From: Acinetobacter lanii
GTDB taxonomy: Bacteria; Pseudomonadota; Gammaproteobacteria; Pseudomonadales; Moraxellaceae
Reading direction: 5' to 3'
Length of the DNA stretch: 64,000 nt
NCBI RefSeq assembly: GCF_011578285.1
Contig: NZ_CP049916.1
Location: 3,162,001 to 3,226,000 of the forward strand
Of the stretch, positions 1-64,000 are shown piece by piece. Below the pieces are notes generated by a model that searched no databases, was not told the DNA's origin, and saw nothing but the letters and a program-made list of their open reading frames with translations. Numbering within the stretch: position 1 is the first letter of the stretch; each line of letters begins with the position of its first letter. Position numbers and translations under genes: made by a program.

Positions 1-571
1 TTGCCAAGATCATCACATCGGGTTTGCCCGGTTTTTCAGCACGTTGATAAAAGAAAATCTCTGTGAGGTTTTTGCGGTCTTCAGACAATGAGCCTGCGTA
101 AATCGTATAGGGTCCTGACGAGATAAATTCTTTCGGTCGCACCAAATCAAAACCAGAACGCACTGCCTGACTGGTGGTTAGTTTTTCAAACTCACGCACC
201 CCCCAAGGTGACAACCACACCATCAATACCGATTGCACCACCAAATAACCGATGGTCAGCGGTAACAGTAAGCGTGCCAATTGATTGCGACTGACGCCAC
301 TGCCGTTTAACACCGCCATTTCATGATCGACATACAGACGACCAAAGACCAGCATTAACCCAATGAAAAACCCGAGTGGAAGAATCAGTGTCAGGAACTC
401 AGGAAGTCGATAACCGATAATGCTAAACAGGATTCCAGCATCTAAACGACCTTGCGCCGCCACACCGAAATACTTGATCAAACGCCCACCCATCATGATC
501 AGGGTGAGTAAAGATACAACGACCAAAGAAGTCGACAGTACTTGTTTGACGAGATAACGTCTGATAATCAA
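1..571 (-). CDS. lptF: LPS export permease LptF, N-terminal part (runs off the window)
   Basis: Inner-membrane subunit of the LptBFG transporter that extracts lipopolysaccharide and passes it to the periplasmic bridge. About 190 N-terminal residues are visible: a short basic start (IIRRYLVKQ), a first membrane helix, then further hydrophobic helices around PEFLTLILPLGFF and a periplasmic segment, as in the YjgP/YjgQ family. The frame opens with TTG at 569-571 behind a GGAAG-like ribosome site; no ATG lies in frame nearby. It is divergent from pepA, the arrangement also found in E. coli. The rest, and presumably lptG, lies left of the window. Confidence 0.9.
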   Translation of the reverse strand, partial: MIIRRYLVKQVLSTSLVVVSLLTLIMMGGRLIKYFGVAAQGRLDAGILFSIIGYRLPEFLTLILPLGFFIGLMLVFGRLYVDHEMAVLNGSGVSRNQLARLLLPLTIGYLVVQSVLMVWLSPWGVREFEKLTTSQAVRSGFDLVRPKEFISSGPYTIYAGSLSEDRKNLTEIFFYQRAEKPGKPDVMILA

Positions 572-699
572 AGTAATCTTCCAAAATGGGGTGAATTGGG
601 CTACCGTTAGTTTACCCAAATGTTAAAAATATAAAACCACATTGAAATTCTATCATTGGTAGTGTTTCAATGGTTTAATGATTCGAAACGTCTCAATAG

Positions 700-2554
<1,855 letters not shown>

Positions 2555-2685
2555 TGCCAGAAAAACAGTAATTGAGAGAATATCCTGCTGTCATCGCTTT
2601 GCCATAGATAAAGCTTTATCACAGATAGCATTTACATAAGGCTTAATACATAACGCTCCACCAACAGCGTTTAACAAGGAGATGC

Positions 2686-3330
2686 GTGGTGACATTAAAT
2701 GTCGGTCAAGATTTTAAAAAACGCTGGCTTAGTGCACCCGATGCGGTCCGTCAGGCTTTTTTAGATGATCTCACACGAGTCACAGATTTACTTCAACCTG
2801 AATCGAATCTACAAACATGGTTAGACAATGATCAGCGTGCCCAACAAGTGGCACAGCTCAAAGTTGAACAAGCCTATGCCGATGAAAAAGCCCGACTCAT
2901 TGAAGCGGCTCGTGTCCGCCGTCAGTTGGCTTTGGAAAAATCGCTTGCGCAAAAGCGTGCCCAACAACAGGCGTATAACCAACAATTATTGCAAGATGAA
3001 CAGCAACAGTTCATTCAACAAAATGAAGTATTACATGCTCTGAATCAGCAGATTGCGGTCGAAACTGAAGCGTATGCTGAACGTTATACTGAAAACCCTG
3101 CGCTACCGAGTATGGATTTTTCTGGCACTCAATTTTTAGTGTCTGATCAAGAGATTCATTCGGAATTAGACAGTGTGCGCTTACGTTTAGAACTTGAAGC
3201 AGAAACGCATATCGAGCAAGCGGTAAATGCCTTCCGTGCTCAACTTCAAGCTGCTGCTGAAGAAGAAATTGCTTATATTTTGAAAAATTCAAGATTTAGT
3301 GCTGCAGATGTCACAGCACAATCCAGCTAA
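2686..3330 (+). CDS. Hypothetical coiled-coil protein
   Basis: Not recognised beyond a conserved hypothetical. The 214 residues are rich in Gln, Ala and Glu; residues about 50-120 and 155-205 look like long charged amphipathic helices (runs such as RRQLALEKSLAQKRAQQQ), so a coiled coil is likely. There is no signal peptide or membrane segment. The start is GTG: an AAGGAG box at 2676-2681 lies 4 bases before GTG 2686 and 7 before GTG 2689, so the second GTG may be the real start. It is followed by a strong terminator. Position suggests cotranscription with pepA-holC, but the 131-bp gap may hold its own promoter. Confidence 0.75.
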   Translation: MVTLNVGQDFKKRWLSAPDAVRQAFLDDLTRVTDLLQPESNLQTWLDNDQRAQQVAQLKVEQAYADEKARLIEAARVRRQLALEKSLAQKRAQQQAYNQQLLQDEQQQFIQQNEVLHALNQQIAVETEAYAERYTENPALPSMDFSGTQFLVSDQEIHSELDSVRLRLELEAETHIEQAVNAFRAQLQAAAEEEIAYILKNSRFSAADVTAQSS

Positions 3331-3342
3331 AGCACTTTAAAA

Positions 3343-3370
3343 CAAAAAAAGCCCTTTTGGGCTTTTTTTA
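3343..3370. terminator. Rho-independent terminator, bidirectional
   Basis: A-run, stem AAGCCC/GGGCTT with a TTTT loop, then seven T. It sits between the coiled-coil gene (+) and the DedA gene (-) and can serve both. Confidence 0.85.
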
Positions 3371-3413
3371 TAGGTGGTATCTCGCTGTCATTTTGCTATA
3401 AGATGGCGATTTT

Positions 3414-3962
3414 TTATTCAAAAAATGAAAAAATCGCTGAGACCAAGTTACCCATGCCATAACCTAAACCGAGCAACACACTGATCCAGATCCAAGCACT
3501 TAAAATATTATAAAACATGAAACTGCCATATTTCATATAACCTGAACCAGCGGCAAAGGGCGCAAAAGAACGCACAAAGGGAATAAAGCGTGCCATTAAG
3601 ATGGTCTTACCGCCATGTTTCTCAAAATAATTGGTGGTTTTTTTGACGTATTCAGGTTTAAACCAGCGACTGTGCTTAGTGAAAAATTTCAGCCCTAAAG
3701 CTTTGCCGGTATAGTAATTGATCAAATATCCAATGGTGCCTGCTGTCATCAACAAGATGCCCATATAGTGCAAATGAATCAATTCGGTGGTGGAACACAG
3801 TGCACCGGTGGCGATCAGCAAACTGTCCCCCGGTAAAAAAAACAGAAACACTGACCCAGTTTCACCTAAAATAATCACAAATAAAATAGCATAAATCCAA
3901 AGGCCATACTGCTCAAAGAGCATCGGAAGAAGCTGTTCAAGGTGCAATAAAAAATCAAGCAT
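3414..3962 (-). CDS. DedA family membrane protein (VTT domain)
   Basis: DedA proteins are inner-membrane proteins; several are implicated in recycling of undecaprenyl phosphate or phospholipid carriers and in membrane-potential homeostasis. This one has about 182 residues with 4-5 hydrophobic segments. It shows the family marks ETGSVFLFFLPGDSLL near residue 35 (acidic residue, then PGD) and the FxxxHGGKTILMARFIPFVRSFAPFAAG region with its conserved Arg residues. Frame-compatible starts are GTG 3968 and ATG 3962; the ATG is preferred (GGA about 10 bases upstream). Its substrate cannot be read from the sequence. Confidence 0.88.
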   Translation of the reverse strand: MLDFLLHLEQLLPMLFEQYGLWIYAILFVIILGETGSVFLFFLPGDSLLIATGALCSTTELIHLHYMGILLMTAGTIGYLINYYTGKALGLKFFTKHSRWFKPEYVKKTTNYFEKHGGKTILMARFIPFVRSFAPFAAGSGYMKYGSFMFYNILSAWIWISVLLGLGYGMGNLVSAIFSFFE

Positions 3963-4033
3963 TACCACGGATCCGTTTCATGTTGTTTCCCCCTACACCT
4001 ACTGATTAAAAGCCCAAACATTCACAATTCATC

Positions 4034-4062
4034 AAAATAAAACAGCCTAATAAATTAGGCTG
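4034..4062 (-). terminator. Terminator of the riboflavin operon
   Basis: Inverted repeat CAGCCTAA...TTAGGCTG (4043-4062), followed on the minus strand by TTTTATTTTG. It lies 21 bases past the ribE stop. Confidence 0.8.
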
Positions 4063-4082
4063 CGCGCTATTTTAGTCCCTTT

Positions 4083-4742
4083 TTACCGCAAAAATCCATT
4101 CGCAGCTAAAAATTCCATACTCAACTTCGATTCCGGCTTATGTTCAGCGGCTTTATCACCGAGCAATAAACGTTCGATATAACGGGCCAGTACATCGACT
4201 TCTAAATTGACTTTTGTGCCTGTTTTCCATGTACTGATGTTGGTTCTTTCGGCCGTATGTGGAATTAAATTCAGGCTTAAAATATTGCCACGTAAATGGT
4301 TGATGGTCAGGCTAATCCCATCCACCGTCACAGAACCTTTTTCCGCTAAATATTTGGCAATTTCAACCGGAGCCGTCACTTCAAAATACAGTGAGCGGGC
4401 ATCTTGGCGTACTACGGTAATTTCACCGACTGCATCGACATGACCACTGACAATATGTCCGCCAAAACGTGTGGTCGGCAACATGGCTTTTTCAACATTC
4501 ACCGGCTGCCCCACTTTCCAATCGGCAATGGTGGAGCGATGAATACTTTCACGCGATACGTCTGCGCTATACCAATTTGATCCCCAATCGGTCACCGTCA
4601 AGCAGATCCCATTGGTGGCAATCGAATCCCCCAAATGCACATCAGACATATCCAAATCGGTCTGAATACGTAGACGAATATCACCACCTACACTTTGTAA
4701 ACTCTCGACCTTGCCTAAACTTTCGATGATGCCTGTGAACAT
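4083..4742 (-). CDS. ribE: Riboflavin synthase, alpha subunit
   Basis: Condenses two 6,7-dimethyl-8-ribityllumazine molecules into riboflavin, the last step of the pathway. The 219 residues form two similar lumazine-binding barrels: MFTGIIESLG at the N-terminus and the second at about residue 100 (HIVSGHVDAVGEI). Also present are GICLTV and GISLTI, the matching repeat positions. Last gene of the minus-strand run nrdR-ribD-methyltransferase-ribE, 33 bases after the methyltransferase. The symbol ribC is also used for this enzyme. Confidence 0.95.
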   Translation of the reverse strand: MFTGIIESLGKVESLQSVGGDIRLRIQTDLDMSDVHLGDSIATNGICLTVTDWGSNWYSADVSRESIHRSTIADWKVGQPVNVEKAMLPTTRFGGHIVSGHVDAVGEITVVRQDARSLYFEVTAPVEIAKYLAEKGSVTVDGISLTINHLRGNILSLNLIPHTAERTNISTWKTGTKVNLEVDVLARYIERLLLGDKAAEHKPESKLSMEFLAANGFLR

Positions 4743-4775
4743 AATGATGCAATCTCTTTAAATTCTGTCTTTTAT

Positions 4776-6071
4776 TTACCACAAATCGAGTTGTTCTGCG
4801 ACACCTGTGGTATCTACGCCCCCAAGTTCAGCATAGTGATGCAATTGCCCCAATAACTGACGAATCGGGGGTCCTGACTTGGCATGCGTGTCAGTAATCA
4901 CGATAAACTCAAGCACACGTGCACGTTCCGACTGACGTTGTTTACTGACCCGATAACGGGGTACATCTTGAGTCAATAACGTCACCCGTCCACGTTCTAA
5001 ATTGGCTTTGAGTAAATCACCAGCTTCGATATTGCCATCAGTTGAATAACTGGTCAGGATATAGCGAGCATTGATGGTACTCAGCAGTTTCTCATACGCT
5101 TCTTTGGCATATTTTGAAGAGTTATAAGGACTTGGTCGTTCCTTACGCCACGCACGGTCAATTCCGCTCTTGTAGCCCTTGGTATCTGGCGTTGGTAAAT
5201 CCACCTGATCCCATAGGGTTAAAGCATTTAACACATGGTAATTACTGCTATAGGCATGTTGATTATATGGCGGATCCAAATAGGCAACATCCACCTCAAA
5301 ACCACTCATTTGATTGGCCAAATGCTGTGCATCGACACACCACATTTCCGCCATAGGCACTTTAGGATCGCCAATTTCACAGAAACGGCTTGGCGTAAGC
5401 CACAGCAAAGATTCGATTCGCTCTAAAGCCGTTTGGGTTTTACCGCCCCAACCATGATGGAAGCTTTTAAACACGCCACTGGTATTGCTGACAAAACTGG
5501 CTGAATAGAGTAATGGTGACAAAAGTGCACTCATTTCCACATCATCAATCGCACCTTGCGCTTGCCACGTGGCAATCTGCTGACGAATGGCATCAATGCG
5601 CATCCCATTGCGGCGTTTGAAGAACAAACGGTCACGGCTCGGATCATAAATTTCGTCATTACGTGGACATAAATTATGCGTGACCCAACCTTTGACTTCA
5701 GGCAAACGGTTTAAATAATCAAGGGCTTTTTGATAACCTCCCAATTCTTTAAATGCCGGTGCATCGGTACAGGACAAAATCGCATTGTTTAACGCATGGC
5801 TGTACGGTTCCCAGTCATTGGCAATCACACGGTAGCCATTTTGACGTGCCAAGCGAGAAACCACACCACTGCCGGCAAAGAAATCGGCAAAAATTGGCGC
5901 ACGTCCCTTGCCTGAATTGTTCAGTGTCCCGGTACTTTCGAGTGCTTCTAAAATCAAATGCAGTAAACGACGCTTATTGCCTAAATACGGTACAAGTTGA
6001 TTAAACAAATATTCGTCTGTGGTACGTGCCGCATGACGACGTTTATGGTAAACCGTAGACTCTGAATTCAT
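4776..6071 (-). CDS. aamA: Orphan N6-adenine DNA methyltransferase (AamA-like)
   Basis: A D12/Dam-class enzyme that moves a methyl group from S-adenosylmethionine to adenine N6 in DNA. It shows PYLGNKRRLL (28-37), the AdoMet motif FADFFAGSG (61-69) and the catalytic DPPYN (266-270); 431 residues is long for Dam but usual for this group. No restriction enzyme or specificity gene is adjacent, so it is an orphan. The known A. baumannii enzyme at this locus (AamA, A1S_0222) is reported to methylate GAATTC; I infer the same role from family and gene context. Its start overlaps the ribD stop in an ATGA, so it is translated from a metabolic operon transcript. A GAATTC site covers the start codon region (6064-6069). 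Confidence 0.85.
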   Translation of the reverse strand: MNSESTVYHKRRHAARTTDEYLFNQLVPYLGNKRRLLHLILEALESTGTLNNSGKGRAPIFADFFAGSGVVSRLARQNGYRVIANDWEPYSHALNNAILSCTDAPAFKELGGYQKALDYLNRLPEVKGWVTHNLCPRNDEIYDPSRDRLFFKRRNGMRIDAIRQQIATWQAQGAIDDVEMSALLSPLLYSASFVSNTSGVFKSFHHGWGGKTQTALERIESLLWLTPSRFCEIGDPKVPMAEMWCVDAQHLANQMSGFEVDVAYLDPPYNQHAYSSNYHVLNALTLWDQVDLPTPDTKGYKSGIDRAWRKERPSPYNSSKYAKEAYEKLLSTINARYILTSYSTDGNIEAGDLLKANLERGRVTLLTQDVPRYRVSKQRQSERARVLEFIVITDTHAKSGPPIRQLLGQLHHYAELGGVDTTGVAEQLDLW

Positions 6072-7165
6072 AGTGACTCTTGAGAAGGAATAAGTGTTAA
6101 GCGAATGTCATCACCCAATTGGGTCACCTCTTTCAGCTTAAAACGGAGTTGTTCTGCCATGCTGATCAACTCAGCATTGAACATGGCACGCGCCGATTGA
6201 CCTAATAAAGTCGGTGCAACATAGCTGATTACTTCATCGACCAGATGTTGTTGTAAAAAGGCGGTCGACAAGGTGGCACCGGCTTCGATCAATACATCAT
6301 AAATTTGAAAATCTTTCAGTGTTTTTAACAGTGCATCTAAACTTTGCACTTCAAGTTGAATCACACCGAGTTTCGCTAACTCTGGACGAAAAGGTCCCAT
6401 CACCATGACGGTATCTGGTACATCTAAAATTTTGGCATCCAAAGGTAAACGCCCTTGCCGATCCAAAATAACACGCTTCGGCTGCACAATCTGTTCGACA
6501 TTGGCATCATCAAGTTGGCGCACATTGAGCTGACAATCATCCGCCAATACCGTATCAATGCCGGTAATCACGGCACCGGAGATCGCACGCCAATGCTGAA
6601 CATCCTGACGCGCTGCAACACCGGTAATCCATTTGGATTCACCTGAAGCCATGGCAGTGCGCCCGTCCAAACTTGAGGCAATTTTCAGACGTACATAAGG
6701 CAGACCGGTTGCCATGGCTTTTAAGAAACCTAAATTCAGTTGTTTGGCTTGCGCTTCACAAATCCCAACCTCAACCTCAATGCCTGCTTGACGTAAAATT
6801 TCAACCCCTTTGCCCGCGACTAAAGGATTGGGATCAGAACAAGCCACGATCACTTTGGCTACGCCTGCTTCGACCAAGCCTTTAGCACAAGGTGGGGTAC
6901 GTCCATAATGTGCGCAGGGTTCTAAAGTCACATAAGCGGTTGCACCTCGTGCGCGTTCACCCGCTTGGCGCAGCGCAAATACTTCAGCATGCGGTTGTCC
7001 GGCTTTGGGATGAAAACCTTCACCCACCATGTGTCCATCTTTGACAATCACGCAGCCCACATTGGGATTGGGACGGGTTGAATATTGTCCTTGCTGAGCC
7101 AATGCAATGGCACGTTGCATCCACACTCGATCCTGTTGAATGCGTGATTGATCTAACTCAGACAT
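6068..7165 (-). CDS. ribD: Bifunctional pyrimidine deaminase/reductase RibD
   Basis: Carries out the second (deamination) and third (ribose reduction) steps of riboflavin synthesis from GTP. The N-terminal deaminase has the zinc site H59-A-E and C84/C93 in LEPCAHYGRTPPC. The C-terminal reductase starts near residue 155 (YVRLKIASSLDGRTAM) and contains GASLS-like and LGQSAR segments. The 365 residues equal the usual length. It lies 32 bases after nrdR and overlaps the methyltransferase start by 4 bases. Confidence 0.96.
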   Translation of the reverse strand: MSELDQSRIQQDRVWMQRAIALAQQGQYSTRPNPNVGCVIVKDGHMVGEGFHPKAGQPHAEVFALRQAGERARGATAYVTLEPCAHYGRTPPCAKGLVEAGVAKVIVACSDPNPLVAGKGVEILRQAGIEVEVGICEAQAKQLNLGFLKAMATGLPYVRLKIASSLDGRTAMASGESKWITGVAARQDVQHWRAISGAVITGIDTVLADDCQLNVRQLDDANVEQIVQPKRVILDRQGRLPLDAKILDVPDTVMVMGPFRPELAKLGVIQLEVQSLDALLKTLKDFQIYDVLIEAGATLSTAFLQQHLVDEVISYVAPTLLGQSARAMFNAELISMAEQLRFKLKEVTQLGDDIRLTLIPSQESL

Positions 7166-7197
7166 AGTGTTCCTAAACGAATCTTTTTTGAGAATAA

Positions 7198-7659
7198 TTA
7201 ATCTTGTTCACGATGTTGCATCTGCTCAATCTGACGTCGAAAGGCTTCTACATCTTGGAAATCTTGATACACCGAGGCAAAACGCACATAAGCCACATGA
7301 TCTAAAGCAAACAAGGCTTTCATCACAATTTCACCAATGGTGCGAGAACGTACATCACGTTCACCCAAACGGCGAATTTGCAATTGAATATCACTGACCA
7401 CAGCTTCAATCTGTTCTTGGGTCACGGGACGCTTTTGTAAAGCATGCATTAAAGAACGACGAAGTTTGGCTTCATCATAAGGTTCGTTTTTACCATCAGA
7501 TTTGGTCACACGAGGCATAACCACTTCAAAACTTTCAAAGGTTGTGAAGCGCTCATTACAACTAATACACTCACGACGACGACGAATTTGACAGCCTTCG
7601 GCAGCTAAACGTGAGTCAATCACTTTACTATCAGCGGCGTTGCAAAATGGACAATGCAT
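7198..7659 (-). CDS. nrdR: Transcriptional repressor NrdR
   Basis: Zinc- and nucleotide-binding repressor of ribonucleotide reductase genes, acting through paired NrdR boxes. 153 residues: zinc ribbon C3-x2-C6 and C31-x2-C34 with the basic stretch RRRREC between, then an ATP-cone domain (residues about 49-139, e.g. [20 protein letters not shown]). First gene of the operon leading to ribD, the methyltransferase and ribE; nrdR-ribD linkage is widespread in proteobacteria. Confidence 0.96.
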
Positions 7660-7692
7660 AGCGGTTTAATTGAACAATTTGTATTTGAGCTT

Positions 7693-7721
7693 AGTGTAGC
7701 AAAAAAAGTTTCGATTGTTGA
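7693..7721 (-). promoter_or_regulatory. Candidate sigma-70 promoter of nrdR-ribD-methyltransferase-ribE
   Basis: On the minus strand TCAACA (7716-7721), a 17-base spacer and TACACT (7693-7698), each 4 of 6 to consensus, about 34 bases before the nrdR start. Assigned by spacing and match only. Confidence 0.5.
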
Positions 7722-7743
7722 GTTTTCACCAATATATAGAAAA

Positions 7744-7767
7744 AAAACAGCCCATATGGGCTGTTTT
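7744..7767 (-). terminator. Terminator of glnK-amtB
   Basis: Inverted repeat AAAACAGCCC/GGGCTGTTTT with an ATAT loop and further T on the minus strand, 31 bases past the amtB stop. Confidence 0.85.
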
Positions 7768-7797
7768 ACACAATATATTGATTTTATTGTTTTCAGA

Positions 7798-9216
7798 TTA
7801 ATCGACACGTTCGCCATGTTGACTTAAATCTAGACCCATCCGTTCATCATCAGATTCAACACGGATGCCAATCACCAGATCAATCACTTTTAAGATAATA
7901 AAGGTCAACACTGCAGAGTAAGCGATGGTCGCCAATACACCTTCAACTTGCACCCAAACTTGGTGAAGTAAATCAGTCGGTGCATTGTCGCCCATGATAA
8001 AATCGCTAGCAAAGAATGCGGTTAAGATCGCACCCACAATACCACCCACACCGTGTAGACCGAATGCATCTAATGAGTCGTCGGCTTTCAGCGCACGTTT
8101 TAACGCAGTAATGCCCCAGAAACAAACCACACCACCAATTAAGCCCATTGCCAACGCACCGCCGACCGTTACAAAACCTGCTGCCGGTGTGATCACCACT
8201 AAACCTGCTACTGCACCTGATGCACCGCCCAATACAGAGGCTTTACCACGCACGATTTTTTCAGTCACTAACCAAGAAATGGCTGCTGCGGCTGCTGCAA
8301 CTTGCGTTACCACCAACGCATAGCCTGCTGAACCGTTAGCACCCAAGGCAGAACCACCATTGAAACCGAACCAACCGACCCACACTAAACTCGCACCAAT
8401 CACGGTTAAGGTTAAGTTATGCGGTGCCATAGACTCTTTGCCCAAGCCCATACGTTTACCGAGCATATACGCTGCAATCAGACCTGCCACACCCGAGTTG
8501 ATATGAACCACCGTACCACCGGCAAAGTCGAGTGCACCATCGTTGCCTAACCAACCGCCACCCCAAACCCAGTGGGTAATCGGTGCGTAGACAACAATTG
8601 ACCAGACGGTAATGAAAGCCACAAAAGCACCAAATTTCATACGCTCAGCAATGGAACCGGTAATAATGGCTACAGTAATGATCGCAAAGGTCATTTGGAA
8701 AATAACGAATAAAATTTCAGGAATCGTGCCTGTTAAAGCGTCTGTGGTAATGCCTGACAACATAAATTTGTCTAAGTTACCAATAAAGGCATTGCCCTCA
8801 CCAAAAGCTAAGGTATAACCCACAACCACCCATGTAATACTGACCACGGCTGCGGCTACAAAGCTATGTGCCATAGTGCTGAGTACGTTTTTCTTACGTA
8901 CCATACCGCCGTAGAACAATGCTAGACCCGGAATGGTCATGAGTAAAACAAGTGCGGTCGAAACTAAAATCCAAGCGGTATCACCTGTGTCTAATTTTGC
9001 TTCTTCTTCGGCAGGTGCTGTTGTTTCAGCTGGAGCAGATGCCGCAGCTTCTGTGGTGTTTTCTAAAGAATCTAAAGAATTTGGAGTGGATGCTTCAGTT
9101 TCAACAACTGTAACACCTTCAGTCGTAGTTGGTTCTGATACGGCATTTTCAGCCCAAGCAGCAGAACCCCCTAAAAGTGCGCCAGACAAGCTCAGCGCAA
9201 GTAGCATTTTTTTCAT
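7798..9216 (-). CDS. amtB: Ammonium transporter AmtB
   Basis: Trimeric inner-membrane ammonium channel. The 472 residues start with a cleavable-looking signal peptide (ending near AAWA, residue 22), then an unusually Glu/Thr/Ala-rich periplasmic linker to about residue 77, then 11 membrane helices. Family marks are DTGDTAWILVSTALVLLMT at the first helix, GGTVVHINSG with the pore His, and a C-terminal LDAFGLHGVGGIVG with the second pore His. It follows glnK by 65 bases, the standard pair in which GlnK plugs the channel when nitrogen is plentiful. Confidence 0.96.
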   Translation of the reverse strand: MKKMLLALSLSGALLGGSAAWAENAVSEPTTTEGVTVVETEASTPNSLDSLENTTEAAASAPAETTAPAEEEAKLDTGDTAWILVSTALVLLMTIPGLALFYGGMVRKKNVLSTMAHSFVAAAVVSITWVVVGYTLAFGEGNAFIGNLDKFMLSGITTDALTGTIPEILFVIFQMTFAIITVAIITGSIAERMKFGAFVAFITVWSIVVYAPITHWVWGGGWLGNDGALDFAGGTVVHINSGVAGLIAAYMLGKRMGLGKESMAPHNLTLTVIGASLVWVGWFGFNGGSALGANGSAGYALVVTQVAAAAAAISWLVTEKIVRGKASVLGGASGAVAGLVVITPAAGFVTVGGALAMGLIGGVVCFWGITALKRALKADDSLDAFGLHGVGGIVGAILTAFFASDFIMGDNAPTDLLHQVWVQVEGVLATIAYSAVLTFIILKVIDLVIGIRVESDDERMGLDLSQHGERVD

Positions 9217-9281
9217 TCGTATCCCCCAACCTAGTTTTTGTGAGTTATTAGGTACTCAGCAAACTTCGTGCCAAATTAAAT

Positions 9282-9641
<360 letters not shown>

Positions 9642-9660
9642 TCACCAGTAAGGTTTTATG

Positions 9661-9676
9661 TTCAAATTTCATGCCA
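9661..9676 (-). promoter_or_regulatory. Candidate sigma-54 promoter of glnK-amtB
   Basis: Minus strand TGGCATG-AAAT-TTGAA: GG at -24, exact -24/-12 spacing, 6 of 7 and 4 of 5 bases matching TGGCACG-N4-TTGCA. The -12 GC is GA here, so it would be weaker than consensus. The expected start is about 30 bases before the glnK ATG. Confidence 0.5.
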
Positions 9677-9899
9677 AAACAGACCAATGGTTGGGGGGTA
9701 TTGATCTGTTTCATCATGACATCATCTTTATACCCTATTTTATACATCAACATGGCTGACGGCATGATAAATTCATACAAAAATTGATGGTTTTTGCTGA
9801 TATTGTTATTGGATTAATTCATTGTGCTGAGTTAATACTAGGGACAAAATAAAAGCGATGTTACACTGTAAAAACAACATGATATATTCTGGATACCCC

Positions 9900-10127
9900 A
9901 TGATTGAAACATTATTACAAGCCATTTTGGAACAAGTCGATCAACCTAAAAAAGACTTGGAACATAATTTACGTGCGCTTTTAAATGAAGCGGTCAGCAA
10001 AATGGATTTGGTCTCTAAAGACGAAATTGAGCGCCAAAAAACAGCATTATTGAATGCCAATGAACGTTTAAGCCAACTTCAAGAGCAAGTCAAAGCCTTG
10101 GAAGTGTTAATTCAAAAACAAAATTAA
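9900..10127 (+). CDS. ubiK: Ubiquinone biosynthesis accessory factor UbiK (BMFP family)
   Basis: Small helical protein (formerly YqiC) that assists aerobic ubiquinone synthesis through UbiJ. 75 residues from MIETLLQ: an amphipathic N-terminal helix, then the conserved MDLVSKDEIERQKTALL and a leucine-heptad coiled coil (LSQLQEQVKALEVL). A longer frame opens at 9858, but ATG 9900 has GGAT 9 bases before it and fits the family length. It precedes comM, a neighbourhood shared by other gammaproteobacteria. Confidence 0.88.
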   Translation: MIETLLQAILEQVDQPKKDLEHNLRALLNEAVSKMDLVSKDEIERQKTALLNANERLSQLQEQVKALEVLIQKQN

Positions 10128-10213
10128 TAAAACGCACATTTTCTGTGCAAAAATCTAAAAATAATGATTAAAAATAAAGCAATCTAAAATAAGATTAATA
10201 AGAGTAGAACCTG

Positions 10214-11701
10214 ATGTCTTTCGCGAAAATTTATACGCGTGGCTTGCTCGGCTTACATGCACCACAAATCGAAGTTGAAGTTCATGTCAGCCAAGGTCTG
10301 CCTTCGCTGACCATTGTGGGCTTGCCTGAAGCCGCTGTTCGGGAAAGTAAGGATCGTGTTCGCTCTGCCATTATTAATAGTGGTTTCTTATTTCCCACCA
10401 AACGCTTAACCATTAATCTTGCACCTGCTGACTTACCCAAAGATGGTTCAAGGCTCGATCTACCGATTGCTTTAGGTATTTTGATTGCTTCGGGACAACT
10501 GCCTGAAAATAGTACCGATGATTTTGAATTTATCGGTGAATTGGCACTCGATGGCATGCTCAGACCGGTTACAGGGACTCTGACCATTGCTATGGCATGT
10601 CAAATGGGCAAACATCAATTGATGTTACCAACGGCCAATGCAGAAGAAGCCGCTCAACTTCCTGATTTTAAAGTTTATGCAGCAGAAAGTCTCAAACAAG
10701 TCTGTGAACATTTTTTAAAAACGCACCAAATTAACGCAACACCCTCGACACAGCCGCAAAATACAAATCACGCTAAATTTGATTTGGCCGATGTGAAAGG
10801 TCAGCTGCGTCCTAGACGTGCTTTAGAAATCGCTGCTGCGGGCGGACACTCTATTCTATTTAAAGGTCCACCGGGAACAGGGAAAACCTTATTGGCTTCT
10901 CGACTCTCCAGTATTTTGCCACCTTTAAATGCACAAGAAAATTTAGAAGTCGCGAGTATTTATTCGATTGCCAATGCCCAGCACAGCTTTGGACAACGTC
11001 CTTTTCGTGCGCCGCATCATACTGCATCAGCCGTAGCTTTGGTCGGTGGTGGTTCACATCCAAAACCCGGTGAAATTACCTTAGCCCATTTAGGGGTTTT
11101 ATTTTTAGATGAACTGCCTGAATTTGATCGCAAAGTATTGGAGGTTTTGAGACAGCCGCTTGAGTCAAAAGAAATCGTGATTTCTCGTGCATCAAGGCAA
11201 ATTACCTTTCCTGCCAACTTTCAATTCATCGCAGCCATGAACCCATGTCCCTGTGGTTATGCCTTTAACCAAGACAGTCGTTGTCAATGTTCAGCCGAAT
11301 CGATTAAACGTTATCAAAACCGAATTTCAGGCCCTTTACTCGATCGGATTGATTTACACATTGATGTCCCACCACTCAAAGCGCAAGATTTACAAGACCA
11401 TAAGCCTGTAGAAAATTCCGAGACGGTGCGTGCTCGGGTGATTCAAGCCTATGACATTCAAATGCATAGGCAAGGTTTTCTCAATCAAGCCCTTACACCA
11501 CAGCAGCTCGAGCAATTTGTTCAGCTCGATGCTGCCGCTCAACAGATTATGGCAACAGCACAACAACGGTTAAATTTATCGGCACGTGCTTACCATCGGA
11601 TTTTAAGAGTGGCCCGTACCATTGCCGATCTTGCCCAAAGTGAACATATTCAAACAGCGCATTTAACCGAAGCTTTATCCTATCGAAGCCAGCAACAATA
11701 A
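10214..11701 (+). CDS. comM: Competence protein ComM (YifB family AAA+ helicase)
   Basis: Hexameric AAA+ motor that drives branch migration when incoming DNA is recombined in natural transformation. Domains: N-terminal Lon-protease-like fold (residues 1-170), Mg-chelatase AAA+ core with Walker A GPPGTGKT (218-225), Walker B VLFLDELPEF, the Cys-rich AAMNPCPCGY, and a C-terminal helical domain. At 495 residues it is full length. This gene is the classic insertion target of AbaR-type resistance islands in A. baumannii; here it is uninterrupted. Confidence 0.96.
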   Translation: MSFAKIYTRGLLGLHAPQIEVEVHVSQGLPSLTIVGLPEAAVRESKDRVRSAIINSGFLFPTKRLTINLAPADLPKDGSRLDLPIALGILIASGQLPENSTDDFEFIGELALDGMLRPVTGTLTIAMACQMGKHQLMLPTANAEEAAQLPDFKVYAAESLKQVCEHFLKTHQINATPSTQPQNTNHAKFDLADVKGQLRPRRALEIAAAGGHSILFKGPPGTGKTLLASRLSSILPPLNAQENLEVASIYSIANAQHSFGQRPFRAPHHTASAVALVGGGSHPKPGEITLAHLGVLFLDELPEFDRKVLEVLRQPLESKEIVISRASRQITFPANFQFIAAMNPCPCGYAFNQDSRCQCSAESIKRYQNRISGPLLDRIDLHIDVPPLKAQDLQDHKPVENSETVRARVIQAYDIQMHRQGFLNQALTPQQLEQFVQLDAAAQQIMATAQQRLNLSARAYHRILRVARTIADLAQSEHIQTAHLTEALSYRSQQQ

Positions 11702-11731
11702 TTTTTCACTTCAAATACAAATCTAAGATAT

Positions 11732-11757
11732 AAAAAAGCGACCTGATGGTCGCTTTT
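11732..11757. terminator. Bidirectional terminator between comM and TorF-type porin
   Basis: Stem AAAAGCGACC/GGTCGCTTTT with TGAT loop, A- and T-runs on both sides; the two neighbouring genes converge on it. Confidence 0.8.
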
Positions 11758-11774
11758 GAGCAAATCAATTGAGC

Positions 11775-12542
11775 TTAGAATTCATATTTCAAACCAAAGA
11801 CCACTTTATTTTTCAAGGATGTATCATCACGTAATTTTCCGCCAACCACAAAATCCATTGCCACACTTGCGCCAGTATCACCCAGTGGATGACTCAAACC
11901 AATATTGAAATGACGGAAATTAAAGTCTTCAGTGGTATTGAGTGCTGCTTCATGGTCTCCACTGTCATTGTTATAATACAAACCGACTGAAGTGTTCAAA
12001 GTGAAATCTTTCGGCAATGGATAACTGTAGCTACCTAGAATATAAGTATCCCCAGTATTGCCAAAAATCGAATCATCCAGAACCGTTTGTGCTGTTAAAG
12101 AAAAATCTTTGTAGTTCAGACCAATGATACTTTCAGGGAAATCTGAATCGACATCTGACTCAGTGTATAAATAATAAATTGCACCAACGGTGAAACCTAA
12201 GTCGTCGTTAATTTTACCGTTATAGCCCAAGTAAAAATCATGCTCAAAGGCTTTACTGCCCTCTAGCGATTCTGTCACCGGATTATAATCGGACAATGAA
12301 TATCCTAAAGTTGAACCCCAGTATCCTGCATAAAATCCAGAGGCGTGGCTGTAGTCTAAGCCCCCTTGAACAGTTGCATTATCATTTTCAGGGCTGATGG
12401 TATTACCACGTAAAATATATTGTGAAACCACACCAATATTGCCAGAGATGCTATGTTCTGATGTTGGCTCATCGGCTGCAAATGTCAATGTTGAAGCCGA
12501 TGCTGCAACGGCTAATCCGAGTAATTTGAGAGTCGATTTCAT
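11775..12542 (-). CDS. TorF family putative porin, copy 1
   Basis: Outer-membrane beta-barrel of the TorF/Gcw_chp family (TIGR02001 type); transport substrate unknown. About 255 residues from MKSTLKLLG: signal peptide cut near TFAADE, then SGNIGVVSQYILRG, the typical first strand, alternating aromatic strands, and a terminal Phe (LKYEF) as in barrel proteins recognised by BamA. ATG 12542 is chosen over 12557 because AGGGGAT sits just before it. Related to the neighbouring copy at 12906-13676. A near-consensus sigma-54 promoter lies 50-75 bases upstream. Confidence 0.85.
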   Translation of the reverse strand: MKSTLKLLGLAVAASASTLTFAADEPTSEHSISGNIGVVSQYILRGNTISPENDNATVQGGLDYSHASGFYAGYWGSTLGYSLSDYNPVTESLEGSKAFEHDFYLGYNGKINDDLGFTVGAIYYLYTESDVDSDFPESIIGLNYKDFSLTAQTVLDDSIFGNTGDTYILGSYSYPLPKDFTLNTSVGLYYNNDSGDHEAALNTTEDFNFRHFNIGLSHPLGDTGASVAMDFVVGGKLRDDTSLKNKVVFGLKYEF

Positions 12543-12602
12543 TGTTATCCCCTGCATGATCTATTGCATTTTTTTGTTGATACTTAAACTCCTGAGTAAG
12601 TT

Positions 12603-12618
12603 TGCAATAGCTGTGCCA
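12603..12618 (-). promoter_or_regulatory. Sigma-54 (RpoN) promoter, TorF-type porin copy 1
   Basis: Minus strand TGGCACA-GCTA-TTGCA matches the -24/-12 consensus TGGCACG-N4-TTGCW at all positions but one, with exact spacing. The predicted start, near 12592, gives a leader of about 50 bases to the chosen ATG. Confidence 0.7.
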
Positions 12619-12831
12619 AAGTCTGAGCAGAGAGTTAAGAATATTTTTTAAAACATTTAAGCTATTAATTTTTGTTATTTTTTTATTTTATCTTTTGAAT
12701 CTACCTGATACTGAATCGGCCTATTTATTAGAATAGCTCAGCATATTTACAATAAATCACAGTCTTATAAATGTTTACATATCGCACTATTTAAAGACTA
12801 TTCTTTAATCAATCGATTTATTCTTGTTCAA

Positions 12832-12866
12832 AAAAAGTGCACTTTATTGCGTGCACTCTTTTTTAG
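12832..12866 (-). terminator. Terminator of TorF-type porin copy 2
   Basis: Inverted repeat GTGCAC...GTGCAC with an 8-base loop, A-run on the left and T-run on the right; on the minus strand the stem is followed by seven T. It starts 40 bases past the porin stop. The remainder of the 12543-12905 gap is AT-rich and holds the upstream region of copy 1. Confidence 0.7.
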
Positions 12867-12905
12867 CGTGTTCGATGCCTATTGGGCTGTTAAATGTGGA
12901 TTGGT

Positions 12906-13676
12906 TTAGAAACTATAACTGACACCGAATACCAAGTGATCGTCTAAATTGCCATTTTCACGGTCCTTACCGCCCCAAATATAATCAAGTGTCATATCGA
13001 CGCCCACATCGGGAAAGGATTTACCCACACCGAAACGTAGTTCATTCAACACCAAATCTTCCGTGGTCGAGATCATGGAATCATCTTGGCTACTGTTAAA
13101 GATATTCACGCCCACCAATGTATTTAGGGCAAAGTCATACGGGAGTGGATAACTATACGCTGCGCTTAAGTAGACATCACCGGCATTGCCATAATTCACA
13201 TCAGACAATGCCACCCCCAAGTTCACAGCGAGGTTTTTATAAGCCACTTCAGATACCCATTCCGTACCGGTGGTACGGCGCTTTTCACTGCGATCATCGT
13301 TATATACTGAACCACCACGATGATAGAAATAAGCAGCCAATTTGGTATTGAAACTTAAGTTTTCTGTTAGCTCACGCCCATAACCAATATAGAAGTCATT
13401 TTCAAAGCTGTTGTTTCGGCTTTCATCAGATGGATCGTAATCTAAAGTTGAACCCCAATATTCAGCTAGGAAACCACTCTTATGGACATATCCTAAGCCC
13501 CCTTGAATCGACAGATCATGATTTTCAACGCTGCCTCGATACACGTATTTAGATACTACACCAATATTTCCGGAGAACGTATGTGTCGGTGTGGCCTCTT
13601 CAACTTCCGCCCAAACAGCTGTGCTAGAGAGCATCATCATGGTTGCTAAAATTTTTTTATACAGAGCACGTGGCAT
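12906..13676 (-). CDS. TorF family putative porin, copy 2
   Basis: Second outer-membrane barrel of the TorF/Gcw_chp type, about 256 residues. Signal peptide cut near AVWAEVE; shared blocks with copy 1 are SGNIGVVSKYVYRG, EYWGSTLDYDPSD, NAGDVYLSAAYSYPLP and the terminal Phe. The start is ATG 13676; a TTG at 13682 is also in frame, and neither has a clear ribosome site. Unlike copy 1, no sigma-54 motif is seen upstream, so the two are probably controlled separately. Substrate unknown. Confidence 0.82.
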   Translation of the reverse strand: MPRALYKKILATMMMLSSTAVWAEVEEATPTHTFSGNIGVVSKYVYRGSVENHDLSIQGGLGYVHKSGFLAEYWGSTLDYDPSDESRNNSFENDFYIGYGRELTENLSFNTKLAAYFYHRGGSVYNDDRSEKRRTTGTEWVSEVAYKNLAVNLGVALSDVNYGNAGDVYLSAAYSYPLPYDFALNTLVGVNIFNSSQDDSMISTTEDLVLNELRFGVGKSFPDVGVDMTLDYIWGGKDRENGNLDDHLVFGVSYSF

Positions 13677-13933
13677 GAGCAAATAACCGACTGAAAGAGA
13701 ATCGAAAGTTTACCGATTTTAAAAAAAAATGCTTAAAATTAATCAGAAAAAAGTGCATTTTGGTGAAAAAAAAGACAATTAAAAATAAGATTAAAAATAA
13801 TGTAAAAAAATAATTATATGAATAATATCAATTTATAAATGAAATCGAATCTATTTATGTTTAAAAAAACCGCAATATTCCAATAATGTATAACTTTAAT
13901 CAAAAATAATTTTAATAAACCAGTCTTTTTTGT

Positions 13934-13950
13934 TATACATTATGTATACA
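13934..13950. promoter_or_regulatory. Palindrome upstream of the OprD-type porin (possible operator)
   Basis: A perfect 7-1-7 palindrome, TATACAT-T-ATGTATA, overlaps TGTATACA, the core of operators bound by FadR/FCD-type GntR regulators. A related half site (AATGTATAAC) lies at about 13886-13895. It falls where the porin's core promoter is expected, about 55 bases before the start codon. The rest of the gap 13677-14003 is very AT-rich. Confidence 0.4.
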
Positions 13951-14003
13951 ATTTCCCCATGTTTACTTTTTATTGATCTAATTTGATATAAGGCTTCTTA
14001 CCA

Positions 14004-15362
14004 ATGCAAAAACCAAAAAAATTTACATTGGCAGTACTCATACAAGCTGCACTCATTTCTACAGCTTATGCTAGTGAACAAAGCGAAGCCAAAGGATTTA
14101 TCGAAGATGCCGAAGGATCGGTCCTGTTGCGTACAGGTTTTATCACCCGAGATCGAGATAATGGTCGAACAGACACCAGTTCTTTAGGTCAAACCGCGAT
14201 TTTTGATCTTGAATCTGGCTTTACCCCAGGTGTGATCGGCGTGGGTGTCGATGTGGTCGGTGATGTTGGTTTTAAAATTGGTAAAAACCGTCACGCAGGT
14301 AATGGTATGTTGCCACTGAAAAACGATGGCAAAGTGACAAATGGTTTAGTTGATCCATATGATACTTGGGGTCGTGGCGGTGGTCGTGTCAAAGCCCGTA
14401 TTTCAAATACCACCATTTCTTATGGTACGCATGTATCAGATTTACCTGTGTTAGCGAGTAACACTGCACGTTTGGTGCCTGAGTACTATACGGGCTTTAT
14501 GGTCAAGAGCCGTGAAATTAAAGATCTAGAATTAGTGGCAGGTAAATTCACCAAGAACCAATATTCTGACCAAATTTCATCTGACCAAATTGGTTTAGAC
14601 CGTGCGGTGTTCTGGGGTGCATCTTATAAATTCAATGATCAACTCAATGCATCTTATTATGGTGTTCAAGTCAAAGACCTGATAGACCGTCATTATTTAA
14701 ATACCTCTTATAAACAAAATTTCGCCGATGACAGTTCTTTAACTTACGATTTCACCGGTTATTACACCAAATTTGATAAAAATGCCTCGACGGCTTCTGC
14801 AACCGGTTATGTTCAAGAAGGATACGATAATGACAAACATGATAATTACGGTAAAGCAGGCGTAGATAAATCTAACAGCATTTGGAGTATCTCTGCGGAC
14901 TATAACAAAGGCAATCATGATGTCTTAGCAGCCTACCAACAAAATACCGGTAGTGTTGGTTATGACTATGGTTCAAATGGTGATGGTTACCAAAGTATTT
15001 ATATTGCGAACTCCTACCTATCTGACTTCGTAGGTAACCATGAGAAGTCAGTGCAACTACGTTATAACTATGACTTTAAAGGTTGGAATATTCCAGGGCT
15101 AACCTGGACCACGGCGTTTGTTTACGGTTGGGATATTGATGCTCGTGTGAAACAAGCGGATGGCAGTGTAAATATTGAAGAAGGTCGTGAACACGAATTC
15201 TTTAACCAAGTCAAATACACAGTGCAAAGTGGTTTTGCTAAAGGGGCAAGTTTACGTCTACGTAATTCAATGCTGCGTTCAAATACAGCCTACAACAGCC
15301 CATACATGGGGAATGTTGAAGAATGGCGTATCTTCCTTGATGTACCTGTAACCTTGTTCTAA
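14004..15362 (+). CDS. oprD: OprD family outer-membrane porin (OccAB1-like)
   Basis: 18-strand substrate-specific channel for basic amino acids and small carboxylates. Acinetobacter homologues have been studied as entry routes for small molecules. 452 residues: signal peptide ending near TAYASE (residue 24), then FIEDAEGSVLLRTGFITRDRD, which matches the OprD N-terminal plug region, and a WGRGGGRVKARISNT segment with the basic ladder. The C-terminus ends in Phe (PVTLF). In A. baumannii the OccAB1 gene lies near ppa as here, which supports the assignment; the exact substrate is not deducible. Confidence 0.88.
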   Translation: MQKPKKFTLAVLIQAALISTAYASEQSEAKGFIEDAEGSVLLRTGFITRDRDNGRTDTSSLGQTAIFDLESGFTPGVIGVGVDVVGDVGFKIGKNRHAGNGMLPLKNDGKVTNGLVDPYDTWGRGGGRVKARISNTTISYGTHVSDLPVLASNTARLVPEYYTGFMVKSREIKDLELVAGKFTKNQYSDQISSDQIGLDRAVFWGASYKFNDQLNASYYGVQVKDLIDRHYLNTSYKQNFADDSSLTYDFTGYYTKFDKNASTASATGYVQEGYDNDKHDNYGKAGVDKSNSIWSISADYNKGNHDVLAAYQQNTGSVGYDYGSNGDGYQSIYIANSYLSDFVGNHEKSVQLRYNYDFKGWNIPGLTWTTAFVYGWDIDARVKQADGSVNIEEGREHEFFNQVKYTVQSGFAKGASLRLRNSMLRSNTAYNSPYMGNVEEWRIFLDVPVTLF

Positions 15363-15403
15363 GCGAATGTTCTCATCTGAACGTTCTAATGAGTATCAGT
15401 CAT

Positions 15404-15434
15404 AAAAAAACCTGCATTGAATGCAGGTTTTTTT
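15404..15434. terminator. Bidirectional terminator between porin and ppa
   Basis: Stem AAACCTGCATT/AATGCAGGTTT flanked by A and T runs; convergent genes on both sides. Confidence 0.85.
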
Positions 15435-15481
15435 ATTGCAGTGTCGCCACCGTTAAAATGGCGGAGACACTCAAAATAATC

Positions 15482-16018
15482 TTATTTGTTTGCTTCTTGG
15501 TAAGCCGCAATTGAGCTCAATACTTCTTGTTTCGCAACATCAGCACCTTCCCAACCACTCAATTTTACCCACTTGCCTGCTTCTAGGTCTTTATAGTGCG
15601 CAAAGAAGTGTTCTACTTGCTTGATCAACAAGTCAGGAAGATCGGTATATTCTTGAACATCTTTGTAAAGCGGGGTTAATTTGTCGTGTGGTACCGCGAT
15701 TAATTTCGCATCTACACCACCGTCATCTTCCATGTTCAATTTACCCACAGGACGGCAACGAATTACAGAACCTGGTGCAACTGGGTGTGGTGTTACTACA
15801 AGTACGTCTAATGGGTCACCATCCAATGACAATGTGTTTGGTACATAACCGTAGTTTGCTGGGTAGAACATTGCAGTACCCATGAAACGGTCAACAAACA
15901 ACGCATCAGAATCTTTGTCGATTTCGTATTTGATTGGCGCTGCATTTGCAGGGATTTCAATGATCACGTAGATGTCGTTTGGTGCATCTTTACCCGCAGG
16001 GATGTTACTGTAGCTCAT
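15482..16018 (-). CDS. ppa: Inorganic pyrophosphatase
   Basis: Family I soluble pyrophosphatase; hydrolyses the pyrophosphate released by biosynthetic reactions and so pulls them forward. 178 residues, normal for the hexameric bacterial form. The signature DGDPLDVLV (D66, D68, D71) binds the metals; [12 protein letters not shown] and YPANYGYVP are further active-site blocks. The start has a clear GAGTTTCCT-type leader; it is monocistronic between a terminator and the MAPEG gene. Confidence 0.96.
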
Positions 16019-16134
16019 AGGAAACTCTTTAACAGTGAAGTGTTTAATATTGTCGATTATAACGCTTTATCAAGCAATCTTAACCCGATTATACAATTTC
16101 AATGATATTTTTTGGTATGTCAAAGCATGCCTTT

Positions 16135-16533
16135 TTAGATGGTTCGAATCACGATCACCAACAATAAGATCGGACATGCCATCGATAAAAACCAAATAAT
16201 CGATCTTAAGGTCGACAGATTCGCTAAATAGCAAATGCCATACACCACACGTAAAACCAAGTAAGCAATGCCAAGCATCATGGTAATGCCCTGTGGAATC
16301 ACCATATATTCTGCCATTAAAATCGCAGCAATAAATAAAGGCAGACTTTCGAAACTGTTTTGTTGTGCTGCGTTGGCACGTGCTGCAAGCCCTGTCGACT
16401 TTGCCAAAAATTCACGTGGGTTCTGATTGTCTTGCGCTTTAAAACCCGCAGCGATTTTTGCAATCATGGTAAATGCATACGGCATTAAACAGGCAATTAA
16501 AATTAAATAAACGATGCCATCAATCCCATGCAT
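16135..16533 (-). CDS. MAPEG family membrane protein
   Basis: The MAPEG superfamily comprises small four-helix membrane proteins, some with glutathione-dependent activity; the bacterial members are mostly uncharacterised. 133 residues from MHGIDG with four hydrophobic segments, and the family blocks NPREFLAKSTGLAARANAA and QQNSFESLPLF (Asn/Glu/Arg positions of the glutathione-binding loop). A longer frame to ATG 16566 exists; the shorter start is preferred because GGATAG lies upstream of it and it fits the family length. Confidence 0.82.
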   Translation of the reverse strand: MHGIDGIVYLILIACLMPYAFTMIAKIAAGFKAQDNQNPREFLAKSTGLAARANAAQQNSFESLPLFIAAILMAEYMVIPQGITMMLGIAYLVLRVVYGICYLANLSTLRSIIWFLSMACPILLLVIVIRTI

Positions 16534-16637
16534 GAATTTTCTATCCAATAAATTCTTATTGGGCATATCATAGCATGCGGTATATGCGATAATTTTTGTT
16601 TAATTATTGCCTTTTTGAAATTTTCACTGGAATCGCC

Positions 16638-17027
16638 ATGAAAAATCTTGATCAGTCCGATCAGAAGCAATTTCTTGATGTGTTAGATCAGCAGAAAATC
16701 CATCAACGAAAAGTCGATCGTGTGCTTTATATTGTTCTCCCGATTGTTGCATTTCTGCTTTGCGTGATATGTGCCAATTACAATTGGCAATCGACGGCAG
16801 GCACCTTCTTTATGTTATTGATTGCTTTTATTGCAGTCGGTATTCGTCGTTTAAATCTAAAACTGTGGTTAGTGATCGTGGCTGTCTACAGTTTGGTTGA
16901 CATTTATTTCACCTATTCAGGTCAACTGCCGATTCAAGCAGTCGGTCGTCAAATGGGCACCATGCTGACCTTTGTCGGAATTCTTGGGATTGGTCGTCCT
17001 TACTTTGACCGTTGGCTGATGAAATAA
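16638..17027 (+). CDS. Hypothetical membrane protein
   Basis: Not recognised. About 129 residues from MKNLDQSD, with a soluble N-terminal 35 residues, then three or four hydrophobic stretches (VLPIVAFLLCVICA, FFMLLIAFIAVGI, LWLVIVAVYSLVDIYF, MLTFVGILGIG). GGAAT precedes ATG 16638; the longer TTG frame at 16596 lacks support. Divergent from the MAPEG gene, and ends before a strong terminator shared with fadD. Confidence 0.7.
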   Translation: MKNLDQSDQKQFLDVLDQQKIHQRKVDRVLYIVLPIVAFLLCVICANYNWQSTAGTFFMLLIAFIAVGIRRLNLKLWLVIVAVYSLVDIYFTYSGQLPIQAVGRQMGTMLTFVGILGIGRPYFDRWLMK

Positions 17028-17057
17028 GCTTGCTCAAAACTGCTCCTTCTATTGCAT

Positions 17058-17086
17058 AAAAAAAGCGCCATAACGGCGCTTTTTTT
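17058..17086. terminator. Bidirectional terminator before fadD end
   Basis: Stem AAAAGCGCC/GGCGCTTTT with ATAAC loop and A/T runs on both sides; convergent genes. Confidence 0.87.
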
Positions 17087-17097
17087 GAAGTTCTGAA

Positions 17098-18771
17098 TTA
17101 TTTACGTAAATCTTTACGCAGGATTTTACCCACATTGGATTTTGGTAATTCATCCATAAACTCAACATAACGTGGGCGTTTATAACCGGTTAAGTTTTGT
17201 TTCGCGAATGCCAAGATTTCTTCTGTGGTTAAAGATGGATCTTTTTTCACCACAAACAGTTTTGGCACTTCACCTGATTTTTCATCCGCAACACCAATCG
17301 CCGCCACTTCCAATACTTTTGGATGGGTTGCAATCACTTCTTCGATTTCAGATGGATAGACGTTAAAGCCAGATACCAAAATCATGTCTTTCTTACGATC
17401 GACGATTTTAAAGTAGCCGCGTGCATCCATAATTCCGATGTCACCGGTACGGAAGTAGCCATCAGCGCTCATCACTTTTGCAGTTTCATCTGGACGGTTC
17501 CAATAGCCTTTCATGACTTGTGGACCACGAATCGAGATTTCGCCTTGTTCACCTTGAGACAAATGATTACCTTCGTCATCCAAAATCGCAACATCAGTCA
17601 ACGGCAATGGAATACCAATGGTACCACTGAATTCTTCAGATGCAGGCGGATTCGCAGTTGCAATTGGTGAGGTTTCAGATAAACCATAACCTTCAATAAT
17701 GTTGGTGCCCGTGATTTTTTTCCATGCCGCAGCCGTTGAAGGCAATACAGCCATACCACCGCCCATCGCCATTTTAAGGTTGCTGTGATCGAGTTGTTTA
17801 AACTCTTCGTTATGCACCAATGCATTAAACAACGTATTCACTGCCGGGAAGAAACTTGGTTGATATTTACGAAGTTCTTTAATCACTGCCGGCAAATCAC
17901 GTGGATTTGGAATCAAGACATTGGCTTGACCTTTATACATGCCGTATAGCGCACAGACCATAAATGCAAAGATGTGGTACAGCGGTAAAGCACAGAAAAT
18001 ACGGTCGTCTTTGCTGCCATCATGGTTGCCAAATTTACTTTGGAAAATACCATCGGCCTGCATTAAATTCGCCACCAAATTGCGATGCGTCAGTTCAGCA
18101 CCCTTCGATACACCTGTAGTTCCACCCGTATATTGAAGTACCGCGGTATCACTCAAGGTCACCGTTGGGCGTTTATAATTGTTGGCATTGGCTTTGGCCA
18201 TTGCTGCATTAAAAGTGATGTGCCCTGGAATATTCCATGCTGGAATTTGTTTACGTACTTTACGTAAAACAAAGTTCACTAACGTACCTTTAAGCACACC
18301 GAGCATGTCACCTACAGAGGCAATAATCACATGCTTCACAGGCGTTTTACCAATAATAGTTTGGTAAACAGATGCAAAGTTTTCAATAATCACCAAAGCT
18401 TCAGCACCTGAGTCATTCAATTGATGCTCAAGTTCACGTGCGGTATACAGCGGATTCACGTTGACCAAGACAAGCCCTGCACGGAATACGGCCAATGCCA
18501 CCACAGGATATTGCAAAACGTTCGGCATCATGACCGCAACGCGCGTACCTTTGGCCAAACCTAAGCTTTGTAGGTAAGCAGCAAATTGGCGGCTCGCAAC
18601 GTCAAGTTCATTGAATGACAAGGTTTTATCCATGAAGATAAAAGCATCACGTGAACCAAATTTCTGGAAATTACGCTCAAAAATATCAATGAGAGAAGTG
18701 TTTTCCTGTGGCAATTCTACAGTTTCTGGAATCCCAGTCTTTTGGTATTCAGCGAACCAAACCTTTTCCAT
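17098..18771 (-). CDS. fadD: Long-chain fatty acid-CoA ligase
   Basis: Adenylate-forming enzyme at the inner membrane that activates fatty acids with ATP and CoA for beta-oxidation. 557 residues, close to E. coli FadD (561). The AMP-binding P-loop YTGGTTGVSKG is at 214-224, then EGYGLSETSP, the DGYFRTGDIG hinge region and the C-terminal KDMILVSGFNVYP and VGKILRKDLR with the catalytic Lys. A single gene; upstream 145 bases separate it from the parC stop. Confidence 0.93.
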   Translation of the reverse strand: MEKVWFAEYQKTGIPETVELPQENTSLIDIFERNFQKFGSRDAFIFMDKTLSFNELDVASRQFAAYLQSLGLAKGTRVAVMMPNVLQYPVVALAVFRAGLVLVNVNPLYTARELEHQLNDSGAEALVIIENFASVYQTIIGKTPVKHVIIASVGDMLGVLKGTLVNFVLRKVRKQIPAWNIPGHITFNAAMAKANANNYKRPTVTLSDTAVLQYTGGTTGVSKGAELTHRNLVANLMQADGIFQSKFGNHDGSKDDRIFCALPLYHIFAFMVCALYGMYKGQANVLIPNPRDLPAVIKELRKYQPSFFPAVNTLFNALVHNEEFKQLDHSNLKMAMGGGMAVLPSTAAAWKKITGTNIIEGYGLSETSPIATANPPASEEFSGTIGIPLPLTDVAILDDEGNHLSQGEQGEISIRGPQVMKGYWNRPDETAKVMSADGYFRTGDIGIMDARGYFKIVDRKKDMILVSGFNVYPSEIEEVIATHPKVLEVAAIGVADEKSGEVPKLFVVKKDPSLTTEEILAFAKQNLTGYKRPRYVEFMDELPKSNVGKILRKDLRK

Positions 18772-18916
18772 AATGCCATATTCTCCAATTAGTAATCCTT
18801 GGTTTTAAACTGTTCTTTTCATCATTGAGCTATTATTAAGATGTTGGTGCTCAATGACGCATCCATATCCATTTACGCAATCATATATAACGTATTTTGA
18901 ACTATGGATGCTAGTT

Positions 18917-21136
18917 TTATCTTTGAATGAACAGTTTATTTGCTTTTTGATAACCGCGTGGTAAAAGTTGACCTTTGGTCGCACGTTTCGCCACGTATTT
19001 GTTCAGGTCATCACCTTTCAGTTTTAATTGTTGTTGTCCCGCAACCACTTGAATTATTTCAGTTAAATTAAGCGTTGTCATGGACAAAATCTGTTCACTT
19101 GTATCAAGTTGTATCAACTTATTGCCTTTACCTTTATTTAGCATTGGCAATTCTGACAACTCAACAATGAGTAAACGACCAGAGGAACTTAACAGAGCCG
19201 CATGGGTATGCCCTTCGATTAACTCAAGTGGCATCGCTTCTGCACCCTCACTTAAGCTCAAGAAGGCTTTACCGGCTTTAGCATTGGTGTCCAATTGCTT
19301 GGCTTGGGTTTTAAAACCATAACCATTTGAACTGACTGCTAATACTTCAGCTTCATCTTCCGCAATCAAGATTTGTTTAAAGCCTACACCGTTGGCAGGT
19401 GCAAGTTTTGAGCTTAAAGGCTCACCTAAACCACGCGCTGACGGTAACGTATTGATCGCCAGCGCATAACTCCGACCAGATTCATCTAACACATAAACTT
19501 TCTGATTGGACTTGCCTTGTGCATGGCTTAAGTATTGATCCCCGGCACGGAAGTTGGCATTGGCGGCATCCACATCATGGCCTTTGGCACAGCGAATCCA
19601 TCCCGCTTCTGACAAAATTACCGTGACTGGATCGGCTGGCATCAAATCTTGTTCGCTGATCGCGGCAGCTTCGGCACGTTGTACAATTGGAGAACGACGT
19701 TCATCACCGAATTTTTTCGCATCATCTTTGAGTTCAGTGATGATGAGATTTTTCAATGATTCAGGATTTTCCAATTGTTCACGAATAACCGCAGCTTTGG
19801 CTTCAAGTTCATCTTGCTCACGGCGCATTTCCATTTCTTCAAGCTTGGCCAAATGACGAAGTTTCAGTTCTAAAATGGCTTCTGCTTGAATCTCATCGAT
19901 GCCGAAACGTTCCATCAGAACCGGTTTCGGCTGATCTTGTTCACGGATGATTTCAATCACTTCATCAATGTTCAGATACGCAATAATCAAACCGCCCAAA
20001 ATATGCAGACGTTTTTCGATTTTGTTTAAATGATATTGCAAACGACGTGTCACGGTCTGCTTACGAATCTCAATCCATTCCAACAAAATACGACGAATCG
20101 ATTTCACTTGTGGACGACCATCCGCACCGATCATGTTCATATTGACACGATAGCTCGACTCTAAATCAGTCGTGGCGAATAAATGGCTCATCACTGCTTC
20201 GGCATCAATACGATTTGAACGTAGGACAATCACCAAACGGGTTGGATTTTGATGATCCGATTCATCACGCACATCACTAACCAAAGGCAGTTTTTTTGCG
20301 GTCATCTGGTCGGCAATCTGACTGATGATTTTGGAACCTGAGACTTGATACGGCAAGTCACTGATCACGATTTCATTTTTTTCAATCGTGTAGACCGCAC
20401 GCATACGGTAGCTGCCACGCCCTGTTTTTTGCAGTTTAAGCAGTTCTTCCGGTGGTGTAATAATTTCTGCTTTGGTCGGTAAATCCGGCCCCGGAATATA
20501 TTCTACTAACTTTTCATCGCTGACATTTGGGTTACGAATTAAAGCAATCGTGCCTTTAACCACTTCACGCAAGTTATGGGGCGGAATATCGGTGGCCATA
20601 CCCACGGCAATACCGGTTGTACCATTTAAAAGAATATTCGGTACACGTGCAGGTAAATTCACAGGTTCTTTCATCGAACCATCGAAGTTGTCCTGCCAAT
20701 CACAGGTGCCTTGACCGAGTTCAGACAGTAACACTTCACTGTATAAAGATAGTTTCGCTTCGGTATAACGCATTGCGGCGAAAGACTTCGGATCATCCGG
20801 TGAACCCCAGTTGCCCTGTCCTTCAATGAATGGATAGCGATAGCTGAAAGGCTGTGCCATAAGCACCATTGCTTCATAACACGCAGAGTCGCCGTGTGGG
20901 TGGTATTTACCCAATACGTCACCGACTGTACGTGCAGATTTTTTCGGTTTACCACTGTGTTTTAAACCAAGCTCACTCATTGCATACACAATACGGCGTT
21001 GAACCGGTTTCAAACCATCACTAATGTGTGGCAAAGCACGATCCATAATCACGTACATGGCGTAATTGAGATAGGCTTGTTCGGTAAATTCTGCTACAGA
21101 ACGATTCTCTGTCGCTTGATGCGCAAGGCTTGTCAT
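18917..21136 (-). CDS. parC: DNA topoisomerase IV subunit A
   Basis: Breaks and rejoins DNA to separate linked daughter chromosomes; works with ParE, which is not in this window. 739 residues from MTSLAHQ, where AAAGG stands at proper distance before ATG 21136; a longer frame to 21157 has no site. [15 protein letters not shown] contains Ser84 and Glu88 and RYTEAKLS the active-site Tyr124. C-terminal beta-pinwheel repeats follow from about residue 490. Ser84 and Glu88 are the unmutated residues at the quinolone-determining positions. Confidence 0.96.
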
Positions 21137-21310
21137 AAAACCTTTCGTCCTTATCAAATATTTTTTGTGTCTAAAGTAGTAATGCTAAGTCGCAGGATGC
21201 CATGAAACAAGTGCATGGCGTAACACACTGCGACAATTTGTGTCTTATGGCGTAAAATTATCCATTTTTAATGATATGTTCAATCAGAAAATTGAATATT
21301 CACGTGGTTA

Positions 21311-22630
21311 TTACAATCCAATCGATTCTAAGGTTTTACCTTTGGTCTCTTCACCCAATACCACAATCACCAAAGCCACCGCCAGTAAAACCGCTGTAAA
21401 CATGATAAAGACATGGCTAAAGCCATTTTCAGCCACCATCATGTGCGTGACGACTAAGGGCGCAACAATCCCGCCCATGCGTCCTATGGCACTGGCCCAA
21501 CCTGAACCAAAGGCACGAATATTGGCAGGATACTGCTCAGGCGTATAGGTGTATAACACGCCCCAAGCGCCCAAGTTAAAGAATGACATTAGACAACCCC
21601 AAAACATAATCATGCCCACAGATGTCGCTTGTCCAAAGAAATACGCCGAGATTGCACAAAAACCAATAAAACCAGCAAGTGTCGCTTTACGCCCAAGCTT
21701 TTCAACCAGCCATGCTGCCACCACATAACCCGGTAACTGTGCCAAGATCATGCCGAGCACATATTCAAAGGATTGCACAATGCTATAGCCTTCTTTGACC
21801 AATAAGCTTGGTAACCAAGTGAAAATCCCATAATAGGAATACACAATACCGAACCAGATCAGCCATAACATTAGGCTACGTTTGGCAAAACCACCTGACC
21901 ACAGTTGACCAAACGACACCCCTTGTTGTGTTGCTACAGGTTTGACCTCAATCTGCTCAATGACTTCTACACCACACTGTGCTTCAAGTTTCTGCACCAA
22001 AGCATGCGCTTCATCAATGCGTCCACGATTGATCAAATATGGAATTGATTCAGGGACTTTTTTCAGTACCACAAACACATAAAGCGCAGGTAAACCACCA
22101 ATTAAAAATGCCACGTGCCAATCAAATGACGGAATCACAAAATACGACACCAAAGCGGCAACCAACCACCCCAGTCCCCAAAAACTTTCCAGCAACACAA
22201 TAAAGCGACCACGCACTTGCGCTGGTATATATTCACTGACCAAAGTCACGGCAACCGGAAGTTGCCCGCCTAGACCGAGCCCCACCACAAAACGAAACAG
22301 CAACAGCCAAGTCAAATTCGGTGCAAAGGCACAGGCAGCGGTGGCAATACTGTAGATCACCAATGTGCTGGCAAAGACTGCTTTACGTCCAAATTTGTCT
22401 GCCAAAGCACCTGAACAGACCGCACCCAAAGCCATACCGACAAAGCCGATGGAGACCACCCAACCTTTTTCAGTCGGTGACATGGCCCAATCTTCAGCCA
22501 TTTTGGCCAAGATAAAGGAAATCAGTCCGGTATCCATGGCATCAAACATCCAACCCAAACCAATCACCCACAATAAAGTGTAGTGAAATTTACCAATCGG
22601 AAGACGTTGTACGCGTGAGATTAAATCCAT
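21311..22630 (-). CDS. MFS transporter (NiaP/sugar-transporter-like)
   Basis: 12-helix secondary carrier of the inner membrane, 439 residues. The first helix carries GWMFDAMDTGLISF; motif A GALADKFGRKAVF follows helix 2 and a repeat AWLVEKLGRKATLAG follows helix 8. PVAVTLVSEYIPAQVRGR and FGSGWASAIGRMGGIVAP resemble the NiaP nicotinate and organic-acid carriers of the SP/AAHS groups. Nicotinate is a plausible substrate but no NAD-pathway gene is adjacent, so the substrate is left open. Confidence 0.82.
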   Translation of the reverse strand: MDLISRVQRLPIGKFHYTLLWVIGLGWMFDAMDTGLISFILAKMAEDWAMSPTEKGWVVSIGFVGMALGAVCSGALADKFGRKAVFASTLVIYSIATAACAFAPNLTWLLLFRFVVGLGLGGQLPVAVTLVSEYIPAQVRGRFIVLLESFWGLGWLVAALVSYFVIPSFDWHVAFLIGGLPALYVFVVLKKVPESIPYLINRGRIDEAHALVQKLEAQCGVEVIEQIEVKPVATQQGVSFGQLWSGGFAKRSLMLWLIWFGIVYSYYGIFTWLPSLLVKEGYSIVQSFEYVLGMILAQLPGYVVAAWLVEKLGRKATLAGFIGFCAISAYFFGQATSVGMIMFWGCLMSFFNLGAWGVLYTYTPEQYPANIRAFGSGWASAIGRMGGIVAPLVVTHMMVAENGFSHVFIMFTAVLLAVALVIVVLGEETKGKTLESIGL

Positions 22631-22838
22631 AATCAGATCTCTAAATCGATGCAGTCAAAGTGTGGGAAATGAACTACTGTCTTCGCAACAGTTATTATTA
22701 TTGTCGCTATTTTTTATCGCAACTTGTAAAACACATGCTCAGTAGAATCACCGGATCGCTTGCCTGTGATTCTACACGCTTCTTAACAATATTGTTTTTA
22801 AATGATGAGTCGACTTTAGCGCTTTAGTCAGTCAAACC

Positions 22839-23483
22839 TTAAGAGGCATCTTTAGACGAGGCTGACTGTTCATCGTCATCTTTATAAATAAACTTCGGCA
22901 TTTCCAAGCCAAAATAAATCGCAATACAGCGCAGTGAAAAGCCGAAAACCAGCGTTGAAATAATGGTGATTTCCTGAGAAAAATTCAGTGTGGTGCAGAC
23001 CCAATAGAAAATCACCGCCACAAAGGCAATGCTGGCATATAGTTCACGGCGGAACACCAAAGGTACATCATTACATAGAATATCACGCAAGATCCCACCG
23101 GATACCCCAGTCAACACTCCTGCCACTGCAGACACCACAAAGCCTTGTCCCATGTGCATGGCAATCTGACAGCCAATAATGGTAAAGCCAATCAAGCCCA
23201 GTGCATCGAGCAAAAGGAAAATTGAACGCAGTTGACGCATCCATTTCGCAATAAAAATGGTAAATAATGCTGCACAACAGGTTAAGACTAAATATTCAGG
23301 GTGCTTGACCCACGTTAATGGATAATGCCCAAGCAATACATCACGAACCGAACCACCACCCAATGCCGTCACACAGGCAATAATGATCACGCCAAACCAA
23401 TCCATACTTCGCCTGCCTGCCGACAGCGCTCCTGTCATGGCCTCAGCCGTAATTGCGATAATATAGATAACCGTGAGTAACAT
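22839..23483 (-). CDS. TRIC family cation channel (YicG/UPF0126)
   Basis: Bacterial relatives of trimeric intracellular cation channels; potassium permeation has been shown for some, physiological role unclear. 214 residues with seven hydrophobic helices arranged as two repeats, each with the glycine-rich motif: ALGGGSVRDVLLGHYP (residues about 40-55) and VSGGILRDILCNDVP (about 127-141). The C-terminal tail is acidic and Ser-rich (DDDEQSASSKDAS). Confidence 0.88.
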   Translation of the reverse strand: MLLTVIYIIAITAEAMTGALSAGRRSMDWFGVIIIACVTALGGGSVRDVLLGHYPLTWVKHPEYLVLTCCAALFTIFIAKWMRQLRSIFLLLDALGLIGFTIIGCQIAMHMGQGFVVSAVAGVLTGVSGGILRDILCNDVPLVFRRELYASIAFVAVIFYWVCTTLNFSQEITIISTLVFGFSLRCIAIYFGLEMPKFIYKDDDEQSASSKDAS

Positions 23484-23543
23484 CGCCCTGCTTCCATTGA
23501 GGGTAATTGATGCGCAACATTCTATGTGAAATCCAAAAAAATT

Positions 23544-24011
23544 CTACAAAAATTGAGCGCAACATTGCTTAAATTTCTTGTTTGAACCACAAATACAGGG
23601 CTGCTTCATGGTGATTTGCTGATCTGTAGTGGGATCGAGGAAATACCAAGCATCTTCAAACTTCACAAAATGCGAAACTTCGTGATGAACCTGTGCCTGT
23701 TTGCCATCATGATAGTGTGCTTTAAACTCAACTTGCGCATGATGCTTATCCAGTTTTTCTTGGGCTTGCACAATGTCCAATTTTAGCCATTGGTTTGACT
23801 TGGCCCAATCTGCAATCGCAGCCACATCCAAATGCGCCTGCTGTCCCAATGCGGTGGTGCCCACAATATAATCGATTTGTTGTTTGGCAAAGGCACTATA
23901 GCGTGAGCGCATGAGTTGTTGTGCGCTCTGCGCGTTTGCATGTCCGAGATGTAAAGGCTGACAACAGTCAGCATAGTGTCCAAGCCCACATGGGCAAGCC
24001 AATTCAGACAT
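23544..24011 (-). CDS. YchJ family protein with SEC-C zinc motifs
   Basis: UPF0225/YchJ protein of unknown function. 155 residues with zinc-binding SEC-C motifs at both ends: CPCGLGHYADCC near the start and CICGSNKKFKQCC at the end; between lies an NTF2-like domain (LMRSRYSAFAKQQIDYI, WYFLDP). GGGA lies 7-8 bases before ATG 24011, and the T-run of the upstream gene's terminator ends only about 12 bases before the ATG, so expression may rely on a promoter inside that hairpin or on read-through. Confidence 0.87.
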   Translation of the reverse strand: MSELACPCGLGHYADCCQPLHLGHANAQSAQQLMRSRYSAFAKQQIDYIVGTTALGQQAHLDVAAIADWAKSNQWLKLDIVQAQEKLDKHHAQVEFKAHYHDGKQAQVHHEVSHFVKFEDAWYFLDPTTDQQITMKQPCICGSNKKFKQCCAQFL

Positions 24012-24023
24012 TCATTTTTCCCA

Positions 24024-24054
24024 AAAAAAATAGCACTCAATTGAGTGCTATTTT
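24024..24054 (-). terminator. Terminator of the TerC-CBS gene
   Basis: Perfect palindrome AATAGCACTCAATTGAGTGCTATT plus eight T on the minus strand. It lies 62 bases past the TerC-CBS stop and directly before the YchJ gene's ribosome site. Confidence 0.85.
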
Positions 24055-24115
24055 AACCAAACTTGGCTCACCATGCTGAGTTTAATCTCATACATGAGCC
24101 GTGTTCAGCAGCGGA

Positions 24116-25696
24116 TTATTCTTGCGCCACAGGCAGGATATGCACTTTTTCAATCTTGTGCCCTTCCATCGTTACCACTTCAAACACATAGCCTTCTGCT
24201 TCAAACTTTTCACCATTTTGGGGTAAATGTCCGAGGTGGAATAAGATATAGCCTGAAAGGGTTGAATACTCTTCAGCGTCATCGACCAAATCACGATTCA
24301 ACAGCAACGACAAATGACGAATATCGGTTGAGCCTTCTAAAATCAATGAACCGTCTTCTAAGCTTTCCGCCGCAGCATCGAGTTCATTTTCATTCGGGAA
24401 TTCACCGGCAATGGCTTCAAGCACATCAATCGGTGTTGCAATGCCCTCAATTGAACCATATTCATTCAGTACAATCGCCATCTGTAGCGGTGCTTGACGC
24501 AGTTCTTCCATCACCATCAACACTTGCGCACTTTCATGCACAATCACCGGCTCACGAATGTGTTTTTCAAAGTTAAATTGGCCGAATTCGATATAGTCGT
24601 TCAACACATTGTGGGTTAAAACAATACCAGCGATGTTATCCAACTCACCATGCGCCACGATTAAACGTGAATGTTTCATCGACAAAATTTGCGCTTTGAT
24701 TGAGGCTTGGTCTTCATTCAAATCGACCCATTCCAATTCTGGACGTGGGGTCATCACCGATTTCACCGGACGTTCTGACAGCCCCAATACGCCTTGTACC
24801 ATTACGCTTTGATAGGCACCGCTTTCATCATTGCTAAAGATTTCATCTGCCAAGGCTTGTGTCGCCAACACATCTTCAGCTTGATTGTTTTGACCTTCAG
24901 CCGAAGTATTGGTTTTGCCACCTAACATACGAATCACCGCTGATGCAGTTCTGAAACGTAAATCGGTCGTCGTTACTGTTTTCTCTTGGTTACGGCGCAT
25001 GAGTTGGTTCAAGAACTCAATCAAGACGGAGAAACCAATCGCTGCGTACAAGTAACTCTTCGGAATATGGAAGCCTAAGCCTTCAACGATCAGTGAGAAA
25101 CCAATCATCATCAGGAAGCACAGACACAGAATCACCACGGTTGGATGCTTATTCACAAAGTCCATCAGTGCTTTCGATGCCCACAGCATAATCGCGACCG
25201 CAATCACCACTGCAATCATCATCACCGACAGTTGTTTCACCATCCCCACAGCGGTAATCACACTGTCGAGCGAGAACACGGCATCGAGTACCACAATCTG
25301 TACGATCACCATCCAGAATGCCGCATGTACCGGATTGTCTTCTTTGATTGCCGGTTTGCTTTCAAGGCGCTCATGTAATTCAAGCGTGCCTTTCATCAGC
25401 AAGAATACCCCACCAAACATCAAGATCAGATCACGTACCGAGAACGGGTGCTCAAACAGGTAAAAGAATGGATTGGTTAGGGTCACAATCCACGCAATCG
25501 ATGCGAGCAAAATCAGTCGCATACCTAAGGCCAACAATAAGCCGACGACTCGAGCCTTATCGCGTTGTTCAGGCGGTAATTTTTCCGCCAAAATCGCAAT
25601 AAAGACCAGATTATCAATCCCCAAGACGATTTCTAAAATCACCAGTGTCGCTAAACCGACCCATGCCGACGGGTCTGACATCCATTCAAAAATCAT
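24116..25696 (-). CDS. TerC family membrane protein with CBS and CorC domains
   Basis: YoaE-type protein, 526 residues. N-terminal TerC domain with seven helices and two acidic membrane motifs, [13 protein letters not shown] (22-34) and [17 protein letters not shown] (about 135-151), thought to handle divalent metals. Two CBS domains follow (residues about 300-420, beginning [15 protein letters not shown]), then a CorC/HlyC domain at the C-terminus ([15 protein letters not shown]). Manganese export is known for related TerC proteins; for this one it is inference. Monocistronic. Confidence 0.9.
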
Positions 25697-26043
25697 GCGC
25701 GCTGCTCCTGCTTCATTTTTGTTGTTTTTAATGTCAGGTCGAGAGGGTTAAAGCGAGTTTCAGCCGGATGCTGAAGGGTGAAAAGATTTAAAAAATATCG
25801 ATTGGGGTGAGGACAATCACTACTCATATTGGTTCATTTGTTATAAAACTTAAGCTCAGTATAGGAAAGATTTTATTCAAATTCACGCTTTTTTCATGAC
25901 AATAAAGACTGAGTTTTCGTAATTTTTCTCATTTGCTACAAATCATTGCAAAAGTTTTGTTTAAACACCGACAGTTGTCACTATTCTTGCTTAAGATCAC
26001 AGTGAAAAAGACCCGATAAAAGTCGAGAGGACGAAATAGAAAG
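25697..26043. other. Intergenic region between divergent TerC-CBS and LOG genes
   Basis: 347 bases. The TerC-CBS leader contains a short hairpin TTCAGC-ATCCG-GCTGAA (about 25766-25782). I compared it with the yybP-ykoY manganese riboswitch known before some TerC-type genes and saw no convincing match. Promoters for both genes must lie here; no clear box stands out. Confidence 0.4.
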
Positions 26044-26718
26044 ATGACTCACAATGCACTCGAAAAACCGATAAACACAGAACCTTCAGAACACGATTTA
26101 AATCACACCATAAAAACCGCATCTCCGACAAATACCACTCATAAAACAGCCAGCCAGAAATTAATTGCACTGTACTGCGGTTCACGCTTTGGCAACAATC
26201 CCATTTATAAAGAAAAAGCCATTCATTTGGCAGAAAGTATTGCCCAAAAAGGCTTTGGGATTGTGTATGGCGGGGCCAGCATTGGTCTGATGGGTCAAGT
26301 GGCAGACAGTGTGATTGAACAAGGCGGTGAAGTGGTCGGTGTGATTCCAAAGTTTATGTTGGATTATGAAGTCGCCCACAACACCCTAACCGAACTGCAT
26401 GTGGTGCGTACCATGCATGAACGCAAAGCTATGATGGCAGAGCGTGCCAGTGCTTTTATTGCACTACCGGGTGGATTGGGCACCTTTGAAGAAATCTTAG
26501 AGATCGCCACTTGGGGACAACTCAATCAACATCAGAAACCGATGATTCTGTATAACGTCAATCGTTTTTATGATGCTTTGATTGCACAACTCGATCATGC
26601 CGTCAAAGAAGGTTTTTTACCGCCACAGCATCGTGCCAAGATTATTGTCTGTGATCATGCTGAACAGATTTTAAATGCGATTCGTAACCTGAATAGTCCG
26701 GCTGAATTTGTAGTTTAA
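26044..26718 (+). CDS. LOG family phosphoribohydrolase
   Basis: Lysine-decarboxylase-like family (TIGR00730) whose members cleave nucleoside 5'-monophosphates such as cytokinin ribotides to base and ribose phosphate. 224 residues; the first 38 are a Thr/Asn-rich extension, then a Rossmann fold with YCGSRFG, VYGGASIGLMG and the signature PGGLGTFEE (142-150), with ERKAMM upstream. The physiological substrate in Acinetobacter is not deducible. A weak hairpin (26743-26760) follows. Confidence 0.9.
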   Translation: MTHNALEKPINTEPSEHDLNHTIKTASPTNTTHKTASQKLIALYCGSRFGNNPIYKEKAIHLAESIAQKGFGIVYGGASIGLMGQVADSVIEQGGEVVGVIPKFMLDYEVAHNTLTELHVVRTMHERKAMMAERASAFIALPGGLGTFEEILEIATWGQLNQHQKPMILYNVNRFYDALIAQLDHAVKEGFLPPQHRAKIIVCDHAEQILNAIRNLNSPAEFVV

Positions 26719-26780
26719 TCTTTGAGGTGGATATCAACCGCTATTGATCGACAGATCAATGTTGTTTATTTTCACCTCGT

Positions 26781-27083
26781 TTAACGTATTACGAAACTGA
26801 TCAACAGTAAAATCATCGCACTGCCTAGAAGTACCTGGTATGCAATGACAAATTTTCGCGCTTTGCCTAGATCTTCGTGTTTATGCCTTGCTGAACTCAA
26901 CATCATCCGATAATTTTTTGCATTTCTTTTGCCCCAGTTATAGGCCATAAAATCCAGATAACCGCTTACTTTTGCTGTTTTTTTTAGATAAAGATAAAAA
27001 TAATAATTTGAAAAACTCAGCGCCGTCATACTCAACAAAAACAGCAACAGCATCAATACGCCCAATATGATGTCCTTATCCAA
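26781..27083 (-). CDS. Small hypothetical membrane protein
   Basis: Not recognised. 100 residues with two membrane helices (residues about 5-33 and 79-98) separated by a basic, Tyr-rich loop (YNWGKRNAKNYRMM, ARHKHEDLGKARK). Lone gene between LOG and a divergent MFS gene; its frame is clean and ends before the 26743-26760 stem-loop. Confidence 0.6.
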   Translation of the reverse strand: MDKDIILGVLMLLLFLLSMTALSFSNYYFYLYLKKTAKVSGYLDFMAYNWGKRNAKNYRMMLSSARHKHEDLGKARKFVIAYQVLLGSAMILLLISFVIR

Positions 27084-27230
27084 AATAATGTCCCTTTAAT
27101 CTATTGATGATGCTTTACGCGAATGATTGAATGACGTGTACAAACGCCAATACATCAAAATATTGTTACAACTCTTTCAGCCCGCATCTATTAAACTATC
27201 ATTAAATCAAACAGAAACAACCCTAACCCC

Positions 27231-28631
27231 ATGAGCCAAGTCGCAACCCACCAAGCCCTACAACCTGAATTCCGTTTATTGGTTTTTGTGGTGTCTATTG
27301 GTTTCTTTATGCAGGGTTTAGACACCACCATTATCAACACGGCGATTCCCGCCATTGCCATCAGTTTAAATGAAGCGGCACTGGATTTGCACAGTGTGGT
27401 GGTGGCTTATGTGCTATCGGTGGCTGCCTGTATTCCTTTAAGTGGTTGGTTGGCAGACCGTTTTGGGGTGCGTAATATTTTCTTTGCTGCGATTGTGATT
27501 TTTACCCTCGCTTCATTAGGCTGTGGACTCTCTACCAGCTTAAATCAACTGCTGTTTTTTCGAGTAATTCAAGGCATCGGCGGTGCGTTTCTATTGCCTG
27601 TCGGTCGTTTGGCGATGCTGAAAATCATTCCCCGAAGCCAATTTCTCTCTGCTATGAGTCTGATGAGTTTGGCCGGACTGATGGGACCGATGATTGGCCC
27701 GACACTCGGCGGCTGGTTGGTGACCTACATGAGTTGGCATTGGATTTTCCTGATCAATATTCCGATTGGCATTCTCGGTGCGTTGGTGATTTTCAAAGCC
27801 ATGCCCAATGCCAAAGAGACCAGCGTTAAAGCCTTTGATTTATGGGGTTTGATTTTACTGGCTACGGCGATGATTGGTTTGTCACTAGGCATTGAAAACT
27901 TTGCCAATAAACACAATGCAGCGTGGTTCAGTTGGACACTGATTGCAGGGGGACTCATTGCGAGCATCATTTATGCATTTCATGCCCATCTGCATCAAAA
28001 TGCCCTGTTTCGCTCTAAATTATTTGAAAATAAAATCTTCACCGTGGGCATCTTAGGCAATTTCTTTGCCCGTTTTGGCGCCAATGCGATTCCATTTTTA
28101 CTGCCCTTAATGTTGCAAGTCGCTTTTGGCTTTGACCCTTTTGTGACGGGTTTATTGATGATCCCGACTGTGGTCGGCTCTTTGGCCTCTAAACCTGTGG
28201 TACGTTGGATTATTCAACGCTATGGCTATCGTAATGTGCTGTTGGTAAATTCGCTCTTGGTGGGGGCATGTATCGCCAGTTTTGCCTTACATCAAGTCGA
28301 TACCCCGCTGTGGATTCGCGTTGCACATTTTTTCTTTTTTGGCATGATCAACTCCTTGCAGTTTGTGTCGATGAATACCTTGACCTTAAAAGATCTTCCG
28401 CAACAAGATGCCAGCAGCGGCAACAGTTTTTTATCGATGATCATGATGCTGTCGATGAGTCTAGGTGTGGCATTGGCAGGCACATTGGTGAATGTATTTA
28501 CCACGCATTTGGGACTCGATCAGACCTTAAAAGCTTTTCATCTGACCCTGCTGTGTTTAGGTAGTATTAACATTATTACCGCTCTGATTTTTTGGCAAAT
28601 TCCGAAACAAGCTGATGACGACACTGCTTAG
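27231..28631 (+). CDS. MFS transporter, DHA2 (EmrB/QacA) family
   Basis: Proton-driven export carrier, 466 residues with about 14 helices. First helix FMQGLDTTIINTAIPAIA is the DHA2 signature (motif D1); motif A GWLADRFGVRNIF; motif C GPMIGPTLGGWL, which marks antiporters. Closest in layout to MdtD/YegB-type carriers. No membrane-fusion partner is adjacent, so it probably exports to the periplasm. Substrates unknown. Confidence 0.88.
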   Translation: MSQVATHQALQPEFRLLVFVVSIGFFMQGLDTTIINTAIPAIAISLNEAALDLHSVVVAYVLSVAACIPLSGWLADRFGVRNIFFAAIVIFTLASLGCGLSTSLNQLLFFRVIQGIGGAFLLPVGRLAMLKIIPRSQFLSAMSLMSLAGLMGPMIGPTLGGWLVTYMSWHWIFLINIPIGILGALVIFKAMPNAKETSVKAFDLWGLILLATAMIGLSLGIENFANKHNAAWFSWTLIAGGLIASIIYAFHAHLHQNALFRSKLFENKIFTVGILGNFFARFGANAIPFLLPLMLQVAFGFDPFVTGLLMIPTVVGSLASKPVVRWIIQRYGYRNVLLVNSLLVGACIASFALHQVDTPLWIRVAHFFFFGMINSLQFVSMNTLTLKDLPQQDASSGNSFLSMIMMLSMSLGVALAGTLVNVFTTHLGLDQTLKAFHLTLLCLGSINIITALIFWQIPKQADDDTA

Positions 28632-28749
28632 ATCAATCTAATCTATCTATGTTCATCAACGTTCATCAACATCGACCTTTAGCAATGTGAATGGTGCATA
28701 ATCCCCATTCACGCTATGATAAAACCCAAACCTTAAGCACTGAAGCCCC

Positions 28750-29577
28750 ATGTCGAAAGCTACAAAAAAAACACCGACGCAGAAAAATCCCCCTCAACAA
28801 AACCATCATGCCCTGTATGCCTCTGGCATCGGCTTGGCGGTACTGGGTGTGATGACGGCTGTGTGCTTTTTTTTGTTTTTCCCTCATCCATTTGCGTCGG
28901 CACAAGATTATCCGATCAAGGGTTTTGATGTATCGCACCATCAAAAAGACATTCAATGGGCAAAAATTTCCCCGAAAGAATTCCAGTTTGTTTATCTCAA
29001 AGCCACGGAAGGCGGGGACTTTAAGGACACCAAGTTTCAGCAAAATTGGCTACAAGCCCGTGAACGTGGATTTCGAGTCGGGGCATATCATTTCTATCGT
29101 TTATGTCGTGGCGGTGATATTCAGGCACAGAACTTTATTGAAACCGTACCCAATAAAGCCGATGCCTTACCGCCGGTGATTGATTTGGAATATGAAAGCA
29201 ATTGCATCAATCAATTCACCAAGGAGCAACTGCTCAAAGAAATTCAAATTGTACATGATCGCTTATATCAACATTATGGCAAGCAGCCGATGTTCTATAT
29301 TTCAAAAGCGTTTTATAACATTGTATTGGCAGGTGAATTTAAACAGACCCCGCTTTGGGTGCGTGAATATCAGGGCAAACCCCATTTAAAAAATGATCCT
29401 GAATGGCATTTTTGGCAGCATACCAATCAAGGTGCAATTCAAGGGATTTCAACCGCAGTCGACTTGAATGTCTTTAATGGTGATCTCAAACAATGGAATG
29501 CTTTTTTAGTGCAGAATAAATTACAGCCTCAAGCAGTTCAAGATGCCAAGTCTGCTGTTCCAGCCGCAAAAAAATAA
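28750..29577 (+). CDS. Glycoside hydrolase family 25 lysozyme-like protein
   Basis: Muramidase fold that cleaves the N-acetylmuramic acid linkage of peptidoglycan. 275 residues: basic cytoplasmic N-terminus, one membrane anchor or uncleaved signal (residues about 23-46), then GH25 from GFDVSHHQKDIQW, with FVYLKATEG, GAYHFYR and the catalytic VIDLEYES. The C-terminus is an Ala/Lys tail. No phage genes are near, so it looks like a chromosomal cell-wall enzyme. Confidence 0.88.
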   Translation: MSKATKKTPTQKNPPQQNHHALYASGIGLAVLGVMTAVCFFLFFPHPFASAQDYPIKGFDVSHHQKDIQWAKISPKEFQFVYLKATEGGDFKDTKFQQNWLQARERGFRVGAYHFYRLCRGGDIQAQNFIETVPNKADALPPVIDLEYESNCINQFTKEQLLKEIQIVHDRLYQHYGKQPMFYISKAFYNIVLAGEFKQTPLWVREYQGKPHLKNDPEWHFWQHTNQGAIQGISTAVDLNVFNGDLKQWNAFLVQNKLQPQAVQDAKSAVPAAKK

Positions 29578-29742
29578 GCATCAACAGCCTCTAGGCATCT
29601 TATCCATCCACGCCTCAGACAGATATTGACGCATTGATTTTATTGGCAGTGAATAGCTCTGCGCATTCGGCTTAATTTGGGCTAAAATTCATTCATTAAC
29701 ATGCACCTTCACCCTTAATCCAAAGCTATATATCACCGATAG

Positions 29743-30798
29743 ATGAGAAAAATTATTCATATCGATATGGACGCATTTTATGCCTCCGTCGAACTGCGTG
29801 ATCGACCTGAGCTACAGCACTTACCTGTGGTGATTGCCTCACATCATCCACGTGCTGTGATTGCTGCAGCATCCTACCCTGCACGAGCATTTGGGTTACG
29901 TTCTGCGATGTCGATGACCCAAGCCAAAAAGTTATGTCCACAGGTGGTGGTGATCGAACCCAATTTTCAAAAGTATCATCAGGTTTCCGAGCAGATTCAT
30001 GAAATTTTTCAGCAGTACACCGATCTGATTGAACCCTTGTCCTTAGATGAAGCCTATTTGGATGTCACAGAAAATTTTAAAGGTCTGCCCAGTGCCACAG
30101 AAGTGGCGACACAGATTCGTGCCGATATTTTTGCTCGCACTGGACTAACCGCTTCGGCAGGCGTAGCACCCAATAAATTTCTTGCCAAAATTGCGTCCGA
30201 TTGGAATAAGCCGAATGGCATCTGTATTGTCAAACCGAGTCAGGTTCAGCATTTTATACAAGATTTAGCGCTGAAAAAAATCCCGGGAGTGGGCAAAGTC
30301 ACACAGGAAAAACTTAAAGCCCTAAACTTAGAGACTTTAGGTGATTTACAACAGGTTGAAGAAACGGTGCTGATTCATCACTTTGGTAAATATGGCAAAC
30401 AACTGTTTTTGTATGCACAAGGCATCGATGACCGTGCTGTACAAGCACAGCGCAAACGTCAGCAGATTTCCAAAGAAACCACCTTTGACCAAAACTTTAG
30501 CCTGAGTCAATGCCAGCCTTTTTGGGGCAATTTAATTGAACGGGTCTGGGGCACTTTAGAGAACAAACAACTGACAGCGCGTGGTGTCACGGTTAAATTA
30601 AAACTGAAAAATTTCCAAGTGTTACAACACAGTAAGAGCTTTAAACAGCCTTTACAGTCCCCTGCTGAAATTCAGCAAATTTTACAATTACTGCTCAGTG
30701 AAATGCAGATTTCTGAACATGATCAATTTCGTTTGATTGGTATTGGGGTCTATCAATTGGCAGAGAAAACTCAGGAATCGCAATTATCCCTGTGGTAA
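29743..30798 (+). CDS. dinB: DNA polymerase IV
   Basis: Y-family translesion polymerase. 351 residues: [13 protein letters not shown] with catalytic Asp8, SLDEAYLDV with Asp102/Glu103, [23 protein letters not shown], the helix-hairpin-helix [14 protein letters not shown] and the little-finger domain after about residue 240; the end (SQLSLW) contains a beta-clamp-binding-like QLSLW motif. No LexA-type box was recognised upstream, as expected since Acinetobacter lacks a standard LexA. Confidence 0.95.
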
Positions 30799-31276
30799 CA
30801 ATCACTCAACCCAGCTTATTTGAGATTATTTTTCAAACAAAAGAATAAATTCTGCTCAAAATGGGGTGGCAAATTGATTTTTTTAGCGTAATCTAATCGG
30901 CGCACAACATTATCCATGTTGCTGCAAGAGATGCTAAAACGATGATCTATTTTTAGCATTCAAGTCCTGTGATTGGCGTGATGATCCATCCGAATATGAC
31001 AGGGCCCTCTGACCTCCTGCTATGTTTAATCCCCTCGTTTTACGCTTATCGCCTCCAATTTTCACGCTCTACCGTCTTGGTATTTTCGAGCTAATTTAGA
31101 CACTTTTCTGTCTTTAAAATAGTGCATTGCCTCATCTTATCCGTATCACTGCACAAGCCATGATTTAAAACATCGGATTCCGCTGCGCTTAATGTACGCT
31201 CAGCGTTGATCACAGCTTTGCACTCGATTGATCATCACGTAGACTAGAGCCATCTTATCGAGCTAGAAGAAAACCA
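30799..31276. other. Long intergenic region before the RidA-type gene
   Basis: 478 bases without a credible gene. It holds one stem-loop, ATGCTAAAA/TTTTAGCAT (30931-30959, 11-base loop, no T-run), and near the right end a possible promoter for the RidA gene, TTGCAC and TAGACT about 16 bases apart (about 31217-31245). Nothing else is seen. Confidence 0.4.
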
Positions 31277-31645
31277 ATGACTGTTCAACGTCTACACGTT
31301 CAAAAACGCTTCTCTGAAATTGCCATTTCCGGCAATCTGATTCATTTAGCGGGTCAACTTGCCTCAGACACCAGCCTCGATATTCAAGGTCAAACCCAAC
31401 AAACTTTAGACTATATTGACCAATTTCTAAGGGATGCCGGTTCAGACAAAAGCCACATTTTATCGGTGATGATTTTTTTAAAAGACATTGAGCAAGATTA
31501 TGCGGCAATGAATGAAGTTTGGGATGCATGGGTGTCTGATATTGAAGCACTGCCCCGCACCTGCGTGGAAGCAAAACTGTATGACCCGAATGTGTTAGTT
31601 GAAATGACGGTGGTTGCGGTCAAGGCCGATTCAAACCCAGCTTAA
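31277..31645 (+). CDS. RidA family protein (YjgF/YER057c)
   Basis: Trimeric enamine/imine deaminase family that removes reactive 2-aminoacrylate-type intermediates. 122 residues, typical length. Conserved blocks are HLAGQLASD, the QTLDYIDQFL helix and the signature RTCVEAKLYDPNVLVEM, whose Arg binds the substrate carboxylate and whose Glu is the usual end of the motif. It may be one of several paralogues, so the symbol ridA is not given. Confidence 0.9.
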   Translation: MTVQRLHVQKRFSEIAISGNLIHLAGQLASDTSLDIQGQTQQTLDYIDQFLRDAGSDKSHILSVMIFLKDIEQDYAAMNEVWDAWVSDIEALPRTCVEAKLYDPNVLVEMTVVAVKADSNPA

Positions 31646-31728
31646 AGTAGCTTGGCTTTTTTTAAATAGTTTTTCTTTTATAAAATAGCTTGGCTTTGAT
31701 CAAGCAGATCGATGTTTGAATCTGTCAT

Positions 31729-31757
31729 AAAAAATGCATGTGATCACATGCATTTTT
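31729..31757. terminator. Bidirectional terminator
   Basis: Palindrome AAAAATGCATGTG/CACATGCATTTTT; convergent RidA-type and DUF2726 genes. Confidence 0.85.
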
Positions 31758-31785
31758 TATTTAAAATCAATATTCCGCATCGGTC

Positions 31786-32328
31786 TTAGCCATATATCCT
31801 CATCTTAGTGAATCGTTCTTCGGAATACAGATCGAACTTCCCCACATCACGCTCCGGCATACTGTTTAAGGACTGCATGTCGATATATTCTGTTAAAAAG
31901 TCATCGCGTAATTGCTGATATTCGGGCACACCCTCATAGCGAATGACCCGATAGCCTGCAGCTTCTAACAGTAAATCTTGTTGCTGAGCCAACTTTGAAC
32001 GCTTGGCCGATAACAACTCACCCAAAGCGATCACCGCAATCACACGGCAGTCTTTATTTAACACCACAAAGTCGGCAAATAGTTTTTCATATTTACGGCG
32101 GGTACGTGGCAGTTTAGTGGTCAGCAATGCATCAAAAGACACATGCGCCAAGATATTGGCTTCAGGTAGAATTTCTTTTAACCGTGTAAATGTCAGTTGC
32201 TCATAGGTGTTAAACACAGCCCTTTGGCGCAGTGCACTGTCGCTGGGTTGTTTCTGTTTTAGTCCTTTATAAGCAACAAGCACCACGATGGCGAGCGTGA
32301 TTACACTCGCAATAATCATCAGGTTCAT
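31786..32328 (-). CDS. DUF2726 domain protein, membrane-anchored
   Basis: 180 residues: one N-terminal membrane helix (residues 3-21), then a DUF2726 domain, which resembles the PD-(D/E)XK nuclease fold: helix FTRLKEILPEANILAHVSF, KLFADFVVLNKDCRVIAVIALGE (Asp and Glu/Gln strand) and GYRVIRYEG. Function unknown. A clean lone gene ended by a strong terminator. Confidence 0.75.
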   Translation of the reverse strand: MNLMIIASVITLAIVVLVAYKGLKQKQPSDSALRQRAVFNTYEQLTFTRLKEILPEANILAHVSFDALLTTKLPRTRRKYEKLFADFVVLNKDCRVIAVIALGELLSAKRSKLAQQQDLLLEAAGYRVIRYEGVPEYQQLRDDFLTEYIDMQSLNSMPERDVGKFDLYSEERFTKMRIYG

Positions 32329-32568
32329 TGTTGTAATCCTTGTTCCTATTTTTATAATTCATTGTTTTTACACTGTCAGTCTTGCAGCGTTTTATTGTTT
32401 GGGCTATTGAATTGAATCCGTTCAACCCATATTCATTCAAATTCAAATGATCCCAGCCTATTGGTGTTTTCTTGTGAAAGCGCGTTTCAATTTTCAAATA
32501 AAATCACCGTCCAAAACCATACAACTAAACGCATGTGAAAGGTCGCATCATTACTTGAAAACAACAGG

Positions 32569-32739
32569 ATGACTTCATTTAAACACAATCAAATGCAGCT
32601 TGAGCATGATTTTTATGCTGTAAATGACAGTTTTCTTGAAGCCTCTGTCAAAAATGACAATGTTCAGCATAAACATCAACCCTTACTTATAGCTAATCGA
32701 CTCAATCAAAACAAATTTTTCCCGATCAAAATCACTTGA
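32569..32739 (+). CDS. Possible small protein, 56 residues
   Basis: An uninterrupted ATG frame in otherwise empty sequence, reading MTSFKHNQMQLEHDFYAV and continuing to NKFFPIKIT. His/Asn/Gln-rich, no membrane helix. ACAGG abuts the ATG, too close for a normal ribosome site, and codon use is not distinctive. Weak support; listed because it is the longest frame in the gap. Confidence 0.15.
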   Translation: MTSFKHNQMQLEHDFYAVNDSFLEASVKNDNVQHKHQPLLIANRLNQNKFFPIKIT

Positions 32740-32831
32740 ATCGATCTATTTCCGACCAACATCTTTTTTACACAGCTCAGCTTGATATTGTAATAAAAGG
32801 TATCAGCGTATGAAAACATGGGATTTTAAAT

Positions 32832-32855
32832 AAAAAAAGGATGCCGGAGCATCCT
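32832..32855 (-). terminator. Terminator of ygiQ
   Basis: AGGATGC-CGGA-GCATCCT stem; seven T follow on the minus strand. About 80 bases past the stop. Confidence 0.8.
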
Positions 32856-32937
32856 GTTTTCTTGACTCTAAACCTACACCACACAACATCGATCTCGCTC
32901 AAATAGGTTCAAGATCGATGCTATGTTTAAAGGTCAA

Positions 32938-35340
32938 TTAAGCGCGTGATTTCGATTTAGGCTTTGCTTTGCCCTGATATGGTTTTTTCGCATCACCTGT
33001 TTCACGTGGTGGTAAACCGGTATGTTGCGTTAAGATTTGACCACGTTCAGGACGCTTTTTGGTATTTGAAGGACGTGATTGCGCCGCTTTGGTACGATTA
33101 CCTTGTTCACCGGTACGTTTTTGCGAATCCCCATCAACCGTCGAGTTCTTCTTACGTGCAGACTGATACTGACCTTCACCGCCTTGTGGTTGATAGGTTG
33201 GAATCAAATGCTGTTTCGAGTTACCAATCAAATCTGAACGACCCATTTCTTTCAAGGCTTCACGTAGCAATGGCCAGTTGTTTGAATCATGGTAACGTAA
33301 GAACGCTTTATGCAAGCGACGGCGTTTCTCGCCTTTGACAATATCCACATTTTCAGTATAACGCGCCACTTTCGCCAACGGATTTTTACCGGTGTAATAC
33401 ATGGTGGTCGCAGTCGCCATCGGTGATGGATAGAAAGTTTGTACCTGATCGGCACGGAAACCATTCTTCTTCAACCACACGGCAAGATTCATCATGTCAT
33501 AGTCAGTGGTGCCCGGATGCGCCGCAATAAAGTACGGAATCAGGTACTGCTCTTTACCCGCTTCTTTACTATAACGGTCAAACATCTGTTTGAAACGGTC
33601 ATAGGTTCCGATACCCGGTTTCATCATCTTCGACAATGGACCTTTTTCGGTATGCTCAGGGGCAATTTTTAAATATCCGCCCACATGGTGCTGAACCAAC
33701 TCTTTGACATATTCAGGGTTCAATACCGCCAAGTCATAACGCAGACCTGAACCAATCAGAATCTTTTTGATGCCCGGTAATGAACGTGCTTTACGGTATA
33801 ACTGGGTCAAAGGTGCATGGTCAGTATGTAAGTTTTGACATACGCCAGGGAATACACATGACGGCTTACGACAGTTCTTTTCAATTTCAGGGTCTTTACA
33901 CTGCAAACGGTACATGTTTGCCGTTGGACCACCCAAATCCGAAATAATGCCAGTAAAGCCCGGTGCTGTATCACGAATCTTTTCCACTTCACGTAAAATA
34001 GATTCTTCAGAACGGTTTTGAATGATACGACCTTCATGTTCCGTAATCGAACAAAAGGTACACCCGCCGAAACAACCACGCATGATGTTGACAGAGAACT
34101 TAATCATGTCAAATGCAGGGAAGCGCGCTTCACCATAAGATGGATGTGGCAGACGTGCATACGGCAAGTCAAACACATAGTCCATTTCTTCAGTGGTGAG
34201 TGGAATCGGTGGTGCATTCAACCACACATCACGCTCACCATGCTTTTGCACCATCGCGCGAGCATTCCCCGGATTGGTTTCCAAATGCAAAATACGGTTG
34301 GCATGTGCATACAGTACCGGATCATTGGCCACTTCTTCAAAGGCCGGTAAACGAATCACAGCCAACTCACGTGGCGGTAATTTATGTTTAATCGCTTTAG
34401 AGATCGGCTGTAATTGCACGATTTGCGTATCAGGATCTAAATCGTCCCCTTCACGCACAATCGGATTGGCAACAGGTTCTTTTTGGAAGCCCTGATACTG
34501 CGCTAAAGAGTTGCCTTTGTCTTTTTCAATTTCACAGCCATCGAGATCTTCAGTCATCACATAAGGATTGATAATCGGATCAACACGACCGATCGCATCG
34601 ACATCATTCGATGCAATTTCGACAAACTTGGCTTTTGATGCACGATTGTGTTTATTGACAATAAACGCAGTACCGCGAACATCGGTAATCTCATGAATTT
34701 TTTCACCACGCGCCAAACGATGCATCACTTCCGTGATTGAACGCTCACCATTACCATACATCAGTAAGTCGGCTTTTGAGTCCATCAACACTGAACGGCG
34801 AACTTTGTCTGACCAATAGTCATAGTGCGCAATACGGCGTAAAGATGCTTCAATACCACCCAAAAGTACAGGCACATCAGGGTACGCTTCACGTACACGT
34901 TGGCAATACACGGTTGCTGCACGGTCAGGACGTTTATTCGGTACATTGTCCGGAGAATAGGCATCATCCGAACGGATTTTACGGTCAGCCGTATAACGGT
35001 TGATCATCGAATCCATATTACCGGCAGTGACACCCCACGCAATATTCGGTTTACCCAAAACACGGAAGGCATCCACATTGGTCCAATCTGGTTGTGCAAT
35101 AATCCCGACACGGAAACCTTGTGCTTCCAAAGTACGCCCAATAATCCCTGAACAGAATGATGGATGGTCGATATACGCATCACCACAAACCAAAATAAAG
35201 TCACAGGAATCCCAACCGAGTAAATCCATTTCCTCGCGTGACATCGGCAAAAATGGCGCAGGTTCAAAGCATGACGCCCAATATTTGTCGTAATCAAACA
35301 ACGCAGTCGGCGCGGTCTGAGCAGTATAAGCTGTAGACAT
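32938..35340 (-). CDS. ygiQ: YgiQ family radical SAM protein
   Basis: Radical SAM enzyme of unknown reaction. 800 residues. N-terminal cobalamin-binding-like domain (about 45-190, with [12 protein letters not shown]), then the radical SAM core with the 4Fe-4S motif C423-x3-C427-x2-C430 in [10 protein letters not shown], a second Cys-rich insert ([15 protein letters not shown] and CQNL), and a basic, disordered C-terminal tail (about 715-800, Lys/Arg/Gln/Ser). A large, well-conserved monocistronic gene. Confidence 0.92.
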
Positions 35341-35703
35341 GGTGTGTTTCTCGATTGGCAGATGGCGATCGGGAGAGATCTAAGATGAAAGCCGAGCATT
35401 TTAACATGAATTATGCGCATCTTGCTTGATTAAAAAACACACTAAAATAAAGTCTTAACATTGTCATTTATAGCGTATTGAAATCGATGCACCCTTTTTG
35501 ATGTGTTGCTTTTGTGAATATCCTCAATATTCCGACCAATGGAATTGCTTTCATCGCAGTGAGAAGATCTTTTAAAATCATGCCGCTAGCCAGCAGAAAT
35601 GTGATGAAATTGACTTAAATATTACCCCTCGCGTCATTTCGGATATTTCATCCTCAGCTCGTCCTGATTAGGCTGAAAACAAAACAACAATAAGGTGATC
35701 GAG
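35341..35703. other. Intergenic region between divergent ygiQ and hydrolase genes
   Basis: About 360 AT-rich bases holding the upstream regions of both genes. An AAGGTG ribosome site lies just before the hydrolase. No small gene, repeat or RNA structure is evident. Confidence 0.4.
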
Positions 35704-36723
35704 ATGCGCATATTTAAAGGTTTTTTGGTTTCATTGATGCTACTGCTGCAATCCTTTGCATGGGGCAATCCCCCAAAAGAAAAGTCTTATGCTGAGCAAG
35801 ACGCATGGAAACAATTGCAAAAACAGTTTCCGCTTGAGTATCAATGGCTCACTTCCGCCGCCATTCCTGAAGAATACTTTTGGCAATGGCAAAATAACCA
35901 AGTGCATGTCGATTACTACCGTCGTCCCAATGCCCCTGCCAAAGTGATTTTATTGCATGGGGTGGGCACCAATGGTCGCCAAATGAGTTTGGTGCTGGGT
36001 CAACCTTTGGCACAAGCGGGTTATGAAACCATGGCACTCGACTTGCCCGGTTATGGAATGACCCAATATCCGGCTAAAAGTAAAATTCGCTATGACGACT
36101 GGGTTAAATTGGTCAGTGACTTTGTCGATGCTGAAGCACAAAAAGACAATCGTCCTATTTTTCTGTACGGGCTTTCCGCAGGGGGCATGCTGACCTTGCA
36201 TGTCGCGATGCAAAACAAACATGTTAAAGGCATCATAGGGATGACCTTTTTAAATCAGCAAGATATAGACGTTAAAAAAGGCATCATGCGTTTTAGCCCA
36301 CTGAGTCCGGTGTTATTGCCCGGTATGAAAATCACTGCAAAAACGCCTTTTGGCAGTGTGCCTGTACCCATGTCTTTGGTGTCGAAAATGTCAAAACTGA
36401 CCAATGACCCAAAAGCTTTAAAAATCATGCTGAATGATAAAACTTCGGCCGGCAATACCATGCCCATCAAGTTCTTAGACAGTTATATGAATTACACTCC
36501 GCCTTATCATATTTCAGCATTTGTACAGTGCCCGGTTCTGTTGACCCAACCTGCCGAAGACCATTGGACACCGCTTGAGCTGAGTCAGGACGTCATGAAA
36601 CGTCTCAGTGTGCCGCATCAAACCGTGCTTTTGCCTCAAGGTGGGCATTATCCTGTTGAGAAACAAGCCCTCGACCAACTGCGTGCCAGTAGCATTGCCT
36701 TTATTCAAAAAAATCTAAAATAG
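35704..36723 (+). CDS. Alpha/beta hydrolase, exported
   Basis: 339 residues from MRIFKGF. Signal peptide ends near SFAWGNPP (residue 20-24). The alpha/beta hydrolase core shows the oxyanion region LLHGVGTNG (83-91), the nucleophile elbow YGLSAGG with Ser158, an acid candidate in PAEDHWTP and a His in GGHYPVE near the C-terminus. AAGG sits 8 bases before ATG 35704; a GTG at 35695 overlaps that site and is not preferred. Substrate unknown; periplasmic or lipid-related esterase or lipase is possible. Confidence 0.85.
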   Translation: MRIFKGFLVSLMLLLQSFAWGNPPKEKSYAEQDAWKQLQKQFPLEYQWLTSAAIPEEYFWQWQNNQVHVDYYRRPNAPAKVILLHGVGTNGRQMSLVLGQPLAQAGYETMALDLPGYGMTQYPAKSKIRYDDWVKLVSDFVDAEAQKDNRPIFLYGLSAGGMLTLHVAMQNKHVKGIIGMTFLNQQDIDVKKGIMRFSPLSPVLLPGMKITAKTPFGSVPVPMSLVSKMSKLTNDPKALKIMLNDKTSAGNTMPIKFLDSYMNYTPPYHISAFVQCPVLLTQPAEDHWTPLELSQDVMKRLSVPHQTVLLPQGGHYPVEKQALDQLRASSIAFIQKNLK

Positions 36724-36772
36724 AATAATCCATCCGATAGATCAGCAATTGGATAGGTCATTGGAGCGCTGT

Positions 36773-37990
36773 TTACTGATCGGATGTTGAATCCAAGCGA
36801 GATTCACTAGGCATGCTGTTGAGCTTATATGCAATCGCAACTCCAACGCCTAAAATGAAACTAATACAGAGGGTTAAGCCTAACCAACCAAAGGCTTCCC
36901 AAATCAGCCCACTGCTACTACCGAGCACACTTGAACCGAGGTAGTAAAAAAATAAATACAGGGCTGAACCCACTGCACGATATTGCAAGGAATGTACCGA
37001 GACCCAACTGCTTGAGGTGGAATGCGCGGCAAAAAAGGAAAAGGTGAAAATCAGCAGTCCAATCAAGACAAAAGTCAGCGATGGAATCAACATGATCCAT
37101 AGCCCCAAAATCATGCTACAGAGCATTGCCTGTAACACCTTACCTCGACCAAACTTCTGTGACCATGCGGCAGCGCGTGGTGAACTATAGATCCCAGACA
37201 GATAAGCAATCGAAATCAGTCCAATCCATGCCTGTGACAATTCAAAAGGCTGTTCCAACAGGTGATAACTCATATAGTTAAACACCGTGACAAAGCAGCC
37301 CATCAAAATAAAACCTTGTGCAAACAGTAGCCGTAATTTAGGGTCTTCAAAGTTCTTGATAAAGGATTGTTTAAAGCGATCAAAACGAATTGGATAGGCT
37401 TTAAAATGTTTGGAATTAGGCAGTTTAAAATAGAAAATCGTGGCAATACTCAGATTCAATAGCCCAATCATCAGCATGGCAGTTTGCCAAGACATACTGT
37501 CAATCAGCACCCCTGCAATCACACGCCCGCTCATCCCACCAATCGCTGTGCCTGAAATGTACAGTCCCATGGCAAAGCCCACATCTTTAGCAGCGACTTC
37601 TTCCCCGATATAGGTCATCGCCACCGATGCCACGCCACTCACCGCAAGCCCGATCAACATGCGGGTGATTAAGAACACTTCCCAAATCGCCAGTCGAGAG
37701 CTCAAAATCAGTAAACTTGCAGTCGAAAAAAGTGAAATCACCATCACCTGCTTGCGCCCATAACGGTCTGAAATCAATCCTGCAAACAGTAATCCAACCG
37801 CCAAAGCACTGGTCGGAAACGACAATGGAAAGCTACTATGCGTGGGTGTCACTGCAAAGAACTGCGCAAAAATCGGCATCATCGGTTGTACGCAATACAA
37901 CGACGAAAACACCGCAAAGCCTGCCAGAAATAAGCACAGTAAAATCGCGTAGAATGGCTTGGTTCCATAGCTGATGTAGCGGTCAGACAT
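36773..37990 (-). CDS. MFS transporter, YnfM-like (DHA1)
   Basis: 12-helix secondary carrier, 405 residues. Marks: YCVQPMMPIFAQFF in helix 1, motif A GLISDRYGRKQVM, MTYIGEEVAAKDVGFAMGLYISGTAIGGMSGR in helices 4-5, and the AHSTSSSWV helix typical of YnfM/YdhC relatives. Likely exporter; substrate unknown. ATG 37990 is preferred to TTG 37996; neither has a clear ribosome site. Confidence 0.85.
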   Translation of the reverse strand: MSDRYISYGTKPFYAILLCLFLAGFAVFSSLYCVQPMMPIFAQFFAVTPTHSSFPLSFPTSALAVGLLFAGLISDRYGRKQVMVISLFSTASLLILSSRLAIWEVFLITRMLIGLAVSGVASVAMTYIGEEVAAKDVGFAMGLYISGTAIGGMSGRVIAGVLIDSMSWQTAMLMIGLLNLSIATIFYFKLPNSKHFKAYPIRFDRFKQSFIKNFEDPKLRLLFAQGFILMGCFVTVFNYMSYHLLEQPFELSQAWIGLISIAYLSGIYSSPRAAAWSQKFGRGKVLQAMLCSMILGLWIMLIPSLTFVLIGLLIFTFSFFAAHSTSSSWVSVHSLQYRAVGSALYLFFYYLGSSVLGSSSGLIWEAFGWLGLTLCISFILGVGVAIAYKLNSMPSESRLDSTSDQ

Positions 37991-38263
37991 ACACAATTCG
38001 AGGATATTTTTGGGGGAAGATTTTGGATTATACGCCCATTTCTGTGCGGAGACTCGGCATCGAGATATTTTGAAATTCGGTCAATTTTAAGCTTTTAAGA
38101 TCGTCAATTATGCGTAAATATGCTTGAAAATAAAAGACTCGGCTTCCGCTTTTCATGAGCCTGTTGAATTATTTTCACAAAGCATATTCAAAAACTTACA
38201 CAGCGCACCCATGGTCATTGCTAAGTTATTTATTCATTTAAAAACAAATAAAAGGTGTACGAC

Positions 38264-38806
38264 ATGTCGAAAAAAGCCTTATTTATTACCTCGAACCAAG
38301 GCATAGAACAGGATGAACTGATTAAACCCTTTGAATTTTTGCAGTCTAAAGGGATTGAGGTGATTCATGCCGCCGAAAAAAATGAAGATGTACAAACGGT
38401 AAAGTCCGATAAAGAACCTGCCAGTAAACGCACCCCACATACCAGTTTGGCTCAAGTCGCATATCAGGATTACGACATTTTGGTCATTCCGGGTGGCACG
38501 GTAAATGCGGATACCCTACGCATCAATACCGACGCACAAAAAATCATTCAGTACTTCACTGACAACCATAAACCCATTGCGGCCATTTGCCATGCGCCTT
38601 GGGTGCTGATTAATGCAGAACGCATCAAAGATAAAAACTTAACTTCCTATCACAGCATTCGATTGGACTTGGAAAATGCCGGTGGAAAATGGGTGGATGA
38701 AGAAGTCCATCGTTGCAATACCAATGATTGGCCACTGATTACTTCACGTAATCCAGATGATATTCCGGCCTTTAATCAGGCCATTCTTAAAGAATTAGGC
38801 ACTTAA
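38264..38806 (+). CDS. DJ-1/PfpI family protein
   Basis: Class I glutamine amidotransferase-like fold, of the YhbO/PfpI (general stress protein 18) type, linked in other bacteria to deglycation and stress survival. 180 residues from MSKKALF, with AAAGG before ATG 38264. It has the family nucleophile Cys109-His110 in AAICHAPWVLI, the acidic Glu near residue 20, the strand VIPGGTVNADTLR and the C-terminal TSRNPDDIPAF. It lies directly upstream of the candidate Rsm RNA, which has its own promoter. Confidence 0.9.
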   Translation: MSKKALFITSNQGIEQDELIKPFEFLQSKGIEVIHAAEKNEDVQTVKSDKEPASKRTPHTSLAQVAYQDYDILVIPGGTVNADTLRINTDAQKIIQYFTDNHKPIAAICHAPWVLINAERIKDKNLTSYHSIRLDLENAGGKWVDEEVHRCNTNDWPLITSRNPDDIPAFNQAILKELGT

Positions 38807-38813
38807 GTCATTT

Positions 38814-38881
38814 TGTACGTATATGCTTACATGCATAGCTACTTTTAGCTGCTTTTCGGACTTCGATTTTTTTACTATTCT
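38814..38881 (+). promoter_or_regulatory. GacA-type upstream activating sequence and promoter of the small RNA
   Basis: TGTACG-TATATG-CTTACA (38814-38831) differs at one base from the GacA-binding element TGTAAG-N6-CTTACA found before rsmX, rsmY and rsmZ in Pseudomonas. TATTCT (38876-38881) is a fair -10 box; the -35 region is poor, as expected for an activator-dependent promoter. The centre of the element lies about 65 bases before the predicted start, as in Pseudomonas. Confidence 0.65.
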
Positions 38882-38887
38882 TTAATC

Positions 38888-39020
38888 ATCAGGAGACAGG
38901 AAGTTTCCCAAACAGAAAACAACAATAAAACGTTTGAGCACCAGGAGCGTGAGATTAGACAGGAGTCAAATCTAACCAACCGATACGAAGAAAAGCCCAT
39001 CAGGAAGATGGGCTTTTCTT
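38888..39020 (+). ncRNA. RsmX/Y/Z-like CsrA-binding small RNA (candidate)
   Basis: About 130 bases with no coding frame, ending in a strong terminator. Five AGGA motifs, each inside CAGGA, sit at 38891, 38898, 38943, 38961 and 39002. At least three fall in predicted loops: GGAGA/TTTCC enclosing CAGGAAG (38892-38908), AGATTAGAC/GTCAAATCT enclosing AGGA (38952-38973, one A.A mismatch) and the terminator loop AGGAA (39002-39006); a weaker three-pair stem CAC/GTG encloses CAGGAGC (38939-38951). Exposed GGA loops are the binding sites of CsrA/RsmA, and the size equals RsmX/Y/Z. By analogy it would sequester CsrA. The assignment is inference from pattern and promoter, not from homology search. Confidence 0.65.
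38988..39020. terminator. Terminator of the small RNA, bidirectional
   Basis: Stem AAAAGCCCATC/GATGGGCTTTT with loop AGGAA, then T-run. It can also end the convergent ankyrin gene. Confidence 0.85.
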
Positions 39021-39071
39021 TATTTAAAATTCGTATTTTCAACGCCAAGTTAAACTCAGCACTGAATCAAC

Positions 39072-39383
39072 TTATAGTGATTTTAAGTAATCTACCACTG
39101 CACTATTACCTGCCATTTCAGCAAGTTGTAATGCCGTATACTCGCCTTCGTAAGCGACATTTGCACCTTTCGCTACAAGTAACTTTACAACCTCTAAATT
39201 GTCGTTTTCAGCAGCCGCTTGGAGTGCACTATAGCCTTCGTCATCGGTTTGATTGACGTCTATACCTTGCGCTAAAAGTTTTTCAACTTCTTCGACTTCA
39301 CCAAGGGATGCCCAGTACACAAGTTCAGGAAGATGCAGTTCTTCATCATCTTCAGGGATTGGGGAGAATGAGTTGAGTTTCAT
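39072..39383 (-). CDS. Ankyrin repeat protein
   Basis: 103 residues; acidic N-terminus (PEDDEELHLPE) followed by about two and a half ankyrin repeats: ELVYWASLGEVEEVEKLLAQGIDVNQ, GYSALQAAAENDNLEVVKLLVAKGANV and YTALQLAEMAGNSAVVDYL. A small protein-interaction module; partners unknown. The former neighbour upstream is the gene now broken by the insertion element. Confidence 0.85.
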   Translation of the reverse strand: MKLNSFSPIPEDDEELHLPELVYWASLGEVEEVEKLLAQGIDVNQTDDEGYSALQAAAENDNLEVVKLLVAKGANVAYEGEYTALQLAEMAGNSAVVDYLKSL

Positions 39384-39712
39384 ATTTTTTGCCTTTGACC
39401 ATACTAAAAAGTGAATTCAATATAATTAATATTCAAAATTTGAAATTACATTTTCAATAATTTTAGGAAATTTAATGGGCTTCGCAAGAATATTTTTTTT
39501 GCCATTTTGATCTAGTTCTATATACACGATAGAATCGTTTCTGATTAACCCTTTATTTAAATTATTCATGAGAGCCGACTTAGCCTGACCGATTGCACCT
39601 GCTGAAAATACAAAACTTATAGAAATAACATAAAATATTAGTAATGTTGATATTGAAGATTTATTGGCTTTAAGTAAAGGTATAATAAAAAATGAACTTA
39701 CTATAAATATAA

Positions 39713-39718
39713 TAAATA
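39713..39718. repeat. Target-site duplication, left copy (TAAATA)
   Basis: TAAATA occurs immediately left of the element and again at 40692-40697; 6 bases, within the range used by IS982-family elements. Confidence 0.85.
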
Positions 39719-40691
39719 ACCCGAATCCTGTTTAAGCCGATGACTCCATAATTTGAATTGTTGGCTTATTTTTATGGATCAGTTGATATGCACACAAGGA
39801 CGCGTAAATCCCTCCTAGAAATCCATGAACACTACGTGCTTTGCTTGTCACTAAATTGTACTGACCTTTCAATAAACTGAATAAAGTCTCTATCTTATTG
39901 CGCTGTTTTAAGTGATATTTATCTGACTCAGAAAGTTGTATAGCCTGCATATTTTTTCGATGATAGGTAATTAAATCAATGCCTTGCTCTTTTAATCTAA
40001 TCTTCAGTTCTTGACTAATATAGCCACGATCTCCATACAACTTTGCTTCCATCTCTTTAACGAGTCTCTCAACCATTTTTATGTCAGCAACATGTCCATT
40101 CGATAAAGCAGAACAAGCAATTTCCCCAAATTGGTTCATTGCAATGTGCAATTTACAGCCATAAAACCAGCCCATTGAACTTTTACCACGAGATGCAATT
40201 TTAGCTAAAGATTTATGGCGTTGAATACGTTGATTTTTACAAACTGGCAAAAGCGTTGAATCAATCCATAAATATTGTGTACCTTGGTCTTTCATCAGCA
40301 CCACATGTAAAGCGTGTAGAGCCAATTGGTGCATATTGATCAGATGAATCATCCTTTGATAGCAAGGCAAATACTTAAATAAATGGTTTTTATCTTCTTT
40401 TAACCAAATGAAAAATGCTTTGAAATTATTGAAATGAGAACATTTATACCAGATCGCGATAAAACAGATTTCTGAAATGGTTAAATGAGCAGTTCTGATT
40501 CTTAAGGAACGATTACTTTGCTTAAGAAAATTCCAATAGGTTGCTTCAAATTTGAGAAAGAAATCATCAATTAAGCAGAATAATTCGGTACTATTAAACA
40601 TCGGGACTAGAGTTGTGAGTTTTGTGTGGTAACTCAACTGATGGCTCTAGTCCTTCTATTTTTCAAGTCAATTTTTATCCGCGATTCAGGT
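39719..40691 (-). mobile_element. IS982-family insertion sequence, 973 bp
   Basis: Ends in imperfect inverted repeats: left ACCCGAATCC, right (minus strand) ACCTGAATCG. It holds one full transposase gene on the minus strand, is flanked by TAAATA duplications, and its length is normal for IS982 elements of Acinetobacter. No partner copy is in the window. The individual IS name is not assigned. Confidence 0.88.
39732..40601 (-). CDS. IS982-family transposase
   Basis: DDE transposase of the insertion sequence. 289 residues from MFNSTELFCLIDDF; a TTG frame 36 bases upstream is not preferred. The catalytic triad is apparent: Asp in YLWIDSTLLPVC (about 114), Asp in LYGDRGYISQ (about 191) and Glu in RNKIETLFSLLKGQY (about 238), the last two as in the family. 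The reading frame is complete, so the element may still be active. Confidence 0.9.
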   Translation of the reverse strand: MFNSTELFCLIDDFFLKFEATYWNFLKQSNRSLRIRTAHLTISEICFIAIWYKCSHFNNFKAFFIWLKEDKNHLFKYLPCYQRMIHLINMHQLALHALHVVLMKDQGTQYLWIDSTLLPVCKNQRIQRHKSLAKIASRGKSSMGWFYGCKLHIAMNQFGEIACSALSNGHVADIKMVERLVKEMEAKLYGDRGYISQELKIRLKEQGIDLITYHRKNMQAIQLSESDKYHLKQRNKIETLFSLLKGQYNLVTSKARSVHGFLGGIYASLCAYQLIHKNKPTIQIMESSA

Positions 40692-40697
40692 TAAATA
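40692..40697. repeat. Target-site duplication, right copy (TAAATA)
   Basis: Right-hand copy of the 6-base duplication flanking the IS982-family element. Confidence 0.85.
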
Positions 40698-41143
40698 AGT
40701 AATTAACATAAATTTTAGATTCAGAGAAAACATATGTATCGAAAGTTGATGCAACCCAATAAATTATAGAAATTATAAAAGCTAGTCGAGCCGACCAAAT
40801 TTCATTATTGAGTTCCGTATTTTCTAAACGTTTGTTAATCAGATCCCAATCGTCTTTATCAATGTCTTTACTAAAAAATTTACTAAAATGACTTATGATC
40901 ATCAGTATAAAAACTAGAACGCCAACTTGGTAAAATCCACTTAAAATGTAGTGGCGTAAACTTAGGAAACTCACGGCATTCTCATGCAAAGCCTGAAAAT
41001 ATGAGCACTCATATACAAAACCACACCACCCAAAAATAATTAATAAAAAAATTAACCATGTGAGCAATTTCTTCGATAAATCCATAATCATTCTTCAATA
41101 TATTAAAATTTCTAATAATTTTAAATATTTATCAGCATTTAAA

Positions 41144-41176
41144 GAAAATAAAAAGCCCCCTTATAGAGGCTCTTTA
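41144..41176 (-). terminator. Terminator of the AAHS transporter gene
   Basis: Imperfect stem AGCCTCT/AGGGGGCT on the minus strand followed by TTTTTATTTTC, just past the gene's stop. Confidence 0.55.
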
Positions 41177-41189
41177 AAACAATCTAAAT

Positions 41190-42539
41190 TTAAGCTTTAG
41201 CAATTGCTGGCTTTACAATACCAATCTGCTCAGGCTCATCTTCACGAGCAATTAACGCAACCGCAATTGCGGTAATCAATACAGGTAAACCCACCACCAT
41301 AAAGTTAATATACGCAGGTAAACTCATGCCCAAAAGCGCACCTATCAAAATTGGCCCCACAATCGCACCCATACGACCAATCGCAGATGACCAACCGATC
41401 CCAGTCGAACGCACCGCCAATGGATAGTACTGCGCCACATAGCTATACAACAACATTTGCGAACCAATAGACGCAGCACCCGCCAAGAATACCAATACAT
41501 ACAATACAGCTTGCGGAGGGTTAAAGCCCATTAAACTCATCACGATTGCACCCATGATGCCTAAACACATCAAGACAGGTTTTAAATGGAAACGATCTGC
41601 AAGAACACCACCACCCACGATTCCAACAACCGCACCCATATTCATCGCAAGCATGAACATCAGGCTATTATTCATCGAGTAACCTGCTGCCATCATTAAC
41701 TTTGGCAACCAACTGCTCAGTGCATACATGGTTAAAAGACAAGTGAAGAATGCAACCCAGAACAATAAGGTATTCGCCATACGACCACGTTTAAACAAGC
41801 TCACAACACTTGCAGACTCAGGCACTTCAACTTTATTCAGCTCAAATTCAGTCTGTTCAGAAATTTTAACTTCAGGCGCTAGACGACGCACAATTTCACG
41901 CGCTTCAGCATGTTTACTCTGCTGCACAATGAATGTTAAAGATTCAGGTAAAAACTTCCAGATCACAGGCAATAAAAACAGTGGAATGCCCGCAATAAAG
42001 AACATGATTTCCCAACCAAAATTTGGGGTAAATTGCGCACCCAAAAGTGCAGCCATTACACCACCCACCGCATAACCACTAAACATGGTGGTCACTAAGG
42101 TGCTGCGTTTGGTTGCAGGTGCATATTCCGAGGTCAACGCGACTAAGTTCGGCATCACACCGCCAATCCCTAAGCCTGCCAAGAAACGTAGAATGCCAAA
42201 TTCAGTCGGATTTGAAGCAAATCCACCGGCAAAGGTCAGACCGCTGAACAACACAATACAGATCATAATGACTTTCTTACGACCAATCTTATCGGCCAAA
42301 GAACCGAAAATCATCGCCCCAAACATCATACCTGCCAAAGCGGTACTTGCCAGCATCCCAGCTTGAACTGCGGATAATCCCCACTCCTGCATCAATAGGG
42401 GTAATACCACACCATTAATTGCTAAATCATAACCGTCAAAAAGAATAATCAATAAACACCATGCCACCACCTTAAAATGGAAAGAGGTAAATTTCGCATG
42501 ATCAATAATCTTATTTACATTCATTGTTTCCACATTCAT
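41190..42539 (-). CDS. Aromatic acid:proton symporter family MFS transporter (AAHS)
   Basis: 12-helix importer of the BenK/PcaK/VanK/MhpT group, 449 residues. Helix 1 has FDGYDLAINGVVLP, the DGYD motif of aromatic acid carriers; motif A GSLADKIGRKKVI is present, as is the late helix block VRSTGIGWSSAIGRMGAIVGP. Substrates of the group are benzoate, 4-hydroxybenzoate and similar compounds; no catabolic genes are beside it, so the substrate is open. In-frame ATGs at 42563, 42539 and 42524; 42539 has GGAGA 10 bases upstream. Confidence 0.87.
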   Translation of the reverse strand: MNVETMNVNKIIDHAKFTSFHFKVVAWCLLIILFDGYDLAINGVVLPLLMQEWGLSAVQAGMLASTALAGMMFGAMIFGSLADKIGRKKVIMICIVLFSGLTFAGGFASNPTEFGILRFLAGLGIGGVMPNLVALTSEYAPATKRSTLVTTMFSGYAVGGVMAALLGAQFTPNFGWEIMFFIAGIPLFLLPVIWKFLPESLTFIVQQSKHAEAREIVRRLAPEVKISEQTEFELNKVEVPESASVVSLFKRGRMANTLLFWVAFFTCLLTMYALSSWLPKLMMAAGYSMNNSLMFMLAMNMGAVVGIVGGGVLADRFHLKPVLMCLGIMGAIVMSLMGFNPPQAVLYVLVFLAGAASIGSQMLLYSYVAQYYPLAVRSTGIGWSSAIGRMGAIVGPILIGALLGMSLPAYINFMVVGLPVLITAIAVALIAREDEPEQIGIVKPAIAKA

Positions 42540-43361
42540 CAATGCTTGTCTCCATTTAAGCATGTCTTAACAATCACACTATTTTTGTAGTTTGATGCGT
42601 ATTTCAGCAGAGTAAATGAATGTTCTATAGCATCGCTATAAGACTAAAGATGGACAGAAAATTTACTTATAAGCAATTGTTTATTAATAATATTTAACAT
42701 AAAAATTTAATGATATTTTTCAACTTTTGAATGGCATTAAATTCAATAATTCAGGAGGTATTAAATCATTAAATATCAGTTTTTAATGTTCAAATTATTG
42801 GATGGTGACTATTGCTCATAGAATGAAAAAATGATTTAAGTCTGTAAAACAATCAAAATTTAAATCATATAAAGAAATTAAGACTTAATAACGATTAATA
42901 TAGGATTTAAATTAAATATAATATTTTGTAATGCTGGTTTAATTATCTTTATTCTATTCAAATATCGCTTATTTAATATTCATAGTGAAGAATAATTAAT
43001 ATATAACACTCAAGCGTAATTGTTTTTTATGGCCAAATTTATTCTTCCAAATAGCCCAATAGGACTAGATCAATGGTGTCTTCAGTCAATCATTAATTAA
43101 ATACATTTAGATATTGTGAACATCAAATCGGCTTAATTTTATAAACAAAAACAGATGAATTTGTGGAAAATATTGAAAATTAAGTTTATTAAACCAATTC
43201 TACCGCTTAACTAACGGATCTGAATGAAAATAGCCTTGTTATTATAACGAGATTAACGCATACAAGATCGTTTTAATTAAATATTAGCTTTTGTTTAAGC
43301 TTAGACGTTGAGTTTAAGCTTGGTTTTTTCTTTCATCTTTATGTTGATTTAATTCACGCAT
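42540..43361. other. AT-rich intergenic region between AAHS gene and rRNA operon
   Basis: About 820 bases, strongly AT-rich. It contains the upstream region of the AAHS gene but no coding frame, repeat or structured RNA that I can support. Such gaps downstream of rRNA operons are common in Acinetobacter. Confidence 0.5.
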
Positions 43362-43396
43362 AAAAAAACACCCTGATGCTTGATCAGGGTGTTTTC
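43362..43396 (-). terminator. Terminator of the rRNA operon
   Basis: AAAACACCCTGATCA/TGATCAGGGTGTTTT-type stem (loop AGCA on the minus strand) followed by T-run, starting about 11 bases past the 5S gene. Confidence 0.9.
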
Positions 43397-43406
43397 GAAT
43401 TAATGA

Positions 43407-43520
43407 GCTGGCGATGACTTACTCTCACATGGGTAACCCCACACTACCATCAGCGCTAAGAGGTTTCACTTCTGAGTTCGGGAAGGGATCAGGTGGTTCA
43501 CTCTTGCTATTGTCGCCAGC
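43407..43520 (-). rRNA. rrf: 5S ribosomal RNA
   Basis: Minus-strand sequence begins GCTGGCGAC and ends GTCATCGCCAGC, pairing to form helix I. Internal CCCGAACTCAGAAGTGAAAC is the conserved loop region. 114 bases, normal. Confidence 0.95.
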
Positions 43521-43699
43521 ACAACTGTTTATGGACTTGTTCGGGTCTTATCTAACTGCTTTGCAGTGTTTGCCGTACTTTGTACCAAATGAGTTATTAA
43601 CAGAAGTACTTGAATTGAATTAAGTTTGCTTAGTTTAACTAGCTTGATCACTAAATCAAGATGTTTTGCAGAATATCGAATCAACTGATGCTTTATACA

Positions 43700-43721
43700 A
43701 CAACTGTTTGGGTGTTGTATA

Positions 43722-43727
<6 letters not shown>
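43700..43727. repeat. 23S processing stem, 3' side
   Basis: CAACTGTTTGGGTGTTGTATAGTCAAG pairs, with two mismatches or gaps, with the matching stretch at 46607-46632. Together they close the long RNase III stem around 23S rRNA. Confidence 0.8.
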
Positions 43728-46606
<2,879 letters not shown>

Positions 46607-46612
<6 letters not shown>

Positions 46613-46632
46613 TATACAACCCCAAACAGTCG
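46607..46632. repeat. 23S processing stem, 5' side
   Basis: CTTGACTATACAACCCCAAACAGTCG, complementary to the stretch at 43700-43727; the RNase III processing stem of 23S rRNA. Confidence 0.8.
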
Positions 46633-47052
46633 TTAACCCTTACAAGCGGGGTTAGCAACAGAACATGTCTTTCAACACGCTCATACAGTTGGCGTCTGTG
46701 CATTTAAGCACTGTACAGCTTCAATTAGATTCATATACCAAAACGCTTGATTCAGTTAATTTCGCTAGTTCTCATTTCAATCACTTCAACAATCAATCTT
46801 ACGATTTCTTGTTTCCGCTTTTGGAATAAGTTAAACAATTAATTTCAACTCAAATATATTCTGTTAATGATTGTCTACGTCCTCATCGGAGCGTAGCAAC
46901 TGTGATAAATCACAGAAGTTAACAAGACGCGCATTATACGCAGTTTCTTACTAATTTCTATAATCTAACCAACTGATCGCTTACTCAGTGCTCGAAGTAT
47001 AACTTCTCGCTTAAATTTTAAGGAAAAGCAGTGCTTTTCTGATCTTAAAATT

Positions 47053-47128
47053 TGGTGGAGACTAGGAGAGTCGAACTCCTGACCTCCTGCGTGCAAAGCA
47101 GGCGCTCTACCAACTAAGCTAAGTCCCC
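47053..47128 (-). tRNA. tRNA-Ala (TGC)
   Basis: 76 bases in the 16S-23S spacer. Acceptor GGGGACT/AGTCTCC, D-loop AGTTGGTAGAGC, anticodon loop TTTGCAC with anticodon TGC, TTCGACTC T-loop and encoded CCA. Confidence 0.96.
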
Positions 47129-47201
47129 AGCTTATCATATAGATTCGATATATCTTCTGTTCTGTTCGCTTCAGTATTTTCATACTGCGTTAGTCAGATA
47201 G

Positions 47202-47278
<77 letters not shown>

Positions 47279-47339
47279 TCAGATACATCTTCATGAAGAA
47301 CAACTTGTTGTGGATTCTTACCGATCGTCAATCTTTCGT

Positions 47340-48876
<1,537 letters not shown>

Positions 48877-49079
48877 AATATTGCTTAGCGCCTTAAAGGG
48901 CGCCAATCTTGGCTCATCAATTTTCTGACAAATATTTCTCAAATAAACTTCGAGTAATTTCTACCATCAATCAATGAAAATAATTTCGATCAATCAACCA
49001 GTAAAAATCCACACAAGTTGTTCTTCATAATCTCTTAATGATCTTCTCAATGCTTCGTCAGCATCAAGCTAGGTCGGCT

Positions 49080-49107
49080 ATATTACTCTAAATCTCTAAA
49101 GAGTCAA
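49080..49107 (-). promoter_or_regulatory. rRNA operon promoter, inner (P2)
   Basis: Minus strand TTGACT (49102-49107), 16-base spacer, TAATAT (49080-49085) followed by AGCCGACC. Good match to the sigma-70 consensus. Confidence 0.75.
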
Positions 49108-49219
49108 CCAGTAATTCAAATTATTTTCAAACTTTCTTTCTAAAACCCAACTCAACCAATCTTAGTTAAGTCACTGTTTTATCAGAAGTTTTAATCTTCA
49201 TCACCGCCGATGGATGTGC

Positions 49220-49247
49220 ATTCTACAGGATTTCAGAGGGGTTGCAA
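49220..49247 (-). promoter_or_regulatory. rRNA operon promoter, outer (P1)
   Basis: Minus strand TTGCAA (49242-49247), 16-base spacer, TAGAAT (49220-49225), preceded by an A/T-rich tract and followed by GCACATCC. Short spacers and a GC-rich start region are typical of rRNA promoters. Confidence 0.75.
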
Positions 49248-49345
49248 GCCTTTTTAAAAAATTATTATTCTGCATGCCTACTTAACAATCAACACAAATA
49301 TTAAGTATTTGAAAAATAATGAATATTTATTTTAAAAATATTTGA

Positions 49346-49969
49346 TTATTCATTTTCTTTTTCTAAGTAAGCCAAAATCATGGCACTCAATTCTTTCTTA
49401 AGTTGTTGTTCTGAAATAAGAAAATCATTATTACTCACATAGCGCATCATGGTGAATAAGGTACTGTTGATAATGACAAATGATTTATGTTTCAGCGTTT
49501 CGAAATTCCAATGCGGATAAAAGCGGTTAAATACATACAATCCAAGCTCGACAAAATGCTTCTGTAAAATTTGCGCGGCTTCAGAATGGTTATAACCATG
49601 CCAGTGTTTGAGTACTTCTATATAGAAACCATTATCTTCTCGCATCACATCAAAACCGAATTGGAGACTCAGTGTTACCAACTCTTTTAAACTGAGCTGT
49701 TCTTGGGTCATCGCCATTTGTTTTAAGGTCAATCCCAATTGATCGCTTTTACGGCGCAGTAATTCCAAGATAATTTGATCTTTATTTTCAAAGTACTGAT
49801 AAATCGAACCGACACTGACCCCTGACTTTTCCGATATTTTCGGTGTGGTCACCTGCATTAAGCCCATTTCAGCCACACAAAGTTGGGTCGCTTCTAATAT
49901 GGTATCGACAATCAGTTTCGCGCGTTGTTGTTGGGGTTGTTTTCTCATTGGCATTAATCTCATAGCCAT
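49346..49969 (-). CDS. TetR family transcriptional regulator
   Basis: 207 residues. N-terminal helix-turn-helix: TPKISEKSGVSVGSIYQYFENKDQIILELL (about residues 42-71), with a basic leader KQPQQQRAKL before it. The C-terminal ligand domain is helical and not assignable. Several in-frame ATGs exist near the start (49969, 49963, 49954, 49948); none has a clear ribosome site. Divergent from the MpaB-type gene, which it probably regulates. Confidence 0.88.
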   Translation of the reverse strand: MAMRLMPMRKQPQQQRAKLIVDTILEATQLCVAEMGLMQVTTPKISEKSGVSVGSIYQYFENKDQIILELLRRKSDQLGLTLKQMAMTQEQLSLKELVTLSLQFGFDVMREDNGFYIEVLKHWHGYNHSEAAQILQKHFVELGLYVFNRFYPHWNFETLKHKSFVIINSTLFTMMRYVSNNDFLISEQQLKKELSAMILAYLEKENE

Positions 49970-50033
49970 TGGTTTTGGCTGTTTATTTTTATCGTTTCAA
50001 CCCTTGGTCACTCATTACAAAAATGCGAATTGA

Positions 50034-50053
50034 ATGCGAATAAATATTCATAT
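50034..50053. promoter_or_regulatory. Imperfect palindrome, possible TetR operator
   Basis: ATGCGAATA...TATTCATAT is an imperfect inverted repeat in the short gap between the divergent TetR and MpaB genes. A direct repeat TGCGAAT also occurs just left of it (50024 and 50035). Confidence 0.35.
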
Positions 50054-50090
50054 TAGTCTTTGGTTAAACCATAATCAGGCGAGCATTAAC

Positions 50091-51299
50091 ATGTCAAATA
50101 TAAAAACTCCAAAACGTATGGCCTCGTTTGAAAAGATGAGCCAAAGTGATCTGTTATCCAAACTACTGAATCGTTTTACTGATCAAAACCTCATTCCCAC
50201 TTACGCTGAATATCTAGCGTTAAATGACAGTATGTATCAAGGCGATGAACCGATGGATAAAGTAATGACTTGGGTGATGACCAACCCGCGTCAAAACCGT
50301 AAATATTTTGAAACAGCGCTGTATCAAGGTTTAGATCATTTACCGCATGAGATTCCTGAACTGACTGCATTTTTTAAACTGGTGGAATCTCCGCCTGAAT
50401 GGCTTGATCCACAAAAGATGAAGACCGCCATTCAATTTACCCATCGTTTGGGCGCTAACAGCACTTTTGTACTACGAGATGTCGCATTGATGACCGGTTA
50501 TCAATTTCCGGGCTTTAACCAACCGCTAATTTTGACAGGCGCCCTCAGCAAATATGCAGGTAAACGCTTGGCTGAAACCCATAAATGGTGGCTGGATGTG
50601 AATCAAGAAAATAGCTTTGACCGTTTTAATGCGGGGTTCACTTCCACCATTTTCGTGCGCTTTATTCATTCATTAGTACGTTACCAACTGAATAAATCTA
50701 AAGAGTGGGATACAGACACTTGGGGCATCCCAATTAATCAATTTGACCAAGCACTGACCAATGTGGCCTTTAGCGGTGTACTGTTATTAGGCATACGTGG
50801 CTTGGGCATTTTCCCCAATAAAGCCGAAGTCGATGCGATCATGCATTTTTGGAAATATGCTGGTTGGCTCATGGGCGTGAGTGAGCAATGGCTGATTGAT
50901 AAAGAACCAGAAGCATGGAAGCTATTACAATGGATGAACTATGCCCACCCTCAAGTAGATGACAGTAGTCGTGCTTTAGCCGTGAGCTTGTCGAAAGAAC
51001 CATTTGAACGCGAATACAAACATTTTAATCGCTTCTTACAAAAGAAAGCCTACCAGAACCATTTGGATATTACCCAGTTGTTCTTAGGGCGTAAAAAAAT
51101 GAAAAATCTCGGTTTAAAGACTCGCCCTGTGGCGTGGTATCCGTTTTATCTGATGGCCAAAAATACCGTGATTTATAATAGTGCAAAGCATATTGATCGT
51201 TTAAATCAGTATTTACAGAAAAAAGGACGTGCCGAACAAGAATATGCGCTAGAGCTGTATAAGAATGCAGGCAAACAATTGGCGAGTATGCATCAGTAA
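50091..51299 (+). CDS. MpaB-type oxygenase domain protein (DUF2236)
   Basis: 402 residues from MSNIKTPKRM. The DUF2236/MpaB domain is read from HRLGANSTFVLRDVALMTGYQFPGFNQPLILTGAL through TSTIFVRFIHSLVRYQLNKS to WKYAGWLMGVSEQWL, where conserved His residues would bind heme in latex-clearing-type relatives. Many Acinetobacter genomes have such a gene beside a TetR gene. An earlier ATG at 50034 overlaps a likely operator, so 50091 is preferred. The reaction is unknown. Confidence 0.8.
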   Translation: MSNIKTPKRMASFEKMSQSDLLSKLLNRFTDQNLIPTYAEYLALNDSMYQGDEPMDKVMTWVMTNPRQNRKYFETALYQGLDHLPHEIPELTAFFKLVESPPEWLDPQKMKTAIQFTHRLGANSTFVLRDVALMTGYQFPGFNQPLILTGALSKYAGKRLAETHKWWLDVNQENSFDRFNAGFTSTIFVRFIHSLVRYQLNKSKEWDTDTWGIPINQFDQALTNVAFSGVLLLGIRGLGIFPNKAEVDAIMHFWKYAGWLMGVSEQWLIDKEPEAWKLLQWMNYAHPQVDDSSRALAVSLSKEPFEREYKHFNRFLQKKAYQNHLDITQLFLGRKKMKNLGLKTRPVAWYPFYLMAKNTVIYNSAKHIDRLNQYLQKKGRAEQEYALELYKNAGKQLASMHQ

Positions 51300-51319
51300 G
51301 TCTTGAAAAATGCGTATTT

Positions 51320-51353
51320 TAAAAACAATACAGCCCAATCAAATTGGGCTGTA
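51320..51353 (-). terminator. Terminator of def
   Basis: Stem CAGCCCAAT/ATTGGGCTG with a 5-base loop; on the minus strand TATTGTTTTT follows. It may also stop the MpaB transcript from the other side, with a poorer T-run. Confidence 0.65.
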
Positions 51354-51402
51354 TGTTGGATCAGATTCAAGCTTGATCTCTACATCAAGCAACTGTTCAG
51401 CA

Positions 51403-51933
51403 TTAACGCTTCACAGGCACTTTTTGCTTTTCACGCTGACGGGTAATTTTCTCTACCTTATCACGCGCACGTTGACGTTTTAAAGGCGATAAATAGTCCA
51501 CAAATAACTTACCATCTAAGTGGTCCATTTCATGTTGAATACACACCGCCAATAAGCCATCTGCTTCCATTTCAAAGGCTTTACCATCTAGACCAAGTGC
51601 GTTGATTTTCACACGTGACGGACGTTCAACTTTATCGTATATTTGAGGAACAGATAAACAGCCCTCTTCATACGGTTGAGTTTCTTCCGTTAATGGAGTG
51701 ACTTTGGGGTTAATAAAAACCATCGGTTGATTTTTATCTTCAGACAAGTCCATGACAATCAGCTGAATATGATGATCGACCTGCGTTGCTGCTAGACCAA
51801 TACCTGGCGCTTCATACATGGTTTCAAACATGTCTGCTGCAAGCTGACGAATTTCGTCATTTACTTCAGCGACAGGTTTTGCAATGGTACGCAAACGGGG
51901 ATCAGGAAAACTTAAAATAGGTAATAAGGCCAT
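51403..51933 (-). CDS. def: Peptide deformylase
   Basis: Metal-dependent removal of the formyl group from nascent proteins. 176 residues from MALLPILSF, with GAGGAG before ATG 51933; a GTG 12 bases upstream is less likely. All three motifs are present: [10 protein letters not shown] (44-53), EGCLSVP with Cys92, and QHEMDHLDG with His134 and His138. fmt is not adjacent in this window. It is divergent from lysM-dprA. Confidence 0.96.
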
Positions 51934-52055
51934 GCTGCTCCTCACTGGCTATGCCATTGATCTTAAAAACTAAATGAAGTGGGTGCTTCATTAAATAATA
52001 CGTGTAATATAGGTATTATAGCGCAAATAGATACATAATTTTAGGAATTATGATA

Positions 52056-53216
52056 ATGAAAAAGCTTTTCACTGGCACACCTCCTTTACGTGCCTCGGGG
52101 TTTAAAAAACACTGTGTTGCGCTGGCAATTTGCATGAGCGCTGGACTGTTCACTACTCAAATAATACATGCCAGTCCAAACAACACACCTCCTGCTTTAA
52201 AAGCCAGTGCACCGAATGTGTATATCGTGAAAAAAGGCGATACGCTTTGGGATATTTCAGGCAAATTTTTAAGATCCCCTTGGCGTTGGAAAGAGATTTG
52301 GGCGAGCAATCGTCATGTGAAAAACCCACACTGGATTTATCCAGGTGACCGCTTGTTATTGTGTACTTTGGACGGTCGCCCGCTGATTGGTAAAGATGAA
52401 GGCGATGGCTGTGAAGGTGTGATTCGTCGTCATCGTGGTGGGACATCATTGCAACCGCAAGTACGTGTCGAGTCACTCAACAACACCATTCCGATCATTC
52501 CACTGTCACAAATTGAACAATGGCTGGATCATGGTCTGATTTTGTCACCCGAGTCGATTCAAAGTACGCCCTATATTTTAGGTTCAGCGGATAATCGTGT
52601 GATTACTGGCAAAGGTCAAACGGTATACGTGCGTGGGAATGGCATCGAGGTTGGACAGAATTACGGCGTGTTCCGCGAGTCTGAACCGTATACCATCATC
52701 GACCATACCGGCAAACGCCCAGTGAAAGTGGTAAAAGCAGTCGAATTGGTGGAAGTGGCAGCCGGCACTGCGGTTGCGAGCGAAAATGATGTCACCACCT
52801 TAGAACTCACAGATAGCTTTAATGCTGAAGTGCGCAGTGGTGATCATGTCTTGCCACGTTATAACCCAGAATTGCCAAGTCTGTTTTTCCCGACCGCAAC
52901 CAACGATATTGTTGAAGGTGGTCAAATTGTCCGTGTCATGGGCTCAATTGGTACAGCTGCACAGCGTAGCGTGGTGACGCTCGATCGCGGTGCAGTGCAC
53001 GGTGCAAAAACTGGGCATGTGTTAAGTATTTTCCAACAAGGCGAAGTGGTGCGTGACCCGAAAACCAAAGAAGCGATTAAGTTGCCCAATCAACGTGTTG
53101 GTAATTTGATGATCTTCAAAACTTTCGATCAATACAGCTATGCCTATGTACTGGATAGTTCATTGCCGATTAAAGTCGGTGCATCAGTACAAGCCCCTGC
53201 CATCGCAGAAAATTAA
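52056..53216 (+). CDS. LysM domain exported protein
   Basis: 386 residues. Signal peptide ending near IHASPN (residue about 38-40). A LysM peptidoglycan-binding domain follows: VYIVKKGDTLWDISGKFLRSPWRWKEIW to NPHWIYPGDRL (about residues 53-100). The remaining 280 residues form no recognised catalytic domain. ATG 52056 has AGGA 9 bases upstream. It is followed by dprA and tsaC, an arrangement common in gammaproteobacteria, where it is thought to act in the envelope. Confidence 0.87.
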   Translation: MKKLFTGTPPLRASGFKKHCVALAICMSAGLFTTQIIHASPNNTPPALKASAPNVYIVKKGDTLWDISGKFLRSPWRWKEIWASNRHVKNPHWIYPGDRLLLCTLDGRPLIGKDEGDGCEGVIRRHRGGTSLQPQVRVESLNNTIPIIPLSQIEQWLDHGLILSPESIQSTPYILGSADNRVITGKGQTVYVRGNGIEVGQNYGVFRESEPYTIIDHTGKRPVKVVKAVELVEVAAGTAVASENDVTTLELTDSFNAEVRSGDHVLPRYNPELPSLFFPTATNDIVEGGQIVRVMGSIGTAAQRSVVTLDRGAVHGAKTGHVLSIFQQGEVVRDPKTKEAIKLPNQRVGNLMIFKTFDQYSYAYVLDSSLPIKVGASVQAPAIAEN

Positions 53217-53253
53217 TCAAGCTAAAGCTTGGGTTTAACTATGGACAAACACT

Positions 53254-54471
53254 ATGTTGAATGAGATCTCTGAAGTTCATTTGAATCACATCAAACTTTG
53301 GTATCTCGTTCAACATTCGTTGTCTTCTTTTCAAAAAATGATTCAATATTTTGGTTCTGCGCAGCAGGCAATTCAACCGAAAAATATTGCCAATTGGCCC
53401 AGCTTAAAACTGCATAAAAATCATTTGGAACGTGCCAAAGAATTCTACACAGATGCTGGTCAATTTAAATTTCAACAATGCCTCGATAAAATTCAAAGCC
53501 ATAGCGATTTTATTTTAATTGATACTGATCTGTATTATCCCAAACAATTGCTTCCTTACGCCGATCGTCCTCCGATTCTGTTTGGTAAAGGGGCGTTGCA
53601 AAATTTAAGTCAACCCCAAATTGCCATTGTCGGCAGTCGCAAACCCAGTCCACATGGCAAACAAGTCGCCTACGACTTTGCTTATTATCTGAGTGAAAAA
53701 GGCTTTTTCATTAGCAGTGGTTTGGCACAAGGCATCGATGAAGCTGCGCATTTGGGGGCGCTGAAGAACCATCGCACCATCGCGGTGATCGGCACAGGGC
53801 TGGATCAAGTTTACCCGAGCCAAAATCAGCAGTTACAAGCGCAAATCTTGCAAAAATCAGGCACCATTATTTCCGAATTTTTACCTGAGACCAAACCTCT
53901 ACAACACAATTTTCCACGGCGAAACCGTATTGTGAGTGGTCTAAGCTTAGGTGTTTTGGTGGCTGAAGCCAAGTTAGACAGTGGCTCACTGATTACCGCC
54001 CAAGCCGCTGCCAATCAAGGTAAAACCACCTTTGCCATTCCGGGGCATATTTACAGCGAATACCATCAAGGTTGCCATCAATTGATTCGTGAAGGCGCAA
54101 TATTGGTGGATCACCCTGAACAGATTATTGAAGATTTAGCGTTACCGACCCAATGGCAACACAATCAAAACCTTGAAACGCAATTACAGCCGAATACTTC
54201 TGTTTCTACACATACACATACCGCTCAAGCCACGGCCAATGTCGTGCAAGCAAGCTTGCTGACGCAAAGTCTAGATTTTCAACCGGAGCTGCCTGAGCAT
54301 TTGTTTAAGTTGTATCAACAACTCGATTGGATTGGACAAGATTTAGATGTGCTTGCCTCAACCCTCGATCAAGACGCGGCAGAACTGACCAGTGCCTTAA
54401 TGGAATTGGAACTCATGGGCTTAGCAATTCAACAGAATGGGCTTTATCTGCGTTGCCGACCAAGCCATTAA
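53254..54471 (+). CDS. dprA: DNA-processing protein DprA
   Basis: Binds incoming single-stranded DNA in natural transformation and loads RecA. 405 residues: N-terminal helical SAM-like part, Rossmann-like core with IAIVGSRKPSPHG, SSGLAQGIDEAAHLGAL, the PRRNRIVSGLSLGVLVAEA and TTFAIPGHIY motifs, and a C-terminal winged helix (DLDVLASTLDQDAAELTSALMELEL). A Gln/Thr-rich linker separates the last two. With an intact comM in the same window it supports natural competence. Confidence 0.96.
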   Translation: MLNEISEVHLNHIKLWYLVQHSLSSFQKMIQYFGSAQQAIQPKNIANWPSLKLHKNHLERAKEFYTDAGQFKFQQCLDKIQSHSDFILIDTDLYYPKQLLPYADRPPILFGKGALQNLSQPQIAIVGSRKPSPHGKQVAYDFAYYLSEKGFFISSGLAQGIDEAAHLGALKNHRTIAVIGTGLDQVYPSQNQQLQAQILQKSGTIISEFLPETKPLQHNFPRRNRIVSGLSLGVLVAEAKLDSGSLITAQAAANQGKTTFAIPGHIYSEYHQGCHQLIREGAILVDHPEQIIEDLALPTQWQHNQNLETQLQPNTSVSTHTHTAQATANVVQASLLTQSLDFQPELPEHLFKLYQQLDWIGQDLDVLASTLDQDAAELTSALMELELMGLAIQQNGLYLRCRPSH

Positions 54472-54511
54472 GGTTCACAATAGAATTTTTAGTCTTCCAA
54501 GGTGAATCCGC

Positions 54512-55081
54512 ATGATTACAACCTCAGTTGCCGAGGCTGCTCAATGTCTAGCTCAAGGTCAGGTGCTTGCATATCCAACAGAAGCAGTATGGGGCTTAGG
54601 TTGCGACCCATTCAATGAGTCTGCATTTTTAGAAATTTTACGCTTGAAACAACGCCCGATTGAAAAAGGCGTGATTTTATTGGCCGGGCAAGTGTCTCAA
54701 GTTGAGCATTTACTAAAAAATCTTGATCCTGAGATTCGTGAACAAGTGATTGCCACTTGGAGCAATCAAGGTGTGAGCGAACGTGCCACCACATGGTTAC
54801 TTCCTGCCGATGAATCCATTCCACATTGGATCAAAGGCAATCACCCCAAAGTGGCGGTTCGCGTGACCAACCATCCGCTATGTATTGCACTGTGTAATGC
54901 CTTTAATGGTTTTATTGTGTCGACCAGTGCCAATCCTGCCGGATTACCATCGGCGCGTTCAATTCAAGAAGTCAGTCAATATTTTGGTTCAGAATTGAAT
55001 TATTTAAATGGTGATTTAGGCTTAAGCCAAGATGCCAGTAAAATTATTGATGCCGTTAGCGGTGAAGTAATTCGTGCATAA
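54512..55081 (+). CDS. tsaC: Threonylcarbamoyl-AMP synthase TsaC
   Basis: Makes threonylcarbamoyl-AMP for the t6A37 modification of tRNAs. 189 residues, typical of the short Sua5/YrdC form: YPTEAVWGLGCDP, LRLKQRPIEKGVILL, VAVRVTNHPL, STSANPAGLPSA. Downstream of dprA by 40 bases, so probably cotranscribed in lysM-dprA-tsaC. Confidence 0.95.
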   Translation: MITTSVAEAAQCLAQGQVLAYPTEAVWGLGCDPFNESAFLEILRLKQRPIEKGVILLAGQVSQVEHLLKNLDPEIREQVIATWSNQGVSERATTWLLPADESIPHWIKGNHPKVAVRVTNHPLCIALCNAFNGFIVSTSANPAGLPSARSIQEVSQYFGSELNYLNGDLGLSQDASKIIDAVSGEVIRA

Positions 55082-55153
55082 ATTGCTGCGATCAACACCC
55101 ATCCGTTAAGGCTTTCATTTCAGTCAAATGCTGAAAGTGGTAGCCATACACAC

Positions 55154-55184
55154 AAGATTAAGCGTTTTTAACGCTTAATCTTTA
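55154..55184 (+). terminator. Terminator of lysM-dprA-tsaC
   Basis: AAGATTAAGCG/CGCTTAATCTT stem with a T-rich 7-base loop and short T-run, about 73 bases past tsaC. Confidence 0.7.
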
Positions 55185-55194
55185 AATAAAAGAC

Positions 55195-55319
55195 AAAAAA
55201 AAGCTCAGCCATATATAGGTTGGCTGAGCATTGAAAAGGATGTGTATAAAGCACATCCAGAGGGTTCTTAAAACTGGAAGCTGTATAAAACCGTATGTCT
55301 CAACGTCTTTATTTGCTAT
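55195..55319 (-). ncRNA. Candidate small RNA (minus strand)
   Basis: About 125 bases between a promoter and a terminator, with no coding frame. Two hairpins are clear on the minus strand: GGATGTG/CACATCC (55238-55258, 7-base loop) and the terminator GCTCAGCCA/TGGCTGAGC (55203-55229) followed by seven T. It lies between tsaC and the EamA gene and cannot be the 3' end of either: the EamA stop is about 290 bases upstream, and its own promoter intervenes. I did not recognise a known family. Confidence 0.55.
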
Positions 55320-55325
55320 GCTGAT

Positions 55326-55354
55326 ATTATGCAATAAAAAAAGTGATTACACAA
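55326..55354 (-). promoter_or_regulatory. Promoter of the candidate small RNA
   Basis: TTGTGT (55349-55354), 17-base spacer, CATAAT (55326-55331) on the minus strand; start expected at about 55319. The remaining gap up to 55608 is AT-rich and empty. Confidence 0.6.
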
Positions 55355-55608
55355 ACATACAAAAATGCTAACCGCATCACACAATGACTCATATAAAAAA
55401 CATCTGAATAAAGCGGTTATAATTAAGTGTTTATTTTCGCGTATTAAAAATAAAAATGGCTTTTTTGATCAATTGCTTATCAAGACGTACACAGCCTCAA
55501 AATATTTAAAAAAAATTTGAATTATTTTTTAATCGTTCAAATATTCAACAAAATCTGTTTCTATTCGGTCTTTATAACCCTGTCTAAGGCTTTATCCTCA
55601 GAATTAAC

Positions 55609-56535
55609 TTAATCAATAACCCTTTCAGCCTGATTTGCCTTGGCTTTAGGCAGCAATTTCTTCTGCGCTAAGGCAATGCCCAATAAGATAATCACCCCGC
55701 CAATGCTGTGATAGACCGTCCATGCTTCATTCAACCACACAAAAGCGATCATTGCAGTCGTGATCGGCATGATATTCATAAAAATACTGGTGCGATTTGG
55801 TCCTAAATACTGCACCGCCATCATCCACACCAAAGGTGCAATCAGTGAGGGGAAAATCCCGGCATATAAGACACTGGAGAAATTATCTGCATCGATTGGG
55901 TCTAGCCCTAAAGCAATCACAAAAGGCAAATGAAACATGATGGCAAAAGCAATTTGTACATATAAGCTGAGTAAAAGCGGAATTTTTAACTGCCACTTTT
56001 TAAAGAACACCCCATAGAAGGCATAGCAAAACACCGCAATGACCATCAGCACATCGCCCCAATGCCCGGCCAGATTCATCAAGCTTGCCCAACTGCCCTG
56101 ACTGATTAAATACAGCAGGCCAATAAAGGATAGAATGCTACCGATCACCGCAAAACGATTGGGGATCTCGTGCAAAATCAGCATCGAGATAAAGATGGTA
56201 AATACTGGAATAAAGGCATTGATGATGCCCATGTTGGTGGCACTGGTATAATGTGCAGCGGTATAAGCTAAGCCTTGATACAGCACCATGCCACAGGCAC
56301 TGAGTACCGCCAATTGATGCCAATGTGCTTTGATCAGCGCGCGTTGTTTCCAGACTTTGGGCAACATAAGCGGCGTTAAAATAACAAACGCCAAAAACCA
56401 ACGATAAAAACTGATACTGACTGGCGAAATGTAGTCTGCTACATAGCGTGTAATCGCAATATTTAAAGACCAAATTAATACCGCAATTAAAGGCAAAGTG
56501 AATGCCCACCACACCTGTTTTGTTTCTACATTCAT
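55609..56535 (-). CDS. EamA family (DMT) transporter
   Basis: 10-helix inner-membrane exporter built from two EamA repeats, 308 residues: AVLIWSLNIAITRYVADYISPVSISFYRWFLAF in the first repeat and the matching LVWMMAVQYLGPNRTSIFMNIMPITTAMIAFVWLNE in the second. The short cytoplasmic ends are basic. Relatives export amino acids or metabolites; the substrate is unknown. Confidence 0.9.
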   Translation of the reverse strand: MNVETKQVWWAFTLPLIAVLIWSLNIAITRYVADYISPVSISFYRWFLAFVILTPLMLPKVWKQRALIKAHWHQLAVLSACGMVLYQGLAYTAAHYTSATNMGIINAFIPVFTIFISMLILHEIPNRFAVIGSILSFIGLLYLISQGSWASLMNLAGHWGDVLMVIAVFCYAFYGVFFKKWQLKIPLLLSLYVQIAFAIMFHLPFVIALGLDPIDADNFSSVLYAGIFPSLIAPLVWMMAVQYLGPNRTSIFMNIMPITTAMIAFVWLNEAWTVYHSIGGVIILLGIALAQKKLLPKAKANQAERVID

Positions 56536-57027
56536 TTATTCTATTGTCCTTTACAACCCTGCTGGATAGAGCCCAATGATTCAGTCATTCCTTTGATTTT
56601 TTTGATACTCATTCGCTGAGTCCAGTATAAGCTTCTCTGATGATATTGCTTCAAAAAGCATAAAAATTTAAGTACCTACGCTTAGACTCTAATCGATGTA
56701 AAGCATGGATCAAAGCACTTGCACATTAAAACACTTTTCTAATATTCACCTAAGTTTATCTACAAAATGACAATAGAAGTCAAATGGGGGCTATGCCAAC
56801 CTTGTGACTTAGCGCGCTTTTTACTTTCGTTTCTTTAGACTGTACTGTTTATACTATTGAAAAGTATCTGTGAAATTGCGTCTTGAGAACATAGCAACGC
56901 TCTATTTTACTATGCGTTATTTTTTGAGCTTATAAAGCGGCTTATCACCAGCCTTAGAGTGTTGATGCTCTAAGCCTCTGAGTTTTGGTTTTCCCAACAC
57001 TCAACTGACATAATAAAAGGACAACAC
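56536..57027. other. Intergenic region between EamA gene and lipoprotein gene
   Basis: About 490 bases separating divergent genes. The last part before the lipoprotein holds AAAGGA 9 bases before the start codon and a short imperfect repeat around TTAGAGTGTTGATGCTCTAA (about 56955-56975). No ORF or clear RNA is seen. Confidence 0.4.
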
Positions 57028-57588
57028 ATGAAAAAATTATTACTTGCATCTTTATGTATGACGGCTTTTACACTAACGGCGTGTGACAAAAAACCGAATG
57101 AAGCAACACCAACCACCACTGAAAATACCACTGTAACCACCAATGCTCCTGCAACGACTGCAACCAGCGCAGCGCCAGCGGGTGTGCTGAGCAACAATGT
57201 GGTTGCCGACATTCGTAGTGACTTAGATCAACTCCAAACCTTGTCGAATACCAAAGCTCAAGAAGCATTAAAATTCCAGAATGAAGTGACCCAAGCTGCG
57301 CAAAAAGGCGATAAAGCGGCTTTAGATCAAGTGGTTGATCAAATGGACAAATATGTCGATGCGTTTAACGATGAGCTTGAAGCACTGAATCTGAAAAGTG
57401 CTGAAGGCGACGCATTACGTGACAAAATGAAAGATTCAAATGAATTGGGCTTAGAGTTGGCTGAAGAAGGCGTTAAAACACCGCCGAATACCGATAAAAT
57501 CAATGCGCTTCAAAAGAAAGCCACTGATTTACAACAGTCCTTGTTACAAGACATGCAATCACTTCAAAGCAAAGTCAACGGTAAATAA
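57028..57588 (+). CDS. Lipoprotein, Thr/Ala-rich linker and helical C-terminus
   Basis: 186 residues: signal peptide with lipobox LTAC (Cys19), a linker rich in Thr, Ala and Pro (about residues 28-52), then a helical domain (residues 55-186). The segment ELEALNLKSAEGDALRDKM resembles NLDLKSEEIHHIRENV of the lipoprotein gene at 59348, so they are probably distant paralogues. Function unknown. AAAGGA lies before the ATG. Confidence 0.8.
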   Translation: MKKLLLASLCMTAFTLTACDKKPNEATPTTTENTTVTTNAPATTATSAAPAGVLSNNVVADIRSDLDQLQTLSNTKAQEALKFQNEVTQAAQKGDKAALDQVVDQMDKYVDAFNDELEALNLKSAEGDALRDKMKDSNELGLELAEEGVKTPPNTDKINALQKKATDLQQSLLQDMQSLQSKVNGK

Positions 57589-57628
57589 TCTATTCGATTG
57601 AGTTGAGTACTCGACATTTAGATTCAAA

Positions 57629-57656
57629 AAAAAACAGGCAGATTGCCTGTTTTTTT
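57629..57656. terminator. Terminator after the lipoprotein gene
   Basis: AAAACAGGCA/TGCCTGTTTT stem with GAT loop, long A- and T-runs. Confidence 0.88.
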
Positions 57657-57805
57657 TATGTGCTTAATCTACTTATGTATAGCAAATTAGCTTTAAAAAA
57701 TAATTCATCGTTTATCTGACGAACCTTATGAAAAAACTTTACTTGTAGTTCAGTTCAATACCCGATAAAACAATCACACATCAAATACTTTTATAAGGGA
57801 ATGGA

Positions 57806-58348
57806 ATGGCTTCTGTATTTAATATTCCAGTGAAGACGATTCAAGGCGAATCAATTGATCTCAATCAGTATGCGGGTAAAGTCCTTTTGATTGTCAATGT
57901 CGCATCCAAATGTGGACTTACCCCGCAGTACGAAGGTTTGGAAAAACTCTATCAAGACAAAAAAGCACAAGGTTTAGAAATTTTAGGCTTCCCTGCCAAC
58001 AACTTTTTGGCGCAAGAACCGGGTTCAGATGATGAAATTCAACAGTTCTGCTCTTTGACTTATGACGTTAAGTTTCCGCTGTTCTCTAAAATTTCAGTGG
58101 CAGGCGAAGACAAACATCCACTGTATCAAACCTTGATTCAAGCGATACCAGAACGTACCGGTGAAGGCCCTTGGTGGAAAGACTTGGTCGATTATGGTTT
58201 GACGCCAAATCCGAAACCTGAGGTGTTATGGAACTTTGAAAAATTCTTGATCAACAAGCAAGGTGAAGTCGTGGGTCGTTTTGCACCAGATATCACTGCA
58301 GATGATCCACGCTTATTGGACGCAATTGAAGCGGAATTGATCAAATAA
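57806..58348 (+). CDS. Glutathione peroxidase family protein
   Basis: Thiol peroxidase of the GPx/BtuE family that reduces peroxides. 180 residues: NVASKCGLTPQY with peroxidatic Cys36, GFPANNF (Gln/Asn tetrad region) and WNFEKFLI. A Cys replaces selenocysteine as in all proteobacterial forms. GGGA sits before ATG 57806. Followed by its own terminator. Confidence 0.93.
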   Translation: MASVFNIPVKTIQGESIDLNQYAGKVLLIVNVASKCGLTPQYEGLEKLYQDKKAQGLEILGFPANNFLAQEPGSDDEIQQFCSLTYDVKFPLFSKISVAGEDKHPLYQTLIQAIPERTGEGPWWKDLVDYGLTPNPKPEVLWNFEKFLINKQGEVVGRFAPDITADDPRLLDAIEAELIK

Positions 58349-58378
58349 ATTTAACATTCAAATTAAAATCTGCATTCC

Positions 58379-58414
58379 ATAAGTATCTGCTCAAAGAGTA
58401 GATACTTATATTTT
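58379..58414 (+). terminator. Terminator of the glutathione peroxidase gene
   Basis: ATAAGTATCTGCTC/GAGTAGATACTTAT stem with AAA loop, then ATTTTATT. Confidence 0.75.
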
Positions 58415-58503
58415 ATTAAAAATCATTATTTTCAGAAAACTAAAGTTCTTTCAAAAATCAAAAAATGGAAATACAACCACAATCTAAATGATCAATTAAA
58501 TTT

Positions 58504-58601
58504 CCTTCTCCCTCTGGGATGAGAAGCACTGCTTCGCAAGAGGATGAGGGTACTTTAAACTAAAAATAACCTCTCCCTAGCCCTCTCCTAAAAGGAGAGG
58601 G
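58504..58601. repeat. Interspersed repeat of the CCTCTCCC type
   Basis: Two units, 58504-58550 (CCTTCTCCCTCTGGGATGAG... to GAGGATGAGGG) and 58570-58601 (CCTCTCCCTAGCCCTCTCCT, then AAAAGGAGAGGG). Stems such as CCCTCTCCT/AGGAGAGGG form. Sequences of this kind are scattered repeats in many gammaproteobacterial intergenic regions. The rest of 58349-58786 is AT-rich and empty. Confidence 0.6.
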
Positions 58602-58786
58602 AATATTCATTATTAAATTTTTATAGGATAAAAATGAATTTATGAAAGAAGTTTAATGACGATTTAATATTCCTCCACAATTCACACATTATTTTTATAT
58701 TTCTACAACACTTCATCCACTCTTTTTCAATGACTTAGGACTATTCTGACTTTATCCAAACAGGGTATCGAAGATAAGGTGAAGTC

Positions 58787-59179
58787 ATGAACACATTTTT
58801 AAAAGCAATGGTACTGTCTATTTCGACTGCTATCGTGGCTGCACCGGTGATGGCTGCACCACAAGATCACGGTTCTCAACCACATTTCAATCAAAAAACT
58901 GCACATACTCAACATAACCTAAAACAGCATGAACAAACTCGTCAAACACATAAAAATGTGAATCCGCATCAAGCTACTCACGCTAAAGTGAATACACAGC
59001 ATTGGAAAGTGGGCCAAAATATTCCCAAGCAATATCACGGTTCAAGCTATAAAGTAGATTCGTCTAAATATAAAAAATTAAGTCAGGCAGGTCGTAACCA
59101 GCAATGGATTAAAGTGAATGGCGATTATGTACTGATGAACACCAACAATCATAAGGTCCTAAAAGTGATTCGTGGCTAA
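58787..59179 (+). CDS. RcnB family periplasmic protein
   Basis: 130 residues: signal peptide ending near PVMAAPQ, a His/Gln/Thr-rich stretch (residues about 26-70, more than ten His), then the RcnB domain WKVGQNIPKQYHGSSYKVD to QQWIKVNGDYVLMNT. E. coli RcnB helps control nickel and cobalt export; the His-rich part suggests metal binding here, but this is inference. No rcnA is adjacent. Confidence 0.8.
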   Translation: MNTFLKAMVLSISTAIVAAPVMAAPQDHGSQPHFNQKTAHTQHNLKQHEQTRQTHKNVNPHQATHAKVNTQHWKVGQNIPKQYHGSSYKVDSSKYKKLSQAGRNQQWIKVNGDYVLMNTNNHKVLKVIRG

Positions 59180-59191
59180 TGCCCTTGACTG

Positions 59192-59223
59192 CAAAAAATG
59201 AGCACGATGTTGCTCATTTTTTG
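59192..59223 (+). terminator. Terminator of the RcnB-like gene
   Basis: CAAAAAATGAGCA/TGCTCATTTTTTG stem, about 12 bases past the stop. Confidence 0.85.
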
Positions 59224-59347
59224 TGTTTCAAGCCTGATTTAAGCGAACAACAGGCAAAAAATTGTTATACGTTTGCAATAATCGACATTTTCTCCACATT
59301 TGTTCTTTATATTGAACGCATTGTTGTCATAAAGCATTTAGAACGCG

Positions 59348-60028
59348 ATGAAAAAACTTCTACAAGGGATGTTGATTCCTTTCACTCTGTTTTCATTCAT
59401 CATAGTTGTGATGGGTTGTGATCCGAGTCTGAGCAATAAAGTTGAAGATGAATCAAGTCAGCAAGACCGTACTCAAACAGAGCGTGATGCTCAAGATGCG
59501 GATGGTTTAGATTCTGAGTTTCAAGTTGATCAAGAGAGCCAAGTTGATGACACTGATGCGAAGCACGATTCTTCTTTAGCACAACAGCGCAATACATCCG
59601 AGCTGAAAAGTGGCAATGTATTCTATATCGCGCGTGATGTAGCCAGTATGCAGATGAATGCCGGTGATTATGTCTCTGAAATACAACAGTCCCAAGAAAA
59701 TCTGCAACATGCCGTTGATAGCAAGGATCAACAGCAATTGCAAACGACAGCAACCGCTTTGCAGAAACAACTTCAAGGGTTTAACCAAGCTTTGATCAAT
59801 TTAGACCTTAAAAGTGAAGAAATACATCACATCCGTGAAAATGTAGTGGCTGCCAATACGCAAGTGTTGAAATCTCCACTGATGAATGGCGATCTAGATT
59901 TTTCTAAAGTGGATTTTAACAAGTTACAACAGCAGATGAGCTCTGTGCAAAATGAGATGTTAAAACTGGCAGCAATGGTGATTCCGAAAAGCAACTCTGA
60001 TTCTTCTCAAGAGAATGAATCGAACTAA
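59348..60028 (+). CDS. Lipoprotein, helical, acidic
   Basis: 226 residues: signal peptide with lipobox VMGC (Cys24), an acidic Asp/Gln/Ser linker (about 30-75), then a helical domain with heptad-like Leu positions (DVASMQMNAGDYVSEIQQ to SSVQNEMLKLAAMV). It shares FNQALINLDLKSEE-type sequence with the lipoprotein at 57028-57588 (FNDELEALNLKSAE). Function unknown. Confidence 0.78.
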   Translation: MKKLLQGMLIPFTLFSFIIVVMGCDPSLSNKVEDESSQQDRTQTERDAQDADGLDSEFQVDQESQVDDTDAKHDSSLAQQRNTSELKSGNVFYIARDVASMQMNAGDYVSEIQQSQENLQHAVDSKDQQQLQTTATALQKQLQGFNQALINLDLKSEEIHHIRENVVAANTQVLKSPLMNGDLDFSKVDFNKLQQQMSSVQNEMLKLAAMVIPKSNSDSSQENESN

Positions 60029-60055
60029 CACGTCACACCTGCATCGAATCCAATA

Positions 60056-60083
60056 AACAGCGACTCCAAGTCGCTGTTTTTAT
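60056..60083. terminator. Bidirectional terminator
   Basis: AACAGCGACT/AGTCGCTGTT stem with CCA loop and T-run; convergent lipoprotein genes. Confidence 0.85.
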
Positions 60084-60090
60084 CTAGGCT

Positions 60091-60546
60091 TTAAGCCTTA
60101 CAGTATTTGTCCTGTCCCAATGCCCTTTTAACGTCTTGCTTAAAGCGAGTTTTGGCAAATGGATAACCCTCTGGCAAATACAGCGTCATTCTGGTTTTGT
60201 TATTTCTTAGTTTTTCAAGCGTAGTCTTATAAACATACACCTTCCCTTCTGAACGCCCAAACAAGGTACCCATTTTGAGTTGGGTATTCAGCTCATTGTC
60301 GGTAAATACCAATTCATCTTCTCGAGTAAATGCAACACAAATGCGATACGCCGTTTTTAAATTTTCAAATGCCGTTTCATAAGGAATGTCGAGTTCAGTT
60401 GAGAGTCCATTACCAATGGCATTGGCGACCAAAGCCGCTTCTGTCGGCTGCGTTGGACCTACCACATACTGTTGCTGACAGGCTGATGTAAAAATTGATA
60501 TAACAAAAACCAGTAAAAATGAAAAATAGCCTTTTAAATTCGACAC
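60091..60546 (-). CDS. Lipoprotein, hypothetical
   Basis: 151 residues from VSNLKGYFSFLL (GTG 60546, with AAAGG 7 bases upstream; a TTG at 60570 is not preferred). Lipobox TSAC. The mature part has a conserved-looking YRICVAFTREDELVFTDNELN segment and a second Cys (KYCKA) near the end that may pair with the one in YRICVAF. No known domain recognised; likely outer-membrane attached. Confidence 0.75.
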   Translation of the reverse strand: MSNLKGYFSFLLVFVISIFTSACQQQYVVGPTQPTEAALVANAIGNGLSTELDIPYETAFENLKTAYRICVAFTREDELVFTDNELNTQLKMGTLFGRSEGKVYVYKTTLEKLRNNKTRMTLYLPEGYPFAKTRFKQDVKRALGQDKYCKA

Positions 60547-60677
60547 ATGCAAACCTTTATTGTTGTTCAATTGATGATATTAGAATGCTTATTCTGTATT
60601 GCGCTGCATCCATTGTGAGGCAGTATAGCGCATGTTTTAATGGGCTTATATTTCAATTGGTGAATGAGTAAAAAAGC

Positions 60678-61124
60678 ATGCAACTGATTATTTTTACAGG
60701 TGTTCAAGCCTCAGGTAAATCGAGCTTTTATTTGCTGAATCTGTACCACAGTCATTTGCGCATTAATTTAGATATGTTGAAAACGCGTCATCGAGAAAAT
60801 ATGATTTTTGAGGCAGGGCTTAGCTCTAAAACTAAAATGGTAATTGATAATACCAACCCGACACGTGCAGATCGTGAGCGTTATATACAGCGTGCCATCG
60901 ACGCGGGATTTGAAGTGATTTCTTATTATTTTGAGACTGAATTGAATAGTACTTTAAGCCGCAATGCTCAGCGAGCGGGTAAAGCCAATATTCCAGAGGT
61001 GGGTGTTCGAGCGACTTTTAAAAAATTACAAGTCCCCAGTTTCGATGAAGGGCTTAGTCAAATATTTCGGATTCGTATCATTGGAAATGGGGAGTTTTCA
61101 GTGCTCCCCGTCTTACGGAATTAA
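60678..61124 (+). CDS. Small P-loop kinase-like ATPase
   Basis: 148 residues. Walker A GVQASGKSS (residues 8-16), INLDMLKTRHR, VIDNTNPTRADRERYI (Walker B-like, typical of polynucleotide-kinase-like AAA_33 proteins) and RNAQRAGKANIPEVGV (lid Arg residues). Substrate unknown; a nucleotide or RNA-end kinase role is possible. It converges on the next gene with a 28-base gap. Confidence 0.82.
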   Translation: MQLIIFTGVQASGKSSFYLLNLYHSHLRINLDMLKTRHRENMIFEAGLSSKTKMVIDNTNPTRADRERYIQRAIDAGFEVISYYFETELNSTLSRNAQRAGKANIPEVGVRATFKKLQVPSFDEGLSQIFRIRIIGNGEFSVLPVLRN

Positions 61125-61152
61125 CCCAGACTAGATTTAGCCAATACAAGCT

Positions 61153-61500
61153 TTAACTCATGGTTTGTGCTTGTACTTCTTTGGCTTTTTTCAAAGCACG
61201 TTGCATGGCATAACGCTCATAGGGTTTAGCCAAGCGACTTTCTATCGCTGAAAAGTCACCACGATGTGCGGTATCAAGTAATTCATTGGCCAATGAACGA
61301 ATACTTGCTCTGCCACGATGTTCATAGCTTTGCACTTCTTCTTGATTCAAGACCAAGTCCCAGCACGATGTTCCTGCGCTAAATTTAACTTCAAGGCTTA
61401 AATAGTAGTGGTCACAATCTTGATAAAGTTCCCAGACATGGGCTTCTTGATCGATGAGGTTCATTTCAAATCTTAAAACATATTTCAGTTTGGCTAACAT
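61153..61500 (-). CDS. Hypothetical protein
   Basis: 115 residues, not recognised. Soluble, mixed alpha/beta, with the N-terminal half rich in aromatic residues (WELYQDCDHYYLSLEVKF) and a charged C-terminal helix (ALKKAKEVQAQTMS). GAGG precedes the ATG. Convergent with the kinase gene. Confidence 0.6.
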   Translation of the reverse strand: MLAKLKYVLRFEMNLIDQEAHVWELYQDCDHYYLSLEVKFSAGTSCWDLVLNQEEVQSYEHRGRASIRSLANELLDTAHRGDFSAIESRLAKPYERYAMQRALKKAKEVQAQTMS

Positions 61501-61672
61501 ACACCTCTTTATTTTAAGAATATATTCTACTTTAGATAATCATTTTGGCTTATATACGTGAAAAATATTGTTTTAGTTTTAAAAGGTCTAGCTCTCTTTG
61601 TCGAATACGTCGCTTGTGACTTGTACACCATAAAGTATTGCCATTGACCACTTGATCAAAACACTGATCTAT

Positions 61673-61702
61673 AAAAAAACCACCCTTTCGGGTGGTTTTT
61701 TC
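61673..61702. terminator. Terminator of the ATP synthase operon
   Basis: AAAACCACCC/GGGTGGTTTT stem with T-runs both ways, about 17 bases past atpC. Confidence 0.88.
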
Positions 61703-61718
61703 AATCTCAAACCGTCTC

Positions 61719-62138
61719 TTATTGAGCGCGGTTTTTGATTTTGCGGATGGTATCCAACTGTGCAGCAGTTTCTGCAAGTGCAGCCAATGCAGCAGCTGTG
61801 TCCAACTCGCTCTTTTGATTTGCAAGCAATGTTTCAGCATTTTTACGTGCTTCAATAATTGCGGCTTCATCTAAGTTTTCAGCACGGACTGCAGTATCTG
61901 CAAGAACCGTAACCACATGCGGTTGAACTTCTAAAACACCACCTGATACATAGATTAACTCTTCTGTACCATTTTCAAGCATAACGCGAATCGCGCCTGG
62001 CTTAAGCAAAGTTACCAATGGTGTATGACCCGGCATAATACCAAGTTCACCACTTGCACCTTTAGCAATTAGCATAGTTACAGTGCCTGAGTACAAAGAC
62101 TCTTTAACACTTACAACGTCACATTGCATAGTCGCCAT
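61719..62138 (-). CDS. atpC: ATP synthase epsilon subunit
   Basis: F1 central-stalk subunit that couples rotation and inhibits ATP hydrolysis. 139 residues: MATMQCDVVSVKESLYSG, the beta-sandwich with GASGELGIMPGHTPLVTLLKPG, and a two-helix C-terminal domain (ENLDEAAIIEARKNAETLL). AGGAG precedes the ATG. Last gene of the operon, 26 bases after atpD. Confidence 0.96.
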   Translation of the reverse strand: MATMQCDVVSVKESLYSGTVTMLIAKGASGELGIMPGHTPLVTLLKPGAIRVMLENGTEELIYVSGGVLEVQPHVVTVLADTAVRAENLDEAAIIEARKNAETLLANQKSELDTAAALAALAETAAQLDTIRKIKNRAQ

Positions 62139-62164
62139 GAGAATCTCCTAAATTAGGGAACTAA

Positions 62165-63574
<1,410 letters not shown>

Positions 63575-63585
63575 TCAAAATAATG

Positions 63586-64000
63586 TTAAACGGCAGCGGC
63601 ACCACCAACGATCTCAGAAATTTCCTGAGTAATCGCGGCTTGACGCAGCTTGTTATAAATAAGTTGTAGGCTCTTGATGATTTCACCTGCGTTGTCGGTT
63701 GCAGCTTTCATTGCCACCATACGTGCAGATTGTTCACAAGCGATGTTTTCAATAACACCTTGATACACCACAGACTCGATGTAACGAACCAACAAACCAT
63801 TTAAGAGCTCTTCAGCTCCTGGTTCGTAGATATAATCCCAACCGTATTGACGGTTTAGATCCTCGCTCTCTTCAGCTGGTGCTAAAGGAACAAGTTGTTC
63901 GATTTTTTGGTTTTGAGTCATGGCGTTGACAAAGCCGTTAGACACAAGATAAATACGATCTAACTCGCCTTTATCGAAAGCGTCCAACATCACCTGTACA
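63586..64000 (-). CDS. atpG: ATP synthase gamma subunit, C-terminal part
   Basis: About 137 C-terminal residues of the rotor shaft; the gene runs off the window's right end. Visible are [69 protein letters not shown] and the final coiled-coil helix [24 protein letters not shown], the family signature. 26 bases separate it from atpD. Confidence 0.96.

Follow-up and report, generated by a model that had tools for sequence, protein, structure and literature searches.

A predicted GacA-activated CsrA sponge RNA of Acinetobacter lanii belongs to a genus-wide family with copies on plasmids

A segment of about 134 nt between two genes of Acinetobacter lanii very probably encodes a sponge RNA of the known Gac/Rsm kind, activated by GacA and titrating CsrA; we put the probability of this reading at roughly 0.9. 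The segment lies in the window, the stretch of 64,000 nucleotides that was analysed (contig NZ_CP049916.1, positions 3,162,001 to 3,226,000). Coordinates are those of the window, except that genome positions carry the prefix C1. An earlier note had proposed a comparison of the locus across Acinetobacter, and we found the box, its spacing, the loops and the terminator kept throughout the genus. Together with the covariation of the hairpins and the presence of genes for CsrA, a GacA-like regulator and a GacS-like kinase, this conservation fits a GacA-activated CsrA sponge. The features of the locus and its two neighbours are the following.

38264 to 38806, + strand: DJ-1/PfpI family gene, the upstream neighbour, outside the RNA (open reading frame and annotation).
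38814 to 38831, + strand: putative GacA-type activating box TGTACG-N6-CTTACA, an imperfect palindrome (sequence; homologues carry a box at the same place).
38876 to 38881, + strand: -10-like hexamer TATTCT (window sequence).
38887 to 39020, + strand: predicted sponge RNA, about 134 nt (match to covariance model R1 over 38884 to 39020, i.e., G000:C1:3200884-3201020, 130.7 bits; the window copy is one of the sequences used to build R1, so this score is not independent).
38890 to 39005, + strand: five CAGGA motifs, at 38890, 38897, 38942, 38960 and 39001 (sequence).
38892 to 38908, + strand: hairpin 1, GGAGAC-AGGAA-GTTTCC, whose loop holds AGGA (fold, covariation, sequence).
38909 to 38936, + strand: hairpin 2, CAAAC/GTTTG enclosing the A-rich spacer AAAACAACAATAA (fold, alignment, covariation).
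38939 to 38951, + strand: hairpin 3, short, CAC-CAGGAGC-GTG (covariation test only).
38952 to 38973, + strand: hairpin 4, AGATTAGAC-AGGA-GTCAAATCT (fold, covariation, RNAalifold).
38990 to 39018, + strand: terminator hairpin with an AGGAA loop (fold, covariation, RNAalifold, sequence).
39072 to 39383, - strand: ankyrin-repeat gene, the convergent downstream neighbour, outside the RNA (open reading frame and annotation).

The anatomy described in the earlier note was recovered. The box reads TGTACG-TATATG-CTTACA and differs, as had been reported, by a single base from TGTAAG-N6-CTTACA. Judging from the position of TATTCT, transcription would start near 38887, and comparable hexamers stand at a roughly equal offset in many of the 46 box-bearing copies described below (judged by eye); the centre of the box lies about 65 bases upstream of this predicted start, in agreement with the distance first proposed. 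The five CAGGA motifs of the supposed non-coding segment were all located, and no open reading frame of at least 40 aa lies on the + strand within 38887-39007, while just two such frames overlap the RNA, a 57-aa frame on the - strand and a + strand frame whose start, at 39008, falls in the terminator. At least three motifs had been placed in predicted loops, and in the minimum-energy fold this is the case for those at 38897, 38960 and 39001, one of them in the terminator loop; the motif at 38942 lies in the loop of hairpin 3 and that at 38890 shares bases with the 5' arm of hairpin 1. More than three CAGGA per 135 bases occur at this locus alone when both strands of the whole window are scanned, and simulating the window 60 times with a first-order Markov model gave a maximum of 3, against 5 at the locus. 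The fold has an energy of -40.6 kcal/mol (z = -6.05), and none of 200 shuffles was equally stable. An automatic scan reported no promoter and no terminator at the locus: the 3' arm of the hairpin continues into TTTTCTTTA, leaving no unbroken T run, and the sigma-70 rule requires a -35 hexamer. The terminator of the earlier note is nevertheless borne out by the fold, covariation and RNAalifold. Beyond the ankyrin-repeat gene, the window contains a transposase gene with a DDE domain (39732-40637) and, on the - strand, an rRNA operon with two tRNAs (43406-48876).

The locus has relatives, found by BLASTN, in 24 of 58 genomes, and paralogues in the A. lanii genome itself. We selected 49 initial copies by the presence of the box and of at least three AGGA, and 46 were left after three unrelated ones had been removed by hand; dropping 14 near-duplicates by script and the odd L020, and shortening L041, gave an alignment (A1) of 31 sequences. 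The structure of the window copy pairs 91.0% of the cells of A1, against 32-43% for slid structures, a control that somewhat favours it since it was drawn from one of the aligned sequences. Two-sided changes occur in 24 of the 33 pairs, and not one of 500 shuffles reached the observed value for any of the five measures. The terminator hairpin has such changes in 9 of 11 pairs. Hairpin 3 pairs in 82.2% of cells, with two-sided changes in two of its three pairs, and is found neither in the minimum-energy fold nor in the RNAalifold consensus. The consensus that RNAalifold reached by itself is limited to hairpin 4 and the terminator (14 of its 16 pairs have two-sided changes), so hairpins 1 to 3 rest on the covariation test, the first two also on the fold; R1 was built from this smaller structure.

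A1 has 20 invariant columns, of which 10 fall in CAGGA motifs and 5 in the spacer AAAACAACAATAA, which is unpaired. Four of the hairpins hold AGGA in the loop. The spacer (38914-38931 and homologues) reads as AAN triplets, which we take to be a possible Hfq distal-face site. The conservation of GGA loops, on which the earlier note had made its reading depend, holds for the aligned copies and breaks down in at least four family members that keep one AGGA. The latter are divergent (L181, L186, L211 and one of the two in L237; 79.6-83 bits with R1) and have a flawless box core; they could be decayed sponges or represent another use of the same promoter.

The family is widespread in Acinetobacter. 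R1 matched 115 of 119 genomes of the genus at E <= 1e-3 and 111 at E <= 1e-10, with 1-10 matches per positive genome, in large searches that ran with strict filters and therefore lose weak matches. An order-wide search of 293 genomes returned three at 1e-4, namely the genome under study, another Acinetobacter (G065) and a weak hit in G042 (8.7e-5), and ten listed genomes from other genera of Moraxellaceae gave no match. As far as sampled, the family is therefore nearly confined to Acinetobacter. An absence of CsrA elsewhere was considered as the cause and rejected: of 61 Moraxellaceae genomes, those of Acinetobacter included, 58 have CsrA, and so do all nine that were examined of the ten genomes without an R1 match. 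A pattern search that used the RNA body only also hit seven places in other taxa (four in Pseudoalteromonas and one each in Wohlfahrtiimonas, Verrucomicrobiales and Succinatimonas), which have at least four box mismatches and no R1 match and were taken as chance. A copy with a box (L211, 83 bits) lies on contig DQVJ01000133.1 of a Sulfurovum sp. MAG, probably a misplaced Acinetobacter contig. Matches in four contigs labelled 'Acinetobacter phage MD-2021a' (94-128 kb, two with four places each) were assumed to be host DNA and left unused. Within the genus, the window copy shares no neighbours with nine stretches of other species (two of A. baylyi and three of A. baumannii among them). Three or four copies sit within a few kb of each other in L167, L200, L213 and L203 (A. 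nosocomialis, A. pittii, A. lactucae and A. baylyi), and two stretches of A. baylyi DSM 14961 together contain at least four copies.

Since the 46 copies had been chosen by their box, its conservation was judged on the places found by the RNA body alone, of which there were at least 96 in at least 80 stretches of named genomes. We searched 95 to 45 bases before each match for TGTANG-N6-CNTACA, with at most one mismatch in the ten fixed positions. Among the matches listed, 83 of 96 places have the box, in every case 79-83 bases before ACAGGA, and these include two stretches of A. baylyi and three of A. baumannii. The 13 places without it comprise the seven chance matches and six in Acinetobacter (L182, which is too close to a contig end, L206, L207, L216, L220 and one in L237). 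The sequence between the box and the -10-like hexamer is poorly conserved among the more distant copies (by eye).

Conversely, we asked what follows the box wherever it occurs. The A. lanii genome (3.43 Mb) has six TGTANG-N6-CNTACA sites, and all precede segments with 4-9 GGA: four are family copies and two are RNAs of other types. The terminator rule is positive at five of them, and the sixth (2914623) has a hairpin without a T run. Six further genomes, picked mostly for completeness, added 33 sites, for a total of 39 in seven genomes. A terminator of <= -9 kcal/mol together with at least three ANGGA or CAGGA was found at 19 of the 39 sites and at 8 of 2989 background positions. A looser criterion (a terminator at offset 180-230 with at least three GGA, or at least six GGA, on one strand), set after inspection of the sites, captured 33 of 39 against 68 of 3961 random window positions; both backgrounds include coding positions and are not matched to intergenic ones. 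When sites are split by the variable positions of the box, the looser criterion captures 33 of the 35 without T and A there and none of the four others. R1 family members make up 19 of these 33 sites, and the rest include two recurrent other types, of one of which four sequences were aligned. A reversed control pattern occurs 4 times against 6 boxes in the genome under study and 19 times against 33 in the six others, and G034 has two boxes and five reversed-pattern sites. The number of boxes alone is only mildly unusual, and the evidence lies in their position.

The earlier note had seen in this locus the Gac-controlled antagonist of CsrA in its host. The function is supported by the conservation in the genus, the covariation and the CsrA, GacA-like and GacS-like genes, and the definite article has to go: the genome holds five family matches, four with a box and a fifth with a degenerate one, and two box-preceded RNAs of other types.

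C1:30205-30339, - strand: family copy (R1 match, 52 bases from the box).
C1:53238-53369, - strand: family copy (R1 match, 52 bases from the box).
C1:3200884-3201020, + strand: family copy of the window (R1 match, 52 bases from the box).
C1:3380211-3380345, + strand: family copy (R1 match, 52 bases from the box).
C1:1939347, + strand: degraded-looking family copy with two CAGGA and the box CGTAAG-N6-CCTACA (R1 match).
C1:328849, + strand: RNA of another type (L105) with an exact TGTAAG-N6-CTTACA and four GGA (box search, intergenic).
C1:2914623, - strand: RNA of another type (L106) with an exact TGTAAG-N6-CTTACA and nine GGA (box search, intergenic).

This genome thus probably has at least seven Gac-controlled CsrA sponges, with the window RNA among them. 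The copies starting at C1:30205 and C1:3380211 (L110 and L113) are alike in 211 of 215 bases, 80 upstream bases included, and each sits just past the 5S end of an rRNA operon. The 3' end of the L105 type, TTACAGCCGCTAAGCCTTGTAGTTTTGGGAGAGACTACA, is strongly conserved in several relatives.

The proteins of the circuit are encoded in the same genome. CsrA scores 118 bits against a cut-off of 73. The protein (L051, G000:C1:1126916) has 86 aa, and its first 57 residues are nearly identical to solved CsrA; as the match is limited to these, it has a C-terminal extension. The GacA-like regulator (C1:3153681-3154322, about 8 kb before the window) and the GacS-like hybrid kinase (C1:2818971-2821301) are clear best hits, although with 268.5 and 576.8 bits they stay below the curated cut-offs of 280 and 890. 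GacA falls below its cut-off in all 119 Acinetobacter genomes. In the genome under study, no sCache_4 domain (the BarA sensor domain) was found. GacA is present in 118 of the 119 genomes and the RNA in 111, so that their co-occurrence is uninformative, both being nearly universal; G136 has two RNA matches and no GacA match at 1e-55, and the eight genomes without an RNA match at 1e-10 all have GacA.

Several features that characterise Gac-controlled sponge RNAs are found at the locus: a non-coding intergenic RNA ending in an intrinsic terminator, in the size range of the class (roughly 100-400 nt), a GacA-type palindromic box upstream at a fixed distance, several GGA predicted, with the support of covariation, to be exposed in hairpin loops, and CsrA, GacA and GacS in one genome, the latter two by sub-cut-off matches. 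We infer transcription, GacA binding, CsrA binding and titration from these features. Phosphorylated GacA would switch on the promoter through the box at 38814-38831, and the segment 38887-39020 would be transcribed as a small RNA. Its hairpins would present AGGA in their loops, where CsrA dimers would bind and thereby be removed from their mRNA targets. Counting against this reading are the missing Rfam match, the sub-cut-off scores of GacA and GacS, the missing sCache_4, the single-AGGA copies, G136, the eight genomes without the RNA, the reversed-pattern counts and a motif that is CAGGA rather than ANGGA.

Other explanations have to be weighed against the sponge. The RNA could act mainly by Hfq-dependent base pairing with mRNAs, its GGA loops being incidental, and the five invariant columns of the AAN-reading spacer AAAACAACAATAA and the copies with a box and a single AGGA would be in line with this. 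Yet twice as many invariant columns belong to the CAGGA motifs, four hairpins have AGGA in their loops, and the box-preceded RNAs of other types have little in common with the window RNA except GGA and a terminator, which makes such a mode of action very unlikely as the main one. Even less probable, in our view, is that the window copy is a decaying, functionless duplicate and that the working sponges are other copies or types. The genome offers six more candidates, and the copy at C1:1939347 does look degraded; in the window copy, by contrast, five CAGGA are in place, the fold is stable and the box has a single mismatch. The least credible alternative starts from the position of the locus directly downstream of the DJ-1/PfpI gene on the same strand, and takes it as the 3' untranslated region and terminator of that gene, with no promoter of its own. 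A 3' untranslated region needs no GacA box, whereas the distance to the box is kept in most places found by the RNA body, and three other copies in this genome have it at the same distance next to different neighbours.

Copies of the family also occur on plasmids. A search with the window stretch found 79 plasmid records, all of Acinetobacter and at least three of them chromosome-sized, from which 17 (L242-L258) were picked for variety and examined, L242, L243 and L246 being nearly one copy. All 17 have a full-length R1 match (94-124 bits) and a box with 0-2 core mismatches. In 15 the box is preceded, at a distance of 248-268 bases and in a single orientation, by a pdif-like site (up to two of 22 positions deviating from the consensus); the others are L257 and L255, whose stretch starts 239 bases before the box. 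The stretch from the pdif-like site to the box is related in all 15, with a pairwise identity of 55-96% (median 64%, ends formed by site and box included), and in many contains a terminator-like repeat. The five copies in the A. lanii genome have no pdif-like site within about 1.5 kb. Next to the plasmid copies lie, among other genes, toxin-antitoxin pairs and, in one case, a carbapenemase gene. On balance, we favour the view that CsrA-sponge genes are mobile in Acinetobacter: plasmid copies with a GacA box would travel in pdif (XerC/XerD)-linked units, and an incoming plasmid would add CsrA decoys under the control of the host GacS/GacA. Term searches of the accessible text of PMC13141974, PMC6449649 and PMC9455709, and of the rest of the searched literature, found no mention of plasmid copies of the RNA.

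Sponges of this kind had been predicted for the genus. In the accessible text of PMC7366521, [RsmX, RsmY, RsmZ] are listed for A. baumannii, the brackets marking uncharacterised RNAs from genome inspection, with a reference to Kulkarni et al. 2006, and Table 2 of PMC5568370, as far as accessible, predicts two sites of RsmA-regulating sRNAs in Acinetobacter ADP1, with positions and probabilities. The ADP1 predictions concern the same genus and the same proposed function (PMC5568370, accessible part) and are likely members of the family of the window copy. According to the accessible parts of the respective papers, the effect of gacA or gacS loss in A. baylyi needs csrA, as established by genetics, with unnamed non-coding RNAs proposed as a model (PMC12455638), a CsrB-like RNA is drawn in A. 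baylyi with a citation of Kulkarni (PMC12442408), and CsrA is essential for A. baumannii on rich medium (PMC12802169). A term search for Rsm or GacA in the accessible text of two A. baumannii RNA interactome papers (PMC11472050, PMC12802169) gave none.

Given the earlier predictions for A. baylyi ADP1 and the listing for A. baumannii, the window locus is foreseen. What goes beyond these predictions and raises the interest is the genus-wide family, the near-exclusive box regulon suggested above and, above all, the plasmid copies. Neither the family nor such a regulon is mentioned in the searched literature, which lies outside subscription papers and supplements and where the loci may bear other names. 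For 111 of the 119 Acinetobacter genomes sampled, the family offers concrete, testable loci for the missing link between GacA/GacS and CsrA. Should the box control little else than such RNAs, the direct GacA regulon would become predictable from sequence. The plasmid copies would let mobile elements shift the CsrA balance of their host with an RNA of about 130 bases.

The closest parallels are RsmX, RsmY and RsmZ of Pseudomonas, which are of similar size, expose GGA in hairpin loops, end in a terminator and have a GacA-type box about 65 bases before their start. The scan with RsmX/Y/Z covariance models that the earlier note had suggested came out negative: the locus fits no Rfam family at the gathering score and, up to E 10, none of the RsmX, RsmY, PrrB/RsmZ, CsrB and CsrC models. 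The matches that do appear there (ohsC, Thr_leader and others) score far below the thresholds of their families, and the best one fits the terminator hairpin. The RNA would therefore function like these RNAs without being a sequence member of their families, and Rfam-based annotation will miss the Acinetobacter family. The likeness to RsmX/Y/Z extends to several paralogues per genome (PMC7366521, PMC7911923, accessible parts); the Acinetobacter family differs in having no match to their covariance models, in being nearly confined to its genus, and in its motif, CAGGA, where the accessible text of PMC7366521 names ANGGA for sponge RNAs. CsrB and CsrC of Escherichia coli have the same proposed action on CsrA. 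They carry CAGGA-type repeats, and CsrB is longer than the window RNA. The accessible text of PMC7366521 gives them 18 and 11 motifs, against five in the window RNA, which has no match to their models. On plasmids, the parallel is RsmQ, in that a plasmid carries part of the Csr/Rsm circuit of its host; RsmQ is a protein homologous to CsrA (PMC9928087, accessible part), whereas the Acinetobacter plasmids would carry a sponge RNA instead.
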